Assembly: GCF_003003795.1 (NCBI RefSeq)
Contig: NZ_PVWK01000117.1
Span: 1 to 64,000 of the forward strand
Reading direction: 5' to 3'
DNA from: Stenomitos frigidus ULC18
Lineage (GTDB): Bacteria > Cyanobacteriota > Cyanobacteriia > Leptolyngbyales > Leptolyngbyaceae
Length of the DNA: 64,000 nucleotides
Shown: one piece after another, positions 1 to 64,000 of the stretch
Layout: each line of letters opens with the position of its first letter
Position numbering within the stretch: the first letter of the stretch is position 1
Made by a program: the position numbers and the translations under genes
Notes under the pieces: generated by a model
What the model saw: the letters and a program-made list of their open reading frames with translations, nothing else
Told to the model about the DNA's origin: nothing
Databases searched by the model: none

Positions 1-171
1 ACGGTGATTCCGAAACGATGGGTGGTGGAGCGGACTTATGCTTGGTTTGGTCATTACCGTCGCTTAAGCAAAGACTATGAATTTTTGGCAACGACTAGCG
101 AAGTGATGCTTTATGCCGCTATGGTACATCTCATGGTGCGACGCTTAAAGCCTGAAACTCACGCTGGGTAA
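1..171 (+). mobile_element. IS5-family transposase, C-terminal fragment (cut by window start)
   Basis: Frame 1 is open from the first base to a TAA at 169-171 and gives 56 residues. They include the segment [17 protein letters not shown] followed by LSKDYE, the usual C-terminal block of IS5/IS4-superfamily DDE transposases; the glutamate of VVERT is the expected third catalytic acid. The rest of the element lies outside the window, so whether the copy is intact cannot be judged. It sits next to two decayed toxin-antitoxin-like genes. Confidence 0.85.
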
Positions 172-235
172 GCTGTCCTCAAACTTTTCAAACAGGTTCT
201 AAAGAAGACAAGCGACAGTAGATGGCAACGTTAAG

Positions 236-303
236 AGAAACCGGGTTTCTGACTGCAACTTAGAGCCTTGCGATGTGCGTCTCAAAAAAACCGGTTTCTG
301 AGC
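236..303. repeat. Paired GAAACCGGTTTC-type palindromes
   Basis: A palindrome AGAAACCGGGTTTCT (236-250) is followed about 35 bases later by a second copy with an A-run, AAACCGGTTTCTGAG (288-302). A similar pair lies at 56398-56461. The second copy ends directly at the stop codon of the truncated HicB-like gene. This is a dispersed intergenic repeat of the sort common in filamentous cyanobacteria. Confidence 0.7.
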
Positions 304-304
304 T

Positions 305-535
305 TCAAATGCCATCCAATATTGGCAACGGGTGCCCCAATTTCAGACCAACCACAATCCAATCTTCTAAGGTCGATCGCAGCTCATCTTCACAGGCTCT
401 CAGCGTCTCACCAAACGCGATCACACCTTTACAGGCTGGAATACGACCAGCAAACGTCAGATCTTCTAGCTTGTCATAAGCCGCTTGAGCCATTCCCCGA
501 TCGACATAATCACTGAGAATAAATTTTGTAGTCAT
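305..535 (-). CDS. HicB-like antitoxin, C-terminally truncated
   Basis: The 76-residue product begins MTTKFILSDYVDRGMAQAAY and contains FAGRIPACKGVIAFGETL and CEDELRSTLEDW, the partial RNase-H-like fold of HicB (UPF0150) antitoxins. Family members normally go on another 10-20 residues after the GLKLGHPLP segment. Here the frame stops at once, at the edge of a GAAACCGGTTTC repeat, so the C-terminus appears to be lost. No HicA-type toxin gene is visible beside it. Probably a relic or an orphan antitoxin. Confidence 0.6.
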   Translation of the reverse strand: MTTKFILSDYVDRGMAQAAYDKLEDLTFAGRIPACKGVIAFGETLRACEDELRSTLEDWIVVGLKLGHPLPILDGI

Positions 536-604
536 GACGTGAAACTCCTTAGCTAGTAACAGATTAACGTAGCTTGGAGGGAGGCGGGAATAGGGCAGAG
601 CCGC

Positions 605-758
605 TATGGAAAAAGATTCGCTATGGCAAAGAGGTCGATGCGCTGCTGGTCGAACTATCCGATGAGCCGATCGCCTAGGCGAAAACGATTGACAAGTGAT
701 CTTGCACTATTCCGATGATGAAAAGCTCGTCTTCATCGAGATCTTAGGAGATTTCTAG
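605..758 (+). pseudogene. Decayed DUF2283 protein gene
   Basis: Three pieces in different frames together read like a DUF2283 small protein: KIRYGKEVDALLVELSDEPIA from 613, then an in-frame TAG, then after a frame change VILHYSDDEKLVFIEILGDF ending at a TAG at 756-758. An extra A in the A-run after the ATG at 605 also puts the start out of frame. DUF2283 genes usually sit in pairs with DUF4258-type toxins; none is seen. One stop and two frame changes make this a clear pseudogene. Confidence 0.65.
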
Positions 759-866
759 CAAACAAAAGACCCGTAGAGGTAGATTTGACACCAAAGCGAT
801 CGGCTGGAGGCAAAACCTGCCTTCTACCAAGCGGTACCTTTTTTCTCAGAAAGCACCCAGGATTTC

Positions 867-1622
867 TTAAACAATGATCGTCATCAAACACAACAACAAC
901 GCTTCTGTCCATTCGACAACAGCGCCATAGGTATCGCCTGTATGTCCACCCAGTTGTTGGTTGAACCAGGCTCCAGTGAACAGCGCGATCGCGACGCCGC
1001 TCAAGCTCGTTAAACCGACTGTAAACCAGGGTGTTGGACTGAGCCATCCTTGCAACCCACTGCATGCCAGCAACAGCACCAGGGTGGGTGCGGCCTCCCA
1101 CGGGGATCGCAGTCCCGCTTTGTGAAAGGCACCCTTTCCTTCGGGCTTGAGGTAGGGATAACGAACGATCGCGACCACTTGGCCCCAACGCCCCCAACCC
1201 GCTACTAGCATCAGCACAAGCCAGCGGTGAGAGGTTATATCAGCAAATGCTGCAACTTTGAGCAACAGGATGATGACTGCTGCCATTGCTCCAAAGGCAC
1301 CCGTGCGGCTGTCTGCCATCACCTGGAGACGACGCTTTGGGTCGAGAACGGCTAGCCCATCGGCAGTATCCATTGCGCCATCTAAATGCAACCCTCCTGT
1401 AAGGGCAACCCAAACAGCTACGACGATCGCGCTACGGGCTAGCATGGGCATGGTCAAAATAGACAGACCGCGGTCAAGCAGTCCCAATAGGCTGCCGATC
1501 ATCAAGCCCACAAGCGGTGCCCATCGGGCAATACCGCTAAAGGTGAGTAGCCAGTACTGGGGCACGGGAAGGCAGGTATAGAAGGCGATCGCTCCAAGAA
1601 ACGTCGAAAGTTGCTTTACCAT
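867..1622 (-). CDS. cobS: Adenosylcobinamide-GDP ribazoletransferase (cobalamin synthase)
   Basis: Joins adenosylcobinamide-GDP and alpha-ribazole (or its phosphate) in the last steps of vitamin B12 nucleotide-loop assembly, in the inner membrane. The 251-residue product is hydrophobic with several membrane segments and carries the family motif [14 protein letters not shown] near residues 76-89, whose aspartates are expected to hold Mg2+. The ATG at 1622 ([21 protein letters not shown]) was chosen because it matches the usual cobS N-terminus; the frame is open 15 codons further upstream. It stands alone, with the next gene divergent. Confidence 0.93.
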
Positions 1623-2184
1623 TACTCCCAGCTTGATTGAGATGAGTGGGTACAGCTTAAAGCTCATGAAGAAAGTGCTTACAAGCTGCTTGTGAACTGC
1701 TAGATCAGTGTTCTAGATCAGTGCTTGTGTTATGAAATCTTGATGTTTCCGTGGTCTGGCTGACGCGCTCAATCGTGGTTTATAGACATAATTAAAAGAT
1801 TCGTCCTACCTTTGCGTTCCGCAATGAGGGAGAGCGCTTCGCCAATTCAGTACATTTCATCAGGAGCGAGCTGAAAAACTTAGGATAGAATTGTTTCATA
1901 CACTACTGAACCATGCTTTCTCAGCGTACGCTAGCCCCCGCAGAATCTGCCTTTGAGTCAATCGTTCTTGCCCCGAAGACCTTATTCATAGAGGTTTTTT
2001 AACATTACTCTATACCGCTCTCGGTGCTTCATCCTCTCCTCCACTAGGCAGGATTGATCGCTGCATTCTAATTTTTCACCGTTCTACTCAGCCTCCAGCG
2101 CTGAAATTTTTCAAATTTGTTATCCCGCTGTTACACATTCGCTATCTGAGCCATCGGCTCACCTAGACCAGAGGCGTTCTCTTT
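1623..2184. other. Intergenic region between cobS and the next gene
   Basis: About 560 bases between divergent genes. I find no convincing reading frame, tRNA or strong hairpin; it must hold the promoters of both neighbours, but no clear -35/-10 pair stands out. Confidence 0.5.
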
Positions 2185-2643
2185 ATGAGTCACGATCAGT
2201 TTTTTCGCAGTGAACAGTTGCCTGCTCCCTGCATTGTTGACACCGGAACCATTGTTAATAAGCAGGACATGCTGCGGCTGCTGGCAGACCTGAGCCGCGT
2301 CCGTTATATTCATACGCAGGATGGCACACTCACCAGCGAAGGCGAGGGCCATGTACTGGAAGTTTTCGCCGATCCGCAACGGTCTACTCTGATTGCGAAT
2401 CATGCACTCTATCTGAATGTCCATAGCTTTGACTATTTGGAGCTCGGTAAATCAGTTGAACAAGAGCCCTGGTTCAACCTCATCCAAGATGGTCGTCAAC
2501 TCCGCCTCATTCCGCTTTCTAACCCAATGATTGAGCAAAATCATCACCGCCTCAACGTAGCCGCCTTAGAAGCGGTGGTTGCAGAGGTGCTGTCAGCCAA
2601 TTGGGATGTTCAAATTGATGATGAAGAGCACTTTTCTTTCTAG
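2185..2643 (+). CDS. Conserved hypothetical protein upstream of tgt
   Basis: A 152-residue soluble acidic protein without signal peptide or membrane segment, beginning MSHDQFFRSEQLPAP and ending in an acidic DDEEHFSF. I do not recognise a catalytic motif. Proteins of this length between cobS and tgt/psbK are, from memory, a conserved arrangement in cyanobacteria, which suggests a real gene rather than a shadow. The antisense frame over the same bases (2131-2424) is rejected. Function unknown. Confidence 0.75.
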   Translation: MSHDQFFRSEQLPAPCIVDTGTIVNKQDMLRLLADLSRVRYIHTQDGTLTSEGEGHVLEVFADPQRSTLIANHALYLNVHSFDYLELGKSVEQEPWFNLIQDGRQLRLIPLSNPMIEQNHHRLNVAALEAVVAEVLSANWDVQIDDEEHFSF

Positions 2644-2799
2644 CAGCTTTTGCAAACAGCAGTTATTAGACGAGTGGAGCCCGTGATTGCAGCTCTTCGC
2701 TCGTTGACACAACCGGCTGCTGACCTTACTTTTGTTTGAGGGTTTCTGATAACGCGTCTTTTTTCATACTTCTAGCGATCCTTTCACATTCACGAACTC

Positions 2800-3915
2800 T
2801 TGACTACTGGCTTTTCGTTTACGTGCCAAGCTTTGTGCTGCAAAACTAAGGCACGGGCAGGAATCTTTGCAACGCCGCATGGGCTAGTGGAAACACCCCG
2901 CTTTATGCCCGTTGGTACACTGGCAAATGTCAAAACAGTGACACCTGAACAGTTGCGGGCGACTGGGGCACAGCTCGTTTTAGCAAATACCTATCATCTC
3001 CATCTCCAACCTGGAGAAGATATTGTGGCACGAGCAGGCGGACTACATCGCTTCATGGCGTGGGATGGCCCAATCTTGACGGATTCGGGCGGTTTTCAGG
3101 TGTTTAGCCTGAGCGAAATGCGAACGATCGCCGAAGAGGGGGTGACGTTTCGATCTCCCCGTGATGGGCAGATGATTCACCTGACACCGGAGCGCTCGAT
3201 CGCCATCCAAAATGCTCTGGGAGCGGATGTCATCATGGCGTTTGACGAATGTCCGCCCTATCCAGCCAGTTACGATAATGTGATGGATTCTACAGAGCGC
3301 ACCTATCGTTGGCTAAAACGCTGCCTGGCAGAACATCAACGCTCTGATCAGGCGCTTTTCGGTATCGTTCAGGGTGGCGTGTACCCTGAGCTGCGACACA
3401 ATGCAGCGGCACAACTGGCACAACTTGATTTGCCAGGCTACGCGATCGGAGGCGTGAGCGTAGGGGAACCCGCTGAGCTGATCGAGGCCATTGTGCAGGC
3501 CACAACGCCACTGCTGCCACCAGACAAGCCCCGCTACTTGATGGGCGTTGGCACCTATCGAGAAATGGTGCAGGCGATCGCGGCTGGCGTCGATCTGTTT
3601 GATTGCGTGATCCCAACACGGTTGGCGCGGCATGGCAATGCTCTGGTGCAGGGCGATCGCTGGAATCTGCGTAACGCTAAATTTCGCGAAGACTTTACGG
3701 CTTTAGATGCATCCTGTGCTTGTTACACCTGCCAAAACTTCAGTCGTGCTTACCTCAGTCATTTGTTGCGATCGCAAGAGTTACTCGCGTACACGCTGCT
3801 TTCGATTCATAACATTACTGAGCTGGTGCAGTTCACCCAAGCCATTCGTCGCGCAATTTTCAACGGCAGTTTTACAGCCGAGTTTGGACATTGGCTGTCG
3901 GCAAGCACCTATTAG
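2800..3915 (+). CDS. tgt: Queuine/preQ1 tRNA-ribosyltransferase
   Basis: Replaces guanine 34 of GUN-anticodon tRNAs (Asp, Asn, His, Tyr) with the 7-deazaguanine preQ1 in the queuosine pathway. The 371-residue product has the base-binding loop [10 protein letters not shown] with Asp95, GIVQGG near 188-193, the nucleophile Asp268 in LFDCVIPTR, and zinc ligands Cys306, Cys308, Cys311 and His337 (CxCxxC...IHN). Length is normal for bacterial Tgt. The start is a TTG at 2800 (TTG ACT ACT GGC); no ATG gives a full N-terminus. psbK follows about 370 bases later on the same strand. Confidence 0.97.
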
Positions 3916-4288
3916 TCGGTGACTAGAAGACATTAGACGATCACAGATTAAACGCTTGCTCGATCAAGCTTTTAGTTCTTTTAGTCGACTTTGCCCAGTG
4001 AGACCGTGATTTTCAATCACGGGCAGGTGACGCCATGAGCGAGGATTGTTCAAACACCTTCTAAACGACGTTCGCTGCAAAGTTAGCCAGTCGTAGGTGT
4101 GTGGCGCTCCGCGATCGCTCTACTGCTGCTTGAGAGCAAACTCACTTCTATAGACCGCTGTACGATCGCCATTTGATCGTCGTTTAATTTTTCTCAACAC
4201 TCCTTTAAGCTTGACTCTGATGCAAGACTCATAGCATGGTAAAATCAGGAGAAATTCTGAAGTTCTTGCTGAAGAGGTCATTTATAAC
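3916..4288. other. Intergenic region with psbK leader
   Basis: Holds no recognisable gene. It must contain the psbK promoter; a TAAAAT hexamer lies about 45 bases before the start codon and TTGACT lies further upstream, but the spacing is not canonical, so I do not call a promoter. GAAGAGG at 4271-4277 is a plausible ribosome-binding site for psbK. Confidence 0.4.
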
Positions 4289-4426
4289 ATGGAAGCAGCC
4301 TTGCTCTTAGCAAAATTGCCCGAAGCTTATGCCATTTTCGATCCACTGGTGGACGTTTTACCAGTGATTCCAGTCTTCTTCCTGCTGCTGGCGTTTGTTT
4401 GGCAGGCAGCCGTCGGTTTTAGATAA
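4289..4426 (+). CDS. psbK: Photosystem II reaction-centre protein K
   Basis: A 45-residue single-span membrane protein of the photosystem II core. The sequence begins [17 protein letters not shown] and continues [21 protein letters not shown], matching the mature PsbK core with its KLPEAY processing site and one transmembrane helix. The first eight or so residues are the short leader that is normally removed. GAAGAGG lies 12-18 bases upstream of the ATG, and a good rho-independent terminator follows the stop, so it is transcribed as a single gene. It establishes the host as a photosynthetic cyanobacterium. Confidence 0.97.
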
Positions 4427-4462
4427 TTGCATTGAGCAAAACGACATCAAAAGGTTTTGTAA

Positions 4463-4488
4463 GGGCAGGCTACTGGTCTGCCTTTTTT
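4463..4488 (+). terminator. Rho-independent terminator of psbK
   Basis: GGCAG (4464-4468) pairs with CTGCC (4478-4482) across a nine-base loop and is followed by TTTTTT. It lies 37 bases after the psbK stop. Confidence 0.8.
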
Positions 4489-4706
4489 AATTAGTCTATT
4501 TTTTGATGCAGTCTGGGTACAAAACAGCCAGATCTCAAAATGTGTGCAATTTCCTGGCTGTTCGCGATCGCGGCACGCTAAATCGATCAATAGTCACTGA
4601 CGATTGCATCTAACCAGCCTCCTTTGACAATTCTATAAAGCGTTCCGGTGAGTAGGAAAGCTTACCAGCATCTACGATAGACATAAACGCTTTTTTGCTC
4701 CTCAGT

Positions 4707-6671
4707 ATGAGCTACTGTCTTAACCCTTACTGTCGTGCACCCCAGAACCCTGATACGGCCAAGTTCTGCTCGACCTGTGGATTTAAACTGCTGCTGGGCG
4801 ATCGTTACCGAGCGTTACAACCGATTGGAAGGGGTGGTTTCGGCAGAACATTTTTAGCCGTAGATGAGTACAAACCATCACAACCGTCGTGCGTCATCAA
4901 ACAATTTTTTCCGCAGAACCGTAGTTTTTACGACCCTGAACACGCGCGGGCCTTGTTTCGGCGTGAAGCGGTGCAGTTAGAAGCCTTAGGCGAACATCCT
5001 CAAATTCCGCAGCTTTTGGCGCATTTTGAGCAGGCAGAGTATCAATACTTGGTACAAGAGTTTATTGACGGCCCCAATCTCCTGCAGGAAACCGCTAGAA
5101 GGGGCGCCTTTACCGAAGAGCAGGTTTGGCAGCTGTTGAACGATCTACTGCCCGTGATCGCGTTTATTCATAGCCATCAAGTCATTCACCGGGATATCAA
5201 ACCGCAGAACATTATTCGTCGTGCTGCAACGCAGCAGTTTGTGCTGGTTGATTTTGGTGCGGCTAAAACGATGACAGGCTCTGATGTCTCGCAAACTGGA
5301 ACGAGTATTGGTAGTCCTGTGTTTGCCGCACCAGAGCAGGCGATCGGGAAGGCCATTTTTGCCAGCGACCTTTATAGTTTAGGCGTGACCTGTATCTATC
5401 TGCTGACTCAGGTACCACCGGCAGACTTGTTTGATACGGAGGAAGGCAACTGGCAATGGCAGCGATACCTCAAGCATCCAGTGAGTGGGGCGTTGGGCAA
5501 GATTCTGAATAAAATGCTGCAAGGTGCGGTAAAACGGCGCTATCAATTAGCAGCCGATGTGTTGCGCGACCTCAATTCACCAGTAGTAATGGACGCACTC
5601 CATCTCTCGACAGACGGCTACCGTTTGCCGACGCAAACTGCTCAGCCTGCTCACAGCGCAGAGTTAGCACGATCGCCCAGCCCCTCAACAACCTCTCCGG
5701 TGGCACTTGAAACAACGGCCCCCGTGACTCAATTGTCTGGGCTGCAAGCAGCTGCAAGCTGGGTTTGTACGCAGACGTTGACGGATCATTCAAGCTGGGT
5801 ACGATCGGTCGTTATTCATCCTGATGCAACAAGCATTGCCAGCGGTAGTGGCGATCGCACCATCAAAATCTGGGATTTAGCAACGGGCGCTTTACTGCGG
5901 ACGCTATCAGCCAATGCAGGATGGGTGCGGGCGATCGCGGTTAGTGCGGATGGGCAAACCCTCGCGAATTGTAATAACGATCGACGCCTCGTGCTGTGGC
6001 ATTGGGAGACAGGCGAACGTCTGCAAACGCTTGATGGTCATTCTGATTGGGCTCGTGCGGTATGCTTTAGTCCCGATGGGCACCTGCTTGCCAGTGGTAG
6101 TCAAGACAAAACGATCCGACTATGGCAACTGCCAACCGGAGACGTGAAACAAGTCCTTGTGGGACACACGCACTGGGTCATTGCCGTCGCCTTTAGCCCC
6201 GATGGCAAGATGATCGCAAGCGGTAGTCGCGACAAAACCATACGTCTATGGGACACCAGCGCAGGCACCTTAGTTCACCTGCTAGAAGGTCATCAGGATG
6301 CTGTCAACGCGATCACCATTAGTCCTGATGGGCGCACACTCGCTAGTGCCAGCGACGACAGCACCATTCGCTTGTGGGATTTGCCAACTGGAAAACTCAA
6401 GCAGGTACTTTCTGATCACAAAGGTGCGGTTAACGCTTTAGCGATCGACCCAGATGGCACCACGTTAGTTAGTGGCAGTCAAGATACCACCATTAAGCTT
6501 TGGTCTTTGGCTACTGGAGTTCTGCTGGACTCTCTAGCGGGTCACACAAACTGGGTCTGGTCAGTGGCAATGAGTTCGCTTGCTCAGACCGACGTTAACA
6601 CAACACCTGGAAAGGTCATTGTCAGCGGGAGTTGGGATGCTACAGTGAAAATTTGGCGGCAGCAAGTTTAA
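4707..6671 (+). CDS. Serine/threonine protein kinase with seven WD40 repeats
   Basis: Starts with a zinc-ribbon-like segment (Cys4, Cys9, Cys21, Cys24), followed by a Hanks-type kinase: glycine-rich loop GRGGFGRT at 41-48, Lys65, HRDIKPQN at 161-168 and DFGAAK at 182-187. A Ser/Pro-rich linker (about 290-345) leads to seven WD40 units, each about 42 residues and ending in KIWD- or RLWD-like motifs, predicted to close one beta-propeller. This layout is common in cyanobacteria; the propeller probably brings substrate to the kinase. The ATG at 4707 (MSYCLNPYC) is preferred over a TTG four codons upstream because the CxxxxC motif starts right after it. Confidence 0.93.
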   Translation: MSYCLNPYCRAPQNPDTAKFCSTCGFKLLLGDRYRALQPIGRGGFGRTFLAVDEYKPSQPSCVIKQFFPQNRSFYDPEHARALFRREAVQLEALGEHPQIPQLLAHFEQAEYQYLVQEFIDGPNLLQETARRGAFTEEQVWQLLNDLLPVIAFIHSHQVIHRDIKPQNIIRRAATQQFVLVDFGAAKTMTGSDVSQTGTSIGSPVFAAPEQAIGKAIFASDLYSLGVTCIYLLTQVPPADLFDTEEGNWQWQRYLKHPVSGALGKILNKMLQGAVKRRYQLAADVLRDLNSPVVMDALHLSTDGYRLPTQTAQPAHSAELARSPSPSTTSPVALETTAPVTQLSGLQAAASWVCTQTLTDHSSWVRSVVIHPDATSIASGSGDRTIKIWDLATGALLRTLSANAGWVRAIAVSADGQTLANCNNDRRLVLWHWETGERLQTLDGHSDWARAVCFSPDGHLLASGSQDKTIRLWQLPTGDVKQVLVGHTHWVIAVAFSPDGKMIASGSRDKTIRLWDTSAGTLVHLLEGHQDAVNAITISPDGRTLASASDDSTIRLWDLPTGKLKQVLSDHKGAVNALAIDPDGTTLVSGSQDTTIKLWSLATGVLLDSLAGHTNWVWSVAMSSLAQTDVNTTPGKVIVSGSWDATVKIWRQQV

Positions 6672-6734
6672 AGGTCTCGAATCGATAACGCTACGACTGT
6701 TACCTAGACTGTTTCCTCTGATGGCTTCTGTCCT

Positions 6735-6944
6735 TTATCGTTGTGGAAGTGGCTCGATCGCTACACATGCAGGTTTCACCGCATAGTCTCTTCCCGGAGC
6801 CACTTCGTTATAGTAACTGATCGCATTTTCAGCCGCCGCTAGCGATCGATACACCAGAGCCGCCGAAGGGCTAAGCGATAATGTCAACCAACCTCGCCAA
6901 ATACCGACTAGCCAATCTTGATCGTTTACTTGAATAACATACAT
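6735..6944 (-). CDS. Small hypothetical protein
   Basis: 69 residues beginning MYVIQVNDQDWLVGIWRGWL. Start chosen at the ATG at 6944, preceded by AGAGAG; a GTG five codons upstream is also possible. No signal peptide or known motif. Its short beta-rich start resembles other small cyanobacterial hypotheticals, but I cannot assign it. Confidence 0.5.
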   Translation of the reverse strand: MYVIQVNDQDWLVGIWRGWLTLSLSPSAALVYRSLAAAENAISYYNEVAPGRDYAVKPACVAIEPLPQR

Positions 6945-7226
6945 CTCTCTGACTTCCACTCGACATTAGCTTTAAACGGTCTAGATCTAAACGTGCCCCA
7001 GAGAAAGGCAGTCACACCTAGATATCCGATATGCTGAACCCTTAGAATATCAATTTTTAAGCGCCTAACGCCGTCATACAAGGCTTATAGCTTGTAGAGG
7101 CGAGAAATTTAGTTATCAGTTTTAGTTATGTATCGAGCGCTAATGACTGGCGCTTGTTCTGGTGCCCATTATCACTGTTCTTGAAGGCCGAAGGCTGTAC
7201 AGCACCCTACGAATTGTGCCAGTACC

Positions 7227-7691
7227 TTACTGGTTCACTCGTTCGGTATAGCCAGCTTTAACCCATCCTTCTCGACCACCCTCCAATCTAACGCGCTGCC
7301 ATTCTCGATCGGGACTTTCTTCCAGCACCGTAATGCGGGCATTGCTTGCAACACCACCGATGCGGGCAGCGTCCCGACTGGGGCTTTCACGCAAATTTAA
7401 ACCCTGCGATAGCGTAATGCGTGCGCGGAAGCCAACCGTTTCGCTCGGCTTCGGTGAGGGCTTTGGGCTCACGCTAGGTTGAGGCGAAGCTTGCGTAGCC
7501 ACTGGGGTGACTGAAGGTTTGGGCTGAGCTTTTGGTTTAGCCGTCGCATTGTCGTTTGGGAAGGTCGGTCTTGGAGGTGGAGCCGTGAACTGAGCGATGA
7601 CGTACTGTGCAGCGAAGAAACACCCACCGACCATCAGCGCGATCGCCAGAAAAACCCCACTCAATACTTTGACTAAATCTGCCCAACTCAT
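7227..7691 (-). CDS. Membrane-anchored SH3-domain protein
   Basis: 154 residues: an N-terminal transmembrane segment (about 12-33, VFLAIALMVGGCFFAAQYVIA), a Pro/Lys/Ser-rich linker (35-85) and a C-terminal bacterial SH3 domain (about 90-150) with the typical LNLRESPSRDAARIG and EGWVKAGY elements. Such domains in the periplasm usually bind peptidoglycan. It lies just downstream of the Ycf46-like ATPase gene on the same strand, 40 bases away, and may be co-transcribed with it. Confidence 0.8.
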   Translation of the reverse strand: MSWADLVKVLSGVFLAIALMVGGCFFAAQYVIAQFTAPPPRPTFPNDNATAKPKAQPKPSVTPVATQASPQPSVSPKPSPKPSETVGFRARITLSQGLNLRESPSRDAARIGGVASNARITVLEESPDREWQRVRLEGGREGWVKAGYTERVNQ

Positions 7692-7731
7692 CGCTTTCAG
7701 ACCTCTAGCGCTGGCAGCATTGTATCGTCTC

Positions 7732-9255
7732 TCAATCCGGTTGGTGCATCTGTCGCTGAATTCGGTTACTCAAGCTACTGTGTTTCGAAGCGAGGCGTGC
7801 TTTACCTGCCGCCGCCCATTCCTGTAGAAACTGAATTTGTTCTTGAGCCGTGTGAGCGAGCGGCACTGTCTGGCTAGCTGCCTCTAAAATATCATCGGTC
7901 GTAAAGTCCCGGGTTTGACTAAACCCAAGATGCATTGCCTCGATTAACGTCTGTTCAATTTCGGCTCCAGAGAAATCAGGGGTTTCATAGGCCAGGCGCT
8001 CCAAATCGTACTGTTTCAAGTTTTGTGGGCGCAGCCGCGATAGGTGGACGGAAAAGATTTCCTGCCGTTCTTCCTGACTGGGCAAGCCAACAAAGAAGAT
8101 TTCGTCGAACCGGCCTTTGCGGAGCATTTCTGCGGGCAAGGATTGAATGTTGTTAGCAGTGGCAACCACAAAAACAGGGGTTGTCTTTTCGGCAAGCCAG
8201 GTAATAAACGTACCAAAGACGCGACTGGTCGTACCCGCATCCCCTCGACCATCAGCGCCAGAAAACGCTTTGTCAATCTCGTCAATCCACAAAATGCAGG
8301 GAGCCAACGCTTCAGCGAGTTGAATCATCTGGCGAGTGCGAGACTCAGATTCACCCACCAGACCAGCAAATAACCGTCCCACATCCAAGCGCAGTAGCGG
8401 TAAGTGCCAGTGATGCGCGATCGCCTTGGCTGTAAGCGACTTACCCGTACCTTGAATGCCAACCAGTAACAGGCCTCTAGGGTGGGGTAACCCATACTGC
8501 CGTGCACGTTCTGAAAAGGCACCACCGCGCCGCAACAGCCAGTCTTTTAGGTTATCCAGGCCACCAATATCAGAAATGTTCGCAGTGGTAGGATAAAAAT
8601 CGAGAATTTGGGTTTGGCGGATAGTCTGCCGCTTTTCTTCTAGAATCAGGTCTACGTCTTCGGGTAGAAGTTCGCCATGAGTGGCGATCGCTCGCGCCAG
8701 TACGCGACGAATCCGCTCCATAGACAAGCCCTGGCAGGAACGCACCAACTCATCCAACACACGATTCTCCAGCAATCGACCTGTGGCGGCGAGCAACCGC
8801 TCCACCTCAAGCCGAATTTCGGCAGCGGCAGGCAGCGGAAATTCCAGAATGGTGAGCGCTTCACTCAGCTCATCAGGGATAGTGATTTGCGAGGACAAGA
8901 TCACAATGTTCTTAGGCTGTGCCTTCAGCAGACGCGCTAGATTGCGCAACTTACGTGAAATGGCAACATCCTCCAGAAACCGCTGAAAGTCACGCAGGAT
9001 AAAGATGGCTGCGGCTGCGGCTGGAAGTTTCTCGACAAATTCTAATGCTTGTAACGGATTGCGCTTGCCAAAACCAGCATCGTTAGGGTTCCCTTGATAG
9101 CCATCAACAAAATCCCAAATATACACAGCGCGATTACCCTGGTGTTTGGCAGATTGGGCGATCGCGGCTTCAATACGCTCTTCTTCACGGGTCGGAATGT
9201 AAATGAGCGTGTACCGTGCCCGTAGCAACAACTCAAACTCATCGCTGAAGCTCAT
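7732..9255 (-). CDS. ycf46: AAA ATPase of the Ycf46 family
   Basis: 507 residues from the ATG at 9255 (a TTG five codons upstream is the other choice). The N-terminal half lacks a P-loop and resembles the degenerate first domain of Ycf46; the second half is a classical AAA module with Walker A GIQGTGKS (residues 266-273) and Walker B CILWIDEIDKAF (320-331), followed by RKGRFDEIFFVGLP, with the arginine expected as sensor. Ycf46 proteins are shared by cyanobacteria and some plastids and have been linked to inorganic-carbon and CO2-related growth phenotypes; their substrate is unknown. It ends the minus-strand rpmH-to-ycf46 gene series. Confidence 0.9.
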   Translation of the reverse strand: MSFSDEFELLLRARYTLIYIPTREEERIEAAIAQSAKHQGNRAVYIWDFVDGYQGNPNDAGFGKRNPLQALEFVEKLPAAAAAIFILRDFQRFLEDVAISRKLRNLARLLKAQPKNIVILSSQITIPDELSEALTILEFPLPAAAEIRLEVERLLAATGRLLENRVLDELVRSCQGLSMERIRRVLARAIATHGELLPEDVDLILEEKRQTIRQTQILDFYPTTANISDIGGLDNLKDWLLRRGGAFSERARQYGLPHPRGLLLVGIQGTGKSLTAKAIAHHWHLPLLRLDVGRLFAGLVGESESRTRQMIQLAEALAPCILWIDEIDKAFSGADGRGDAGTTSRVFGTFITWLAEKTTPVFVVATANNIQSLPAEMLRKGRFDEIFFVGLPSQEERQEIFSVHLSRLRPQNLKQYDLERLAYETPDFSGAEIEQTLIEAMHLGFSQTRDFTTDDILEAASQTVPLAHTAQEQIQFLQEWAAAGKARLASKHSSLSNRIQRQMHQPD

Positions 9256-9323
9256 GGCAGACTCACTCAAGAGGGCAAATTGATAGCGCGTGGACTCTTT
9301 GTTGATGATCGTCGGTTGAGGAT

Positions 9324-9830
9324 CTAATGGCGAAGCTGATCCTTAAAGGTTTCCAGGGACGCCCAGCGACGATCGACCGTTGGGGTAGGCGTATCGATGG
9401 TGGTTAGCTCAATGCCCTTACAGGCTTGATCACACAACTGTCGCTGAGGAATTTCCAAACACAATTGCTCGTAAAGCCAGGTAGTGGGGTCAAAGTCCCC
9501 CTTCGGCGACAATGTTTCAATCAGATCTTCGGGAGCGATATCTCGGTCTAATAGTACGGGTTCGATCGCATCAGTCGTTTCATCAAGCCAGATGAGTTCA
9601 GAGGGTGCGATCGATAGACGGTAATTATATTGTTGCAAGCACCGATGGCACATGAGGGTCACGATCGTCTCTGCTTTGGCTGACACGTCGAGATAACTAC
9701 CCTGATGAGTGACTTTTATCTGTCCTTGCACAGGGGTAAGGGTTTCAAGTCCAGGCACTAATTCGTTGAAGCTGATGACCTCAGTTTGTTGGGGTGCCCT
9801 GGTCAACTGCGGAATGTGGATTTTGTCCAT
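9324..9830 (-). CDS. yceD: YceD/DUF177 family protein
   Basis: 168 residues with the DUF177 core: conserved cysteines in TLMCHRCLQQYNY (about 60-72) and LCLEIPQRQLCDQACKG (about 128-144), which may bind a metal. In bacteria and plants the family is needed for 23S rRNA accumulation; in most bacteria it precedes rpmF, but here it follows jag in the rpmH-yidC cluster, as in other cyanobacteria. GGAG lies 10-15 bases before the ATG. Exact molecular role not known. Confidence 0.88.
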   Translation of the reverse strand: MDKIHIPQLTRAPQQTEVISFNELVPGLETLTPVQGQIKVTHQGSYLDVSAKAETIVTLMCHRCLQQYNYRLSIAPSELIWLDETTDAIEPVLLDRDIAPEDLIETLSPKGDFDPTTWLYEQLCLEIPQRQLCDQACKGIELTTIDTPTPTVDRRWASLETFKDQLRH

Positions 9831-9952
9831 CGGTTGGCTTCTCCTCTAACCAATGAGGTGCTCCTGAGTTAGTCAAGTTGCTTTGACTACAAGCACCCAT
9901 GCATCAATGCTCTCACTGACTGAACCCACACAAGCGCGCAGGCTTATACCGA

Positions 9953-10444
9953 TCAACCTTGTAAAGGACGGATGACCAGACGACGATCGGGCTCCTGACC
10001 ACGACTAAAGGTTTCTAGATCACCATATTCCTTCAACATCGTATGCACCTGACGACGCTCGGCAGACGAGAGTGACTTAAGCTCAAACTCTGTGCCCGTC
10101 TTTCGCACTGCTGCTGCTGCCTGATCGGCAATATCTTTAAGTTCAGCGTAGCGGCGTAGTCGATAACCTGCCAACTCCACTGTAAAAGCTTTCTGCTGAT
10201 CACGCTCTTGACTCAGATTCAGAATCGCGTTGGTCAAATATTGAATCGAATCCAGGACAGAACCACCGGGGCCTGTAATCAGTTCAATTTGGTCAGGGCT
10301 CAATGCTGCTTCATCGATCGTGAGCCAGTAACTCTCTTCAGCAAAGCTTGAATTTAGCTCAGCTGTGACTACTGCGGGTAAACCAGACAAACGCAGCAAC
10401 TCTTCCAGCCACTGCTGTCCACGCTGCATTTGGTTGACATCCAT
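9953..10444 (-). CDS. jag: KH/R3H RNA-binding protein (Jag/KhpB)
   Basis: 163 residues. A KH-like domain contains TGPGGSVLDSIQYLTNAI (about 58-75), and the C-terminal R3H domain has the diagnostic Arg-x3-His in ERRQVHTML (about 128-136). The long N-terminal Jag domain of Firmicutes is absent. KhpB pairs with KhpA, and the khpA gene is also in this window (59016-59432). It follows yidC by 8 bases and is surely co-transcribed with it. Confidence 0.92.
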   Translation of the reverse strand: MDVNQMQRGQQWLEELLRLSGLPAVVTAELNSSFAEESYWLTIDEAALSPDQIELITGPGGSVLDSIQYLTNAILNLSQERDQQKAFTVELAGYRLRRYAELKDIADQAAAAVRKTGTEFELKSLSSAERRQVHTMLKEYGDLETFSRGQEPDRRLVIRPLQG

Positions 10445-10452
10445 ACGCTACC

Positions 10453-11841
10453 TCAGGCTTCTTTTTCTGAACGCTCTAGTTCAGGAGACGGTACAGAATC
10501 TACACTGTCTGCCACTTCAACAGTGCTCTTATGGTCAGAGTTATGTTTTGAGTGATCAGTAGCAGTTGTAGGAGCAGGCTTCTCCGCAACGACTTCAGCC
10601 TTAACGTCTATAGGCTTAGACTCTTTTACTTTCGACTCCTTTGCCTTCACCCTCGACGTTTTGACTTTGGCTTCCGTGCCTTTCTTAGGCGTCGCCTTAG
10701 CATCAGGCTCTTTCTTTGTCTTCCCCGGTTCAAATGGCAGCACAGTAGCCTTGCTTTCGTTTGCCTTTTCTTCCGCCTCTACAAGCTTCTGGATCTCTTC
10801 CGGTAATGCTTCTCGCGATAGCACGAAGGTTTGAGCCGTTTGGAAGACGTTGGCGATCGTCATGTACATCAGTACCCCAGCCGGCAAGGGGAACCAGAAG
10901 AACATGCCTGAAAACAGGACTGGCGTAATCTTATTGATGGTTTCTTGCTGAGGGTTGGCGTTAGCGCTTTTACCCTGCCCCGAAAGCAATTGGTTGACAT
11001 AGAGGCTGAGACCGAAGAAGACGATCATGCCAACGATATCCCAATGAATGACGCCATCAGGATCGATCGCACCAACCCGCCCCAGCTTATCGATAAACAA
11101 AAACCCTTTGTCGGCTGCAAGACCGGGGAGGATACTTTTGAGCGTGACATCACCGGGCTGCAACGCTTCGATCGTCCCATCATCGTTTAGCTTGACGCGC
11201 TCTGCACCACTCGCCACCTCAAAACGTGGAGCCAGCTTCGTCTCAGGGTATTCGTCCAGAAGAGTTTGTAACGACTTGCCCTCAACCGTTTGAAAATCAA
11301 TTTTTGTCTTTTCACCGACCGCCAGTTTACTGCCGCCTGGAAGCAGTGCTGTAACGGGCGCATGGACGCCTTCCGAAACGTAGATATTTTGTGGTGGCGT
11401 CGTGAATGCCTGGGGTTGAATCTGCTCTAACTGCTCTTTCGGCAAGATCTGCAGATTAATTGAGTACGGTACATCTGAGAATGGCGATCCCCGTAGGGTT
11501 GCAAATAACGCAAACAGAATAGGCATCTGGAACAGAAGGGGCAGGCATCCGGCTAAGGGATTACCGAACTCCTTCATGACCTTGCCCATTTCTTCTTGTT
11601 GCTTGGCAGGATCATCCTTGTAGCGATCGCGAATCTCCTGCTGCCGCTTTTGCATCACAGGCTGCACAACCTTCATACGGCGCATACTGCGAATCGAACC
11701 TGCACTCAAGGGGTAGAGTGCAAAGCGAATGACCAACGTCAAAGCGACAATTGCTAATCCATAGCTCGGCACGATCCCGTAGAAAAAATCCAGGATCGGC
11801 AGCATTATATTGTTGGAAATAAACCCAATACCGAAGTCCAT
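10453..11841 (-). CDS. yidC: Membrane protein insertase YidC/Oxa1
   Basis: 462 residues. Inserts membrane proteins into the plasma (and probably thylakoid) membrane, alone or with SecYEG. The conserved groove arginine is Arg39 ([10 protein letters not shown]), followed by the charged cytoplasmic hairpin (about 50-95), [14 protein letters not shown], a periplasmic insertion (about 120-265) typical of cyanobacterial forms, then the last transmembrane helices. The C-terminal 110 residues are a Lys/Glu-rich tail, likely for ribosome contact. Membrane spans and gene order (rnpA, PH protein, yidC, jag) agree. Confidence 0.97.
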
Positions 11842-12034
11842 GCGCCGAATGTCGCCTCTCGTACGTTGTGCAGTTTGAATCTAGCAGTTTAAATCTAAAT
11901 GTAGTCAATCTTATAGAGTTAGTTTCACCCAACCTACATTCGTTCAGCATACAGGTACGCAATGAACGATCGGCAAGTAGGGGTAATACACCAACGGAAG
12001 CGATCGCAACTGCTTTTTTTCTGCAACTGCCTTC

Positions 12035-12433
12035 CTAGCCCTGCCCACCTAGCGCACCGCTAGCAGATTGCGCTCTAGGGGTGCGCTTATCGTTAATGTA
12101 GTCGTAGGTAGCGCGGAAATTGGGAAGTGATCGTAACTCTAAGCGGCTACCGTCTTTGAGTGTAATGACCATATCACCCCAAAGACCCAAACCACGGGGA
12201 ACCGTGACGACTTTAACAATTTCGGAATAGATAATGTCTGCACGATCGCGCCCCATCCAGCCGCCGATAACTGAAATACGCCGACTCGTAATGCGATAGC
12301 GTAGCCAGAATGCTCTGACAACTGCACCGACCGTCAACGGTAAGCAAATCACCGTAAAGCCTAATAGTAAATTTACGATCAGGTCGCCCACATGGGGGCC
12401 ACCTTCATAGTAAATGTCTTCGCTAATGCCCAT
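12035..12433 (-). CDS. PH-domain (DUF304) membrane protein
   Basis: 132 residues with one hydrophobic segment (about 17-42, LIVNLLLGFTVICLPLTVGAVV) and then a bacterial PH-like fold: YRITSRRISVIGGWMGRDRADIIYSEIVKV. Its ATG overlaps the 3' end of rnpA by 11 bases, so translation is probably coupled. The same gene is found between rnpA and yidC in many cyanobacteria, which suggests a role in membrane-protein biogenesis, though none has been shown to my knowledge. Confidence 0.88.
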   Translation of the reverse strand: MGISEDIYYEGGPHVGDLIVNLLLGFTVICLPLTVGAVVRAFWLRYRITSRRISVIGGWMGRDRADIIYSEIVKVVTVPRGLGLWGDMVITLKDGSRLELRSLPNFRATYDYINDKRTPRAQSASGALGGQG

Positions 12434-12833
12434 CGCATACCTCAGCGTTTACCAGTAACTGCTCTAATTCTTGCAGAAATTGTCGATAATCGCACTGTGT
12501 TGCCTCTGGGTGAACGATTACCACAATGTCCCAACCGGTTGGAAACCCGGGCAGCAACGAACGCACTGCTACCTTAAGCCACCGCTTAATACGATTGCGG
12601 ACAACAGCGCGTTTACTCACCTTCTGGCTAATAGAGATCCCTACCCGTGTGTGCGGGACTACCTTAACGGCAGCTAATGCTTCCGTCCCGTCGTTGCTCT
12701 GCTTGGCGTCGCCGATAGCTGCTTTCCGCAGCACGATTATCGTCAAGAAGTTAGACTTTCGTCGCCTGCCTTTACGATAAACAGCATTAAAGTCCTGTCT
12801 GGACCTGAGACGGTTCGCTTTGGATAGTGCCAC
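12423..12833 (-). CDS. rnpA: Ribonuclease P protein component
   Basis: 136 residues. Protein subunit that helps the RNase P RNA bind precursor tRNAs for 5' cleavage. The N-terminus MALSKANRLRSRQDFNAVYR is typical, and the basic RNR motif appears as SKRAVVRNRIKRWLKVAVR (about 84-102). It contains a roughly 20-residue spacer (about 40-62) compared with E. coli. It starts 26 bases after rpmH and overlaps the PH-domain gene. Confidence 0.96.
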   Translation of the reverse strand: MALSKANRLRSRQDFNAVYRKGRRRKSNFLTIIVLRKAAIGDAKQSNDGTEALAAVKVVPHTRVGISISQKVSKRAVVRNRIKRWLKVAVRSLLPGFPTGWDIVVIVHPEATQCDYRQFLQELEQLLVNAEVCDGH

Positions 12834-12859
12834 GTCCTCTACAGTGCTACAAAGCCGAC

Positions 12860-13000
12860 CTAAGCGACGGCCAGACGGAAGCGTCCTTTGGTTCTGCGTG
12901 CTTGAATTACCCGGCGACCGGTTGCAGTCCTCATGCGAGCACGAAACCCAGAGGTTCTTTTGCGTTTGCGACTGGTGCCGCCTAAAGTTCGTTTTGTCAT
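12860..13000 (-). CDS. rpmH: 50S ribosomal protein L34
   Basis: 46 residues, very basic: starts [20 protein letters not shown] and ends [19 protein letters not shown]. This is the canonical bacterial L34 except for the [10 protein letters not shown]-terminus, which is the usual cyanobacterial variant. It is the first gene of the rpmH-rnpA-yidC operon; the promoter should lie between 13001 and 13145. Confidence 0.97.
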
Positions 13001-13145
13001 TGTTCGCGTCTCCCGCAGTTCCCCATTAGAGGCTCTAAAAAGCCACAGCTTCTAACTATACCATTCCTCAGGCTCATCAAAGCACATTCATTCGTATCCT
13101 TTGATGAGCCCACGATCGCCAGCAACAGGTGAAGCAGTGCTCAGG

Positions 13146-13682
13146 CTAGTTGTTGTCGATAGAAATAACCCAGGTACCGATGTAGCGGAGGAGTGGTGTA
13201 TCGCCAGGCGATAGCACCTGGCAGTTGAAATAGTACACGCCCGAATTGGGATTGCGCACGTTAGCAAGCTGAATTTCGACGCTGCTGCCTGCCGGGACGG
13301 GATCAGTCGGGAAAATCTCGATGAAGTTGTTTTCCTTGTTCCAATTCACTTCTTGAAGCGGCACTGATTTGTTCTTCACGATTACTTCGACATCCTTCGT
13401 GTCGAATTGGCCTTTGAAGTAATCGGGATAGGCGATGGAAAACTGAGCCACTGCCAGCTTCATTTTTTTGGCAGGAATTCTCAAACGGTAGCGCTCACCG
13501 CTCACTCCAGCTCTGCCGCCAAAATCTAGGCGGTAGTTCAGGTTGTCTTCACCTTTAACACCACCAAAAATGGTTAGTCCAGGTAACCCCTGGGCAGCAC
13601 TCAGCAGTGGAAGCCCTGCAACCAGGAGGCCTGCGATCGCCAGCCCAGAGACGGCGCGTTTAACAAAGGATCTAGGAAACAT
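13146..13682 (-). CDS. Exported DUF2808 protein
   Basis: 178 residues from the ATG at 13682 (a TTG five codons upstream also fits). A Tat/Sec-like signal peptide (MFPRSFVKRAVSGLAIAGL, cleavage near LLSAAQG) is followed by a beta-rich domain with the cyanobacterial DUF2808 pattern: YRLRIPAKKMKLAVAQFSIAYPDYFKG and a C-terminal NPNSGVYYFNCQVLSPGD. Predicted periplasmic; function not known. Monocistronic by spacing. Confidence 0.85.
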   Translation of the reverse strand: MFPRSFVKRAVSGLAIAGLLVAGLPLLSAAQGLPGLTIFGGVKGEDNLNYRLDFGGRAGVSGERYRLRIPAKKMKLAVAQFSIAYPDYFKGQFDTKDVEVIVKNKSVPLQEVNWNKENNFIEIFPTDPVPAGSSVEIQLANVRNPNSGVYYFNCQVLSPGDTPLLRYIGTWVISIDNN

Positions 13683-14054
13683 AGTCGGATTACTCAATTG
13701 GCAGAGATTAGTAAACGTTCGTTGATCTTCACGCTACACAGACTGTATCAGGATTGGTGAGTCAGATCACTCATGGCACCGATCAGCTTTAACGATCTGG
13801 ATTCTAGATTCTAGAACCTAAAGTCCTGTTTTTCAGAGTAGAGGCAAATAAGGTCAAGGGCAAACAGCGTTCGCAGTCGCCTCGTCCGTCAGTGGAGCAA
13901 AGCTAGACCGGCAATTGTGGCCCGCTACCCTTGTTCGTAACACCTCTTGATGAGCCCGCTTTGAAGACCGTCGTAGCCGCTAAAGGGGCATCAAGCTAAC
14001 GGACGGTGAAACTCGACAAAAAGTGCCCTACAGTTGATCGAGCATAGGGTTTCT
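13683..14054. other. Intergenic region without recognised features
   Basis: About 370 bases between two minus-strand genes. I see no reading frame worth calling, no RNA gene and no strong hairpin. The promoter of the DUF2808 gene must lie in the part near 13700. Confidence 0.4.
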
Positions 14055-14918
14055 CTAGCCTTTAGTGCCTGCTGAGGACAAGACAAAGCCAAGCGCCCCA
14101 TCTGGCTTGATGTAAGGTTTGAGTTGCTGGTAGCTGAAAAAGTATCTGCCCGCTGGCTCCAGCGCTTTCATCACGTGGGGGAAGTCAAAATCGTAGCGAA
14201 ACGTGATTCCTTGATCGCTAATCGAGAAACTATTCAGATTTCTGATTTGAAAGCGTTGCTTGCTAAGCTGATCGCGAAGATCGGCTCCCTCCTTGTCGCC
14301 GTTTGCGATCGCCTCCTTCATTTCAGCCTGCATGGCTTTGTTGACCATCACCGCGATCGTGCCAAACGCTTGCATCTTAAAGACATCCGTCGCTCTCAGC
14401 ACCTTGCCTGTTTTCAAACTCACCAGCCGATGTTTTTCATAGGTACTGGGATAGGCGCCCACGCCGCTAATCGTAAAGGTCACATCCAGTAAGGAGTTCT
14501 GGTTGTAGTTCACCGCATAATCAATTTCGCTCAGCCACCAGCTTTCTAGAAACTCTGTGCGCAATTCTTCCAGGGACTGCCCAAAAACGCTTTTGAGGCT
14601 GACCGCTGACTGGATATTTTGCAACAGTGCCTGATCGGCCAGACCCGTCACCTGCGGATATTTGATAGTGGCTTCTTTGTAATTTGGATACTCCTGCCCC
14701 TTTTTGCCACGGATCAACGTCACCGTTTTGGTTTCAAGCCGGACGCGATCGTTGGAGGGTGGTTTTGGCGACAGAGAAACCCGATCGATCGCTACTGCTC
14801 CTAACGCCATTTCAAGTGGATTGGTAGAAGATAGCCCGTGAGCGTTCAATGGCAAAAGGCTGCCCAGCAGCACTTGCCCCCCAGCCATGAGCAGCACAAA
14901 GAAGAGAGAAAATTTCAT
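14055..14918 (-). CDS. Exported DUF3298/RsiV-like protein
   Basis: 287 residues with a signal peptide (MKFSLFFVLLMAGGQVLLGS, cleavage near NAHG). The second half follows the DUF4163/DUF3298 pattern: VNYNQNSLLDVTFTISGVGAYPS, then HRLVSLKTGKVLRATDVFK and near the end FSISDQGITFRYDFDFPHVMK, then FFSYQQLKPYI. The domain occurs in extracytoplasmic proteins such as the anti-sigma factor RsiV, but no sigma-factor gene is adjacent and no cytoplasmic part exists here, so it is probably a stand-alone periplasmic protein. Confidence 0.7.
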   Translation of the reverse strand: MKFSLFFVLLMAGGQVLLGSLLPLNAHGLSSTNPLEMALGAVAIDRVSLSPKPPSNDRVRLETKTVTLIRGKKGQEYPNYKEATIKYPQVTGLADQALLQNIQSAVSLKSVFGQSLEELRTEFLESWWLSEIDYAVNYNQNSLLDVTFTISGVGAYPSTYEKHRLVSLKTGKVLRATDVFKMQAFGTIAVMVNKAMQAEMKEAIANGDKEGADLRDQLSKQRFQIRNLNSFSISDQGITFRYDFDFPHVMKALEPAGRYFFSYQQLKPYIKPDGALGFVLSSAGTKG

Positions 14919-15148
14919 ACGAACAGAGCTTTAAGAAATCAGATTAAGTTTCAACCGATGGACGTAGGAACAGGCGCAGAAACAAAGTACCAGTCAACCA
15001 CGAATTCTGTCTGTTAGCGGCATAGCAGTGCCATGCTGCTACGCTGGAAGACAATTTGCTCGCAAAGCCCTTACTAGCTCCGCCAACTTAGCCTTTGTTC
15101 AATGCTTTTTAGTCGCCGATCACCTATCACTCACTAACAGCTATCATC

Positions 15149-18010
15149 CTATTCTGCTTCCCCGACCAGTGTAAACGCAGCCCAATCTCTGGGATTCGGG
15201 TATTGCTTCAGCGTAGCCAACATGGCTTGTCGGAGTGCTTGCGCTTTGTCGGGCGATCGGTTGAGGTTTTGGTAAAACGCCCGCATGAGAAACGCGGTCG
15301 AGGCGTCGGGCACGGCCCAGAGAGACACAATCAGGCTAGGAACACCCGCCGCAATAAACGATCGCGACAGACCGATGACGCCATCGCCCGTCAACCGTCC
15401 TCGTCCCGTATCACAAGCACTAAGGACGACCAGTGACGCGTTTAGGTTCAGATCCAGAATTTCGTCGGCAGTGAGCAGTCCATTATCTTTGCCAGAAGGC
15501 GCTAGCGCGATCGCGCCCGGTATGCCCAAGCCCTTGAAATCCTCCAGTAGCCCATGTGTCGCCAGATGAATGATGCGATTCTGGGGCATCTGCCGGACGA
15601 TCGCCACTTTGGTTGCCCGATCGCCGGTAATGGCTTGCGTCCCTAATAAAGGCGCGATCGCCGTTGCCTCTAATGCTGCCCCCGGTAAACTCGCTAACTG
15701 TTCTGCTCGCTCACCATTTTGAGCCGAGAGAAACGGCATCGTCGGATTGCCAACAACTAACGCACGCGCTCGTTTTCTCCCCTCACTCCTCACACCTCTC
15801 CCCTCTCCTCTCACTCTCTGTTGATGCGTTAAGGCCAATACCTGAATCGATGGTGCAGTCAGGATGGTGTGACGCTCAATGAGATACTTACCAGAGGGAT
15901 CTTGCAAGGCAGCGAAGGGCACCAGAAAAAGCGATCGCTGTGGGATAAAAGTGACACGGGCGTTGGGATCGTTGGGTAACACATCAGCGATCGGTTCAAT
16001 GAGCAGGTTGTAGAGCTGCTGTGATTGGCTTTGTTTGGTTGCCCGCGTAGCGGCACTTGCCCTCAGACCTAAGTCCAAACCGCGACTTCTGACACCGATA
16101 CGTTCCCGATCGATCGCCACCAGGGTTTCTAGTGAAGCGCCTGCTTTGTCCAAAGGCCTGAGGTCAACTTGGCGGAAAGTAATATTGCCACTCGGTGCGA
16201 TCACCCAGATGTAAAGCTCTACCTCACGGGGCTTCACTTTCCCATCCGCCAAACTGTCTTCGTAGAGGATGGAATATTGCACCAGCGTTGAGTTTTGGGC
16301 TTGAGCAATTTGCTTGATCTGAGCCAGCGTCGGCGGCTGAACTGTGGCTGAGGAGGCCGTTGAGCGGCTGTCCGCGCCGGACAAGCGTCGTGCCAACAGT
16401 TGCACAAAGGCTCGTGCTCGACCCCGTTCCGCAATTTCCAAGGCAGTATCGGTTTTTTTCTGCGCCACCAGCACGCGTTGCAAAAGGCGATAGGTACGCG
16501 CTTGCTGATCGAACAGCGAAATCTGATTGCGATCGTTGTTACCCAGGTTTGCCCGCAGCGATTCCCAGGTCTTTAGCCCTGCCAGCAAGGTTGTTTCTGC
16601 GTCTGCAAACTGCTTTGTCTGAAAGAGCGTATTCCCTAAATTGTTGAGCACCAGGCCTTCGGTTGCCGGGTCTTGGATGGCACGAGCGATCGCCAACGCT
16701 TGCCGATAAGCCGCGATCGCCTGACCAAACTGCCCCTGCTCGTCATATTCCACACCCAGGTTTGCCAAAATCGTGCTTTCCCCCGCTTTGTCGTTGGTTT
16801 GACGGGCCAGCACTAAGGCCTGCTGGTGATAGTCGATCGCCTTGGCGTACTGACCCATTGAGCGATACACATTGCCCAGGTTGGTGAGCGAAATCTCGGC
16901 ACTGTTGGCATCGTTGGTCGCTCGCGCTGTGGTCAAACGCTTCTCGTGATACTCGATCGCGTTTGGAAACGCTTGTAAGACGTAATAAAGATTGCCTAAC
17001 TTGGTCAGGAAAGAGGCTTCAACCGATGGATTCTGAATGGCTCTAGCGATCGCTAATCCCTTAAAGGCATCTTCGATCGCCCTGGCATAATCGCCCAGGT
17101 CATAGTAAATGTTGCTGCGGTTGCCCAGCGATTGCGCCTCGCCTAGACGATCCTGAATCTGTCGCGAGATCGTCAACCTTTGATCCAAAGAAGCGATCGC
17201 CTGACCATAGTTGCCCAGCGCGTAGTAGTTATTACCCAGATTATTAAGTGCGGCTGCCTCACCCAGACGATCGTTTAGGCTACGCGCGATCGTCAATTGC
17301 TGCTGCGAATAGGCGATCGATTTCGTTTGATTGCTCAGGCTGTAGTAGATCACGCCTAAGCTGCCGAGACTATTTGCCTCTAGCTGGCGATCGTTCAGCT
17401 CACGCGCGATCGCAATGGTTTGTTCATACGCAGCGATCGCGCCAGGATAATCGCCTTTATTGTAAGCAATCTCAGCCAGGTTGCCGATCGTTTGCCCTTC
17501 GCCCTGACGATCTTTAACCTCCCGATAGAGCGCCAACGCTTGCTGATAATAGGCCGTTGCTTTGGCAGCATCACCCAAATTGACGGTAATTACGCCCAAA
17601 TTGCCCAGTGCCGCCGCTTCTCCTGCCCGATCGCGCCCCTTTTGCGCCAGTGCGAGGCTTTGCTGGTAATACGCTGTTGCCTGAGGGTAAGCGGTCATCA
17701 CGTAGTAGGCATTGCCTAAATTCCGCAGCGTTTTCACAATCTTGGGCTGATCGGCTAACGCTTGATAGAGGGTCAATGCCTGCTGAAGGGTGGCGATCGC
17801 TTCGGTTGGTTGCCCGGTGCGATACTGTTGCATGCCTTGCTCTAGCAGTTGATCCGCTTGAGCTTGACGGGTGTCTGTAGCTTGAGTGCGAGTCGCGGAG
17901 GGCGCAACCGGAGAGGAGCCCGCTTTGGCTGGCAGCAAAACTGTCTGGCAAAGTGCAGTCACACTTAGACTCAAAACAAGCCGAGCCAAAAGCCGTCGGT
18001 ACCTTTGCAT
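15149..18010 (-). CDS. Exported TPR protein with C-terminal CHAT peptidase domain
   Basis: 953 residues. Signal peptide at 1-31 (LVLSLSVTALCQTVLLPAKA), then about ten tetratricopeptide repeats spaced by 40 residues (about 50-480), each with a GNLGNxYY-like core. The C-terminal third is a CHAT domain, a caspase-like fold, with the His in RIIHLATHG and the Cys in LVVLSACDTGRG, so both catalytic residues are present. It closes with LWAVPDASTAFLMRAFY. A short Arg/Gly/Glu-rich insert lies just before the CHAT core and is encoded by an intergenic-type repeat. Such proteins are abundant in filamentous cyanobacteria; peptidase activity has rarely been tested. Confidence 0.92.
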   Translation of the reverse strand: MQRYRRLLARLVLSLSVTALCQTVLLPAKAGSSPVAPSATRTQATDTRQAQADQLLEQGMQQYRTGQPTEAIATLQQALTLYQALADQPKIVKTLRNLGNAYYVMTAYPQATAYYQQSLALAQKGRDRAGEAAALGNLGVITVNLGDAAKATAYYQQALALYREVKDRQGEGQTIGNLAEIAYNKGDYPGAIAAYEQTIAIARELNDRQLEANSLGSLGVIYYSLSNQTKSIAYSQQQLTIARSLNDRLGEAAALNNLGNNYYALGNYGQAIASLDQRLTISRQIQDRLGEAQSLGNRSNIYYDLGDYARAIEDAFKGLAIARAIQNPSVEASFLTKLGNLYYVLQAFPNAIEYHEKRLTTARATNDANSAEISLTNLGNVYRSMGQYAKAIDYHQQALVLARQTNDKAGESTILANLGVEYDEQGQFGQAIAAYRQALAIARAIQDPATEGLVLNNLGNTLFQTKQFADAETTLLAGLKTWESLRANLGNNDRNQISLFDQQARTYRLLQRVLVAQKKTDTALEIAERGRARAFVQLLARRLSGADSRSTASSATVQPPTLAQIKQIAQAQNSTLVQYSILYEDSLADGKVKPREVELYIWVIAPSGNITFRQVDLRPLDKAGASLETLVAIDRERIGVRSRGLDLGLRASAATRATKQSQSQQLYNLLIEPIADVLPNDPNARVTFIPQRSLFLVPFAALQDPSGKYLIERHTILTAPSIQVLALTHQQRVRGEGRGVRSEGRKRARALVVGNPTMPFLSAQNGERAEQLASLPGAALEATAIAPLLGTQAITGDRATKVAIVRQMPQNRIIHLATHGLLEDFKGLGIPGAIALAPSGKDNGLLTADEILDLNLNASLVVLSACDTGRGRLTGDGVIGLSRSFIAAGVPSLIVSLWAVPDASTAFLMRAFYQNLNRSPDKAQALRQAMLATLKQYPNPRDWAAFTLVGEAE
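15776..15824. repeat. Short CTCCCCTCACTC-type repeat inside the CHAT gene
   Basis: A pyrimidine-only tract on the plus strand (TCTCCCCTCACTCC, CCTCTCCCCTCTCC) interrupts the coding sequence in frame and encodes RVRGEGRGVRSEGRKRAR. The same kind of purine/pyrimidine string (GAGGAGTGAGGAG) is seen between genes near 39536-39560. Confidence 0.65.
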
Positions 18011-18310
18011 AGCCTCTTACCACCGCTCAACGGAACCTGGACATCAAGCACATCATAGCCACCGATCGCACGCGCTGTAAGGCCTTGCTGCTGCGAGAGA
18101 TGCCTTTTGTGGGGGTGTTTTGCGTTTCTTCTTTGTCACGGGCCACACCGCTGCTATAGCAACAGTGATTCACGAATCAGCCTCAGCTTCAGCAACCGTT
18201 ACGTAACCTTGATGAAGGAGTTGTGAATACGCGATCGCTCTTTGAGGTGTTGGGGGAACTTTAGAGATAGCCCCTCTACCCCTCACACTCGCCCCCAGTG
18301 ACTCTGTCCC
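18011..18310. other. Divergent promoter region of the CHAT gene and polysaccharide operon
   Basis: About 300 bases between divergent genes. No ORF is convincing. It must carry promoters in both directions, but I cannot name hexamers with confidence. Confidence 0.4.
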
Positions 18311-19141
18311 ATGAGAACGCAGTCGAAGAAGACGATCATTCACCCTGGCAAGCAGCCGTTGGCAGAAGCCATCCAAGAATTTTGGGACTACCGAGATTTG
18401 CTCTGGATGCTTACGATGCGTCAGGTCAGCGTTCGCTATAAGCAAACGGCTATTGGTATCGTCTGGGTTTTGCTACAACCATTAGCAGCGATGGCAATTT
18501 TTACCATCATCTTTGGCTACTTTGCCAAGCTGGCTACGGATGGCTTGCCCTACGCAATTTTTGTTTACTCCGCGCTGGTATTGTGGACGCTTTTCTCAGA
18601 AGGACTATCACGGGCGGGCACTAGCCTCATTGCAGACGAGAAGCTGATCACAAAAGTTTATTTCCCTCGCCTCATTATTCCTCTTGCGGCGGTTGGCTCT
18701 GCCTGGATTGACTTTGCGATCGCGTTAGTGGTGTTGCTGCCGCTGACGTACCTGTATGGTCTGAGACCGACCTGGAGTTTGCTGCTGCTGCCGATCGCCA
18801 TGTTGGTCACAATGGTGCTGTCGGCAGGTGTGGGGATGCTGCTGGCGGCGCTTAATGTGAAGTATCGAGACTTTCAATACACGGTACCGTTTCTGATTCA
18901 AATCTGGCTGTATGCGTCGCCAGTGGTTTACTCCAGTAGTATTGTGCCAGAGTCAATCCGCCCGTTTTATTACTTGAACCCAATGGCTGGGTTGATCGAG
19001 CTCTCCCGGTTTGCAGTCACCGGGCAGGGTAGCATCCCCTGGATGGGTTTGGGGCTGTCGGTGGGAGTGGCGATCGCCTTTTTCCTGCTTGGCTCCACGG
19101 TTTTCCGGCACATTGAGCGTAGCTTTGCAGATGTTATCTAA
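18311..19141 (+). CDS. wzm: Polysaccharide ABC transporter permease (Wzm-like)
   Basis: 276 residues, ABC-2 type permease with six predicted membrane helices. The N-terminal amphipathic part contains FWDYRDLLWMLTMRQVSVRYKQTAIG, the family hallmark, followed by WVLLQPLAAMAIFTIIFGYF; the C-terminal part has LNPMAGLIELSRFAVTG. With Wzt it exports lipid-linked O-antigen or other surface glycan across the inner membrane. The wzt start lies 8 bases after its stop. First gene of a plus-strand polysaccharide operon. Confidence 0.93.
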   Translation: MRTQSKKTIIHPGKQPLAEAIQEFWDYRDLLWMLTMRQVSVRYKQTAIGIVWVLLQPLAAMAIFTIIFGYFAKLATDGLPYAIFVYSALVLWTLFSEGLSRAGTSLIADEKLITKVYFPRLIIPLAAVGSAWIDFAIALVVLLPLTYLYGLRPTWSLLLLPIAMLVTMVLSAGVGMLLAALNVKYRDFQYTVPFLIQIWLYASPVVYSSSIVPESIRPFYYLNPMAGLIELSRFAVTGQGSIPWMGLGLSVGVAIAFFLLGSTVFRHIERSFADVI

Positions 19142-19148
19142 AGCAGGT

Positions 19149-20432
19149 ATGGAACCCATCATTGCAGTCAAAGGACTGGGGAAAGCCTACCAGATCCGCA
19201 CTGGGGAAAAGAAGCGCTATCACACGTTGCGGGATGACTTGTTTGAGAGTGCGCGGGGCTTGATACAGGGAACGTGGGGACGCCTCGCTGGCGGTAAGGC
19301 TGCGCCAACGCGCACTGAGGAATTTTGGGCGCTGAAGGATATCAATCTGGAGATCTATCCTGGTGAGGTGGTTGGCATTATTGGTCGCAATGGCGCAGGC
19401 AAAAGCACGCTGCTAAAAATTCTCTCGCGGGTTGTTCAGCCTACAACTGGGGAAGCGGTTTTGTATGGGCGGATTGCCTCTCTGCTAGAAGTTGGCACGG
19501 GCTTTCACCCAGAACTGACCGGGCGGGAAAACATTTTTATGAGCGGTGTTGTGTTGGGCATGAAGCAAGCTGAAGTCAGGCGTAAGTTTGACGAAATTGT
19601 GGCGTTTGCTGAAGTCGAAAAGTTTTTGGATACGCCTGTCAAACGCTATTCCTCTGGGATGTATGTACGACTGGCGTTTGCCGTTGCTGCCCATTTGGAG
19701 CCCGATATTTTGCTGGTCGATGAAGTGCTGGCGGTAGGGGATGCCGCGTTTCAGAGAAAATGTTTGGGCAAGATGGAAGATGTGGCAAAAAATCAGGGAC
19801 GAACGGTTTTATTTGTCAGCCATAATATGGGAATTGTCACCCAACTTTGTACACGGGGTATTTATCTCAAACAAGGACAAATTTCTGAAACTGGTGACAT
19901 CAATTCTGTTGTTTCAAGCTATCTCTTGTCTGATGTTGCCAATGATGCTTCAAGGACACTGCACCCATCAGGTTTAGATGAGCAAGACAAAAAAGCAATC
20001 TTCTTTAGAACGATTCAAATTAAAAATCAAGAAGGTGAATTAAGTTCAGAATTTGATGTTCGTTATCCGTTTTATATCCATTTAACCTATGAAGTCGCAC
20101 AATCACTGAAGAATGCGGAACTTTCGCTTCGTATTGACACAGATGACGGCAGACCAGTCTTTACAACTCATCAATCAGACTGTAATACTGAGTGCCTTAA
20201 TTTTAGAGAAATTGGTGTTCACGATACAAACATCAAAATCCCTGCCATGTTTCTAATGCCGGGTGCCTATTTAGTCACGATCGGAGCCCATGAGCCAATG
20301 GTGCAGGTCTATGATTCGCATGAAAATCTGATTCATTTTAGAGTGATTGAAACTGGAACCAAGTTGGCAAAATACCAACAACATCAGAAATCAGGGGTTG
20401 TTATGATTGACTTACCCTGGCAGCAAGATTGA
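19149..20432 (+). CDS. wzt: Polysaccharide ABC transporter ATPase with glycan-binding C-terminus (Wzt-like)
   Basis: 427 residues. The ATPase domain has Walker A GRNGAGKST, signature YSSGMYVRLAFAVA and Walker B DILLVDEVLAVGD. After about residue 250 comes a C-terminal beta-sandwich like Wzt-C (KKAIFFRTIQIKNQEGEL..., ending in VMIDLPWQQD), which in studied systems recognises the modified end of the glycan. The ATG at 19149 was preferred over one at 19131 because AAAGCAGG precedes it and the overlap with wzm disappears. Base composition changes within the gene: GC-rich up to about 19770, AT-rich after. Confidence 0.93.
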   Translation: MEPIIAVKGLGKAYQIRTGEKKRYHTLRDDLFESARGLIQGTWGRLAGGKAAPTRTEEFWALKDINLEIYPGEVVGIIGRNGAGKSTLLKILSRVVQPTTGEAVLYGRIASLLEVGTGFHPELTGRENIFMSGVVLGMKQAEVRRKFDEIVAFAEVEKFLDTPVKRYSSGMYVRLAFAVAAHLEPDILLVDEVLAVGDAAFQRKCLGKMEDVAKNQGRTVLFVSHNMGIVTQLCTRGIYLKQGQISETGDINSVVSSYLLSDVANDASRTLHPSGLDEQDKKAIFFRTIQIKNQEGELSSEFDVRYPFYIHLTYEVAQSLKNAELSLRIDTDDGRPVFTTHQSDCNTECLNFREIGVHDTNIKIPAMFLMPGAYLVTIGAHEPMVQVYDSHENLIHFRVIETGTKLAKYQQHQKSGVVMIDLPWQQD

Positions 20433-20461
20433 CAAGGCATTCTATAGATAAGTAATTTGAG

Positions 20462-21367
20462 ATGAAAATTTATAGCCCTCTCACTGGCTCTGATGATGTT
20501 ACGTTACTGAAAACAATTCAGTCAGAACAACTTGTTCGTGATTGGGCAAGAGACTTTCAGATCGATATAACTGAAGAATTGCATGGAAACAAAGAAATTT
20601 ATCTCTACAAATGCAATCAAACTCAGTTAAAGTTTTTCACGCCATCTAATATAGCAGGTTCAGGTGAACTATATAAAAAATTACAGCGAACTAGTCATTA
20701 TTACATGCCCGATCGCTGGGAACATAAAATAGCCCTAAAGGATTTATCAGATTGCCAGAAGGTTATCGAAATCGGTTCTGCATGGGGATATTTTGTTAAA
20801 TCAGGGCGTGAAATAGGTCTAGAAATTCGAGGCATTGAGTTAAATGAAGCGGCTGCTTTGTTTGCTCAAGGTCAAAATATTCCTATTGAGCGTTTAGATT
20901 TGAGGGAAGCAGCAATCTTGTACAAAGAATCACTAGATGCAGTTTGTAGTTTCCAGGTGCTTGAGCACGTAACAAACCCCAAAGATTTCATCGATTGGTC
21001 ATTGCAGATGCTAAAGCCAGGAGGGAAGTTAATCTGTTGTGTACCAAATTCAGACAGTTTTCTCAAATACCAGTACAACTTATTAGACTTACCTCCTCAC
21101 CACATGACTTTGTGGTCTGCCGGTTCCTTTAAATCATTAGAATCTCTTTTCCCAATCAAACTGGAAAAAACTGTTATTGAGCCATTAGCTCCTTATCATA
21201 CGGAAGGCTATTTGAGTGCTTATCGTGACCATCTTCGCAGCAAACACCCTACCGGTAAAGTCTTTCTTAATCGGTTTACCCTCCCTGTATTTAGAAAGAT
21301 TCTTAATGCTGGAGTAAGTTTTTTTTTGACAGGCCAAAGCTTGTATGTGCAGTTCCGGAAAATCTGA
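20462..21367 (+). CDS. SAM-dependent methyltransferase
   Basis: 301 residues. Class I fold with motif I KVIEIGSAWGYFVKSGRE (about 100-117), an acidic residue in RGIELNEAA, and LDAVCSFQVLEHVTNPKDF, then MLKPGGKLICCVPN. This is the Methyltransf_23 pattern. Position between wzt and another methyltransferase suggests it modifies a sugar of the exported glycan, perhaps the chain terminus read by the Wzt C-terminus; that part is inference. Its stop overlaps the next start by one base (TGATG). AT-rich compared with neighbours. Confidence 0.85.
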   Translation: MKIYSPLTGSDDVTLLKTIQSEQLVRDWARDFQIDITEELHGNKEIYLYKCNQTQLKFFTPSNIAGSGELYKKLQRTSHYYMPDRWEHKIALKDLSDCQKVIEIGSAWGYFVKSGREIGLEIRGIELNEAAALFAQGQNIPIERLDLREAAILYKESLDAVCSFQVLEHVTNPKDFIDWSLQMLKPGGKLICCVPNSDSFLKYQYNLLDLPPHHMTLWSAGSFKSLESLFPIKLEKTVIEPLAPYHTEGYLSAYRDHLRSKHPTGKVFLNRFTLPVFRKILNAGVSFFLTGQSLYVQFRKI

Positions 21368-22242
21368 TGAAATATCTTAATCTTGGTTGCGGTCGTCGAT
21401 TTCACTCTGATTGGACAAATATTGATTTTACTTCGACAGCTAAAGACGTTATTGCTCATGACTTGGGTCAGAGCATTCCTTTTCCTGAAAATTCATTTGA
21501 TGTAGTCTACCATTCCCATTTGTTAGAACATTTCTCAAAGCAGGCAGCTAAAGCATTTATCAAAGAATGTTGTCGTGTTTTACGTCCTGATGGCATTCTA
21601 AGGGTCGCAGTTCCCGATTTAGAGCAAATTGCTCACAGCTATTTAGCAGCACTAGAACTTGCACTTTCTGGTAGTCATGAAGGGGCTGCTAACTATGACT
21701 GGATACTATTAGAAATGTATGATCAGACTGCCAGAAATAAAGCAGGCGGAGAGATGCTTTATTATCTTCATCAAGAAAATATTCCAAATGTGGAGTATGT
21801 AATTAAACGCTGTAATAGCGAAATAAAGACGATTATTGAAATGGGGCAACGGCAGCGTGATTTGGATTCTTATCCTAAGAACTTTAAAGGGCAATTCAGA
21901 TCTTTATTGAAGCCGTTTTATTACTTCTTCCGCTATCCAAAATACCGTCGTGATCTTCTGCTTAAAATGCTTTTAGGTCAGGAGTTCAGTGCTCTAGAGA
22001 TTGGGCGTTTTCGTCAAAGTGGCGAAGTTCATTATTGGATGTACGATCGCTACTCTTTATCCCTTCTTTTGAGGCAATGTGGCTTAGAGAGTATCATGCA
22101 GAGAACTGCAACTGAAAGCTACATTCCAAACTGGTCTGACTGGCATCTTGATACTGAACCAGATGGCACTACTTATAAGCCTGATTCGCTTTTTGTAGAA
22201 GCTATTAAACCAACAAATTTCTCTTTATGTGCGGCATTGTAG
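21367..22242 (+). CDS. SAM-dependent methyltransferase
   Basis: 291 residues. Short N-terminus leading straight into motif I, MKYLNLGCGRRFHSDWTNID, followed by FDVVYHSHLLEHFSKQAA and VLRPDGILRVAVPDLE; these are the usual marks of small class I methyltransferases in polysaccharide loci. The central 100 residues are Tyr/Arg-rich and predicted helical. It overlaps the asnB-like start by 16 bases. Substrate unknown; a glycan methylation is the likely role given the operon. Confidence 0.85.
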   Translation: MKYLNLGCGRRFHSDWTNIDFTSTAKDVIAHDLGQSIPFPENSFDVVYHSHLLEHFSKQAAKAFIKECCRVLRPDGILRVAVPDLEQIAHSYLAALELALSGSHEGAANYDWILLEMYDQTARNKAGGEMLYYLHQENIPNVEYVIKRCNSEIKTIIEMGQRQRDLDSYPKNFKGQFRSLLKPFYYFFRYPKYRRDLLLKMLLGQEFSALEIGRFRQSGEVHYWMYDRYSLSLLLRQCGLESIMQRTATESYIPNWSDWHLDTEPDGTTYKPDSLFVEAIKPTNFSLCAAL

Positions 22243-24137
22243 GACTAATTGGCCACTGGGCACCGGAGCTTTTGGGTCAACTGAACCAGAGCCTCTACCA
22301 TCGTGGCCCTGATGATGGAGGCGAGTACCGTGATCAGCAGGGAGGTGTAGCGCTGGCAATGCGACGGTTAAGCATTCTGGACTTGTCGGGTGGGCATCAA
22401 CCCATGAGCAACCACGACGGTTCGGTTTGGATTGTGTTTAACGGTGAGATTTACAATGCGCCCGAACTGCGATCGCGGTTAGAAGCAAAGGGCGTCCACT
22501 TCAAAACCTCCCATTCCGATACAGAATGCCTGCTGCACCTCTACGAAGCCTACGGTGAAGCCATGCTGGCGGAACTCAATGGCATGTTTGCGTTTGTGAT
22601 TTATGACCGAGAGCGCAAGCAGATTTTTGGAGCCCGCGATCGCTTTGGCATCAAGCCGCTTTATTACACCCAAACTGCCAATCACTTTGCCTTTGCTTCT
22701 GAACTCAAAACCCTGTTGCAGTTGCCGACCGTTGAACGGCACCTCAACCTCCAAAGCCTTTACCATTACCTCAGTCTGCGCTATATTCCCGGTGCCGATT
22801 CCATTTTCAAGGGCATTCAGCGCCTACCGCCCGCGCATTCCTTTCGCTACCGCCTGGAGCCGCAAGACTTTACCATTGAGCGCTACTGGCAACCTGACCC
22901 CAGCCCTACCGAAACGCATTCCATTGCCGAATGGAGCGAGATGATTCGCCATGAACTCAGGGGAGCCGTCAAGCGTTGGGCACTGAGCGATGTGCCGATC
23001 GGGTGTTCTCTGTCGGGTGGCATCGATTCAACGGCGATCGTCGGCTTGTTGGCAGAAGCGGGCTATGAACGACTCTCTACTTACTCCCTCGGCTTCCAAA
23101 AGGCTGAAGAAGCAGACTGGAATGAACTGCCCCTGGCACGTCAGATGGCCGAACGATGGGGCACTCAGCACTATGAGCTTCTCCTCACACCCGATGACTT
23201 GCTGCGAGATCTGGTGCGCATGGTCTGGTCTCTCGATGAACCCTATGGTGGCGGTTTGCCCTCCTGGTATATCTTCCAGTTTATGAGCCGGGATGTGAAA
23301 GTCGGCTTAACGGGAACGGGTGGAGACGAGTTGTTTGGTAATTATGGCAAATGGTGTCATTACGAGAATCGGTTATCCAGATTGGGCCACCCGTTACACA
23401 GCATGCGCGATCGCATCAAGCGATCGGCGTCGCACCTGCCAGAGTTGCTGCTTGGGGCTGACCGCAAAAAACGTTGGTTGGAGTATTACCGAACATTCCG
23501 CTTTCCAATGGATGCTTACTTCCTCTATTTCAGCGATGCCACCAAACGTCGCTATTTATCGGAGGTGAGCGGCATAACAGACACAGCAGACTGGCTACAA
23601 ACTCTCTATCAAACCAGTGGGGCCACCGAAATCCGCAATGGAACGGCTCTGGTAGACCTTCAAACTCAGTTGCCGGAAGAATTTTTGCTGATGACCGATC
23701 GCTTCTCAATGGCGCACTCCCTGGAGGCAAGAGTACCGTTCCTGGATGCCCAATTGGTCGATCGGGTACTCAGCATTCCAACCAGCCTTCGTACTCACCC
23801 CAACGACCTGAAATACCTGCTGAAACAGGCTGTCAGCGACCTCCTACCCGCGCCGCTGTTGACGGCACGTAAGCGCGGCTTCATCATTCCCGATACCCTT
23901 TGGCTGCGGGACAAATTGCGCCCCCTGGTCGAACGCTTGCTGGCACCCGATCGCCTCGCGCGACAGGGCATTCTTCGACCAGAAATCTACTCGCGCTTTG
24001 TACAACCTCATTTGAGCGGGAAGGCCGATTACACCGGACAAGTCTGGACATTGCTGATGTTCCAACTTTGGCATGTAGTATTTATTGAGCAAGCCTCCGT
24101 TGAAGCTCCTAGTTTCTCCTGGCAAGATTTGGTGTAA
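22227..24137 (+). CDS. asnB: Asparagine synthase-like glutamine amidotransferase
   Basis: 636 residues. Class II glutaminase domain begins MCGIVGLIG with Cys2 as nucleophile after Met removal, and HRGPDDGG, FNGEIYNAPELR and the glutaminase-like RDRFGIKPLYY follow. The synthetase part has the ATP-pyrophosphatase loop SGGIDST (about 263-269). Enzymes of this type make asparagine; copies within glycan loci are often thought to amidate sugar acids, which fits here but cannot be read from sequence. The start overlaps the upstream gene by 16 bases, showing operon membership. GC content returns to the genome level from here on. Confidence 0.93.
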   Translation: MCGIVGLIGHWAPELLGQLNQSLYHRGPDDGGEYRDQQGGVALAMRRLSILDLSGGHQPMSNHDGSVWIVFNGEIYNAPELRSRLEAKGVHFKTSHSDTECLLHLYEAYGEAMLAELNGMFAFVIYDRERKQIFGARDRFGIKPLYYTQTANHFAFASELKTLLQLPTVERHLNLQSLYHYLSLRYIPGADSIFKGIQRLPPAHSFRYRLEPQDFTIERYWQPDPSPTETHSIAEWSEMIRHELRGAVKRWALSDVPIGCSLSGGIDSTAIVGLLAEAGYERLSTYSLGFQKAEEADWNELPLARQMAERWGTQHYELLLTPDDLLRDLVRMVWSLDEPYGGGLPSWYIFQFMSRDVKVGLTGTGGDELFGNYGKWCHYENRLSRLGHPLHSMRDRIKRSASHLPELLLGADRKKRWLEYYRTFRFPMDAYFLYFSDATKRRYLSEVSGITDTADWLQTLYQTSGATEIRNGTALVDLQTQLPEEFLLMTDRFSMAHSLEARVPFLDAQLVDRVLSIPTSLRTHPNDLKYLLKQAVSDLLPAPLLTARKRGFIIPDTLWLRDKLRPLVERLLAPDRLARQGILRPEIYSRFVQPHLSGKADYTGQVWTLLMFQLWHVVFIEQASVEAPSFSWQDLV

Positions 24138-24142
24138 TAGTC

Positions 24143-25396
24143 ATGGGAAACTCAGTCCTTCATCTAAACTTTGCCGATAATGACGGCGGCGCAGCGCGAT
24201 CGGCCTATAAAATCCACTCTGGTTTGCGGCACCTGGGTTGGAACTCACACATGCTGGTTCGTAAACAGATCACGAACGATCGGGATGTGGATGATATTCA
24301 AAAGCACCAGTCCTGGTTGTGGTTTGGTGATGCGCTGAGCCGTAAACTACTGGATCGCCAACTGTGTCTAGAGAACTGGTATTACCCTTCCTCCAGCGCA
24401 TTAGCCCAGCACCCGTGGTTTCAGTCAGCCGATGTGGTGCAGCTTTACAACCTGCATCCTCATTTCTTCAGCCATCGCATGCTGCCTCAACTGAGCCGCC
24501 AAAAGCCTGTGGTATGGCGGCTACCAGATATGTGGGCTTTCACCGGGCACTGCACTTACTCTTATGAGTGCGATCGCTGGCAAACAGGCTGTGGGCACTG
24601 TCCTCATCTAGACTCATATCCGCCTTTGAAGCACGATACAACGGCCTTCCTCTGGCGTGAGAAACAGCGGATGTATCATCGCTCCCAATTGGCGATCGTG
24701 GTGACAAACCGCTGGATGGAAAGCCTGCTACAGAAGAGTCCCTTACTGTCCCATTTGCCAATCCATCGCATTCCCAACGGAGTGAACACGGATGTCTTTT
24801 ACCCCATTCCCAAAGTGGATGCCCGTGCAGCTCTCAACCTTCCACTCGATGCCAATGTGGTTTTGTTTGCGGCTGCGAATACAACCGAAGTGCGCAAGGG
24901 GTGCGACTATGTGCTGCCTGTGATGCAAAACCTTGCAGCCGCCAATGTCCCGGCTTTAGTGCTGGTCGTGCTGGGGCAGGACTCAGAAACGTGGCAAGAT
25001 GGTTCCGGCTATCACACCGTTCGTTTGGAAAGCACTGACAGCGATCGCGCCCTCGCAATGGCTTACTCAGCCGCAGACGTTTTCTTACATCCTGCCCTGG
25101 TGGAAAATTTTCCGAACACGATCTTGGAGAGTATGGCATGTGGCACCCCTTGTGTTGCCTTTGACGTTGGCGGCGTTGGCGATATTCTGCAATCTCACAA
25201 AACAGGCTATCTTGCTGCCTACCGGAACACAGACGATTTGGTGAAAGGAACCTTCCAATTGCTGACTGACGCGGAGCAACGATTGCACATGAGCGACGCG
25301 TGCCGACAGTTGATTGAAACAGAATATAATTTGGAGCTTCAAGCCAAACGCTTTGCCCAAGTGTATGAAACCGTGATTGCTCAAGCCAAACCATGA
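24143..25396 (+). CDS. Glycosyltransferase family 4 (GT-B)
   Basis: 417 residues. N-terminal acceptor domain begins SVLHLNFADNDGGAARSAYK, the version seen in colanic-acid-type GT4 enzymes; the C-terminal nucleotide-sugar domain has FAAANTTEVRKGCDY and the E-x7-E region ENFPNTILESMACGTP. Contains a Cys-rich segment (YSYECDRWQTGCGHCPH, about 142-158) common to this subgroup. Stop codon overlaps the next start (ATGA). Donor and acceptor sugars unknown. Confidence 0.9.
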   Translation: MGNSVLHLNFADNDGGAARSAYKIHSGLRHLGWNSHMLVRKQITNDRDVDDIQKHQSWLWFGDALSRKLLDRQLCLENWYYPSSSALAQHPWFQSADVVQLYNLHPHFFSHRMLPQLSRQKPVVWRLPDMWAFTGHCTYSYECDRWQTGCGHCPHLDSYPPLKHDTTAFLWREKQRMYHRSQLAIVVTNRWMESLLQKSPLLSHLPIHRIPNGVNTDVFYPIPKVDARAALNLPLDANVVLFAAANTTEVRKGCDYVLPVMQNLAAANVPALVLVVLGQDSETWQDGSGYHTVRLESTDSDRALAMAYSAADVFLHPALVENFPNTILESMACGTPCVAFDVGGVGDILQSHKTGYLAAYRNTDDLVKGTFQLLTDAEQRLHMSDACRQLIETEYNLELQAKRFAQVYETVIAQAKP

Positions 25397-26295
25397 CTAG
25401 CGCTGCACTCCACTCTATCTATATCCTGATTCCAGTGCACAACCGGAAAAGCACGACGCTGCACTGCTTAAGCGAACTCGATCGCTTAGGTGATCTCCAG
25501 CGCTACACCGTTGTGGTCATTGATGATAGTTCGACGGATGGCACCGCAGCCGCTATCCAATCGCTCTATCCGACCGTGAAGGTACTTAATGGCGATGGCA
25601 CGTTGTGGTGGACGGGAGCGATTAGAAAAGGGATGGAATATGCCTATGAACAGGGGGCAGCCGCCTTTATCTGGCTCAACGATGATACGCTGCCGACGAT
25701 GGGATGCCTTGCCATGATCGTCGCTGAATGTACCCACAATCCCAACACCATTGTTTCGGCTCAGTGCTATGCGTCAGGGACGTTAGAGCAACCAACCTAT
25801 GGCGGTCAAACGAAAGCCTTGCTGTCTGTTGAGCTGTTCCATACGCCGCGTGGTCAGACGATCGCCTGTGATTGCCTGAGCGGAAATCTGGTGTGTCTGC
25901 CTCGTTCCGTTGTGGAAACGATTGGCTATCCACCCAGCGATCGCTTACCCCATTGCCTTGCAGATATTGTCTACACCTGGGAAGCCAAAAAAGCTGGCTA
26001 TCACCTGAAAGTCTTGGGGGATGCCACTGCCGTGTGTGCCTTCAATCCACTCGAAGAAGGTTGGGCGTCCAGTGCAATTCCGATGACCAAACGCTGGTCG
26101 TTGCTCACGTCTCCCAAATCCAATCTGTACCCTTCTGCCTACTGGCATTACTGCACCAGTTTCTATGGCAGCTTGGCGTTCATTCCCTTCGCTCAGGTGT
26201 ATTTGCGTCTCATCCTGTTTACGATCGCCCGCTGGCTGCTACCACTCCATTGGCTCCAAACGATGAAAGGATGGAAGCAAAAAGTTCTCTCCTAA
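25393..26295 (+). CDS. Glycosyltransferase family 2 (GT-A), copy 1
   Basis: 300 residues. GT-A motifs: ILIPVHNRKSTTLHCL at the start, VVVIDDSSTDGT (about 38-49), then GDGTLWWTGAIRKGM and WLNDDTLP (about 93-100) with the DD pair as metal ligands. The WWTGA segment groups it with rhamnosyltransferase-like GT2 enzymes. The C-terminus has a hydrophobic stretch (SLAFIPFAQVYLRLILFTIARWLLP) likely to hold it to the membrane. The following gene is a close paralogue. Confidence 0.9.
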   Translation: MTSAALHSIYILIPVHNRKSTTLHCLSELDRLGDLQRYTVVVIDDSSTDGTAAAIQSLYPTVKVLNGDGTLWWTGAIRKGMEYAYEQGAAAFIWLNDDTLPTMGCLAMIVAECTHNPNTIVSAQCYASGTLEQPTYGGQTKALLSVELFHTPRGQTIACDCLSGNLVCLPRSVVETIGYPPSDRLPHCLADIVYTWEAKKAGYHLKVLGDATAVCAFNPLEEGWASSAIPMTKRWSLLTSPKSNLYPSAYWHYCTSFYGSLAFIPFAQVYLRLILFTIARWLLPLHWLQTMKGWKQKVLS

Positions 26296-26321
26296 TCCGC
26301 CTCAATTCTAACGATACAGCT

Positions 26322-27197
26322 ATGACTTTACGGCAGTCGGTGTTTATTCTCATTCCGGCTTACAACCGCAAAACCATCACCTTACAGTGCTTAGAAACGC
26401 TGAAGGAAAATGGCGACCTGGGACGCTATCAAGTTGTCGTGATCGATGATGGTTCCACCGATGGCACAGGGCAAGCTATTCAGACTGCCTATCCCGATGT
26501 CACGGTCTTGGAAGGCGATGGCAATTTGTGGTGGACGGGTGCGATCGTTCAGGGGATGGTGTATGCCAGCCAACAAGGGGCGGCATTGATAATCTGGCTG
26601 AATGATGACTGCACGCCCTCTCCCGGTGCGCTCTCTCAGTTGGTTACATTTTGGCAGACGCATCCTCAGTCGATCGTGGGAGCCGCCTGCTATAACCTGG
26701 AAGACAACACACTTCATGCCACTGGTGCACAGGGACGTAAACGGATGGCAGCTAAACCAGGTGAGATGATCGCGGTGGATGAAATGAGTGGGCATTGTGT
26801 GGGCATTCCGATCGCAGTTGTGCAGCAAATCGGCTTACCCGATGTCTACCGTTTTCCGCACTACCATGGCGATAGTATGTACATCCTCAAGGCAACTCGT
26901 GCTAGCTTTCCGGCTTACATTCTGGGTGATGCCAAAATTTATCATGCAGGCGTTATTAAAGCCAAACTGGAGGATTTTCTCGATCAGTCAGGTTCCCAGC
27001 GATCGTGCCTTCATCATCTCAGCACCGTTTTTTGTCACAAAAAATCGTTTTATTTCTTGCCCACCCAATGCTTTTATTACCTGCAAAAGTACGGTGCAGT
27101 TGCCGGTTGTTTGATTTTCTTGGCAAAGGTTACGCAATGGTCAATACGATTCATCCAACTGGGTTTACGGCAACCCATTAGCCGTGTGATGCAATGA
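26322..27197 (+). CDS. Glycosyltransferase family 2 (GT-A), copy 2
   Basis: 291 residues, same layout as the upstream gene: ILIPAYNRKTITLQCLETL, VVVIDDGSTDGTGQAIQ, GDGNLWWTGAIVQGM and WLNDDCTPSPGA. Roughly half of the N-terminal residues are shared, showing tandem duplication. The ATG at 26322 is chosen; the frame is open for 450 bases upstream but that part overlaps copy 1. The stop overlaps the next gene by four bases (ATGA). Probably adds the next sugar with a different donor or acceptor. Confidence 0.9.
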   Translation: MTLRQSVFILIPAYNRKTITLQCLETLKENGDLGRYQVVVIDDGSTDGTGQAIQTAYPDVTVLEGDGNLWWTGAIVQGMVYASQQGAALIIWLNDDCTPSPGALSQLVTFWQTHPQSIVGAACYNLEDNTLHATGAQGRKRMAAKPGEMIAVDEMSGHCVGIPIAVVQQIGLPDVYRFPHYHGDSMYILKATRASFPAYILGDAKIYHAGVIKAKLEDFLDQSGSQRSCLHHLSTVFCHKKSFYFLPTQCFYYLQKYGAVAGCLIFLAKVTQWSIRFIQLGLRQPISRVMQ

Positions 27198-28378
27198 AGT
27201 TGCTTTATACGCTTACTGCTTATCCGCCCAGCGTCGGTGGTGCCCAAATCCACCAGCACTCCCTAGCACAGCAGTTGCACTTACGGCATTCCGTACAGGT
27301 TGTGAGTCATTGGGATGCTAATCGCACCGATTGGCTGTTGGGCACAACGCTGCGGGCACCTGCAACAAGCCGAGATTATGCGATCGACGACATTCCGGTA
27401 CATCGTTTGGGGCTATCTGTTCGAGAAAAAATCAGGTTAGCTCCTTATATACCGCTGTATTACCCGCTGATGCAGGTGGCGTTACCACCGATCGCCAACC
27501 TTCTGGAAACACACATTGCTCCCTTTGCCGCTAAGGCTGACGTGATCCATAACATTCGCATTGGGCGAGAGGGCTTGAGTTATGCGTCCTATCAAGCTGC
27601 ACAACGATACGATCGTCCGTTTGTGTTGACGCCAGTACACCATCCCCGCTGGGTTGGCTGGCGCTACCGTGCCTATCTAAAGCTTTACCAGATGGCAGAT
27701 GCCGTGATTGCTCTCACTCAGGCTGAGAAGCAAATTTTGATGGGGCTGGGTGTGGGTGAAGAACGCATTACTGTAACAGGCGTTGGCCCTGTACTAGCAC
27801 CCACTGCTGATCCGATCGCCTTTCTCAAGCACTACAGTCTGGAGGGGCCGATCGTTCTCTTCTTGGGACAGCACTATCCGTACAAGGGCTACCAGCAGAT
27901 GCTTCAAGCCGCTCCTTTAGTGTGGCAAACGGTACCAGAGGCGCAGTTTGTTTTCATGGGGCCGCCTGTCGCCGATTCGGAGCAAGCCTTTGCTCAAGTG
28001 AGCGATCGTCGGATTCATCGCTTAGGCAACGTTGATTTACAAACCAAAACCGATGCCCTGGCTGCCTGTACTCTGGTCTGTGTCCCCTCCAGTCAAGAAA
28101 GCTTTGGCGGCATTTACACCGAAGCCTGGAATTTCGGTAAGCCTGTCATTGGTTGCGATATTCCAGCCGTCGCGGAAGTCATCAGCGATGGCAGCGATGG
28201 CTTACTGACAACGCAAGAGCCCGACCAGATCGCCGATCGGCTGCTTGCTCTTTTGCTGCATCCTACTGACGCGATCGCGATGGGAGCCGCCGGGAAACAC
28301 AAAGTCGAGTCACGCTTTACCTGGGAAAAAGTTGCTGAGCAGGTCGAGGAGGTGTATCGGAAGGTGATCAGTGGCTAG
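27194..28378 (+). CDS. Glycosyltransferase family 4 (GT-B)
   Basis: 394 residues. Begins MKLLYTLTAYPPSVGGAQIH, the GT4 acceptor-domain signature; the C-terminal part has IVLFLGQHYPYKGYQQMLQA and the donor-binding motif SSQESFGGIYTEAWNFGKPVIG. Overlaps the preceding gene by four bases. It ends just before a stretch of G-rich and AACTCAAA repeats that separates it from the wecG-like gene. Confidence 0.9.
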   Translation: MKLLYTLTAYPPSVGGAQIHQHSLAQQLHLRHSVQVVSHWDANRTDWLLGTTLRAPATSRDYAIDDIPVHRLGLSVREKIRLAPYIPLYYPLMQVALPPIANLLETHIAPFAAKADVIHNIRIGREGLSYASYQAAQRYDRPFVLTPVHHPRWVGWRYRAYLKLYQMADAVIALTQAEKQILMGLGVGEERITVTGVGPVLAPTADPIAFLKHYSLEGPIVLFLGQHYPYKGYQQMLQAAPLVWQTVPEAQFVFMGPPVADSEQAFAQVSDRRIHRLGNVDLQTKTDALAACTLVCVPSSQESFGGIYTEAWNFGKPVIGCDIPAVAEVISDGSDGLLTTQEPDQIADRLLALLLHPTDAIAMGAAGKHKVESRFTWEKVAEQVEEVYRKVISG

Positions 28379-28381
28379 GGA

Positions 28382-28543
28382 TTGGGAGGCGGGGGAGGTG
28401 GCGAGGTGAAGAGGTGGGGTGGTGGGGTGGTGAGGAAGGGAGCAAGGGGAATAAAGGGATTAGTAAGGACCGGACTCAAAACTCAGAACTCAAAACTCTC
28501 CAGCGGCGAAACTCAAAATTCAAAACTCAAAACTCAAAACTTT
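28382..28543. repeat. G-rich tract and ACTCAAAA-type short repeats
   Basis: Between two genes of the polysaccharide operon. 28382-28440 is G-rich (GGTGG/GAGG units); 28477-28541 holds repeated AACTCAAAA and AATTCAAAA units. The same ACTCAAAA family occurs at 39560-39586 and 53598-53656. Reads through in one frame into wecG but does not look coding. Confidence 0.75.
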
Positions 28544-28545
28544 CC

Positions 28546-29328
28546 ATGTCTTCTACCCTTCCGTCCCGCTTCATCCTGAATACTCGCGTTGATGCGACAA
28601 GCTACGAGGATGCGTGCGATCGCATTCAGACCTGGGCAAGCGCAAAAACGTCTTGTTACATCGTGGCAGCGAATGTGCATGTGGTGATGACTGGCTACTG
28701 GCAGCGATCATTCCAGCGTATGATCAATGGTGCTGCTTTGGTGACGCCAGATGGAATGCCCCTGGTGATTGGCTTACGGCTTTTAGGCATGAAGCACCAG
28801 ACACGGGTCTACGGTCCCGATTTAATGCTGGCTTGGTGCGATCGGGCAACGCAACTTGGCACGCCGATTTACCTTTACGGCGGCACACCATCGATGCTGG
28901 ACGCACTGCAACAAACCCTCAAAGAACGCGTTCCGGAGCTGATGATCGCGGGCTGCCATGCGCCGCCGTTTCGTCCCCTGACACCAGAGGAGGAGCAGGC
29001 GGATCGCGATCGCATCCATGCCACTGGTGCGCCTGTCGTCTTTGTTGGTCTGGGCTGTCCCAAGCAGGAAGAATGGATGGTACGACAGCAGGGCAACTTG
29101 CAAGCCGTCATGATTGGCGTGGGGGCTGCGTTTAGCTTTCATAGCGGCGAGGTGTTGCAGGCACCGCGCTGGATGATGGCATGGAGTTTGGAATGGCTCT
29201 ATCGTTTCATGATGGAACCCAAACGCTTATGGCAGCGCTATCTAGTTAACAACCCTGCGTTTGTCGTTCTCTTTGGTTGGCAGCTTTTAAAGGCACGGCT
29301 ATGCCATCACCGCAAAAGCAATTTGTAA
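28546..29328 (+). CDS. WecG/TagA/CpsF-family glycosyltransferase (GT26)
   Basis: 260 residues from the ATG at 28546; the frame is open upstream through repeat DNA, which is unlikely to be translated. Family motifs: VVAANVHVVMTGY, TPDGMPLVIGLRLLG and VYGPDLM, then FVGLGCPKQEEWM and GVGAAFSFHSGEVLQAPRWM. The Asp in TPDGMP is the expected catalytic residue. GT26 enzymes usually transfer the second sugar (such as N-acetylmannosaminuronate) onto an undecaprenyl-PP-linked first sugar, which fits the neighbouring initiating transferase. Confidence 0.93.
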   Translation: MSSTLPSRFILNTRVDATSYEDACDRIQTWASAKTSCYIVAANVHVVMTGYWQRSFQRMINGAALVTPDGMPLVIGLRLLGMKHQTRVYGPDLMLAWCDRATQLGTPIYLYGGTPSMLDALQQTLKERVPELMIAGCHAPPFRPLTPEEEQADRDRIHATGAPVVFVGLGCPKQEEWMVRQQGNLQAVMIGVGAAFSFHSGEVLQAPRWMMAWSLEWLYRFMMEPKRLWQRYLVNNPAFVVLFGWQLLKARLCHHRKSNL

Positions 29329-29479
29329 AAGCGCATGGAGTGGGAGACTGGTGGAGGAAGCGGCAGAAACCTGAACGGTAGCGATAACTTTTGGTACGCT
29401 TTGCGGAATACTCAACGTATTGCCCTGCAAGCCTGCTGCTGACTTCAGTACAGATTGCCTTCTCACGAGCCTCTCTGCA

Positions 29480-30916
29480 ATGGATCTACCTCCTGGTGCA
29501 GCGTACCCCAAAGCGACTGACATCCGTGCCCCTCGTGGGTTAGATTGGCGCAAAAGCTTCCGTTGGCGCTGGCATAGCGCGATCGTGCTGCTCTTGTGCG
29601 ATGTGGCGGCACTGGCGATCGCTGGACGCCTAGCGGCACACCTCAACCAGTTTTACGCACCGCTACCGCCACCACTTGTCTTGGGCACCTGGGTGGGATT
29701 GCCAGGTTTGTTCTGGATCTTGATGACGGTCACGCTGTTATTGTTTGCACGCAGTGGCTTATATAGTGCCTCTAGTCAGTGGAAAAACTATGTGCGCTCT
29801 GGGCAACTGGTGAGCACCGTTTATCTAGCAGCCCTGCTTCTGGGCTATTTTTATGATCCAAAACTGGCGCCACCGCGATCGCTGGTGATTACTGCCTGGC
29901 TGGGTAGCGTTAGTTTGGTGATTGGCTTTCGGCTACTGGCAAGTCTGATGCTTAAGCAGTTTGAACAGGCTCAAACAACCGTCTTTTTACTGGCACGTGC
30001 AGAGCGACTGGCAACGCTGGCTCACGTACTAAAGCGACGATCGCGCTATCAGATTGTGGGGACTGCCCTTGCTGCCACGACCAGCACGGCTGAAACAATT
30101 CAAGCGATCCTGCGTTCTGGCGCACAGGAAGTATTGGCAGAAAGTCTGCCGCAGACTGAACTGGCATCGGGGCTTTACTGGCAGTTACGTCGTGCTGGCA
30201 TTACGCTGCGGCTGATTCCGTCTAGCGTCGAGATGCTGCATCGAAGGGGTGTCCCAGAAATTGTAGCGGGCATCCCCACATTGCGTATGGAGGCCACCTT
30301 GCTGGGCGGCTGGGATTATCGCCTGAAACGGTGGTTTGATTGTCTGGGCGCGTTGGTCGGCTTGATACTGCTCTCACCCTTGTTTTTGGCAGTGGCGATC
30401 GTCATTAAACTGTCGTCACCTGGCGCGGTTTTCTTCTGTCAGGAACGCATGGGACTCCACGGCCGCGTCTTTCAGATGTGGAAATTTCGCACAATGGTGC
30501 CGGACGCCGCGGCCCTGCAAGCCGACTTGGAACAGCAGAATGAAGCAGGCGATGGTGTCATGTTCAAAATCAGGCACGATCCACGGATTACAGCGATCGG
30601 GCATTTTCTTCGGCGCACCAGCATTGATGAACTGCCCCAACTGTTTAATGTGCTGCTGGGGCAAATGAGCCTGGTAGGGCCACGCCCACTACCACTGCGA
30701 GATGTCGAGCGCTTCGACCCCTGGCATCACACGCGTCATCAGGTGCTACCTGGCATCACGGGGCTCTGGCAAATTTCTGGGCGATCGTCCCTCGATGCTT
30801 TCAATGATGCGGCTCGGCTGGATCTGTACTACATCGACAACTGGTCGCTCAACCTGGATCTTGAAATTTTGCTGGAAACCGTCAAAATCGTTGTTTGCGG
30901 TAAAGGCGCTTACTGA
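29480..30916 (+). CDS. wbaP: Undecaprenyl-phosphate sugar phosphotransferase (WbaP/CpsE-like)
   Basis: 478 residues from the ATG at 29480 (a TTG 20 codons upstream is possible). N-terminal region with four or five membrane helices, a central Rossmann-like domain, and the C-terminal catalytic domain: RLKRWFDCLGALVGLILLSP, FFCQERMGLHGRVFQMWKFR, RRTSIDELPQLFNVLLG and MSLVGPRP. This membrane enzyme starts glycan synthesis by moving sugar-1-phosphate onto undecaprenyl phosphate. Last gene of the operon; a strong terminator follows 24 bases later. Confidence 0.95.
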   Translation: MDLPPGAAYPKATDIRAPRGLDWRKSFRWRWHSAIVLLLCDVAALAIAGRLAAHLNQFYAPLPPPLVLGTWVGLPGLFWILMTVTLLLFARSGLYSASSQWKNYVRSGQLVSTVYLAALLLGYFYDPKLAPPRSLVITAWLGSVSLVIGFRLLASLMLKQFEQAQTTVFLLARAERLATLAHVLKRRSRYQIVGTALAATTSTAETIQAILRSGAQEVLAESLPQTELASGLYWQLRRAGITLRLIPSSVEMLHRRGVPEIVAGIPTLRMEATLLGGWDYRLKRWFDCLGALVGLILLSPLFLAVAIVIKLSSPGAVFFCQERMGLHGRVFQMWKFRTMVPDAAALQADLEQQNEAGDGVMFKIRHDPRITAIGHFLRRTSIDELPQLFNVLLGQMSLVGPRPLPLRDVERFDPWHHTRHQVLPGITGLWQISGRSSLDAFNDAARLDLYYIDNWSLNLDLEILLETVKIVVCGKGAY

Positions 30917-30939
30917 CGCTGAAGGGTAAAAACTCACTA

Positions 30940-30987
30940 AAAAACGGCTGCTAGAGTCCCTTGACGGTTCAGCTAGCAGCCGTTTTT
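30940..30987. terminator. Bidirectional terminator between wbaP and tRNA-Leu
   Basis: AAAACGGCTGCTAG (30941-30954) pairs exactly with CTAGCAGCCGTTTT (30973-30986), with T-runs on both strands. It would end the polysaccharide operon on the plus strand and the tRNA transcript on the minus strand. Confidence 0.9.
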
Positions 30988-30992
30988 GATCA

Positions 30993-31074
30993 TGGGCGGG
31001 GCGAGACTCGAACTCGCAAGCCTTTCGGCGCCGCATTTTGAGTGCGGTGCGTCTACCAATTCCGCCATCCGCCC
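30993..31074 (-). tRNA. tRNA-Leu(CAA)
   Basis: 82 nt ending with the A discriminator; CCA is not encoded. The 5' strand GGGCGGA pairs with CCCGCCC except at position 7. The anticodon stem CCGCA/TGCGG encloses loop CTCAAAA, giving anticodon CAA (reads UUG). The long variable arm and the TTCGAGT T-loop are typical of leucine tRNAs. The first 22 nt overlap the 21-nt repeat that recurs at the end of the M48 protease gene. Confidence 0.95.
31053..31073 (-). repeat. 21-nt direct repeat, copy in tRNA-Leu (possible attachment site)
   Basis: Positions 2-22 of the tRNA match 35709-35729 at 20 of 21 bases (the mismatch is 31062 versus 35718), in the same orientation. Together they flank the AT-rich island. 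Known integrases often use tRNA genes, but usually the 3' half; here the shared part is the 5' half. Confidence 0.5.
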
Positions 31075-31166
31075 ATGTATTTGTCTAATCATTATACTGG
31101 ATTGGGCAACTTTGGAGAAGCTCCTGATACTTTTGATTGCTTGCCAAATGAGGAAAAAGTCCCAAA

Positions 31167-31403
31167 TTGGCAGAAAAGCGATCGAAAGCTAGGACATCCA
31201 GCAGAAAGCTTGTCTTAGATGGTTTAGGGGTGAAATACCGCAAGCCTTACCAAACTCGATACACCGCATTAAGCCACATCGCACAGAATCATGGTTTGTT
31301 AGCGGCTGCTAAGGTGGCAGGACATAAATCGCTAAATATGGTCAGTCGTCACTATGCAAGGTATACAGGTGAGCTAAAGGACGTTATGCCGGAGTTTTTC
31401 TAA
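31167..31403 (+). pseudogene. Tyrosine recombinase, C-terminal remnant
   Basis: 78 residues with the end of a phage-type integrase catalytic domain: YRKPYQTRYTALSHIAQNHG (the second catalytic Arg is in QTRYT), AAAKVAGHKSLNMVSRHYAR (the His of GHKS, the Tyr nucleophile in HYAR or RYT). About 250-300 upstream residues, including the first catalytic Arg, are missing, so the gene is inactive. It lies just beyond the 5' end of tRNA-Leu, inside the island. Its last codons (YTGELKDVMPEF) recur at 32137-32187. Confidence 0.75.
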
Positions 31404-31471
31404 AGCAACTTAAAAAACTGTGGCAATGATTCTTAGATGGTTTTATTAGACCTTAAGCCTTTCTACTAGGC

Positions 31472-32008
31472 TTAAGGTTTTTTATCACTTGCAAGACGAG
31501 CCGCTAATTTTTGCGCTAAATCTCTCATCATAGTGTGGCAAGGCAATGCTACCTGTGCTTTAGTAAGGTCGATTGTATCAGCCTCACGATCCCAAACAAG
31601 ACCAGCATTAGAAAAAGCTTGATCTGAACTCATAATAGATTCAAATTCATTACGCCATGTTTTAGCCCTTTTTCCTCCATGTTTGTGGGCTACACCATTT
31701 CGGATATGTCGATATGCTTTTAACAACTTTTTCTCATCAGCAGTAAGCCACTCACCACGCATTTTTTCAGTTGTATAATCGTCGAAAATGGCGAAAAGAT
31801 ATACGAGAAGAACACCTTGAGTTAACCCGTTAACTTGGTTCTGAGCTTCTTCTCTATACTCAGAATTCTGATGTTCAACGCGCTTACCGCTCAGCAACCA
31901 ACCAAACTCATACTGGAATATAGTATCAAGCACTTGCATAAGTTCAAGTGCTTGATCTGTTTCCACCGGATTAAAGTACTTAGAAAGATATTTATCAGAG
32001 TCGATCAT
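31472..32008 (-). CDS. HEPN-like protein with an Rx4H motif
   Basis: 178 residues, mostly helical, no signal or membrane segment. Contains YRHIRNGVAHKHG (about 99-111): Arg103-NGVA-His108 fits the Rx4-6H motif of HEPN ribonucleases, at the expected place at the start of a helix. HEPN proteins are typically RNA-cutting toxins or defence effectors. AT-rich like the rest of the island and flanked on both sides by recombinase 3' ends. No partner MNT gene is adjacent; the 787-residue ATPase gene lies upstream on the same strand, 295 bases away, and may be linked. Function inferred from one motif only. Confidence 0.65.
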   Translation of the reverse strand: MIDSDKYLSKYFNPVETDQALELMQVLDTIFQYEFGWLLSGKRVEHQNSEYREEAQNQVNGLTQGVLLVYLFAIFDDYTTEKMRGEWLTADEKKLLKAYRHIRNGVAHKHGGKRAKTWRNEFESIMSSDQAFSNAGLVWDREADTIDLTKAQVALPCHTMMRDLAQKLAARLASDKKP

Positions 32009-32136
32009 TTATAGTTCCAACTACACGCAGCTAAGATATTTCTCGATCCAAGCTTATTTTACTCTATATAAACATAATTACAACGTCCCGTAATTCTTTT
32101 AGTCCATAGGAATTTTAATGCTTGGGTAAACTCACA

Positions 32137-32187
32137 TGCACAGGTGATCTAAAGGGAGTTATGCCACAATTTCTAAAGACACTTTAG
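32137..32187 (+). pseudogene. Second tyrosine-recombinase 3' end
   Basis: Reads TGDLKGVMPQFLKTL then TAG in one frame, closely matching TGELKDVMPEF at the end of the remnant at 31167-31403. The bases that follow are also similar (both have CTGTGGCAATG or TTGTGGCAATGG about 20 bases on). Nothing upstream of it looks like recombinase, so it is a fragment of a second, related element or a duplicated end. Confidence 0.6.
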
Positions 32188-32303
32188 AAATTGTGGCAAT
32201 GGTTACTTTCCTATAATTGTTTCTATTCCCTACTTTTGCTTATTCATCTACTCTCTTATTAAATTGCTAAACTTGTAATTAGAGAGCAAAGGTGTTTTTA
32301 GGC

Positions 32304-34667
32304 TTACTCAAATTCATTCGTTAAAGATAGGTATGGTAGGAGAGCATTATTAAGTTTATAGCGATTAGAGCTTAACTTCTTTGCCCTAGCATTAATCAGC
32401 TCCTTGCTGTCGAAAGCATATTCGAACTCAAATTGATTTTTTTCAACCTCTTTCCCAAGAATGGATAACGTTGATAAATGCTCGATTAAATTGTCTAGAA
32501 ACTCTTCAGATTCTGATAGATCTGCATCACACATAGCCACATATAAAGTTTCTTTATCAATAATATTCGGACAACTAACTAACTGATATAAAAACTCTTT
32601 GAGCTGATCTATGGTAACTCCATTTTCAACCAGCATGGAGAGGAAAGCCCAAGCTGAATAGTTTTCATAAGCAGTTTCTAAATCGTCTTCTTCAATTATC
32701 GAGTGTCCTCTTGAAATAGCATTCTCATGAGCATTTTTGAAGAAATAGATAATGTCTCTAGGTCTAGGTATTAACTTATCATAAATATAATCTTTTACTG
32801 GTACGTCTTTTACCGTCTTAACGATGTATTTCTCCCATAATGTACTGGCGAGCAGTTCGTTAACACTTAATTCGACAAATCTTTGTTCTATTATTCTAAA
32901 TAAAACATCTTTGTCACCTGACTTTAGAAGATTCGTATATTCTATTTTGTCTGGCTCTCTAGCAACACCAAGAATGTATTTAAATATATCGCTTCTTAGG
33001 AAGATAGTTAGATGAAAATCAATTTTCTTGGGTTGTCCTTTCACCGTAAAAGATGATAGTTCTCTAACAATCCTGCCTGTAACACCAAGTAAGCCTAAAA
33101 TCCATTCACTTTGAAGATTTAACTTGTTACCCTTTTTCCAGGATTTATCTAAATTATCTATAAGGACTAAAATTTTTCTATCCTTGTCAAATAGCTCTGC
33201 CAGGAAATTTCTTATTTTAGACAAAGTTTCATCATGCATGATCTCAGCTAACTTTATTTTAAATTCTGAAAATTTTTCACCTGTATTTATTATATTAGCT
33301 TGGCTAATTTTTTCTATCTCTTCCTCTAATCTTTCAGAGAAATCCTTTAAGAAAAGCTCAGAATTACTATCAATAAAATCTTTGAATGCTGTTTCTGTTG
33401 TAGTGAGTGCATATGAATGTTTTGAAGTGATTTTAAGATAAACAGATTTTGCAACCTCTGTATAGATTAAAAGCTTCCATGCGCTTTCAACTAAATAACT
33501 CTTTTCATATTCTTCTGAAGAAACCTGCAAGATTTTAACTAAAGCATCAATTTCAAAGTTTACAGGTTTAATAAGGCAAACATGATTTCTTGAATCTTTT
33601 TCTAAAAGGCTCTTTAAATAGTACAAAGTCGCCGTTTTTCCTGTCCCTTTTCTTCCAATAACTATGTTGTAGTCGTTCTTAATTAAAGCTGGAATGTTAA
33701 AGTTTTGGACATAATAGTATGGTAATTCCTCACTTTCATTCTCGGCTAAAAATTCACCAAAACTAATTTGTTGGAGTTTAGTCAACTCGTTCTTTATCTG
33801 CTGACTAGTTTTTTGTTGATAGATGTATTCTAAGAGCCTATCCTTAAGAGGCGCTAGAAAATCAGCTACAATCTCCTCACATCTTTTTTTACGATTATAC
33901 TTAACTAACAAATCTCTATAATCAATTGGTACTTCGTAAGGTTCTTCCGCCAACATCAAAAGATCTAAATTACAACCCAGAGCAAAACCCGCAATAAGTG
34001 AACATTTTGAGTTTTGAATTTGATAACCTGAACGATCTATAGAAGAAAATTCTATTAAAACGGCTTTATTCAACTTTTGCAGATACCACTCAAGAGGCTG
34101 TATTCTATTTTCTGACGCATCATCTGTGCTACAAGGGATTTTATATTTTAAAATTTGATTAGATATGGCTTGGCTGTAAATATTGTCAAATTGATTTTTT
34201 AGAAAAAGTAAAGGATGCCTACTATTATCTAAGCCCTGCTTCTGCTTCTTTTTTTGCTTTTCTTGTGTGGTATCATTGAAAATAAAAGAATTAAAAGCCG
34301 ACACAATATCTGTAGTATTTATGTAACTTTGGTAACCAGTTGTTGTCAAAGCTGAAAACTCTTTGTATCGTCTTACTGATTCAATATGTGTATTGTCAAA
34401 TATCAAAAATATTGCTTTATCCTTTGCCATCGCATAACCAAGCTCAAAAATAACATTGTCGCTAAAACCTGTTAGATCGACACAGAAATAATCAGCTTCG
34501 TCGATAGCTCTCGTTACTTCATCAATAATTAGCTTGCCGTTGATGGTCTGGCTTCTCCAAGATTTTAGCGAGGCAACCTGGGAACTATTGATCAATTTAA
34601 TTGCTTCTTCAATTGATTCACCAGATGATTTAGGTTGACTACTGTAAGCAAAGAAGCCAGTTTTCAT
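32304..34667 (-). CDS. Nucleoside-deoxyribosyltransferase/TIR-like domain fused to P-loop ATPase (Sll1717-type)
   Basis: 787 residues. N-terminus (1-130): FFAYSSQP, IDEADYFCVDLTGFSDNVIF and FELGYAMAKDKAIFLI, a Rossmann-like fold in which Glu75 stands where nucleoside deoxyribosyltransferases keep their catalytic Glu. 150-280: a second, weaker Rossmann-like unit (AVLIEFSSIDRSGYQI, CSLIAGFALG). ATPase: Walker A GRKGTGKT (338-345) and Walker B ILVLIDNLDKSW (499-510), then helical modules to the end (about 560-787) as in STAND-type proteins. The GRKGTGKT core is what is annotated as the Sll1717/FunZ family, from memory. AT-rich; likely acquired. I suggest a defence NTPase with an NAD- or nucleoside-processing effector; not shown. 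Confidence 0.8.
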   Translation of the reverse strand: MKTGFFAYSSQPKSSGESIEEAIKLINSSQVASLKSWRSQTINGKLIIDEVTRAIDEADYFCVDLTGFSDNVIFELGYAMAKDKAIFLIFDNTHIESVRRYKEFSALTTTGYQSYINTTDIVSAFNSFIFNDTTQEKQKKKQKQGLDNSRHPLLFLKNQFDNIYSQAISNQILKYKIPCSTDDASENRIQPLEWYLQKLNKAVLIEFSSIDRSGYQIQNSKCSLIAGFALGCNLDLLMLAEEPYEVPIDYRDLLVKYNRKKRCEEIVADFLAPLKDRLLEYIYQQKTSQQIKNELTKLQQISFGEFLAENESEELPYYYVQNFNIPALIKNDYNIVIGRKGTGKTATLYYLKSLLEKDSRNHVCLIKPVNFEIDALVKILQVSSEEYEKSYLVESAWKLLIYTEVAKSVYLKITSKHSYALTTTETAFKDFIDSNSELFLKDFSERLEEEIEKISQANIINTGEKFSEFKIKLAEIMHDETLSKIRNFLAELFDKDRKILVLIDNLDKSWKKGNKLNLQSEWILGLLGVTGRIVRELSSFTVKGQPKKIDFHLTIFLRSDIFKYILGVAREPDKIEYTNLLKSGDKDVLFRIIEQRFVELSVNELLASTLWEKYIVKTVKDVPVKDYIYDKLIPRPRDIIYFFKNAHENAISRGHSIIEEDDLETAYENYSAWAFLSMLVENGVTIDQLKEFLYQLVSCPNIIDKETLYVAMCDADLSESEEFLDNLIEHLSTLSILGKEVEKNQFEFEYAFDSKELINARAKKLSSNRYKLNNALLPYLSLTNEFE

Positions 34668-34969
34668 ACCGCTAAACCCTTAAGGAGAGACGATTTGTAA
34701 GCGTTATTTTAACGCAATTACTTAAACTGGGAACATTCTTCCAACTGGCTTTACATTTTATAAATTCCTTTTCACTTAAATTGCACTTCTGCCACAGCCG
34801 CAGAAGTGCGAGTTTGATTAGAACGCCCGAGAAACTTTAACCACAGGGATCTTCAGCTTTAGCTTTTAAATGCTTTTAGATTTTGGGCTAGATTTGCAAT
34901 AAACCAGCTAATAAGTAGCAGTAGGGTGAGCAGTGTCCACCCTACTAGATCTGACTTTGCACCTAGGAT
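34668..34969. other. Intergenic region with two hairpins
   Basis: Two inverted repeats: GCACTTCTGC/GCAGAAGTGC (34783-34792 and 34800-34809), and GTAGGGTG/CACCCTAC (34921-34928 and 34938-34945). The second lies 25 bases after the stop of the next minus-strand gene and may end its transcript, though no T-run follows. The promoter of the ATPase gene should lie near 34670-34740. Confidence 0.5.
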
Positions 34970-35416
34970 TTAGTTGCCAAAGGCATCTTTGATATTGTCA
35001 ACAGCGCTTTCAACAGCATTTTTGGTTTTGTCAATCGCGTTTTGAGTGCGAGCCGAGTCTTTGTCAGCTTTGCGCTCAATTCTAGCGGCGTCTTTCTTAG
35101 CTTTGCGTCCGATGGCACTATCGTTGTCTGTGGCGCGATCGACCTTGGCAGCATTGGTTTTTGCTGTCTTCTTCAGCTTATCGGTCGTGTCGCGAACGAA
35201 CCCTTTAGTGCGTCCAGCATCTTTACTGGCTTTCCCTTGTAATTCACTGCCTGCATCCGCTGCCGCAATCAAGTTGCTAGCAGGAGCCGCGATCGCTGCA
35301 TTGCTTGAGAAAAACGCACCTTGCCAAGTAAACGCGATCGCCGACACGCAGAGCAGTGCAGTCGTCAACCAACGCCCGATCGTCGATACCCGTTTTGTAA
35401 AATAATTCAGTTTCAT
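34970..35416 (-). CDS. Exported Lys/Ala-rich, coiled repeat protein
   Basis: 148 residues from the ATG at 35416 (MKLNYFTKRVSTIGRWL). Signal peptide ends near SNAAIAAPA. The mature part is low-complexity and strongly charged, with repeated KDAxR/KxDKDSA units (for example KKDAARIERKADKDSARTQN), predicted as long amphipathic helices, as in LEA-like or envelope stress proteins. An ATG three codons upstream is another possible start. Lies within the stretch bounded by the 21-nt repeats but its codon use is less AT-rich than the ATPase gene. Function unknown. Confidence 0.65.
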   Translation of the reverse strand: MKLNYFTKRVSTIGRWLTTALLCVSAIAFTWQGAFFSSNAAIAAPASNLIAAADAGSELQGKASKDAGRTKGFVRDTTDKLKKTAKTNAAKVDRATDNDSAIGRKAKKDAARIERKADKDSARTQNAIDKTKNAVESAVDNIKDAFGN

Positions 35417-35544
35417 GGAATACAATCTCCTTTAGATTAGATTCCATTTCTACTTCATCCAGCTCACCGTTTAAATCGTGCTGTAGATGGAGGTTGCGCC
35501 TGAAGAAAAATCTATCAATGTAAGTAGTTGTTTCGACTATAAGT

Positions 35545-35693
35545 AACGCGATGTGCAACTAAATTTGCCCTCATCCCCACCCTTCTCCCCAGGGAGAAGG
35601 GCTTTCAGGCGTTTCCAGTTCCCTCTCCTGCTGGGAGAGGGCTAGGGTGAGGGCGGTCTCAGCAGGTATTTCAGGGAAATCGCACATCGCGTT
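35545..35693. repeat. 149-bp MITE-like element with 12-nt terminal inverted repeats
   Basis: Ends are exact inverted repeats: AACGCGATGTGC (35545-35556) and GCACATCGCGTT (35682-35693). Inside are palindromic arms CCCTCATCCCC...CTTCTCCC and GGGAGAGGGCTAGGGTGAGGG, a widespread cyanobacterial intergenic repeat. AGTAGTTGT occurs just outside both ends (35523-35531 and 35695-35703). No coding capacity. Confidence 0.75.
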
Positions 35694-35708
35694 GAGTAGT
35701 TGTGTCAA

Positions 35709-35729
35709 CTACCAATTGCGCCATCCGCC
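35709..35729 (-). repeat. 21-nt direct repeat, copy at the end of the M48 gene (possible attachment site)
   Basis: The last seven codons of the M48 gene including its TAG match positions 2-22 of tRNA-Leu (31053-31073) with a single mismatch. It marks the far edge of the AT-rich island. The encoded tail GGWRNW may itself be a conserved C-terminus in this protein family, so chance cannot be excluded. Confidence 0.5.
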
Positions 35730-36584
35730 TGCCGTTTTGGTGCCTTGGCCAGACTGTGTCGGGCGAGTTTGCAGCAACGATTGGTACTCCTTGCTACTGG
35801 CCCAGCGATCGATTTCGCGCGCACGTAAAACGGGTACGGGGTGGGTGAGTTGTGCGGTCATTGCCTGCTTCAACAGTTCGCCCAGTTGGTCATTGCTAAT
35901 GTCATCGTAGGCGCGTGCTTGAGTGAGGAAGGCCTCCAGATTCAATTGTCCCGACAGCGTTGGCGAACCGCCTGCTAGCTTCATCAACACCGAGCTGACC
36001 ACCTTGGAATCTTGCGTAGCAAGGAGAGCCGCTCGATCGCAGGTAAATTCGGCACAGCGCACCCATTCTAAAATTTGTGCCTGCAAGCTTTGCGCGATCG
36101 CGCCTCCCAGCGTGGGCAATTGCCCTGCCGCCAGCACCAACAGATTCGCCAGCGTCAGGTAGACACCATGTTCACACTTGAGATGCCCCAACTCATGGGC
36201 GATGACGGCCTGGATCTCTTCAGATGTGAGCAACTCCAGCAGTGAGGTATGCACCACAATAAAGGGCTGCTTGCCTCGCATCGCAAAGGTATACGCATTA
36301 GGAACCGGATGCTGCCGCACATACAACTGAGGCGGCTCCAAATCCAACACCTTGCAGGCATCCAGCAAAAGCTTGTGCAGATCAGGCAACTGCTGCTCAC
36401 CCACCAACACGCTAGAGGCAATATTTTCCAGGTAGAAAAACTGTTCCGCGATCGGCCCAAGCAAATTCCGAATCACCACATCCAAACCGGGCAACTGCTT
36501 CAGGTTTGCCGTTGCTTCAAAGTCTAGAGGGTGTCGAAAGTGATCGGCTCTTAAGCCAATGAGAGGCGTTTGGAGAAAAGACAT
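35709..36584 (-). CDS. M48-family zinc metalloprotease
   Basis: 291 residues from the ATG at 36584. Contains the zinc motif HELGH (130-134) and the downstream glutamate in RCAEFTCDRAALLA expected as third ligand. A hydrophobic pair follows the HELGH region (LANLLVLAAGQLPTLGGAIA), the membrane-embedded part in Ste24/HtpX-like enzymes, though shorter than HtpX. It belongs to the cyanobacterial/plastid group of small M48 peptidases involved in membrane protein quality control by homology. Its last codons form the 21-nt repeat shared with tRNA-Leu. Confidence 0.92.
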   Translation of the reverse strand: MSFLQTPLIGLRADHFRHPLDFEATANLKQLPGLDVVIRNLLGPIAEQFFYLENIASSVLVGEQQLPDLHKLLLDACKVLDLEPPQLYVRQHPVPNAYTFAMRGKQPFIVVHTSLLELLTSEEIQAVIAHELGHLKCEHGVYLTLANLLVLAAGQLPTLGGAIAQSLQAQILEWVRCAEFTCDRAALLATQDSKVVSSVLMKLAGGSPTLSGQLNLEAFLTQARAYDDISNDQLGELLKQAMTAQLTHPVPVLRAREIDRWASSKEYQSLLQTRPTQSGQGTKTAGGWRNW

Positions 36585-36700
36585 GCGGTGAGAAGACAAG
36601 GATGGGTTGAGGAGCCTGAGTCAGCGATCGTGCACTGCTCACCGACAGTATAACGAGAACCCCTGCTATCCTGCGTTGGTGTTCCCATCAATGATGTTTC

Positions 36701-36742
36701 AGCCCCTTAGCGGTTCTACCGCAGTCGAACCGCTAAGGGGCT
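36701..36742. repeat. Strong hairpin (16-bp arms)
   Basis: AGCCCCTTAGCGGTTC (36701-36716) and GAACCGCTAAGGGGCT (36727-36742) are perfect inverted repeats around a ten-base loop. No T-run follows on either strand. It lies between murA and the M48 gene and could stop murA transcription or be a repeat element. Confidence 0.75.
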
Positions 36743-36767
36743 GTGAAGAAATAACGCTATGGACTGT

Positions 36768-36842
36768 AGCGGTCAGCCATCAGCGGTCAGCGGTCAGCCA
36801 TTAGAGAAAAGCTGATAGCTGATAGCTGATAGCTGATAGCGA
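36768..36842. repeat. GCGGTCAGC / GCTGATA short tandem repeats
   Basis: Contains three near-copies of GCGGTCAGC (CGGTCAGCCATCAGCGGTCAG) followed by four tandem GCTGATA units (about 36812-36841). Members of the same family lie at 41077-41153, 50117-50140, 54437-54467 and 61647-61669. Confidence 0.8.
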
Positions 36843-36905
36843 AGCCAAACGTATGCAGTTATTTTTTTACAAGTCCTAAGAGGCTCTGTTCGACTGGGAA
36901 TGCAC

Positions 36906-38312
36906 TTAACTGGGTTCTGCCACCGGAACGGCGATCGTAGTTTCAGGTACGATCAACGGGCTTTCAAGGTGTTCTACAGACGGTAGCCGTTTCAGGTTAG
37001 CGCCAAGCTTTTGCAGCTTCAGCTCCAGGTTTTCATAGCCGCGATCAAGGTGCTGTAAACCCTGAATAACCGTTGTACCACGAGCGGCAAGTCCCGCCAG
37101 CACAAGAGCCGCCGAGGCGCGTAAATCAGTGGCGACGACAGGGGCACCAGAGAGCATCGGGACACCCCGGACGATCGCATGAGTGCCTTTGACGCGGATA
37201 TCTGCGCCCATGCGAGTGAGCTCTGCGACATGGCGGAGACGATTTTCAAACACGGTTTCGGTGATCACGCTGTCGCCATCGCTCAAGGTGAGTAGGGCCA
37301 TGAACGGAGCCTGCATATCAGTGGGAAACCCAGGATACGGCAGCGTTTCAATATCGGTTGCCAGATGGCGGTAGCCAGGCAAGATGCGGAGGCGGTTGGG
37401 CGCGTCTTCAATGACCTGCGCACCGATCGCGTGCAGCTTGGCAATCACTGCCGTTAAATGATCGGGAATGACAGGGGACAAGCTGATTTCAGAATGCGTA
37501 ATCGCACCAGCGATGAGAAAGGTGCCTGCTTCAACCCGATCGGGAATGATCGCATAATCGGTTGTATGCAAGCTGGGCACACCGACGATCGTAATCGTGT
37601 TCGTACCAGCACCGCGAATCTTGGCACCCATTGCCCGACAAAAGTTTGCCAGGTCAGCCACTTCTGGTTCCTGTGCCGCGTTTTCGATCGTGGTTTCGCC
37701 TTCTGCCAGCGTTGCCGCCATCATCAACGTTTCAGTCGCGCCAACGCTGGGATAGTCCAAATAAATTTTGGCCCCTTGCAGGCGTTTGTTTCTGCCGCGC
37801 AGGTGAGCATTCACAATGCCGTGATCAATTTGCACGTCTGCACCCATTGCCTGCAAGCCTCTGACATGCAGAGCAACTGGTCGAGCCCCGATCGCGCAGC
37901 CGCCTGGTAAAGGGATTTTCGCCACACCCAGACGAGCCAGCAGAGGGCCAATCACAAAAAAGCTGGCGCGAAGCTGACTCACCAACTCATAGGGTGCTTT
38001 CGACTGAGCAATATGAGAGGCATTGACTAATAAACTATCTCCCTGCCGTTCTAGTTTCACTCCTAACGCGGAGAGAATTTCGCCCATGCGGGTAACGTCC
38101 GCCAGAGCTGGCACGTTGCGGATGCGGCAATCTTGCGACGAACAAAGCAAGGCCCCGGCCATAATGACCAGTGCCGAATTTTTAGCACCGCTGATACCGA
38201 CGTGACCATGCAAAGAGGCGCCGCCCGAGACTTGCAGGACGGCTTTGTCTTCTTCCGATGAAGAATGAGTGTTGGAGAGGCTAGGCGAGAGAGTAATTGG
38301 TCTGTCCTCCAA
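36906..38312 (-). CDS. murA: UDP-N-acetylglucosamine 1-carboxyvinyltransferase
   Basis: 468 residues. Transfers enolpyruvate from PEP to UDP-GlcNAc, the first committed step of peptidoglycan synthesis. Key parts: [15 protein letters not shown] (the Lys that binds PEP), [10 protein letters not shown] with the catalytic loop Cys that fosfomycin modifies, and FPTDMQAPF. The N-terminal 25 residues are an extension beyond the family norm; the start is a TTG at 38312, since no Met is available before residue 50. A tRNA-Leu follows upstream on the other strand. Confidence 0.96.
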
Positions 38313-38554
38313 TAAATACTGGGTTACGAGTCAACGTGAAGCGTCACTTTTGGAAGCCACCATTTCTAATGACTTAAAAAAACGAACATCGAAATTTTAC
38401 CGGAAAGATTCAAAATGTACAGTTTTTCGTCATCAGTGCGATCGCTCCGCTGGTTAAGGGCACCACAGAAGTATGCTCCATTTTTGCCCAAAAGTGATTG
38501 ACAGACGTCGCCGATTACTCCATGATTATGAATCGCGGCCTCGGCTGCGAATAA

Positions 38555-38638
38555 GCGGAACTGGCGGAATTGGTAGACGCGCTAGATTCAGGTTCTAGTG
38601 TTCGCAAGGACTTCCGGGTTCAAGTCCCGGGTTCCGCA
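38555..38638 (+). tRNA. tRNA-Leu(CAG)
   Basis: 84 nt. Acceptor stem GCGGAAC/GTTCCGC is perfect with A as discriminator; CCA is not encoded. Anticodon stem CTAGA/TCTAG encloses loop TTCAGGT, giving CAG (reads CUG). D-loop AATTGGTAGACGC, the long variable arm and the GGTTCAAGTCC T-arm are typical of tRNA-Leu. Confidence 0.97.
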
Positions 38639-38763
38639 TTGAGATCATGACAGATAATATGGGTCAACTCAGCAACCGAGGTATCACTTTAACTGCGTGT
38701 ATTCCTCAGCTTTACTTATCTTTGAACAGGATTTGTAATAAAACTTTAATGAGTCAATCTTAA

Positions 38764-39549
38764 GTGCTCACTAGTCTTCAGAACCCTCTGGTTAAACAGA
38801 TCCGAAAACTGCACCAGACCAAAGAACGGCGGGAGCAACAGCTTTTTTTGCTGGAAGGAACTCATCTCTTAGAAGCAGCACTGGCTGTTGATCGCCCATT
38901 AATAACCCTTTGCCATACGATTGCCTGGCAAACAAAATATCCCCTGCTATGGGAACATGCGCAGCAATTGGCAGAGCGGGTTGAATTAGTCAGCGCGGAC
39001 GTACTGCGCGCGATCGCCACGACGGTTGAGCCGGATGGGGTTGTGGCGACGATTGAACGCACCTCAACGCCTGCTCCAGCGTTTACCAGCTTTGGCTTAG
39101 TGCTGGAAACGGTTCAAGATCCTGGCAATTTAGGCACCATGATTCGCACCGCTGCCGCCGCGGGTGCCGATGGCTTATTGCTCAGTGCTGATAGCGTTGA
39201 CTTTGACCATCCTAAAGTGTTGCGGGCGTCGGCTGGTCAATGGTTCCAGCTGCCAATGGCGGCGAGTTTTGATCTGCAAACAGAACTTTCTCACTATCAG
39301 CAGCGGGGGATGCAGATTGTGGCAACCCTACCAACCGCAAACCTGACCTACTGGGAGGTTGATTTACGACAGCCGACACTGATTCTTATGGGCAATGAGG
39401 GTGGAGGCTTGTCTCCAGCACTGGCTGCAATTGCCGATCAGCAAGTAACGATTCCCCTGAACCCTGGCGTGGAGTCTTTAAATGTGGCGATCGCGGCCGC
39501 GCTGATGTTATACGAAGCGAAACGGCAAAGGATGAGGAGTGAGGAGTAA
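38764..39549 (+). CDS. TrmH/SpoU-family RNA 2'-O-methyltransferase
   Basis: 261 residues from a GTG start (LTSLQNPLVKQIRKLHQT). N-terminal substrate-binding part (1-90) resembles the L30e-like domain with FLLEGTHLLEAA. The SPOUT knot has motif 1 QDPGNLGTMIRTAAAAG, motif 2 LMGNEGGGLS and motif 3 IPLNPGVESLNVAIAAALMLYE, all three complete. This fits rRNA 2'-O-ribose methyltransferases of the RlmB/TsnR/YsgA group; the exact nucleotide cannot be read. AG-rich repeat DNA follows the stop. Confidence 0.92.
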   Translation: MLTSLQNPLVKQIRKLHQTKERREQQLFLLEGTHLLEAALAVDRPLITLCHTIAWQTKYPLLWEHAQQLAERVELVSADVLRAIATTVEPDGVVATIERTSTPAPAFTSFGLVLETVQDPGNLGTMIRTAAAAGADGLLLSADSVDFDHPKVLRASAGQWFQLPMAASFDLQTELSHYQQRGMQIVATLPTANLTYWEVDLRQPTLILMGNEGGGLSPALAAIADQQVTIPLNPGVESLNVAIAAALMLYEAKRQRMRSEE

Positions 39550-39556
39550 GGAGTGA

Positions 39557-39586
39557 GAAAGTTTTGAATTTTGAGTTTTGAGTTGC
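39557..39586. repeat. AACTCAAAA-type repeat (reverse orientation)
   Basis: GTTTTGAATTTTGAGTTTTG is the reverse complement of the repeat found at 28477-28541 and 53598-53656. Preceded by GAGGAGTGAGGAGTAAGGAG. Confidence 0.7.
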
Positions 39587-39596
39587 AAGAGAGGGC

Positions 39597-39700
39597 TAAG
39601 GAACAAGAATTTAATCACTCCGGCATTTCCCGTAGGGGCGGGCCGTGCGCCCCTACCTGCAAATAATTTGTCGATTTTATTTAATCCACGATTCTAAGGA
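39597..39700. repeat. Palindromic mobile repeat, copy A
   Basis: Begins TAAGGAACAAGAATTTAAT and ends ATTTAATCCACGATTCTAAGG; the centre, GTAGGGGCGGGCCGTGCGCC, is a palindrome with one or two mismatches. Same ends as the copies at 41202-41303, 41299-41402 and 50036-50070. About 104 bp, non-coding, likely a MITE moved by an IS not present here. Confidence 0.75.
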
Positions 39701-39768
39701 AAGAGGGTGAAGTTTTAGTTGATTCGGACTGCTGACTAATGGCCGTGGGTTCTGAGTGAATCCCCTCC

Positions 39769-40020
39769 CTACGCACCCCTCTCTTCTCCATCTTCCTGCC
39801 GCTTCTGAATAAATTGCTCAATATCAGCGACGGCCTGCTCAAGGCTATTAAGGTCAAACTGATCCTCAACGGATGCATTGGTAGAACTGGGGTTATTGTG
39901 TTCAGGAGCCATTGGCGATACAACCTCATCAGCGGGTTGAAGCGTCTCTTGCAACTGGTCGAGCGATTCTATGAATGCTCTGGCTGCTGCATACCGTAGG
40001 TTTTGCTGACGCTGATTCAT
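39769..40020 (-). CDS. Small conserved hypothetical protein
   Basis: 83 residues from the ATG at 40020: MNQRQQNLRYAAARAFIESL, then an acidic, disordered middle and a C-terminal helix LNSLEQAVADIEQFIQKRQE. Small proteins with this N-terminus are, from memory, widespread in cyanobacteria. No motif suggests a role. A start nine codons upstream is also possible. Confidence 0.65.
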   Translation of the reverse strand: MNQRQQNLRYAAARAFIESLDQLQETLQPADEVVSPMAPEHNNPSSTNASVEDQFDLNSLEQAVADIEQFIQKRQEDGEERGA

Positions 40021-40408
40021 AAGTGCTATTCCAAAATCAAGGATCAAAAGACCGGACTACTAGGCGAATGCCGTAGCGGGCTGTCCGTTTGAGCACACGA
40101 ACTTCGTTAGTACGTTGGGTGACGACAGTATGCATGATGGTAAGCGACCGCTAACAGTGCCTTTAAACGCTTTAGCTAAATGGTCGTCAGTATTTCAGCC
40201 TTAATATGCCCAATTTAAAGCCATGTTTTGCTAAGGACATAAATCGGCAACTATTACCATAGCGTCAAGGGCGCTTTTGAGCCAGCTGCAAGTAGTCAGT
40301 TTGACCAAACGGTCACGATCGACCACTACCTTTTCTCTTTAAGATGGGCGTGGAAAGATAGCCTGAGTAAACCACAAACCCCGATAGATGCATTGCAGGG
40401 CAAGTTCT
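40021..40408. other. Intergenic region without recognised features
   Basis: About 390 bases; no convincing ORF, RNA or hairpin. Promoter of the small hypothetical gene should lie near 40030-40150. Confidence 0.4.
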
Positions 40409-40894
40409 CTACTCCGCTATCTCACGTAAAATTTGTTCTACCAGCGCTGGTTCTGCCGATGAAACCAGCGTTGAAGGATAGACTGCTCGTCCCCATGTTG
40501 GGTGAAGCACGATGGAGCACCCGTGGCTGCAAGTAGTGCGATACCCTAAGGTCGCTTGCACAATCGCTACGTCATCTAACCGTAGCTTCCCAGGACGAGC
40601 CAGCAGCGGTAAGCCTGTCCGAGGATCAAAGATGGCTGCGGCGTAACCCAAACGGTTGATTTGAACAGCGATTGCATAGCCAAGCTTGAGAAACCGTCGC
40701 CGTAATTTATCTTTCTGCGCTTCGGCAATGGGCGATCGCTTCAACAAATCGCAGTCGCACGGCTGGAGCACAATGAGCATCGATCGTGCCGGACATGACC
40801 AATCTGGCAGCAGCTGATCCCGATGGTTACAAACGAACCGACTGGGCGGATGGACGGAGTATTGAGTTTGTGCTTGTTCGATGACTCCGTTCAC
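40409..40894 (-). CDS. MMADHC-like (methylmalonic aciduria type D) protein
   Basis: 161 residues including MQYSVHPPSR-like QYSVHPPSRFVCNHRDQLLP, LDDVAIVQATLGY, CSIVLHPTWGRAVYPSTLVSS. This is the pattern of cyanobacterial members of the family named for human MMADHC, which handles cobalamin trafficking in animals. The bacterial role is unknown. Two Cys (in SWSCP and QPCDCD) could bind metal or a thiol ligand. The host also makes cobalamin (cobS in this window), so a cobalamin link is plausible but unproven. Confidence 0.8.
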   Translation of the reverse strand: MNGVIEQAQTQYSVHPPSRFVCNHRDQLLPDWSCPARSMLIVLQPCDCDLLKRSPIAEAQKDKLRRRFLKLGYAIAVQINRLGYAAAIFDPRTGLPLLARPGKLRLDDVAIVQATLGYRTTCSHGCSIVLHPTWGRAVYPSTLVSSAEPALVEQILREIAE

Positions 40895-41201
40895 ACATAC
40901 TCCAGGTAAGCGCTTTTTCCATTCTACGCAGGAGTATGTGATGTAGAAGCATAGACTTTGGTGCTGTCCTCATTGCAACCTCGATCCCAAAGCAAAGCAG
41001 AGCTTGATTGCAGGGCCCTTGTGAGCAGAACTTTCCAGGGTGGCCATAACTCAAACGTAGGTGTTGTTAAGAGTCAGTGATCAGCGGTGTGTAAATTTGA
41101 CCGTTGACCCTTAATCATGAACCGCTGGGTGCTAACCGCTGACCGCTGACCGCTTCCCCTCCTTACCCAAACTATGAACTTATCTTTATACCCAATTCTT
41201 C
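40895..41201. other. Intergenic region with GGTCAGCGG repeats
   Basis: About 300 bases; 41077-41153 holds AACCGCTGACCGCTGACC-type repeats belonging to the GCGGTCAGC family. The rest has no recognised gene. Confidence 0.55.
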
Positions 41202-41303
41202 GGAACAAGAATTTAATAATCTCGGCATTTGCCGTAGGGGCGCACGGCCGTGCGCCCCTACGGCAAATAATTTTTTGGTTTTATTTAATTCACGATCCTT
41301 AGG
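41202..41303. repeat. Palindromic mobile repeat, copy B (40-nt perfect palindrome)
   Basis: Starts GGAACAAGAATTTAAT and ends ATTCACGATCCTTAGG. Positions 41228-41267 form a perfect 40-nt palindrome whose half is TTTGCCGTAGGGGCGCACGG. It shares its right end (41299-41303) with copy C, so the two stand in tandem. Confidence 0.85.
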
Positions 41304-41402
41304 AACGCAGATTTAATAAGGTGCAATTCTTTCTGTAGGGACGTTCCATGGAACGTCCCTACAGAAGGGAAATGGTTCAGATTAATTAATCCACGATCCT
41401 TG
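41299..41402. repeat. Palindromic mobile repeat, copy C (36-nt perfect palindrome)
   Basis: Starts TTAGGAACGCAGATTTAAT and ends TTAATCCACGATCCTTGG. Positions 41331-41366 form a perfect 36-nt palindrome with half TTCTGTAGGGACGTTCCA. The core sequence differs from copy B while the ends are alike, so the arms evolve together as base pairs. Confidence 0.85.
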
Positions 41403-41695
41403 GCGTCGTGAGCACAATTTGAGCGATCACAGCTGGTGCGTATTGAAAGCATCCGGATGCTGTTTTCTTAGTGGCGAAAGTTGGTGGTACCCGCATTGGT
41501 ACCCCTAAGAGACGCACTCACAAGACTTCGAGAGACCGCGTCTGTAATCGCCCGTAAACATTGATCTACGCAAACCTTGATCTAACTGATCGCCATCTTG
41601 TTTTGGCGGTCTAGCAGCAGTTAGGGCATGCACTTGCTCGCCAAATTTTGACCCTTTCGAATTTGACCCTTTCGAACCTTGATCGCGTGCCATCT

Positions 41696-42781
41696 ATGAA
41701 ATTTAAATACTTACTCCTACTTGCGTTTTCCGTATGGCTAGTTGGTGTCACTGCTTCCATAGCGGCTCCCATCCGAGCCGTCAGTCGGTTGACAACAGCG
41801 ACTCGATTCACGCCTGAAGCAGACACAGCACCAGACACCTACCGTAACTGTCAAACGAAAAGCCCAGCGGTGCTAACAGTTTATGCTGGCAATGAAACAG
41901 GCTCTGGTAGCATCGTGAGCCCAGAGGGATTGGTTATTACCAGCAACCATGTCATCAAGGATCGAGGTGGTCAGCCGATCATCGTTCGCACGGCTAATGG
42001 TGAACAATATCGAGGGCGCGTGATCAAAACCGATACCCACAATGATTTGGCGTTACTGCAATTAGAGGCCCAAAACCAGTTTCCAATTGTGCCGTTGGCA
42101 AGCACTAGTGATGTAGAAATTGGTCAGTCGGTCTGTGCGATCGGCAGTCCTTACGGTCGTCCTGGTGTTCTGAGTGAAGGTACGCTGAGCCTGGTCAGGA
42201 ACAATGGCGACTTACAGGCCAGTATTCGGCTCTATCCAGGCAATTCGGGTGGCCCTTTGCTCAACCCACAGGGTGAGATGATTGGTGTCAACAAAGCCAT
42301 TTTGGAGTCGCCATCGGGCAGAAACACAGGTATTAGCTTTGCTACCAATGTACAGGCGGTCAGGAATTTACTCGGCTCTTCTTTTGCTGCCAAGCCTCTT
42401 GCAGTTGCCCCGCTCGTTTCACCTTCGATCGCTGAATCTCCTGCAACAGAGTGGACGTGGACGGCTCCCGAAGCCCCCGCTCAGCAGCCAATACCGTCAC
42501 CGGATGTAGTCAAGCCGAGCGCTCCATCGACAAATCGTCCCGCAGCAGGCAGGCGTTTGGGCATGACGATCGATATCCGCAATTTGGTGGTGCAACGGGT
42601 GCAGCCAGGTTCAGCCGCTGCGGTCAGCGGGTTTCGGCCGGGCGATAAACTGCTGGCAATCAACGGCAACCGCATTGGCGGCTTTACTGCTTTGCAGTCA
42701 TTTCTCGATCGCCAACCTGACCAAGCGCTGTTCACGATCGCTCGTGGTCAGAACGTCGCTAGCGTTCAGGTGCGTTTCTAA
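41696..42781 (+). CDS. Trypsin-like S1C serine protease with PDZ domain (HtrA/DegQ type)
   Basis: 361 residues from the ATG at 41696. Signal peptide LLLLAFSVWLVGVTASIAAP. Triad: His in ITSNHVI, Asp in HNDLALL, Ser in GNSGGPLL. C-terminal PDZ domain about 280-361 (LGMTIDIRNLVVQRVQPGSAA, GDKLLAINGNRIGG). The linker (about 240-280) is Pro/Ala-rich. Predicted periplasmic quality-control protease. A duplicated TTTGACCCTTTCGAA lies just upstream (41648-41677). A broken paralogue is 500 bases downstream. Confidence 0.9.
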   Translation: MKFKYLLLLAFSVWLVGVTASIAAPIRAVSRLTTATRFTPEADTAPDTYRNCQTKSPAVLTVYAGNETGSGSIVSPEGLVITSNHVIKDRGGQPIIVRTANGEQYRGRVIKTDTHNDLALLQLEAQNQFPIVPLASTSDVEIGQSVCAIGSPYGRPGVLSEGTLSLVRNNGDLQASIRLYPGNSGGPLLNPQGEMIGVNKAILESPSGRNTGISFATNVQAVRNLLGSSFAAKPLAVAPLVSPSIAESPATEWTWTAPEAPAQQPIPSPDVVKPSAPSTNRPAAGRRLGMTIDIRNLVVQRVQPGSAAAVSGFRPGDKLLAINGNRIGGFTALQSFLDRQPDQALFTIARGQNVASVQVRF

Positions 42782-43293
42782 GTTGAACTGGAACCTCGGC
42801 TGCTGCTTCAGCGTCATGCCTGCAATAGCCCAGTCACAGGTGTCATCATTGTCCAGCTTATAGCATTCAACGTGTCTGGTTTACGGTATTGGACGTTGAA
42901 GCATCAGGGCAATTCAAGCTGGACAGACTGGGAAACACGATCGCCAGTGTGAGGCATGGCATGGCTAAATCTGGGACTGCTTTGTGAACCTGTATCCCTG
43001 CTGTAGGGGCTGATAGGCTGCAACAGACAAGAAACTCAAAACGCCCCTACGAAAGCCATCGAAGCTGCATCTAACGCAACGGCACTGCCATCCATCTTTT
43101 CTCATTAAGTATCTTTGCGTTTTGAAGCATCGCATGTTTTGCTTTGGAACGCTACGGTAACGATATGGATTGTGATGTCCTATAGCGGTCGCCAACGTAT
43201 TCAGGCTTTTGGGATGAAAGGGCTTGCAGGGAGTTGTCCCCATACACCGTCCTCACCCAGATGACGTTTGCTATAACTCTTGATTCAACCAAC
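42782..43293. other. Intergenic region between protease paralogues
   Basis: About 510 bases. CTGTAGGGGC (43000-43009) and GCCCCTAC (43043-43050) hint at another decayed palindromic repeat. No gene recognised; the frames on both strands show no known motif. Confidence 0.4.
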
Positions 43294-43605
43294 ATGAAAT
43301 TCAAGTCTTTACTGCTGTTTTTCACCCCCTCTGTGCTGCTTTATGGCTCTGCAGCCGTTGGTCTACCTTTGCCATCGATCGCTCAAGTAGCTGCAGGCAC
43401 GTCAGCAACGCCTGCCAATGCTTATCACAATTGTCAGCAAGCGGCAAATGCCGTTGTCACACTGTATTCGGGTTCAGAAATTGGCGCTGGCAGCATTGTT
43501 GATGCTGATGCCACTATTTTGACAGCGCTTCATGTCGTTAAAGAAGCGGTCAAGTGTCAAGTTGTCGAATGGTCATCGTTACCTGGGGCGTGCGATCGCA
43601 AATGA
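43294..43605 (+). pseudogene. Truncated S1C protease paralogue
   Basis: 103 residues: starts MKFKSLLLFF with a signal peptide like that of the upstream protease, then YHNCQQAANAVVTLYSGSEIGAGSIVDADA and TALHVVKEAV, which match YRNCQTKSPAVLTVYAGNET and TSNHVIKD. It breaks off after the catalytic His region and lacks the Asp and Ser. Bases up to 43745 show no continuing homology that I can follow. Probably a decayed tandem duplicate. Confidence 0.7.
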
Positions 43606-43832
43606 TGCGCGGCCCGACGCAGAGGGTTCCTAGACCGGCAAACTTAGTTGGCCGCTACAGAGTAAGGCGCTCACGGCCAACGCTTTGAGGTGACGCAAAT
43701 CCCAAGCATGGCAGTATTGACGCCTGTCAGGCAGCCAGGCGTTTGATGGGTCACGCGCTTTTTAGAAACTGGTTTAACATCCGCCAGCCTCTAAATCTGA
43801 TTATGCTGGAAGAGACGGGCAAAGGGATACGC

Positions 43833-44840
43833 ATGACTCAGCTGCCGGACAATCAACCCCCACAAACACAGACCGCACAGACAAACAGACACTCCTTACC
43901 AGCAGATGCAACTGCTGCGATTACCATTGCCGTCATTGGCGATGTTCACGATCGCTGGGATGCCGATGATGCGATCGCGCTCAACCACTTAGGCGTAGAT
44001 CTGGTGCTGCTAGTCGGCGATTTTGGTAACGAATCTGTCGAGGTCGTCCGGGCGATCGCAGCACTTGAAATCCCCAAAGCAGCCGTGCTGGGAAACCACG
44101 ATGCCTGGTACAGCGCGACCGAATGGGGCATCAAGAAATGTCCGTACGATCGCACAAAAGAAGACCGGGTACAGCAACAGCTTGATTTGCTCGGAGAAAC
44201 CCATGTCGGCTATGGCAAACTCGATTTCCCAGAGTTGAATCTGACTGTTGTAGGCAGTCGTCCCTTTAGTTGGGGCGGCTCAGAATGGAAGAACACAGAC
44301 GCGTTCTACCGATCGCGCTACGGCATCAACAGCTTTGCCGAATCCACCGAACGGATTGTTCAAGCCGCCAGCAGTAGCACGCTTGATACGGTCATTTTTC
44401 TGGGACACTGTGGCCCCAAAGGACTGGGAGATCGTGCTGAAGACACCTGCGGGAAAGATTGGAGTCCTCCAGGCGGTGATCATGGCGATCCTGACTTTGC
44501 TGATGCGATCGAAGCCACTCGGAAACTGGGCAAAACGGTTCCGCTCGTTGCCTTTGGGCACATGCACCATCAGTTGCGACACACCAGGCAGCACCAGCGC
44601 GTCCCCCTCGTTGCGACCAACGGCACGATTTATCTCAACGCTGCCAGCGTGCCCCGCATCGTGAAAACTGACACCAACTGCCTGCGTAACTTCTCATTGG
44701 TGTCACTCCAGGCTGGCTCTGTGGCTCAGGCGTCGATCGTCTGGCTTGACCAGGATATGACGCTGGTTTCAGAGACGGTGCTTTATCGTAATCAAGCGTT
44801 CTCCAGTCAGCCTCATCAGAGTTATGAAGCGATCGTGTAG
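43833..44840 (+). CDS. Metallophosphoesterase (TIGR04168-type)
   Basis: 335 residues from the ATG at 43833, preceded by AAAGGG; in-frame ATGs at 43746 and 43803 are alternatives. Calcineurin-like motifs: GDVHDRWD, LVGDFGNE, GNHDAW, GHCGPKG and GHMHHQL, giving both metal sites. This matches the cyanobacterial/plant family TIGR04168. Substrate unknown. It stands alone between a decayed protease gene and a cyclase gene. Confidence 0.9.
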   Translation: MTQLPDNQPPQTQTAQTNRHSLPADATAAITIAVIGDVHDRWDADDAIALNHLGVDLVLLVGDFGNESVEVVRAIAALEIPKAAVLGNHDAWYSATEWGIKKCPYDRTKEDRVQQQLDLLGETHVGYGKLDFPELNLTVVGSRPFSWGGSEWKNTDAFYRSRYGINSFAESTERIVQAASSSTLDTVIFLGHCGPKGLGDRAEDTCGKDWSPPGGDHGDPDFADAIEATRKLGKTVPLVAFGHMHHQLRHTRQHQRVPLVATNGTIYLNAASVPRIVKTDTNCLRNFSLVSLQAGSVAQASIVWLDQDMTLVSETVLYRNQAFSSQPHQSYEAIV

Positions 44841-45216
44841 TTCAGCGTTAATTGAACAGTGTTGTGTGTCAGTTTGGTCATGCGACGATCGCGCAATGGG
44901 AAAAAGGACATTTCAACCGTCTTCCAGGAATTTGATATTTAATTGCCAAGGCTCAAAGCAATGTCTGGAACATTGATGCCGCAACTGCTCAAGTAATCTT
45001 CGTGTGCACGTAAAGAAAAGTATTTTGAGAATTGCTCAGCATGTCGTCTCGCTTTTTATATTGTCAGGATATTGTGGAGAAGAGAGTGTATTGCCTTAGA
45101 AGAAGGTGGTGCATCCTCACAGATATCCAGGTGCATCGCTCAACTGCATGGAGTTTGAACGGAAAGCGGTTAGAGATTAAAAGGCTTAGGGCTTCTTAGC
45201 TAGATGCCTAGCAGTC
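44841..45216. other. Intergenic region without recognised features
   Basis: About 375 bases. A short open stretch reads IAQWEKGHFNRLPGI, a stop, then YLIAKAQSNVWNIDAATAQV; it could be a relic of a gene, but I cannot name it. Confidence 0.3.
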
Positions 45217-47238
45217 TTGAGTGAATCAATCAACACTGTCTGCCCAACCTTCAACCTCGGTAACACAACGCTGAGTGCACCTGTGACTGCTAAATTCTTT
45301 CAACGCTGCCGCGACGGGTGGATACAGCTAGCGGCTCTGCCGACAATCGTGCTTTTACCGCTGGCGATCGTCACGACGAGTGCTGTCGTTACTGGCTGCT
45401 TGCTGAGCCTGCGTCAGGTTGGTGCGCTGCAACCTCTGGAGCTTGCTAGTTATGACCTGATGGTGCGTCTGCGGCCCGATCGAGACGCTGACTCACGGTT
45501 GCTCCTTGTAGCAATTACAGAGTCAGACATTAAGGCACAGAAGCATTGGCCCCTTTCCGATTGGACGATCGCTACAGCATTACAAAAGCTCCAGCAATTC
45601 CAGCCCAGCGTCATTGGGTTGGATCTCTACCGTGATCTGCCTCAGGAGCCAGGGAAGGCGGCTCTGACCAAACAATTGCAGCAACCGAACGTCATTGCCA
45701 TTACCAAAGTTCAGGATGCGGATGATTTAGGCGTGGCGCCGCCGCCCGGTGTGCCCGCCGATCGCATTGGCTTTAACGACGTTACCAGTGACCCGGATGG
45801 TGTGATTCGTCGCGGCTTGCTGTTTGTGGATACCGACCAAACAACGCTGTATGCCTTTTCACTACGGCTGGCGATCGCCTATTTGCATCAGCAAGGTATT
45901 TCACCCCAGGCAGGTCTGCTCAATCCCAGTAATTTACGCTTTGGCGACACCGAATTCATCCCGTTGGAACCTACCGCTGGAGCTTACCAATCTGTCGATG
46001 CGAACGGCTATCAGATCTTGCTGAATTATCGTGCTCGTAGCCAATTGGCACGGCAGGTAACGCTCACTCAGGTGTTAAGCGGTACGATCGATCCCAGTTG
46101 GGTGAACGGCAAGATTGTCTTGCTGGGTACGACTGCCCGGAGTGCGAGGGACATCTTTCTCACTCCTTACAGTACGGCTGAAAAACAGACTGCCTCCATG
46201 CCAGGAGTGGTGATCCATGCTCAGATGGTGAGTCAATTTCTCGGTGCGGCCTTGAACCACGAACCCTTATTTTGGTTTTGGTCTGATTGGGTGGAGGTGC
46301 TCTGGATTGGGGCATGGGTGGTCATGGGTGGCAGCCTCGCCTGGTTTATTCGCCATCCACTAGGTCTAGGGCTGGCAATTACAGTCACCATTACAGCGCT
46401 GTTAGGAACCTGCTACCTGCTTTTTTTGCATCAAGGTTGGGTACCAACGGCCACACCCGCGATCGGTGTCATGACGGTCGCGATTTTGGTGGTATCGTAC
46501 CGGGCACAACAGGCACAGCGTCAGCAAATGATGATGATGAAGCTGCTGGGGCAAAACACCTCCCCTGAAATTGCCAGAGCCTTGTGGAAAAGCCGCGATC
46601 GCCTGCTGAAATCTGGCAAACTTCCAGGGCAACGGCTAACGGCCACCATGTTGTTTACCGACATTCGCAACTTCAGCACCCTTTCAGAACAAATGCCCCC
46701 TGAGAATTTGTTGGAGTGGCTGAACGAATATCTGAGCGCGATTACCGAGGAAGTAAGAGTTAATCAAGGCATTATTAACAAATTCACAGGCGATGGCTTG
46801 CTGGCAGTCTTCGGAGTGCCAATGAACCGTTTGACACAAATTGAAGTGTCTCAAGATGCGCGCCTGGCAGTTGAATGTGCGTTGGCAATGCGCGATCGCC
46901 TGCAAGAACTGAACCAGGATTGGCAGCAGCGCCACTTACCCACCGCCCAAATGCGGGTTGGCATTTTCACAGGGCCGATCGTTGCAGGAAGTCTGGGTGG
47001 TAAAGATCGCCTGGAATATGGCGTGATTGGCGACAGCGTTAACATCGCTTCGCGCCTAGAAAGCTACGCCAAAGACCAGCAGTTAGAAGTGTGTCGTATC
47101 CTCATTGCCAAAGATACGCTCGTGCATTTGCAAGACCGATTTGCTGTTGAACCGTGGGGGCCATTGGCGCTCAAAGGCAAACAGCAAATGATCGATGTTT
47201 ATCGGGTGCTAGGCTATGCCAGTGATGTGCTTATTTAA
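45217..47238 (+). CDS. CHASE2-domain class III nucleotide cyclase
   Basis: 673 residues. One N-terminal membrane helix (about 38-63), a periplasmic CHASE2 sensor (about 65-345, with LMVRLRPDRDADSRLLLVAI and WVNGKIVLLGTTARSARDIF), two or three further helices (about 350-430), then a cyclase domain. Metal-binding Asp in MLFTDIRNFS and NKFTGDGLLAVFG; EYGVIGDSVNIASRLES closes the site. The Lys in NKFTGDG favours adenylate as product, but the usual second specificity residue is Gly, so I would not exclude guanylate. Start is a TTG at 45217. A DUF928 gene follows, as often seen with CHASE2 genes. Confidence 0.92.
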   Translation: MSESINTVCPTFNLGNTTLSAPVTAKFFQRCRDGWIQLAALPTIVLLPLAIVTTSAVVTGCLLSLRQVGALQPLELASYDLMVRLRPDRDADSRLLLVAITESDIKAQKHWPLSDWTIATALQKLQQFQPSVIGLDLYRDLPQEPGKAALTKQLQQPNVIAITKVQDADDLGVAPPPGVPADRIGFNDVTSDPDGVIRRGLLFVDTDQTTLYAFSLRLAIAYLHQQGISPQAGLLNPSNLRFGDTEFIPLEPTAGAYQSVDANGYQILLNYRARSQLARQVTLTQVLSGTIDPSWVNGKIVLLGTTARSARDIFLTPYSTAEKQTASMPGVVIHAQMVSQFLGAALNHEPLFWFWSDWVEVLWIGAWVVMGGSLAWFIRHPLGLGLAITVTITALLGTCYLLFLHQGWVPTATPAIGVMTVAILVVSYRAQQAQRQQMMMMKLLGQNTSPEIARALWKSRDRLLKSGKLPGQRLTATMLFTDIRNFSTLSEQMPPENLLEWLNEYLSAITEEVRVNQGIINKFTGDGLLAVFGVPMNRLTQIEVSQDARLAVECALAMRDRLQELNQDWQQRHLPTAQMRVGIFTGPIVAGSLGGKDRLEYGVIGDSVNIASRLESYAKDQQLEVCRILIAKDTLVHLQDRFAVEPWGPLALKGKQQMIDVYRVLGYASDVLI

Positions 47239-47655
47239 CTTGTTTAACCTATTGAAGATGATTGCCTGTCTCAAAATTTAACTGGTTGCAGAACCGTTAT
47301 CTGTAACGCTGCTACTACGGCAAAAAAGGCTGTTTGGCACACAATTAGTCGGGGCCGTGGTAGGAGTAGGTTTGATCCCAAGGTTAAAGGCTAGATAGCA
47401 AGATTCTGGCAAAACCTGCCCGTACCCAAGGGTAAATTTTTGCTTGGAAATCTCCCAAGGGGAACATTGAAGCGTTAATCGCCATCAGCAAAGCAGTAAG
47501 AGATTACCGCTTCACAGGCTTTACCTACAAGCGATCAGGCAGAATTAGACAAATGTTTCCGTAAGCTAAGGTGTAGAGCCAGTAGCTAAAAACACGCGAC
47601 TTATTGCAGTGCATTTATAAAGCCATCTATTTGTCACGGTTAGAACGAACGACAC
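47239..47655. other. Intergenic region without recognised features
   Basis: About 415 bases between the cyclase and DUF928 genes. No ORF, repeat or terminator is convincing. Confidence 0.35.
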
Positions 47656-48390
47656 ATGCTTCAGAAAAACGATTATCGAAAATTATTGACCGTCTGCTTG
47701 TCTAGTGCTCTCAGCGTCGCAGTATGTGGTGTGCCACTGCTGGCGATCGCCCAAGAATATCACCCACCCAAACGAGGCATCCCTGGACGGCGCGAAGGTG
47801 CTGGAACACGAGGCACTTGCCTGCGTGGACCGAAACTACTCATGCCCCTTACACCAAGCGATAGTTTTAGTGCAACGGTGTCGAACAGCCCTACGTTCTT
47901 TTGGTACGTACCCAAAACAGGCGCTCAAACAGCCGAGTTCGCGCTGCTCGATGAAACCGATCGCACGCTCTACAAAACCACGCTTAACTTGCCGGAAGCC
48001 GCAGGCGTACTCAGTTTCAGCTTGCCCACAAGTGTCGCGGCATCAATCTTAACGGTTGGGAAGGATTACTATTGGCAGTTTTCTATTCTGTGCGATCCCA
48101 ATCAACCATCCATTAACCCATTTGTAGAAGGTGTTGTACAACGAGTTAAACCGGCGACTACCTTAACGAACCAGCTGAAAAAGGCAAGTGCCCGCGATCG
48201 CTCAACCATTTACGCCACTAACGGTATCTGGCAGGATGCGATCGCCACCCTTGCACAGGCACGCTGTACCAATCCCCAAGACCAGAACCTCATCACAAGT
48301 TGGACACACCTGCTGCAATCTGTGAAGCTAGAAGACTATGCCCAAGAGCCACTCACAGCGTCTTGCCCAGCCAAACCCACGAAGAAATAA
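47656..48390 (+). CDS. Exported DUF928 protein
   Basis: 244 residues with signal peptide (LLTVCLSSALSVAVCGVPLL, cut after AIAQ). DUF928 marks: PPKRGIPGRREGAGTRGTC, LMPLTPSDSFSATVSNSPTF and FWYVPKTGA, then KDYYWQFSILCDPN and the C-terminal helical segment GIWQDAIATLAQAR. DUF928 genes commonly accompany CHASE2 and CHAT genes in cyanobacteria; function unknown. Confidence 0.9.
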   Translation: MLQKNDYRKLLTVCLSSALSVAVCGVPLLAIAQEYHPPKRGIPGRREGAGTRGTCLRGPKLLMPLTPSDSFSATVSNSPTFFWYVPKTGAQTAEFALLDETDRTLYKTTLNLPEAAGVLSFSLPTSVAASILTVGKDYYWQFSILCDPNQPSINPFVEGVVQRVKPATTLTNQLKKASARDRSTIYATNGIWQDAIATLAQARCTNPQDQNLITSWTHLLQSVKLEDYAQEPLTASCPAKPTKK

Positions 48391-48404
48391 CCCTGACGTT
48401 ACCG

Positions 48405-48424
48405 CTTAGGATCGTGGATTAAAT
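48405..48424. repeat. Remnant of the palindromic mobile repeat
   Basis: CTTAGGATCGTGGATTAAAT is the reverse complement of the right end of copies A-C. No matching left end is clear further on, though GTAGGAGGGTAAGG and CCCTAC (about 48495-48521) may be a decayed core. Confidence 0.55.
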
Positions 48425-48572
48425 AGAATTGTCATGCCCCTAAAAGATGTGTCCCCTTTTCAATTTAAATTAGCATGAGAAAGGTTTTACTCCGGTAGGA
48501 GGGTAAGGTCTTGCGTCCCTACGTGAGACTAAAAAGCAGTAGGTAATTAGTTCTCTGAAACTCTTCTTAGAT

Positions 48573-49406
48573 TCAGAATTGGTGCCCTCTTCGAAGGGTG
48601 GCACTATACATTTCAGCAAGTATTTCATACTCATCTGCTGTCACGATTGCAAACCCCTGGACGTGCGCCTGTTCCATTGCCTCTTGCAACATCAAATTTG
48701 GAGCCAACAGCAACGACCGGAGTTGAGCGATCAACTCTGAGCCCAACTGTTGCGCTGCAACCAACGGCGGCATGGGGCAAGGACCCAGCGTCTCAACAAC
48801 CCGTAAACGTTGAGCCAAGTGAGGATCATTTCGCAGTGCTTGTTCTAGCACAGTACTGTTGATCGCGGCACAACTCGCTAATCCATCAGCGACCCACTGG
48901 ATCGATCCCTGATGGGAACCTGATGGGATGGTTTTACTAAAAAAAGAATGTAAATGGCTTTGAAGCAACCGATAACGAAGCAGATTGTAGCCACTATTTG
49001 AGCCCACATCGTTGTAGCAAAGGGTGCTTCCTGCCAGTTGTTCAAACGTCGTGATGGCGCTAGCAGCATTCACAATCACATCAGCAAAGTAGATCGGCTG
49101 ATTGTGATAACGAGGCGATGCCATTACAGGCGCAACTACCGCTTGGAACTGCTGAGGCACACGCTGATGCTGCCGGATAAACGGTAGCCCACACATGAAA
49201 GCAAGATCGACCTGATCCTGCTGCAGTAGCGGATCATGCAAGGGATCGTGGAAACTCTGAATGAGAGAGATTTCACGTTGCAAGGCCTGACTGATGGAAG
49301 CCGCGATCGCCTCATAAAACCAGAACCAATTAGGAGCCAGGTACGAAACGATTGTCAATGCCTTCAGCGTTTTTGCAGGCGTTGGCGAAGCCGATTCAAC
49401 CCACAT
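48573..49406 (-). CDS. PhnD-like substrate-binding protein
   Basis: 277 residues from the ATG at 49406. Follows the periplasmic phosphate/phosphonate-binding (PhnD) fold: VSYLAPNWFWFYEAIAASIS, VDLAFMCGLPFI, SAITTFEQLAGSTLCYNDVGSNSGYN, and DGLASCAAINSTVLEQ. There is no signal peptide from this start; the longer frame to 49523 adds a hydrophobic segment but overlaps the upstream gene, so the ATG is preferred. No permease or ATPase gene is adjacent; stand-alone PhnD-like proteins often act as sensors. Ligand unknown. Confidence 0.82.
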   Translation of the reverse strand: MWVESASPTPAKTLKALTIVSYLAPNWFWFYEAIAASISQALQREISLIQSFHDPLHDPLLQQDQVDLAFMCGLPFIRQHQRVPQQFQAVVAPVMASPRYHNQPIYFADVIVNAASAITTFEQLAGSTLCYNDVGSNSGYNLLRYRLLQSHLHSFFSKTIPSGSHQGSIQWVADGLASCAAINSTVLEQALRNDPHLAQRLRVVETLGPCPMPPLVAAQQLGSELIAQLRSLLLAPNLMLQEAMEQAHVQGFAIVTADEYEILAEMYSATLRRGHQF

Positions 49407-49665
49407 TTTTGAGTACTTCTTTTGGCCGCAGGGGAAGGTGCGTGATGCGTCGGTACAACCAGTGGCCTTGCAGTACCACCAAACTCCCCAAAGCCAACAG
49501 TAAAAGACCCGCGATCGGCACATAGGATTTTGCGTGCCACCAACTCCACTTCAGCACAGCAACACATGCCAACAGCCTGCTTGCAACGCCGTGAGTATGT
49601 CGCCTCCTGGCACTATCGAGCCGAAACTCAAGGGGCACCGCTCTACGATTTCCTGCGATCGTCAT
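49396..49665 (-). CDS. Small membrane protein of unknown function
   Basis: 89 residues from the ATG at 49665. One transmembrane segment (about 51-68, VPIAGLLLLALGSLVVLQ) after a basic N-terminus rich in Arg. Overlaps the PhnD-like gene by 11 bases, so the two are probably translated together, and the protein may anchor or assist it. No known domain. Confidence 0.5.
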   Translation of the reverse strand: MTIAGNRRAVPLEFRLDSARRRHTHGVASRLLACVAVLKWSWWHAKSYVPIAGLLLLALGSLVVLQGHWLYRRITHLPLRPKEVLKNVG

Positions 49666-50191
49666 GCTTTCTACTCCTACCAACTTGTCTGGATGCAATC
49701 GTATGCCAAAATACTATATTAACTCGATTGGTTTACCGTATTTTCGTCAGTATGGCATAGCAAAGGAAAGAAGACAAGCAGGTTTGATTCAGCAAAAGAG
49801 ACTGAGAGAACCTTGTCAAGCACAAATGCAAACGCCTCTGACAACGTATAGAAGTTAAAAATTAAACCCGGTCATTGTTGCGTTGCGTGTACGTAGCACA
49901 AACGCCTCATTTCTCCTGAGGAGAGGCTCGCTAAACAGTCTGCTTACACTCTGACTGCTTTGCTTTTTTCGAGGCCATGCAAGGCCAGCCAAGAGTTGAG
50001 CTATTTCCGCCTGTCCTTAGCCTAAACTTCAGTTGCTAAGGAACAAGAATTTAATCCACGCTCCTAAAGAGGAGATTAGGAGAGAAGCTTTTAGAAAAGA
50101 AGCTGATGGTTTAAAAGAGCGGTCAGCGGTCGGTCAGCTTTTTCTGCTAGCCGATCCCTCATGTGCCAGACGCGGTGCTTCAGTGCTGAAA
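49666..50191. other. Repeat-rich intergenic region
   Basis: About 525 bases without a recognised gene. It holds a core-less mobile repeat at 50036-50070 and GCGGTCAGC-type repeats at about 50117-50140. Confidence 0.5.
50036..50070. repeat. Core-less copy of the palindromic mobile repeat
   Basis: Reads CTAAGGAACAAGAATTTAAT and goes straight on to CCACGCTCCTAAAG: the left and right ends of copies A-C are joined through their shared TTTAAT, with the whole palindromic centre missing. Confidence 0.65.
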
Positions 50192-51073
50192 TCAATCAGG
50201 CAACGAGTCTGGCACTGCAACCATTGAGCTTGGGTACTTCAAAAAGCGCCCTACCAGAACGAGCAGGACGATCGTCAGCGTGCCAATGCCTAGAGGACTG
50301 GGCAACCAAAATACGACTTCTAGATGATTCAATTCACCAGGAACTAATTGCCAGACCAACGTGTTGCCAGAGAGCGCTGCTTCGGGTTGGTTGCTGGCAG
50401 ATGGGATGCTTTTAGCCCCCCAGGGGGTTTGTAGCCGAAACTCCAGATCGATGAGAGAGGCAGGACTGAGCAATAAACTGCCGCTAGAAGACCGTACGCC
50501 CAGCGATCGCAGATCCAATTCATAGCGAAGATGATTGCGTTCGACTAACAGTAGATTGCTGGTTGCCAGGGTAAAGTGAGAGGCGATCGGCGGTAGCGCA
50601 ATGGCGGCTGCGGCTGCACTGTCCTGCTCCAATGGTCTGAAGAATTGGTTGAATTTGGTTTGCAAATCGCCACTACTTGTAAACGGAATGGTCACGAGCA
50701 GATCGTTATCTGGCAAGCGATCGCGCCGGCCGCCTAATTGCTGACTTCGCTGTTCAATCAACGTCAACCATTGCTGAGCCGTGCTGCCACTAAAGCGCTG
50801 CAATCGTTCTTCAAGCTGAATGTGTTGCGTAAACTCTCCCCGATTGGGACTGTCAAACCTTATACCAACGTCGTAGCGAACACATCCAGAGAGTAGGAGT
50901 GAGATAAATAGCATGAGCCAAACCTGGCGCGATCGCTGAAACGCCTGTACCAAGCTTTGCGCTATCTGGCGGAGCAATGGATCACGGCGAGAGGTTTTCT
51001 GGTATCGGACAGCACCGATCGTTCGCGTCATCAGTTTCAGGGGGAGAAACGAAAGCTTATGGAAATTCAGCAT
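50192..51073 (-). CDS. DUF3153 lipoprotein
   Basis: 293 residues from the ATG at 51073; the true start could be later, since the lipobox LLLSGC lies as late as residues 59-64. After the Cys comes VRYDVGIRFDSPNRGEFTQHIQLEERL, the DUF3153 signature in cyanobacteria. A C-terminal membrane helix (LGIGTLTIVLLVLVGRFL) would hold it in the membrane at both ends. Function unknown. It follows a TPR gene on the same strand. Confidence 0.8.
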   Translation of the reverse strand: MLNFHKLSFLPLKLMTRTIGAVRYQKTSRRDPLLRQIAQSLVQAFQRSRQVWLMLFISLLLSGCVRYDVGIRFDSPNRGEFTQHIQLEERLQRFSGSTAQQWLTLIEQRSQQLGGRRDRLPDNDLLVTIPFTSSGDLQTKFNQFFRPLEQDSAAAAAIALPPIASHFTLATSNLLLVERNHLRYELDLRSLGVRSSSGSLLLSPASLIDLEFRLQTPWGAKSIPSASNQPEAALSGNTLVWQLVPGELNHLEVVFWLPSPLGIGTLTIVLLVLVGRFLKYPSSMVAVPDSLPD

Positions 51074-51104
51074 ACGCGAAGATGACGTGAAAAGAACGGT
51101 GCCG

Positions 51105-51818
51105 CTACATGAACCAGAGCAAGCCACCCAGCACGAGTGCTATCGCTCCCAGCGCCACCCAAACAAAGCGGTTATCTTTTACATTCACCTGTTCCGGATC
51201 AACGACAGCTTCGAGCTGGAACGCAGGCTTTTCAGGCTGCTTAGCGGATGCAATGGTTGCCGCTGTTGGTCGATCGCGGGCATCACCATCGCCCAGATTG
51301 GTTAGATCGGGAATTTGGGTCAGCCATTCTGGGCGAGTCGTTAAGCGGGGTGCCTCCAGAATGTACAGCAGACGACGACCTTGTTTGCGGGTTTGCGCAT
51401 CGGGATGGCGACTCAGCTCACGGCAAAGGGTCAGTGCGTCCGATCTCTGCCCCATGGCTTCGTAAGCCGTTACCAACCAGATTTGCACCTCGCCCCCAAA
51501 GCGAGACATGGGCAGCACCGATGACTTGGCCGACTCCAGATACTGCACCGATTTACGATAGTCGCCGCGTTCAAAGGCCGCTTTTCCAGCCTGGTAGTCT
51601 GCTTTAGCGGCGTCAAGTGGATCTGAACTCACAGTTTGATCTGAACTCACAGTCTTGAAAAATACGTTGACAGTTGTGCGAGTGGAAGCGCCTTGTCTAA
51701 GCTGAGAAGAAGGACAAACTCCCTCCATTCTATCGGAACACGTTAGGCTAGAAAGGAGTCTTGGATTAAGAGGATTCTCAGCGAAGACATCCTTTTTGTA
51801 CAGGGATAGATCGGACAT
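51105..51818 (-). CDS. TPR protein with C-terminal membrane anchor
   Basis: 237 residues. TPR-like helices at about 68-140 (DYQAGKAAFERGDYRKSVQYLE, VTAYEAMGQRSDALTLCREL) and a C-terminal hydrophobic tail FVWVALGAIALVLGGLLWFM. VSSDQTVSSD in the N-terminal part comes from a tandem duplication of GATCTGAACTCACAGT at 51624-51655. The first 60 residues are poorly conserved and the start may lie inside them. Probably in one operon with the DUF3153 gene. Confidence 0.7.
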   Translation of the reverse strand: MSDLSLYKKDVFAENPLNPRLLSSLTCSDRMEGVCPSSQLRQGASTRTTVNVFFKTVSSDQTVSSDPLDAAKADYQAGKAAFERGDYRKSVQYLESAKSSVLPMSRFGGEVQIWLVTAYEAMGQRSDALTLCRELSRHPDAQTRKQGRRLLYILEAPRLTTRPEWLTQIPDLTNLGDGDARDRPTAATIASAKQPEKPAFQLEAVVDPEQVNVKDNRFVWVALGAIALVLGGLLWFM

Positions 51819-51869
51819 TAAAAGGCTGCGTCAACCGCTTCATGTCTTCCTTCCTTAGTGGTAAAAACG

Positions 51870-52517
51870 ATGGCTAAAACACCTTTGCAGTTCCGTGACG
51901 CAGAATCTCTACAGACATTCCACCGAGCGCGTCGGGCTAGCTTTTTTCCTGGTGCATCTCTATTAATGGCGATCGCGGTTCTAGCCGCATGGATGCCTGC
52001 CGCCAGCGCTAGACCTTATATTCAGGTGCAGAGTGTCCCGGTGCAAGGCAATGGCTATGGCACTCAAAGGCAAGTCATCAATTTCCCGGCTGTAGTTCCT
52101 TTCAACAATTCAATTTACAGTCCCGTTCAGACAACCATCCATCCTGGCTTTGGGGGCGGTCTTTCGGTGCAGATTGGCACCCCTAACGTTTATCCATCAG
52201 GTGTTTACCAATCGGGATATAGTTATGGGCAGCCTCACGTCATTCAGCGTCGAGGCATCAACAATTCGGTTTTAGTTAACCCCACGGTGATCAACAGCCC
52301 CATTCGCAACTCAACGTTGATCAATCCGACGATCGTCACCACTCCTTTAGGCTCTTACTACTCGACACCGTACTATCCATCGCCTTACTACAACACTCAA
52401 ACCATCACAACGACCACACGCCCAGAGCCAGAAGTGTATATCGATCCCCAGTATGGCGTTCGTTATCGATCGCCCGCCGTCCGTTCCGAGCAGCAGATCA
52501 TCATCTATCCCAGATAG
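51870..52517 (+). CDS. Exported Tyr/Asn-rich protein
   Basis: 215 residues from the ATG at 51870 (a GTG four codons upstream is possible). Signal peptide ASLLMAIAVLAAWMPAASA, then low-complexity sequence rich in Tyr, Pro, Thr and Asn: INNSVLVNPTVINSPIRNST and YYSTPYYPSPYYNTQT. The repeats VNPTVIN/INPTIVT look like beta-strand units. Likely exported to the envelope; function unknown. Confidence 0.7.
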   Translation: MAKTPLQFRDAESLQTFHRARRASFFPGASLLMAIAVLAAWMPAASARPYIQVQSVPVQGNGYGTQRQVINFPAVVPFNNSIYSPVQTTIHPGFGGGLSVQIGTPNVYPSGVYQSGYSYGQPHVIQRRGINNSVLVNPTVINSPIRNSTLINPTIVTTPLGSYYSTPYYPSPYYNTQTITTTTRPEPEVYIDPQYGVRYRSPAVRSEQQIIIYPR

Positions 52518-52537
52518 CTCTTGAAGCAGATAGATCT

Positions 52538-53524
52538 TTACAGGGATTGCTGCACCATGCCCATTAGCGTCACCTCCCAAACCAGTCGCGGCTGAACGTT
52601 GCGCATCAAATACTGGCGTGCTTGCTCTAGAAGACTCACAGGAGCAGCATTTGGTAGCTGTGAGGCTGTGACACAGCTTTGCTGCCAGTAGGTTTGTTGC
52701 AGATAATCGATCAGCCAGCGTTGGGCCTCTGACTCTAATGCTTTGTCGATGTCACGAGCCAGACTGAGCGCTTCTCGAGCGGTGCGCGGCATCTGAGTAA
52801 TGGCTTGGAGAAGGTCTGGTGGTATGGCCCGAAGCTGTTGCCAATGCACGATCGCAGCCCCTGGGCTACCCTGAGCCAACTGCAAAATCTCAGGGTGCTG
52901 GAGAATTTCAGACTGTCCTGCTTGCTGGAGTACCTGCGCCATCCCCTCAACCGTCAGACGGTAGAACGGAATCCGCTGGCAGCGTGACACAAGCGTGGGC
53001 AACAACGACTCAATACCCGGTGCAATGAGAATGAGCGTTGCCTGACCCGGTTCCTCCAGAGTTTTCAGCAATCCATTCGCCGCCCCTTCTGCCATCGTTT
53101 CGGCATGATCAATGACAACCATCGATCGCGATGCTTCCAGGGGTGCACGTGAGAGGAAACGCGCAATCTCGCGCACCTGTTCCAGCCGCACGACTGGCGG
53201 TGACTTGGGCTTAAGACCAGCCTCTGCTGCTTCAGCGATCGTCAACCGTTTCCCCTGATGTAAATAGGTCGGGGCGACCCACAGTAAATCGGGATGATTG
53301 CGCGCTCGTAGGCGATGCTGCAATGCGTTTGTTTGGGCGATCGTCGCGTTGGGGGGACTAAACAGAAGCGACAGAAAACACTCCGCTGCCAGCCGTCGCC
53401 CCACACCCGGCGGTCCTGCAAAAAGGTAAGCAGGCGCAATGCGCGCAATGCGGCCTTTAGCAACTGACTGGGTCAACAGCTCAACTGCCTGGGTTTGCTC
53501 AATGAGTGGGGCGAAAGGAGGCAT
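52538..53524 (-). CDS. holB: DNA polymerase III subunit delta'
   Basis: 328 residues. Clamp-loader subunit, AAA+ fold, with a modified P-loop AGPPGVGRRLAAE in which the P-loop Lys is Arg, as expected for a non-hydrolysing delta'. Further marks: MVVIDHAETMAEGAANGLLKTLEEP (the box with E-P) and LVSRCQRIPF (the SRC motif). The zinc-binding cysteines of E. coli delta' are not seen, as in other cyanobacteria. It lies downstream of tmk on the same strand, as in many bacteria. Confidence 0.93.
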   Translation of the reverse strand: MPPFAPLIEQTQAVELLTQSVAKGRIARIAPAYLFAGPPGVGRRLAAECFLSLLFSPPNATIAQTNALQHRLRARNHPDLLWVAPTYLHQGKRLTIAEAAEAGLKPKSPPVVRLEQVREIARFLSRAPLEASRSMVVIDHAETMAEGAANGLLKTLEEPGQATLILIAPGIESLLPTLVSRCQRIPFYRLTVEGMAQVLQQAGQSEILQHPEILQLAQGSPGAAIVHWQQLRAIPPDLLQAITQMPRTAREALSLARDIDKALESEAQRWLIDYLQQTYWQQSCVTASQLPNAAPVSLLEQARQYLMRNVQPRLVWEVTLMGMVQQSL

Positions 53525-53670
53525 GGGGAAAGGCGTTATTAGTTCGTTAGAAGCGTCAAAAGCCAGGAGTCAAGAGGGCAGGGGAGGCAAAGGCTTGTTT
53601 GGCACTCAAAACTCTCTAGCTTGTTGGCGCAAAGCGCTACTCAAAACTCAAAACTTTTAACTTTCATCTC
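53525..53670. repeat. ACTCAAAA repeats between tmk and holB
   Basis: Contains CACTCAAAACTC, TACTCAAAACTC and AAAACTTTT units (53598-53656) of the family seen at 28477-28541, plus purine-rich sequence. No gene. Confidence 0.65.
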
Positions 53671-54363
53671 TCATCCTTCATCCTTTGGCCTTTCGACGCC
53701 GTACCACTCAGCAAAATGTTGCTCTAAAACCGTCTGAATTTGTTGGGCAACTTCAGCCTCCCTGAGAGACGCATCAATGCGGGCGATGCGTTGAGGGTGC
53801 TGTTGGGCTAGTGCGGTAAAGCCTTGCTGAACGCGTTGATGAAAGGAGAGATCAGCCTGTTCGATGCGATCGGCAGCTCCCCGTCGTTGCGTTCTGGCTA
53901 GTCCAGTGGCGGCGTCCAAATCTAACCAAAGGGTGAGGTCGCTTTCGAGTCCGTTGGTGGCGATGTGGTTGAGTTGGGCAATCAGATTTAGATCAATACC
54001 GCGTCCGTAGCCCTGGTAAGCGATGGTGGAGTCGGTGTAGCGATCGCACAGAATCAGTGCGCCTTGAAGCAGATACGGATGTAGGTAGCCATCCACATGC
54101 TGAGCGCGATCAGCCGCGTAGAGCAACAATTCGGCACGACTCTCGATCGCTTCGGCGGTGGATGGCTCTAACAACAGTTGACGCACCTTCAAACCAAGTT
54201 CGGTGCCGCCTGGTTCACGTGTCACGGCAATTTGCTGGAGACAATCTTTCGTTTGCAGTAACGCTTGCCAACCGCTATCCACGAGCCATTGCTGCGATCG
54301 TCGCAGCTGCGTTGTTTTGCCACAGCCTTCTACACCTTCAAACACAATCAGCTTACCGCGCAT
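53671..54363 (-). CDS. tmk: Thymidylate kinase
   Basis: 230 residues. Phosphorylates dTMP to dTDP. P-loop FEGVEGCGKTTQL near residues 8-20, DRYTDSTIAYQGYGRG (the DRY motif and substrate-binding segment) at about 107-122, LWLDLDAATGLART and the LID region RRGAADRIE. An extra 15 residues after the P-loop (WQALLQTKDCLQQIAVTREPG) compared with E. coli are typical in cyanobacteria. Forms an operon with holB. Confidence 0.95.
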   Translation of the reverse strand: MRGKLIVFEGVEGCGKTTQLRRSQQWLVDSGWQALLQTKDCLQQIAVTREPGGTELGLKVRQLLLEPSTAEAIESRAELLLYAADRAQHVDGYLHPYLLQGALILCDRYTDSTIAYQGYGRGIDLNLIAQLNHIATNGLESDLTLWLDLDAATGLARTQRRGAADRIEQADLSFHQRVQQGFTALAQQHPQRIARIDASLREAEVAQQIQTVLEQHFAEWYGVERPKDEG

Positions 54364-54436
54364 GTTTTCTCGCCAAACAGGTTTTAGACAGGGGATTTAA
54401 GATCAGCAACTTGAGCCACTAGAGGGGCATGTTGGC

Positions 54437-54467
54437 TGAACGACTCATGCTGACTGCTGACCGCTGA
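54437..54467. repeat. GCTGACCGCTGA-type repeat
   Basis: ACTCATGCTGACTGCTGACCGCTGAA belongs to the GCGGTCAGC family listed at 36768. Confidence 0.5.
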
Positions 54468-54624
54468 ATAATTAGTCTTGCTCATGCATACTTTATGCTT
54501 GCTAAAGGTTACATATGTGACGTGTCGAACCCAGTATTCTGGTACAACGCTAAACGATGAAGCTTGTTATGCTGAATGAACGATATGATAGCGAAGTCTT
54601 AATGTCACGCGTCCGGGGTTAGTC

Positions 54625-54972
54625 ATGGCTCGTTATACCTGCCTATTTACAGTTGCAGCATCCGTAGGAAACGTCCAGAGCCTGCTGAGCGAGACTTTGG
54701 AATCCTGCAATTTTGATATTATCTACGAAACGGGCGACTATTTGATGGCACGTGAAGTACCCGGCAAGGTTGCTTTTTCTAAACTAGTGACGGTAGAAGT
54801 GCTCGTTGATAAAACGCTAGCCACCGATCGGGAAGTGCGCATGAGCTTTGTGATTAAAAACGAAGAATTACCGCTTCAGATTAATAACCATTGTCGGCGG
54901 ATGTACGAGTTAGTGAGTCAAGCGATCGCCGATAATCGCCAGTGGAGCTTGATTGATACAGTCGCAGGCTAG
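54625..54972 (+). CDS. Conserved hypothetical protein
   Basis: 115 residues, alpha/beta, no signal peptide: MARYTCLFTVAASVGNVQSL, then LMAREVPGKVAFSKLVTVEVLVDKT and the C-terminal HCRRMYELVSQAIADN. A conserved cyanobacterial protein from memory, with a fold that looks like a small ferredoxin-like domain. Function unknown. The next strong terminator is 190 bases downstream. Confidence 0.75.
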   Translation: MARYTCLFTVAASVGNVQSLLSETLESCNFDIIYETGDYLMAREVPGKVAFSKLVTVEVLVDKTLATDREVRMSFVIKNEELPLQINNHCRRMYELVSQAIADNRQWSLIDTVAG

Positions 54973-55160
54973 GACGAAACAGACGGATCAGCGCTGATGC
55001 TATTCGACGCAATGCAGCTGGGCTACTGATTGTTTATGTCCAAAGCCTCTGGTTGAATACGGTACTTTTTTACTGAATTAATCGTGACGTTTGCTTCATG
55101 CTAACGCCATGTCCCTTTAGTACCGTTAGAGGTGAGCACGAATCCTCACGCTCTATACCA

Positions 55161-55191
55161 GTAGAGGCGTATTTATGCGCCTCTACTTTTG
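55161..55191 (+). terminator. Rho-independent terminator
   Basis: GTAGAGGCG (55161-55169) and CGCCTCTAC (55178-55186) form a nine-pair stem with an eight-base loop, followed by TTTT. Probably ends the transcript of the gene at 54625-54972, although it is 190 bases past the stop. Confidence 0.8.
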
Positions 55192-55336
55192 TTGTGCAGT
55201 CATGCGGAAGCGATACATCTTTACTACGGAGAAACTGTGGAGAAGCCTCTTTTCTGCTCTACAACCGTCAGGCAACGCAATGAAAAGGCGTCAGCAGTGC
55301 TAGAGTCTGCATTGGAGGGTTTTGAGGAATAAGCAC

Positions 55337-56383
55337 ATGAAAGCGCAGGTCTTTCGAGGCGTCAATCAGCTTAGTTACGAAGAAATTCCGGTACCAGAGA
55401 TTGCTGCCGATGAGGTGCTGGTGCAGGTACGGGTAGTGGGTTTGTGTCAGTCAGATATTAAGAAAATTCGCTATCCCCTTTACAACCCGCCACGCATTTT
55501 TGGGCATGAGACCGCAGGCACGATCGCGGCGATCGGGTCGGACGTGCAGGATTGGCAAATTGGCGATCGGGTGGTGGTACTGCATCACATTCCCTGTATG
55601 CACTGTGCGTACTGCCTGAACGACAATTTTTCGATGTGCGACGTCTATAAGAACATCACTACGACTGCAGGCTTTGCTCCCAGCGGTGGTGGTTTTGCTG
55701 AATATGTTAAAGTGCCGGGTCATATTGTCCGCAGTGGTGGTTTGGTCACTATTCCTGACGATGTGACGTTTGAACAGGCAAGTTTTGTAGAACCGACTAA
55801 CTGCTGCCTCAAAGCGGTGAAAAAAGCGCAAATTGCTCCTGGTCAAACCGTTCTAGTGACAGGCGCAGGGCCGATCGGGCTAATGTTTATCATGCTGGTG
55901 AAGTATTTTGGCGCACGGGCGATCGCCACTGACCTGTTACCCACCCGCATTGAAAAAGCGCTCAGTGTGGGTGCAGACGCTGCCTTCGACGCCCGCGATC
56001 CCGATCTGACTGCCAAAATTAACGCGCTCACACAAGGCATGGGGGTGGATACCAGTCTTTTAGCCGTACCGAGCGACAAAGCCTTTTTCCAGGCACTTGA
56101 TTGCACCCGCAAAGGCGGCAAAATTCTATTCTTCGCCGAATTTCCTGATGAGTTGGAGATTCCCATTAATCCCAACATCCTCTATCGACGTGAAATTGAC
56201 TTAATGGGCAGCTACAGTTCCTCATATCGGGTGCAGGCGCTAGCTGCGGATATTGTGTTTCACAAACGCATTGATGTGGATGCCCTGGTGAGCGATCGCT
56301 ATCCACTCAAAGAACTAGCAACCGCTGTCGAACAGGCCGTCTCGCCCGGCCCCGAAACCTACAAAATCCTGATCTATCCCTAG
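55337..56383 (+). CDS. Zinc-dependent alcohol dehydrogenase family protein
   Basis: 348 residues from the ATG at 55337, preceded by GAGG. Medium-chain dehydrogenase: catalytic zinc ligands Cys in VGLCQSD, His in FGHETAGTIAA; structural zinc Cys in CMHCAYCLNDNFSMC; NAD(P)-binding VLVTGAGPIGLMFI. Such enzymes include sorbitol or threonine dehydrogenases; the substrate cannot be read. NAD versus NADP use: the acidic residue after the second strand (IATDLLPTR) favours NAD. Confidence 0.9.
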   Translation: MKAQVFRGVNQLSYEEIPVPEIAADEVLVQVRVVGLCQSDIKKIRYPLYNPPRIFGHETAGTIAAIGSDVQDWQIGDRVVVLHHIPCMHCAYCLNDNFSMCDVYKNITTTAGFAPSGGGFAEYVKVPGHIVRSGGLVTIPDDVTFEQASFVEPTNCCLKAVKKAQIAPGQTVLVTGAGPIGLMFIMLVKYFGARAIATDLLPTRIEKALSVGADAAFDARDPDLTAKINALTQGMGVDTSLLAVPSDKAFFQALDCTRKGGKILFFAEFPDELEIPINPNILYRREIDLMGSYSSSYRVQALAADIVFHKRIDVDALVSDRYPLKELATAVEQAVSPGPETYKILIYP

Positions 56384-56397
56384 TTTATGAAGCTGAC

Positions 56398-56461
56398 ACA
56401 GAAACCGGGTTTCTCCACAGACAATATTGTGTCGTGGATTGTGTTCAGAAACCCGGTTTCT
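56398..56461. repeat. Paired GAAACCGGGTTTC palindromes
   Basis: CAGAAACCGGGTTTCTC (56398-56414) and TCAGAAACCCGGTTTCTT (56445-56462) lie 30 bases apart; each is close to palindromic. Same family as at 236-303. They stand between convergent genes and might act as a terminator in both directions. Confidence 0.75.
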
Positions 56462-56465
56462 TGCC

Positions 56466-56753
56466 TCACTCAATGAATTTGAGCAGGCGGACTTTGGGCT
56501 TAGTCACGTCGCTATACTTGCTTGCCATCGCTTCGATTTGCGCCAGTTGACCCAGCGCCAAGCCGCAAGGACGGCCATATTTTGCCCGCACACGATCGCT
56601 GGCGATATTGAGTGCAGTGCGCGATCGATCAATAAAATCAGTCAGTGCATATTCACTTCCTGACGTGAAATAGTCCTTCACGATCAGTGACGGCGAGTAG
56701 CACACCTCTTGCGATCCATCTGGTAATTCAATCTGGAAACGGATTTCAGGCAT
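56466..56753 (-). CDS. MSMEG_0570-family nitrogen-starvation response protein
   Basis: 95 residues, [36 protein letters not shown] and [20 protein letters not shown], matching the family TIGR04042. In other bacteria it belongs to a cluster (Sll0783-Sll0787 in Synechocystis) induced by nitrogen starvation. Here only two members of the set are seen: this one and the MSMEG_0565-type glycosyltransferase gene, which it overlaps by eight bases. Confidence 0.9.
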
Positions 56754-57927
56754 TGGTTAATGGTTGGTTGTTAGAAGTCAATAATTTATGATAATGAACC
56801 AAATGCATCTGTGCAGAAGCGTTCCAGGAGTAGTGAGGCAGAATGGTTTGGCTGTGCTGCACTAGAGAAGCGGCAAGTCTTGGTGCCAAAACTGATCGCA
56901 TTGCCTGAGCGATCGCCGTTGGCGACCTGGGATCAACGAGCAAGGCCTGCTGTGCGGTCAGAAACTCGGTAAACGGTGGCTGGTTGGCAGTGATAACGGG
57001 AATACCACTGGCGATCGCTTCTAGCACCACTAAGCCCCACCCTTCTTTCACTGACGGAAAGACAAACGCATCAGCAAGGCGATAGAGCGCAGGCAACTCG
57101 GCATCTGGAATCACGCCTGGTAGAAGTAGCGATTCACCAATGCGAACACCCGTTTGCTCTACCAGGGCAAAAAACTCCTGGCGATACTCCTGATAGTCAA
57201 AGAGGGTGGCGCCACCCGCAATCATCAGTTGGGCTTGCGGGTGATCTGCCAGAATCTGAACGAAAGCTTGCAGGAGAGCGATCGCATTCTTGCGGGGTTC
57301 AATGCCACCCACTGTTAAATAAAATAGCCCATTTTTGATGCCTAGTCGCTGCTTCAATAGTGGTTCTGAACCATCTTGCTCAGCAGAAAACCGTAAAGTA
57401 TCCACACCATTGATGACCCTCGGTGCCTGAATCTGGTATTGCTGCTGTAGCTCCGTTTGCCAGCGCGTACTAACGCAAAGACATAGGTCGGGGTCACGAA
57501 TCGATCGCTCCTGGCACGCCTGTAAATAAGGGCTGTTGTAGGCTTCAATATGATGCACAGTACGAACAACGTGAGTCAAACGTTGTCGCTGTCTCAAGAG
57601 GGACAGCGCATTTGCACCAATGCAGTCTTGAGCATGGTAGCAGTCGTAGGTTTCGCTGGATTGGCTGAAATGCTCGACAAACTCTTGAATGCGTTGCTGA
57701 ATAAGGGCCTCAATATCAGCAGGCGCGGGTTGGGCAGTAATGAGTGTGTGAGGGCATGAAAGGGGGCGATCAAACCCGGTGCCATCTTTATCCAACGCAT
57801 AGACGCAAACATCCTGACCGATCGCGTGTAGTGCTTCTGCCAACTCCAGCGTATGCACAACGCTACCCCTGAGCTTGGTCGAGTAGGTCAGCAGTGCAAT
57901 GCGGAGAGGCTTACTGTGGCTGCTCAT
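56746..57927 (-). CDS. MSMEG_0565-family glycosyltransferase (GT4)
   Basis: 393 residues from the ATG at 57927. Begins [33 protein letters not shown]; donor domain with [13 protein letters not shown] and [21 protein letters not shown]. The [10 protein letters not shown] segment identifies the family TIGR04047, part of the same nitrogen-starvation cluster as MSMEG_0570. It overlaps the phoH stop by 17 bases and the MSMEG_0570 start by eight. Confidence 0.9.
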
Positions 57928-58870
57928 GCTGTTCGTAAGCAGCCACAATGCGTTGCACTAGAGGATGGCGAACAACATCTGCTTTGGAAAGGTGACAGAA
58001 CGCCACGCCCTCTACCGATTGCAGAATTTTTTGTGCCACGGCTAAGCCAGATGACTGGTGCTGGGGAAGATCCGTCTGGGTAAGGTCACCCGTCACCACC
58101 ATCCGAGAGCGAAAGCCCAAGCGCGTCAGCAGCATCTTCATCTGCGATGGCGTCGTGTTCTGCGCTTCATCGAGAATGACAAACGCGTTGTTGAGTGTGC
58201 GCCCCCGCATGTAGGCGATCGGTGCGACCTCAATCACACCCCGCTCCATCAAGCTAGGAATCTTTTCTGGATCGATAAACTCGTAAAGCGCGTCGTAGAG
58301 CGGACGCAGGTAAGGATCAATTTTTTGCTGCAAGTCTCCTGGCAAGAAACCCAGTTTTTCGCCTGCTTCTACTGCCGGACGCGTCAAGATGAGGCGCTCG
58401 TACTGGTTTGCCAACAGCGCTTGCACAGCCAGAACGGCTGCTAGAAAGGTTTTGCCCGTACCGGCTGGGCCAATACAAAAGGTCAGGTCGTGGGTGCGAA
58501 CGGCTTGAATATACTGTCGCTGCCGAAAGGTTTTGGCGCGAATATCTTCACCACGACGAGTGTGTGCCAACACGTCATGCCGCAGTTCATGTAGCTCATC
58601 CTGCTGCTGGGTATCCAACGCATGACGAGCAGTCAGAATATCGACACCCGAAATGGCGGTGCCGCCAATCCAAACGTCTTCAAGGGCTCTCACTAAACGC
58701 GTTGCCAGATCAATTTGATTCTCTGTACCTGAAATGCGTAGATCCTGCCCACGCAGCACTAGCGTTGCGCCGGTTTGTCGCGCTAACGTTTTCAGATTTT
58801 CTTCTCGCTCACCAGCGAGGGCGATCGCGCTTGCAATACTCGGCAATTCAATGGTGACAGCCTCTACCAT
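57911..58870 (-). CDS. phoH: PhoH-like ATPase
   Basis: 319 residues. N-terminal KH-like segment (about 1-70) then the PhoH P-loop domain with Walker A GPAGTGKT (134-141), [21 protein letters not shown] and Walker [12 protein letters not shown], then [21 protein letters not shown] (sensor I region). PhoH proteins are linked to RNA metabolism and phosphate starvation. The gene overlaps the MSMEG_0565-type gene downstream. The rpsP-khpA operon is immediately upstream. Confidence 0.95.
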
Positions 58871-58930
58871 GCAATCAATTTTGGGTTAGCCAATCAATCA
58901 ATTTGAGTAATCCGCAACGCTTATGAGAAG

Positions 58931-58973
58931 GCAAAAACGCCTGGCTCCTTTAGGTTTGGATCTTGCAGGCGTT
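58931..58973 (-). terminator. Terminator after khpA
   Basis: On the minus strand AACGCCTG (58973-58966) pairs with CAGGCGTT (58943-58936) and is followed by TTTGCC. It would end the rpsP-khpA operon before phoH. Confidence 0.75.
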
Positions 58974-59015
58974 GTGTTAGATGTATTCAGGTTTGGTCAG
59001 CGTGACCAATGAAGG

Positions 59016-59432
59016 TTAGACCTCGGGAGGGCTACTGCGCGATCGCAACTTTGGTGGCTCTTTGACTCCCGAAGACCGTCGTGGTGGTGGCTTGTCGATC
59101 ACATCCTCGCGATCGATCTCACCATCATTACCGCCCTGAGCGGAGCTACCAAATACGTCTAAATAAGCGGAGTAACCAGCCGCACGAGCCGCCGCCTCTA
59201 GCACCGAGCGAATAGCCTGGATGTTACGACCACCTCTGCCAAAAACACGCCCCTTGTCAGCACCCTCAAACGCTACGCGCACCCAAACCTTGCCCCGGCT
59301 GGGTGACACTTCGCAGTCTACCTTAAGCGACTCCGGTAGCTCCAAAAATGGCTCTACCAAAAACGTGACCAGTCTTGCGTAGTCCGGCTCAGTTGCTTCA
59401 GAGGTAGCAGATTTGGCGTTCGTCTCAGGCAT
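59016..59432 (-). CDS. khpA: KH-domain RNA-binding protein (KhpA)
   Basis: 138 residues from the ATG at 59432; the frame is open further up but that part overlaps rpsP. Single KH domain with [31 protein letters not shown] (about 75-105), where GRGG is the RNA-binding loop, plus a charged C-terminal tail (about 120-138). Partner of KhpB (jag, 9953-10444) in other bacteria. It overlaps rpsP by eight bases. Confidence 0.93.
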
Positions 59433-59673
59433 TGACCTGTTCAAAAACGTTGGCTTTTTGCAGAATGCTGCGTACCGTATCGGTTGGCTGTGCCCCATCT
59501 TTCAATCGCTTGACGATCGCGGGTACATCTAACCGAGTTTCGTCAGTTCTGGGGTTGTAAAAGCCCAATTCTTCCAACGGGCGTCCATCCCGACGATCGC
59601 GGCTGTTCATCGCCACAATCCGGTAACTAACCTCACGCTTCTTGCCGTATCGCTTCAATCGCAGTTTGATCAT
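59425..59673 (-). CDS. rpsP: 30S ribosomal protein S16
   Basis: 82 residues: [36 protein letters not shown] and [18 protein letters not shown], a complete bacterial S16. Start ATG at 59673; khpA follows with an eight-base overlap, the standard order (rpsP-khpA) in many bacteria. Confidence 0.97.
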
Positions 59674-59942
59674 GGTGCTGTGCGGATTCTTTCTATTACT
59701 TAATGTCTAGGATCACTTGAAATTCAGGGGAGCGGTCAACCTTTAGCCAACGGCAAAAAATCGACAGACTACTGGAACCTATCATCCTATCACGGACAAG
59801 TTTTAATGCCCTAGCGCAGCCCATATTTTATAACGGGTTTCCAAGCGGCGTCTAACTTTTTTTGCGTTATCTTCTCTTTTCTAAAACCTTCCACCTGTTT
59901 TTGCCATCGTTTTGCCATCGTAAAGGGCAATTGTCGTCGATA

Positions 59943-60866
59943 ATGGCAGTAGAGTTTCGAGGCAGCTTTGTGACTGATAAGCGCAATCGGTGGATTATCA
60001 ATGTCGTTCTAATTCTGGCAGTCGTTGCCTTCGTGGGCTTTTCGCTGATCCCACTGATTGACGCCGCTTTTAAGGGCAACCAGAGTCAGACAGCTGCTAG
60101 CCCAACCCCGACGCAATCTGCTAGTGCTGTTCCTAAGAAAGAGGAGCTAGAGGCACAAGCGAAGGGCTATGAATTAGTGCTGCAACGAGAGCCCGAGAAC
60201 CCGACAGCGCTGCGAGGACTGCTGGAAGCAAAACTGGGGCTAGGCGATGTAAAGGGCGCGATCGCCCCACTTGAGAAGCTGGCGAAACTGAACCCAAATG
60301 AAACCGAGTATGCCGTCCTGTTAGCGCAAGCGAAACAGCAAACCAACGATCCAGAAGGAGCGGCTCAAACCTACCGGGATATTCTGAAGACGAAACCGGG
60401 CGATCGCAATGCGCTACAAGGCTTGACTAATCTGTTGTTGCAACAAAAACGCCCCGAAGCGGCAGTTGGGTTGTTGCAAGACACCATCAAGACCGCACCT
60501 CAAGTGAACAAAATTCAGGCAGGTAGCGTGGATGTCGTGTCTGTGCAGGTTATTTTGGGACAGGTGTATGCGTCTCAGAAGCGCTTTGATGAAGCGATCG
60601 CAGTTTTTGACGAAGCAACCAAAGGCAATAAGCAAGATTTCCGTCCAGTCCTTGGCAAAGCGCTGATTTTGAAGGAACAAGGCAAAACGGATGCTGCTAA
60701 GCCACTCTTTGCCAGCGCTGCCGAACTAGCGCCCGCTCAGTTTAAAGATCAGATTAAGCAGCTTGCCAATGCGTCTTCACCAGGAGCAAGTGTTCCAGCA
60801 CCGACTGCTACACCGGGCGCTGCACCGAGCCCAACGCCAAGTAGCGCTCCGGCACGGACTCCTTGA
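59943..60866 (+). CDS. Membrane-anchored TPR protein
   Basis: 307 residues from the ATG at 59943, MAVEFRGSFVTDKRNRWIIN. One membrane helix (VVLILAVVAFVGFSLIPLID), a Ser/Thr/Pro-rich linker, then several TPR units (about 70-275: GYELVLQREPENPTALRGLL, TYRDILKTKPGDRNALQGL, IAVFDEATKGNKQDFRPVLG), and an Ala/Pro-rich tail. A conserved cyanobacterial protein; TPR proteins of this shape have been linked to photosystem assembly, but nothing here proves that. Confidence 0.82.
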   Translation: MAVEFRGSFVTDKRNRWIINVVLILAVVAFVGFSLIPLIDAAFKGNQSQTAASPTPTQSASAVPKKEELEAQAKGYELVLQREPENPTALRGLLEAKLGLGDVKGAIAPLEKLAKLNPNETEYAVLLAQAKQQTNDPEGAAQTYRDILKTKPGDRNALQGLTNLLLQQKRPEAAVGLLQDTIKTAPQVNKIQAGSVDVVSVQVILGQVYASQKRFDEAIAVFDEATKGNKQDFRPVLGKALILKEQGKTDAAKPLFASAAELAPAQFKDQIKQLANASSPGASVPAPTATPGAAPSPTPSSAPARTP

Positions 60867-60880
60867 GGCTTTTCATCCGT

Positions 60881-60904
60881 AGAGCCGTTACCCGTAACGG
60901 CTCT
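60881..60904. terminator. Hairpin between convergent genes
   Basis: AGAGCCGTTAC (60881-60891) and GTAACGGCTCT (60894-60904) form an 11-pair stem with a two-base loop. No long T-run on either side, but it lies between the convergent TPR and mnx genes and is probably a two-way terminator. Confidence 0.65.
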
Positions 60905-60920
60905 CAGACAGCCACTTCTC

Positions 60921-61538
60921 TTACGCTCCTTCCATCCAGGCAATGATGCCAAACACGATAAAGAGCAGTCCGCCTAGAGTTGTGATCAGCCTTTCTGAGA
61001 GATGTGCGGCGAGTAAGCGTCCGCCAACAACTGCGATCGCTGCGCAGATGGCATGACCTAAAATGGCACCGGCTGTAACACCCCAGGGATCATTTGCAGC
61101 AGCCAGTGCAATTGTCGCAAACTGGGTGCGATCCCCCCACTCTCCCATAAACGTCAACGCAAACGCCTGTATAACAACCCCTCGTCGTGTCCCCTGTTTT
61201 GCGGCTACCGTATCAGCCTGTTGAATGGTTTCTTCGGCTTCTTTCACCTCATCGCAAAGGGCATTGCTGGACATTTGCTTCGCGTCGTACAGCAACTTTA
61301 AGCCAAAGCCGATAAACACCACGATCTCAGCGACATGCAGCAAGGCTTTGGGCAGCAGCGAAACGACCTGCCCCATCAAGACCGACAGCACAGTCATTGC
61401 TGCTAATGCGGCGATCGCCCCTATAAACACCAGACGACGAGAATGCCGCATTGCCAAAAGCATCGCGATAAAAAACGTTTTATCGCCCAGCTCCGACATC
61501 GTAATCAACAATAATCCAGCCGTAAATGCTGTCAGCAT
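60921..61538 (-). CDS. mnx: TMEM165/GDT1-family cation transporter (Mnx-type manganese exporter)
   Basis: 205 residues, six membrane helices. Carries two copies of the ExGD(K/R)(S/T) motif of the UPF0016 family: SELGDKTFFIAMLLAMRHSR (about 16-35) and GEWGDRTQFATIAL (about 131-144). In Synechocystis a homologue moves Mn2+ out of the cytoplasm into the thylakoid lumen. A sequence with the marks of a manganese-sensing yybP-ykoY riboswitch lies 200 bases upstream on the same strand, strongly supporting a manganese role. Confidence 0.93.
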   Translation of the reverse strand: MLTAFTAGLLLITMSELGDKTFFIAMLLAMRHSRRLVFIGAIAALAAMTVLSVLMGQVVSLLPKALLHVAEIVVFIGFGLKLLYDAKQMSSNALCDEVKEAEETIQQADTVAAKQGTRRGVVIQAFALTFMGEWGDRTQFATIALAAANDPWGVTAGAILGHAICAAIAVVGGRLLAAHLSERLITTLGGLLFIVFGIIAWMEGA

Positions 61539-61672
61539 TTCATCAAACTCCTCAGATTTTTGCTATCTAAGTGAGCTTGATGAGAACTGCAATAGCTTCA
61601 CCAAGCTCACAACTCATGTGAACTTAGTGAAGGTCTCGCTTGCAAACAGCAGTCAGCGGTCAGCCTTCAACA

Positions 61673-61708
61673 CTCAGCTTTGGAAATGATTCAATCATCA
61701 AAGCTGAG
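61673..61708 (-). promoter_or_regulatory. Hairpin in the mnx leader
   Basis: On the minus strand CTCAGCTTTG and CAAAGCTGAG form a ten-pair stem (61708-61699 with 61682-61673) whose loop itself contains ATGATT/AATCAT. It lies between the putative riboswitch and mnx and may be the expression platform; no long T-run follows. GCGGTCAGC-type repeat DNA follows at 61647-61669. Confidence 0.5.
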
Positions 61709-61738
61709 CGCTAAAAGTTGAGTACTAAAAACTTTTTG

Positions 61739-61818
61739 TCATCTGAGCCAGGCTCATCGCCAGTATGTTGACTCAAATGGGCTGGCGGTACACCAGCAGC
61801 TACTCCCCTTCGGACACT
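61739..61818 (-). promoter_or_regulatory. yybP-ykoY manganese riboswitch upstream of mnx
   Basis: On the minus strand the order is AAGGGGAGTAGCTGC, GTACCGCCAGC, GAGTCAACATACTGGC and GATGAGCCTGGCTCAG, which agrees in order and spacing with the conserved blocks of the yybP-ykoY aptamer, including the GGGGAGTAG and the GTCAACATxCTGGC elements. Its downstream gene is a TMEM165/UPF0016 manganese exporter, one of the classes known to be controlled by this riboswitch. In known cases Mn2+ binding turns the gene on. A -10-like TACAAT lies just upstream. I rely on memory of the consensus. Confidence 0.82.
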
Positions 61819-61821
61819 ACT

Positions 61822-61827
61822 ATTGTA
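61822..61827 (-). promoter_or_regulatory. Probable -10 element for mnx
   Basis: TACAAT on the minus strand, with GGTACAATAGTAGTG around it, ends four bases before the riboswitch region; transcription would begin near 61815-61812, right at the start of the aptamer. A -35 is not clear. Confidence 0.5.
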
Positions 61828-61860
61828 CCAGGACACTTGCGCAAAAGCTGTCGAAGTTCG

Positions 61861-61951
61861 CCTCCTAGCCCCCAAGATTGGGGGAACTGAGCTTATTAAA
61901 GCCCCCAGAATATAGTCCTTACCGGGCATACAAGAAAGGGGGTTTGGGGGC
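61861..61951. repeat. CCCCCAAGATTGGGGG-type repeat
   Basis: CCTAGCCCCCAAGATTGGGG at 61863-61882, then AAAGCCCCCAG and AGAAAGGGGGTTTGGGGGC form nested inverted repeats. This kind of palindrome is frequent between cyanobacterial genes. It lies between the GT39 and mnx promoter regions. Confidence 0.6.
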
Positions 61952-62009
61952 AAATGCGTAAGTCCTATGTACAAGTGATCCATAGTGTAAGAAACCGGGG
62001 AAAGACTGA

Positions 62010-63773
62010 TTATTCTGGCACTTGCCAGACGCGAGCAGCCGGTAGGATGGGCTGAAGTGTACCGCGAGATCGCTCTAGTGCCACTCTGAGCGGTTTTGAA
62101 GGACGGAAGGCAAAGATGGTAGAACCGTCTGTTTGTGATGCGAATGATTGAGTTGCAACCCAATTGACATTTTGGCTTAGTAGCAGCATCCGCACATTGG
62201 GATGCAACCGATAGCTCAGTGAAATCAAGTCGCCGAGGTTGGTAAAATCATCGCCACGATCGCTCAGAAGCAGCGGCGACGGTGCAGCGTTAAGGCGATC
62301 AGCAACGGCCGCGTTAAAGTAGCTCGGTACGTTGTGCCACCACGTAAAGGAGGCTGCGCTCACCGTGCAGGATGCAAGGCTGGCAGTAAAGAGAGTGAGC
62401 AAAACGAGCCGCCAAAACCAACGGTTGAGAAACGTCAGAGTATAGGGCGTGAGACGCCAAAAGCGGGAAGATCCAGTCCGCTGAGGTTTACTGCTGAGGT
62501 AATGGGGCTTTGGTGAAAGCCTCTTTGCCAAAAAGTAAGCGACCGCCAACTGCACGCCGGGATAGCAGGAGATCAAGTAGCGACTCACCGCCGATCGCTT
62601 GCTGCCCAGCACAAGATCAGGCAGTGCCAGCCCCAAAAAGGGTACCACCGTCGACGTCCACACGAAGAGCGAGATCCCGCGATCGCAGCGTCGGTAAAGC
62701 GTGTAGAACGCCAGCACAATCAGCACCACAATGGGGACTCGCAGTACAAACGTCCAGAGATTGTCAAAGCCAACATCCAGATCAAAAAATAAGGCTGTAA
62801 AGCTGAGTGTCCACAGCTTGACCAGGTAATCTGAACCCGGCACATTTGCGGCCCAGTTGGTTGTGTTGAGGGTGCGCTGGAAGCCCGTTAACATCACAAA
62901 CAGCCATGGCGCGTAAAGGAGACCAGCGATCGCCAGCGCCAGCCAGAACTGAAGGATGCTTTGACGACTTGTCTGTCTGTGAGTGCCTATGACCAGAATG
63001 ATGTAAACCGCATGACCGATGAGCGTCAAGGCAAAAAAAGGGTGAGTGTATAAACCCAGCGTGACTGCCAGGGCATATAAACCCCAGTGTTTCCAGACAG
63101 TAGGTGGGCGTTTGAGCACGTCACGCGAACAAACTTTTTGGATGCCAGACAGCCGAATGGCTCGCAGCAGTAAGTAGTGACTGGCGATCACGGCGAGTGT
63201 CAGCAAGCTATACTGCCGCGCCGTTTGAGCAAACAACAGGTCAAACGGAGAAAGAGCCAGAAAGACCGTCGCCAACAGTGCCGCCGCTTGAGAAGCAAAT
63301 AGTTCCCAGGCGAGGGCGTACATGAAGGGTAGTGATAGCAGGCTCAGCAGCACTGGGAGCAGTCGCGATGCCGTGAGTGGGCTGCCAAAGATCGCTTGCA
63401 TTGGTGCGCCCAACGCCTGAACCCAAAAGCGATCGAGCAAAAAATAGAGCGGTGGATGCTGCGGATCTTCCAGTGCTAGCGATCGTACGGTGTCGGCTGG
63501 AGTGCTGCCTGGTTTGATCTGTTGGAACCGCAGTAAGTCTTTCGCTGAAAAGACCTGGTTCTGGAAAATCTCCTGACCAATTTCTTGCACCGTGTAGCCA
63601 GAAGCTCGCAGTGACGTATACACTTCGTCATGCCAATACACTTTATGGTTCAAGTTGACGAAGCGAAAGACAACTCCTACAACAAGCAGGAAAATGACCA
63701 ACCAGTGTAACCAGGCAGGAGACAGCGGACGACCTGGGTCAACCTGGCTCAGCGATGCTGTCTGACGGAACAT
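62010..63773 (-). CDS. GT39/PMT-type membrane glycosyltransferase
   Basis: 587 residues from the ATG at 63773. About a dozen hydrophobic segments, with the conserved first loop VNLNHKVYWHDEVYTSLRAS (the Asp-Glu pair, DE, typical of ArnT/PMT-like GT-C enzymes) and DPQHPPLYFLLDRFW, a second family signature. Uses lipid-linked sugars to glycosylate an acceptor at the outer face of the membrane. Follows the gene for an ABC transporter ATPase on the same strand by eight bases, but a functional link is not obvious. Confidence 0.88.
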   Translation of the reverse strand: MFRQTASLSQVDPGRPLSPAWLHWLVIFLLVVGVVFRFVNLNHKVYWHDEVYTSLRASGYTVQEIGQEIFQNQVFSAKDLLRFQQIKPGSTPADTVRSLALEDPQHPPLYFLLDRFWVQALGAPMQAIFGSPLTASRLLPVLLSLLSLPFMYALAWELFASQAAALLATVFLALSPFDLLFAQTARQYSLLTLAVIASHYLLLRAIRLSGIQKVCSRDVLKRPPTVWKHWGLYALAVTLGLYTHPFFALTLIGHAVYIILVIGTHRQTSRQSILQFWLALAIAGLLYAPWLFVMLTGFQRTLNTTNWAANVPGSDYLVKLWTLSFTALFFDLDVGFDNLWTFVLRVPIVVLIVLAFYTLYRRCDRGISLFVWTSTVVPFLGLALPDLVLGSKRSAVSRYLISCYPGVQLAVAYFLAKRLSPKPHYLSSKPQRTGSSRFWRLTPYTLTFLNRWFWRLVLLTLFTASLASCTVSAASFTWWHNVPSYFNAAVADRLNAAPSPLLLSDRGDDFTNLGDLISLSYRLHPNVRMLLLSQNVNWVATQSFASQTDGSTIFAFRPSKPLRVALERSRGTLQPILPAARVWQVPE

Positions 63774-63781
63774 CCCAACCT

Positions 63782-64000
63782 CTAAAGCATCTTTTCGAGG
63801 AACTGCTTGGCACGATCGCACTGTGGATTAGTGAAAAACGTGTCGGGTTCTGCATCTTCGGCTAAACAACCTTCATTGAGAAACCAGATGCGATCGGCAA
63901 CTTCACGCGCAAAGCCCATTTCGTGGGTCACGATCGCCATCGTCATTCCCGTTTTTGCTAAGCCTTTCATTACTTCCAACACTTCTTGCACCATTTCGGG
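63782..64000 (-). CDS. Amino-acid ABC transporter ATPase, C-terminal part (cut by window end)
   Basis: The open frame runs off the window end. The visible 72 residues contain LAKTGMTMAIVTHEMGFARE (H-loop His) and VADRIWFLNEGCLAEDAEPDTFFTNPQCDRAKQFL, the typical end of GlnQ/HisP-type polar amino-acid ATPases. The Walker A and B motifs lie outside the window. Confidence 0.92.
   Translation of the reverse strand, partial: PEMVQEVLEVMKGLAKTGMTMAIVTHEMGFAREVADRIWFLNEGCLAEDAEPDTFFTNPQCDRAKQFLEKML

What the first reader, a model, noticed from the sequence alone, without database searches (positions are those of the whole stretch)
32304..34667. 787-residue protein joining an NDT/TIR-like domain to a P-loop ATPase: candidate defence effector-switch
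N-terminus has the IDEADYFCVDLT...FELGYAMA pattern with Glu75 at the catalytic Glu place of nucleoside deoxyribosyltransferase folds (related to TIR); the middle has Walker A (338-345) and Walker B (499-510) and long helical modules follow. NAD-cutting or nucleoside-acting domains fused to STAND-like NTPases are typical of abortive-infection systems. The gene lies in a recombinase-linked AT-rich island next to a HEPN gene. I know no described system with this exact pair.
Basis: partly seen in the sequence, partly recalled or inferred. Interest (0 to 1): 0.75.

Follow-up and report, generated by a model that had tools for sequence, protein, structure and literature searches.

The report
NDT/TIR-like enzyme fused to ORC-like ATPase
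A recently acquired island in this cyanobacterium carries an intact protein in which a probable nucleotide- or NAD-cutting enzyme is joined to an ATP-driven switch; full-length versions occur sparsely on plasmids, prophages and islands in about 19 phyla, so it is probably an untested anti-phage defence gene.

Summary
The ORF is real: 32304-34667, minus strand, 787 aa, under strong purifying selection. Residues 1-132 form an NDT/DNPH1-like (TIR-related) domain. Glu75 is invariant in 79 of 79 full-length relatives and aligns with the catalytic Glu of DNPH1/Rcl. The second catalytic Asp of DNPH1 is replaced by Ile/Val in 79 of 79, so this is not a standard deoxynucleotide hydrolase. Residues 303-780 are a named but unstudied P-loop family (NCBIfam ATPase_Sll1717). 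The predicted fold is ORC/Cdc6-like AAA+, with intact Walker motifs, rather than classical STAND. Full-length relatives span about 19 phyla, patchily, on plasmids, prophages and islands, often beside restriction or other defence genes and without any conserved partner. Here the gene lies in a 3.85-kb insert next to tRNA-Leu(CAA) that is absent from three same-genus genomes. The HEPN neighbour is not conserved; the 'recombinase' is a 78-aa integrase remnant. Best reading: a stand-alone defence effector-switch whose N-glycosidase/NADase domain is gated by the ATPase. Defence and substrate are inferred, not shown. No described system with this architecture was found in held papers or PADLOC.

The parts
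32304..34667 (-). 787-aa gene: NDT/TIR-like domain, degenerate NDT-like domain, Sll1717-family ATPase
34272..34667 (-). residues 1-132: NDT/DNPH1-like (TIR-related) domain
   Evidence: PF05014 in 53 of 79 relatives; profile match to DNPH1/Rcl E=4.6e-5; Foldseek DNPH1 TM(target) 0.69-0.70, prob 1.00
34443..34445 (-). Glu75 codon, predicted catalytic Glu
   Evidence: E in 79/79; aligned with the YELG Glu of Rcl/DNPH1
33798..34220 (-). residues 150-290: second NDT-like domain plus linker helix, no Glu at the equivalent place (Ile225)
   Evidence: AF2 model pLDDT 94; hhalign domain 2 vs domain 1 E=4e-5, prob 70%; column 225 mainly V/I/L/F, no E among the residues listed
32328..33761 (-). residues 303-780: Sll1717-family P-loop ATPase
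   Evidence: NF047389 E=1.7e-69, 235 bits against a cut-off of 75; ORC2/Cdc6 and archaeal AAA+ fold
33633..33656 (-). Walker A GRKGTGKT (338-345)
   Evidence: G338, G343, K344 invariant
33138..33173 (-). Walker B ILVLIDNLDKSW (499-510)
   Evidence: D504, D507, W510 invariant
32757..32765 (-). RPR motif 635-637, possible sensor-2-like arginines
   Evidence: P636, R637 invariant, R635 78/79; role inferred
32162..32198 (-). perfect 17-bp inverted repeat, 3-nt loop, downstream of the stop codon; probable terminator
   Evidence: RNA fold -24.8 kcal/mol, z=-6
31118..34970 (.). strain-specific AT-rich insert between tRNA-Leu(CAA) and a conserved small gene
   Evidence: three same-genus genomes have 92-240 bp here; GC profile
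31472..32008 (-). 178-aa HEPN-like gene, independent island cargo
   Evidence: R-x4-H motif RNGVAH; sub-threshold Pfam hits; no relative in 291 other cyanobacterial genomes, plasmids or phages
31167..31403 (+). C-terminal remnant (78 aa) of a tyrosine integrase
   Evidence: tblastn to site-specific integrase, E=1e-5
30992..31075 (-). tRNA-Leu(CAA) flanking the island

Best explanation
A stand-alone, horizontally moving defence gene of the 'effector plus ATPase switch' kind. Domain 1 is a glycosidic-bond-cleaving enzyme (Glu75), most likely acting on NAD+ or a related nucleotide, as TIR and TIR-like domains do. Domain 2 is a catalytically dead copy that pairs with or covers domain 1, holding it inactive or binding a ligand. 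The Sll1717/ORC-like AAA+ module with its helical C-terminal part senses a phage- or damage-derived trigger and, through ATP-driven assembly or rearrangement, releases domain 1, which depletes its substrate and stops the infected cell. Shown: domain content, invariance of catalytic and ATPase residues, purifying selection, mobility, patchy distribution, absence of a conserved partner. Inferred: substrate, autoinhibition by domain 2, assembly, trigger, anti-phage outcome.
For: Glu75, Asn71, Trp37 and Gly77 are invariant in 79 of 79 relatives across about 19 phyla. The domain-1 profile matches DNPH1/Rcl with Glu on Glu, and the fold matches DNPH1 and NDT, with TIR-STING also listed. The DNPH1 catalytic Asp (D80 human, D69 rat) is Ile/Val in 79 of 79, which leaves a Glu-only site as in TIR NADases. 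ATPase motifs are invariant. dN/dS is far below 1 in every domain. Plasmid, prophage or island homes. Neighbours match 152 PADLOC families in 140 genes against 9 in 127 control genes from the same genomes. No neighbour family is shared by more than 4 of 91 loci, so the gene acts alone. The cyanobacterial protein groups inside a Bacteroidota/Thermodesulfobacteriota clade. Only 3 of 292 cyanobacterial genomes carry the full N-terminal module. A related design, DUF4062/Swarozyc, is an experimentally shown TIR/NDT-like NADase defence (PMC13174449), and NDT domains were proposed as Abi toxins in 2013 (PMC3710099).
Against: No experiment. The PADLOC family count overstates enrichment: one type IIG enzyme matches up to 36 models, so the real number of defence neighbours is perhaps 10 of 140. 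Some relatives sit beside metabolic genes. Domain 1 is nearer in sequence to NDT/DNPH1 than to TIR (53 against 3 of 79 members), so NAD+ is not the only candidate. The ATPase also exists without domain 1, so it could have a role of its own.
Confidence: 0.6

Rival explanations
1. Same switch logic, but the effector acts on (deoxy)nucleotides or on bases in DNA (DNPH1/NDT-like N-glycosidase) rather than on NAD+: it removes phage nucleotides, modified ones for example, or makes abasic DNA.
For: Best sequence and fold matches are DNPH1 and NDT, not TIR; Anantharaman et al. proposed base removal for Abi-linked NDTs.
Against: The catalytic Asp of DNPH1 is Ile/Val in all 79 sequences.
Confidence: 0.2
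2. Domain 1 makes a nucleotide signal (Thoeris ThsB-like) for a separate effector such as the 8xMP membrane protein beside some copies.
For: An 8xMP gene lies next to the gene in two Leptolyngbya loci and a ThsB-TIR/8xMP pair beside two others.
Against: Only 4 of 91 loci have an 8xMP in the recurrent-neighbour set, and two of these have their own ThsB-TIR; the window has none.
Confidence: 0.07
3. Not defence: an ORC-like ATPase for maintenance or transfer of mobile elements, with the NDT-like pair as a nucleotide-sensing domain.
For: ORC/Cdc6-like fold; frequent plasmid and transposon location; ATPase-only relatives next to resolvase in Tn3-type units.
Against: No partner conserved with replication, partition or transfer genes; many copies are on chromosome-sized contigs; the Glu is strictly kept.
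Confidence: 0.1

Closest known systems
Swarozyc / DUF4062 TIR-like NADases (PMC13174449)
   Same: TIR/NDT-related domain with one catalytic Glu, fused to an auxiliary sensor; patchy, mobile, single-gene; in eukaryotes (TEP1, NWD1) joined to a NACHT ATPase
   Different: The window protein has no DUF4062 Pfam match, a second dead NDT-like copy, and an ORC-like Sll1717 ATPase; its activity is untested
NCBIfam NF047389, P-loop ATPase, Sll1717 family
   Same: Residues 303-780 match over the full model, E=1.7e-69
   Different: The family name covers the ATPase only; it also occurs alone (~500 aa) or after a ParA/MinD-like domain (~900 aa); function unknown
DNPH1/Rcl and nucleoside 2-deoxyribosyltransferases (PF05014)
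   Same: Fold of domain 1 and the catalytic Glu
   Different: The catalytic Asp is replaced by Ile/Val in 79 of 79; fused to a dead copy and an ATPase
Retrons with NDT-like effector (such as Retron-Eco1/Ec86)
   Same: NDT-like domain as the toxic part of an anti-phage system (NDT-like retron effector genes are noted in PMC12548924; details from own knowledge)
   Different: No reverse transcriptase or ncRNA was seen beside the gene in the window; the switch is an ATPase in the same chain
Abi proteins AbiJ-NTD1 plus NDT (PMC3710099)
   Same: NDT domain proposed as a suicide toxin in an Abi-like fusion
   Different: The partner is a small N-terminal Abi domain, not an ATPase
TIR-STAND / Avs-type NTPases (own knowledge)
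   Same: Effector plus P-loop switch architecture
   Different: ATPase of ORC/Cdc6-like AAA+ type; no repeat sensor of STAND kind identified

Membership tests
Sll1717-family P-loop ATPase (NF047389) | Match above the curated cut-off over the whole model, intact Walker A and B | tested here: met
   235 bits against 75, positions 1-454; invariant G343, K344, D504
Nucleoside deoxyribosyltransferase / DNPH1 (PF05014) | NDT fold and catalytic Glu | tested here: met
   the window protein itself is below the Pfam cut-off (20.4 against 28.8 bits), but 53 of 79 relatives reach E<=1e-3
Nucleoside deoxyribosyltransferase / DNPH1 (PF05014) | Second catalytic Asp (DNPH1 D80, Rcl D69) | tested here: not met
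   aligned position is I or V in 79/79
Canonical TIR (PF01582, PF13676) | Match to TIR profiles | tested here: not met
   no TIR or TIR_2 hit; only weak CAP12-PCTIR_TIR, 18-21 bits against 24.7
Canonical TIR (PF01582, PF13676) | NAD+ cleavage | not testable with these tools
   needs a biochemical assay
Swarozyc (DUF4062) | DUF4062 domain | tested here: not met
   no DUF4062 hit in Pfam
STAND NTPase | NACHT/NB-ARC/STAND profile plus repeat sensor | tested here: not met
   only sub-threshold nSTAND_NTPase5 (E=0.23); fold matches are ORC2/Cdc6 and archaeal AAA+
Known defence systems of PADLOC | Match to a system protein | tested here: not met
   only weak hits, E about 0.01
Anti-phage defence system | Protection against phage | not testable with these tools
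   experiment needed

The most novel reading that the evidence does not exclude
A widespread, undescribed single-gene bacterial immune family in which a catalytically dead twin of the NDT/TIR-like effector domain is built in as the safety catch or ligand sensor, and an ORC/Cdc6-like ATPase, not a STAND, is the trigger.
Probability: 0.4. Interest if true: 0.78.

Novelty: new variant of a known kind. Interest (0 to 1): 0.62.

Why it matters
If true, it adds a family present in at least some 320 sampled genome loci and about 19 phyla to bacterial immunity. It links the NDT/DNPH1 branch of the TIR-like superfamily to defence, and it gives a clean test of how a dead twin domain and an ORC-like ATPase can gate a suicide enzyme. 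It also gives a first functional hypothesis for one architecture of the Sll1717 ATPases, a family with no paper in the held library.

Tried and rejected
HEPN plus NDT pair: rejected, no relative of the HEPN gene near any homologue, on plasmids or phages, or in 291 other cyanobacterial genomes. Island borders as tRNA-derived att sites: a 20/21 copy of the tRNA-Leu 5' end lies at 35709-35729, but it is the conserved 3' end of a peptidase gene that relatives share to its last residue, so it was set aside. Complete recombinase in the island: only a remnant. Conserved operon partner: none. Single-sequence scan of genome contigs gave nothing; the profile from distant homologues worked. Sequence search of solved structures with the single protein gave only chance hits. 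Papers on Sll1717, 8xMP, and NDT with ATPase defence: none describing this architecture. The PADLOC enrichment figure was checked and found inflated by redundant models.

Full report
Observation. It is a functional gene: against the 70-73% identical copies from other cyanobacteria, dN is about 0.17-0.19 while dS is above 2 or saturated. The same holds for each domain taken alone, dN 0.14-0.22 with dS above 1.

Domain 1. Single-sequence Pfam hits are weak (Nuc_deoxyrib_tr 20.4 bits, CAP12-PCTIR_TIR 18.1 bits), but 53 of 79 full-length relatives match PF05014. A profile of the N-terminal region finds DNPH1/Rcl in the PDB at E=4.6e-5, with Glu75 on the YELG glutamate. An AlphaFold2 model of residues 1-290 (pLDDT 94, pTM 0.92) matches DNPH1 (TM by target 0.69-0.70, probability 1.00) and NDTs in Foldseek, with TIR-STING also among the hits. 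W37, N71, E75 and G77 are invariant in 79 of 79. One defining feature of DNPH1 is missing. The Asp altered in the DNPH1 D80A and D80N structures (Asp in wild-type Rcl, 2khz) aligns with V51, which is Ile or Val in all 79. The domain is therefore NDT-like by fold but has a Glu-only site like TIR domains (the latter from general knowledge).

Domain 2. Residues 150-260 form a second alternating alpha/beta domain, followed by a long helix. Profile comparison aligns its invariant G227 region with the G77 region of domain 1 (hhalign E=4e-5, 70%). The column matching Glu75 holds mainly Val, Ile, Leu or Phe, and no Glu appears among the residues listed. It is best read as a dead duplicate. G227 and D249 are invariant, so it is under constraint, not decaying. 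Its role as safety catch or ligand sensor is inference.

ATPase. Residues 303-780 match NCBIfam ATPase_Sll1717 end to end (E=1.7e-69). The full-length model (pLDDT 91, pTM 0.88) resembles archaeal ORC2, Cdc6/Orc1 and the archaeal AAA+ protein Sso1545. Relatives of the ATPase hit Pfam ORC-CDC6-like just below its cut-off. STAND profiles are only sub-threshold. In cyanobacteria the ATPase occurs in 34 of 292 genomes, in three main forms: alone (about 500 aa), after a ParA/MinD-like domain (about 900 aa), and after the NDT pair. The NDT pair itself is in 3 of 292 (the other matches there are short). The own genome has a second, ATPase-only copy.

Distribution. A profile search of genome contigs found 322 relatives among the candidates, with the 80 best kept, and 9 long matches on viral contigs. 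The tree covers 19 phyla, including an archaeon. The window protein groups inside a Bacteroidota/Thermodesulfobacteriota set (99 and 97 support in a quick tree), and several phyla are split. Plasmid copies occur in Leptolyngbya, Leptospira, Rhodococcus, Paraburkholderia, Ochrobactrum, Rhizobium, Mesorhizobium and Ensifer, several next to transposases, integrases or toxin-antitoxin genes. Some viral-contig copies lie beside endolysin and tail genes.

Neighbourhood. Of 140 immediate neighbours at 35 loci, PADLOC gave matches to 152 families (type IIG and IV restriction, GajB, reverse-transcriptase/helicase and others). Of 127 genes drawn at random from the same genomes it gave 9. The contrast is real in kind but inflated in number, because one type IIG protein can match up to 36 models. 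Pfam shows the same contrast: restriction and transposition families against ABC transporters, thioredoxins and kinases. No neighbour family occurs at more than 4 of 91 loci, so the gene is a stand-alone unit. Recurrent neighbours include ThsB-TIR and 8xMP genes.

The island. Three same-genus genomes have 92-240 bp between tRNA-Leu(CAA) and the conserved small gene at 34970, where the window has about 3.85 kb. The insert (31118-34970) holds an integrase C-terminal remnant, the HEPN-like gene and the 787-aa gene, with a strong terminator-like hairpin after the latter. The HEPN gene has no relative near any homologue, on plasmids, in phages, or in 291 other cyanobacterial genomes, so the two genes are not a system.

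Mechanism. Most likely the ATPase, with its C-terminal helical part, senses a trigger and releases domain 1, which cuts a glycosidic bond, probably in NAD+ or a related nucleotide, and stops the infected cell. Steps shown: domain content, conserved catalytic residues, selection, mobility. Steps inferred: substrate, gating by domain 2, trigger and protection.

Known relatives. The closest published case is Swarozyc (DUF4062), a TIR/NDT-related NADase defence whose eukaryotic cousins join a NACHT ATPase (PMC13174449). NDT domains were proposed as Abi toxins in 2013 (PMC3710099). NDT-like retron effector genes are noted in PMC12548924. No held paper describes this architecture and PADLOC has no model for it. 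I therefore call it a new variant of a known kind: effector plus ATPase switch, with an unusual effector pair and an unusual ATPase.

Noticed in passing
window 35709-35729 and 31053-31073: The last seven codons of the M48 peptidase gene (GGWRNW plus stop) match the first 21 nt of tRNA-Leu(CAA) at 20 of 21 positions; the peptidase end is conserved in relatives, so it is probably chance, but a neat potential recombination site.
   Followed up: partly
window 31397-31431 and 32162-32204: A near copy of one arm of the hairpin behind the 787-aa gene lies behind the HEPN-like gene; repeated terminator-like or small mobile element.
   Followed up: partly
L050:6526-7367, L065:6916-7810, L010:11405-12001, L019:2061-2711: ThsB-TIR plus 8xMP gene pairs next to two homologues, and a lone 8xMP gene convergent with two Leptolyngbya homologues.
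   Followed up: partly
L208:820-2916 and L207:3980-6076: Sll1717-type ATPase (698 aa) directly behind a resolvase (with a Tn3 transposase nearby in L207) on E. coli and Enterobacter plasmids; many further enterobacterial plasmids match; the rest of its chain has no Pfam match and its role is unknown.
   Followed up: partly
L172:1447-4134 and L171:211-2895: About 900-aa cyanobacterial proteins joining a ParA/MinD-like P-loop domain to the Sll1717 ATPase; undescribed architecture.
   Followed up: no
window 20462-22242: A second AT-rich patch (38-39% GC) with two methyltransferase-like genes inside the polysaccharide cluster.
   Followed up: no
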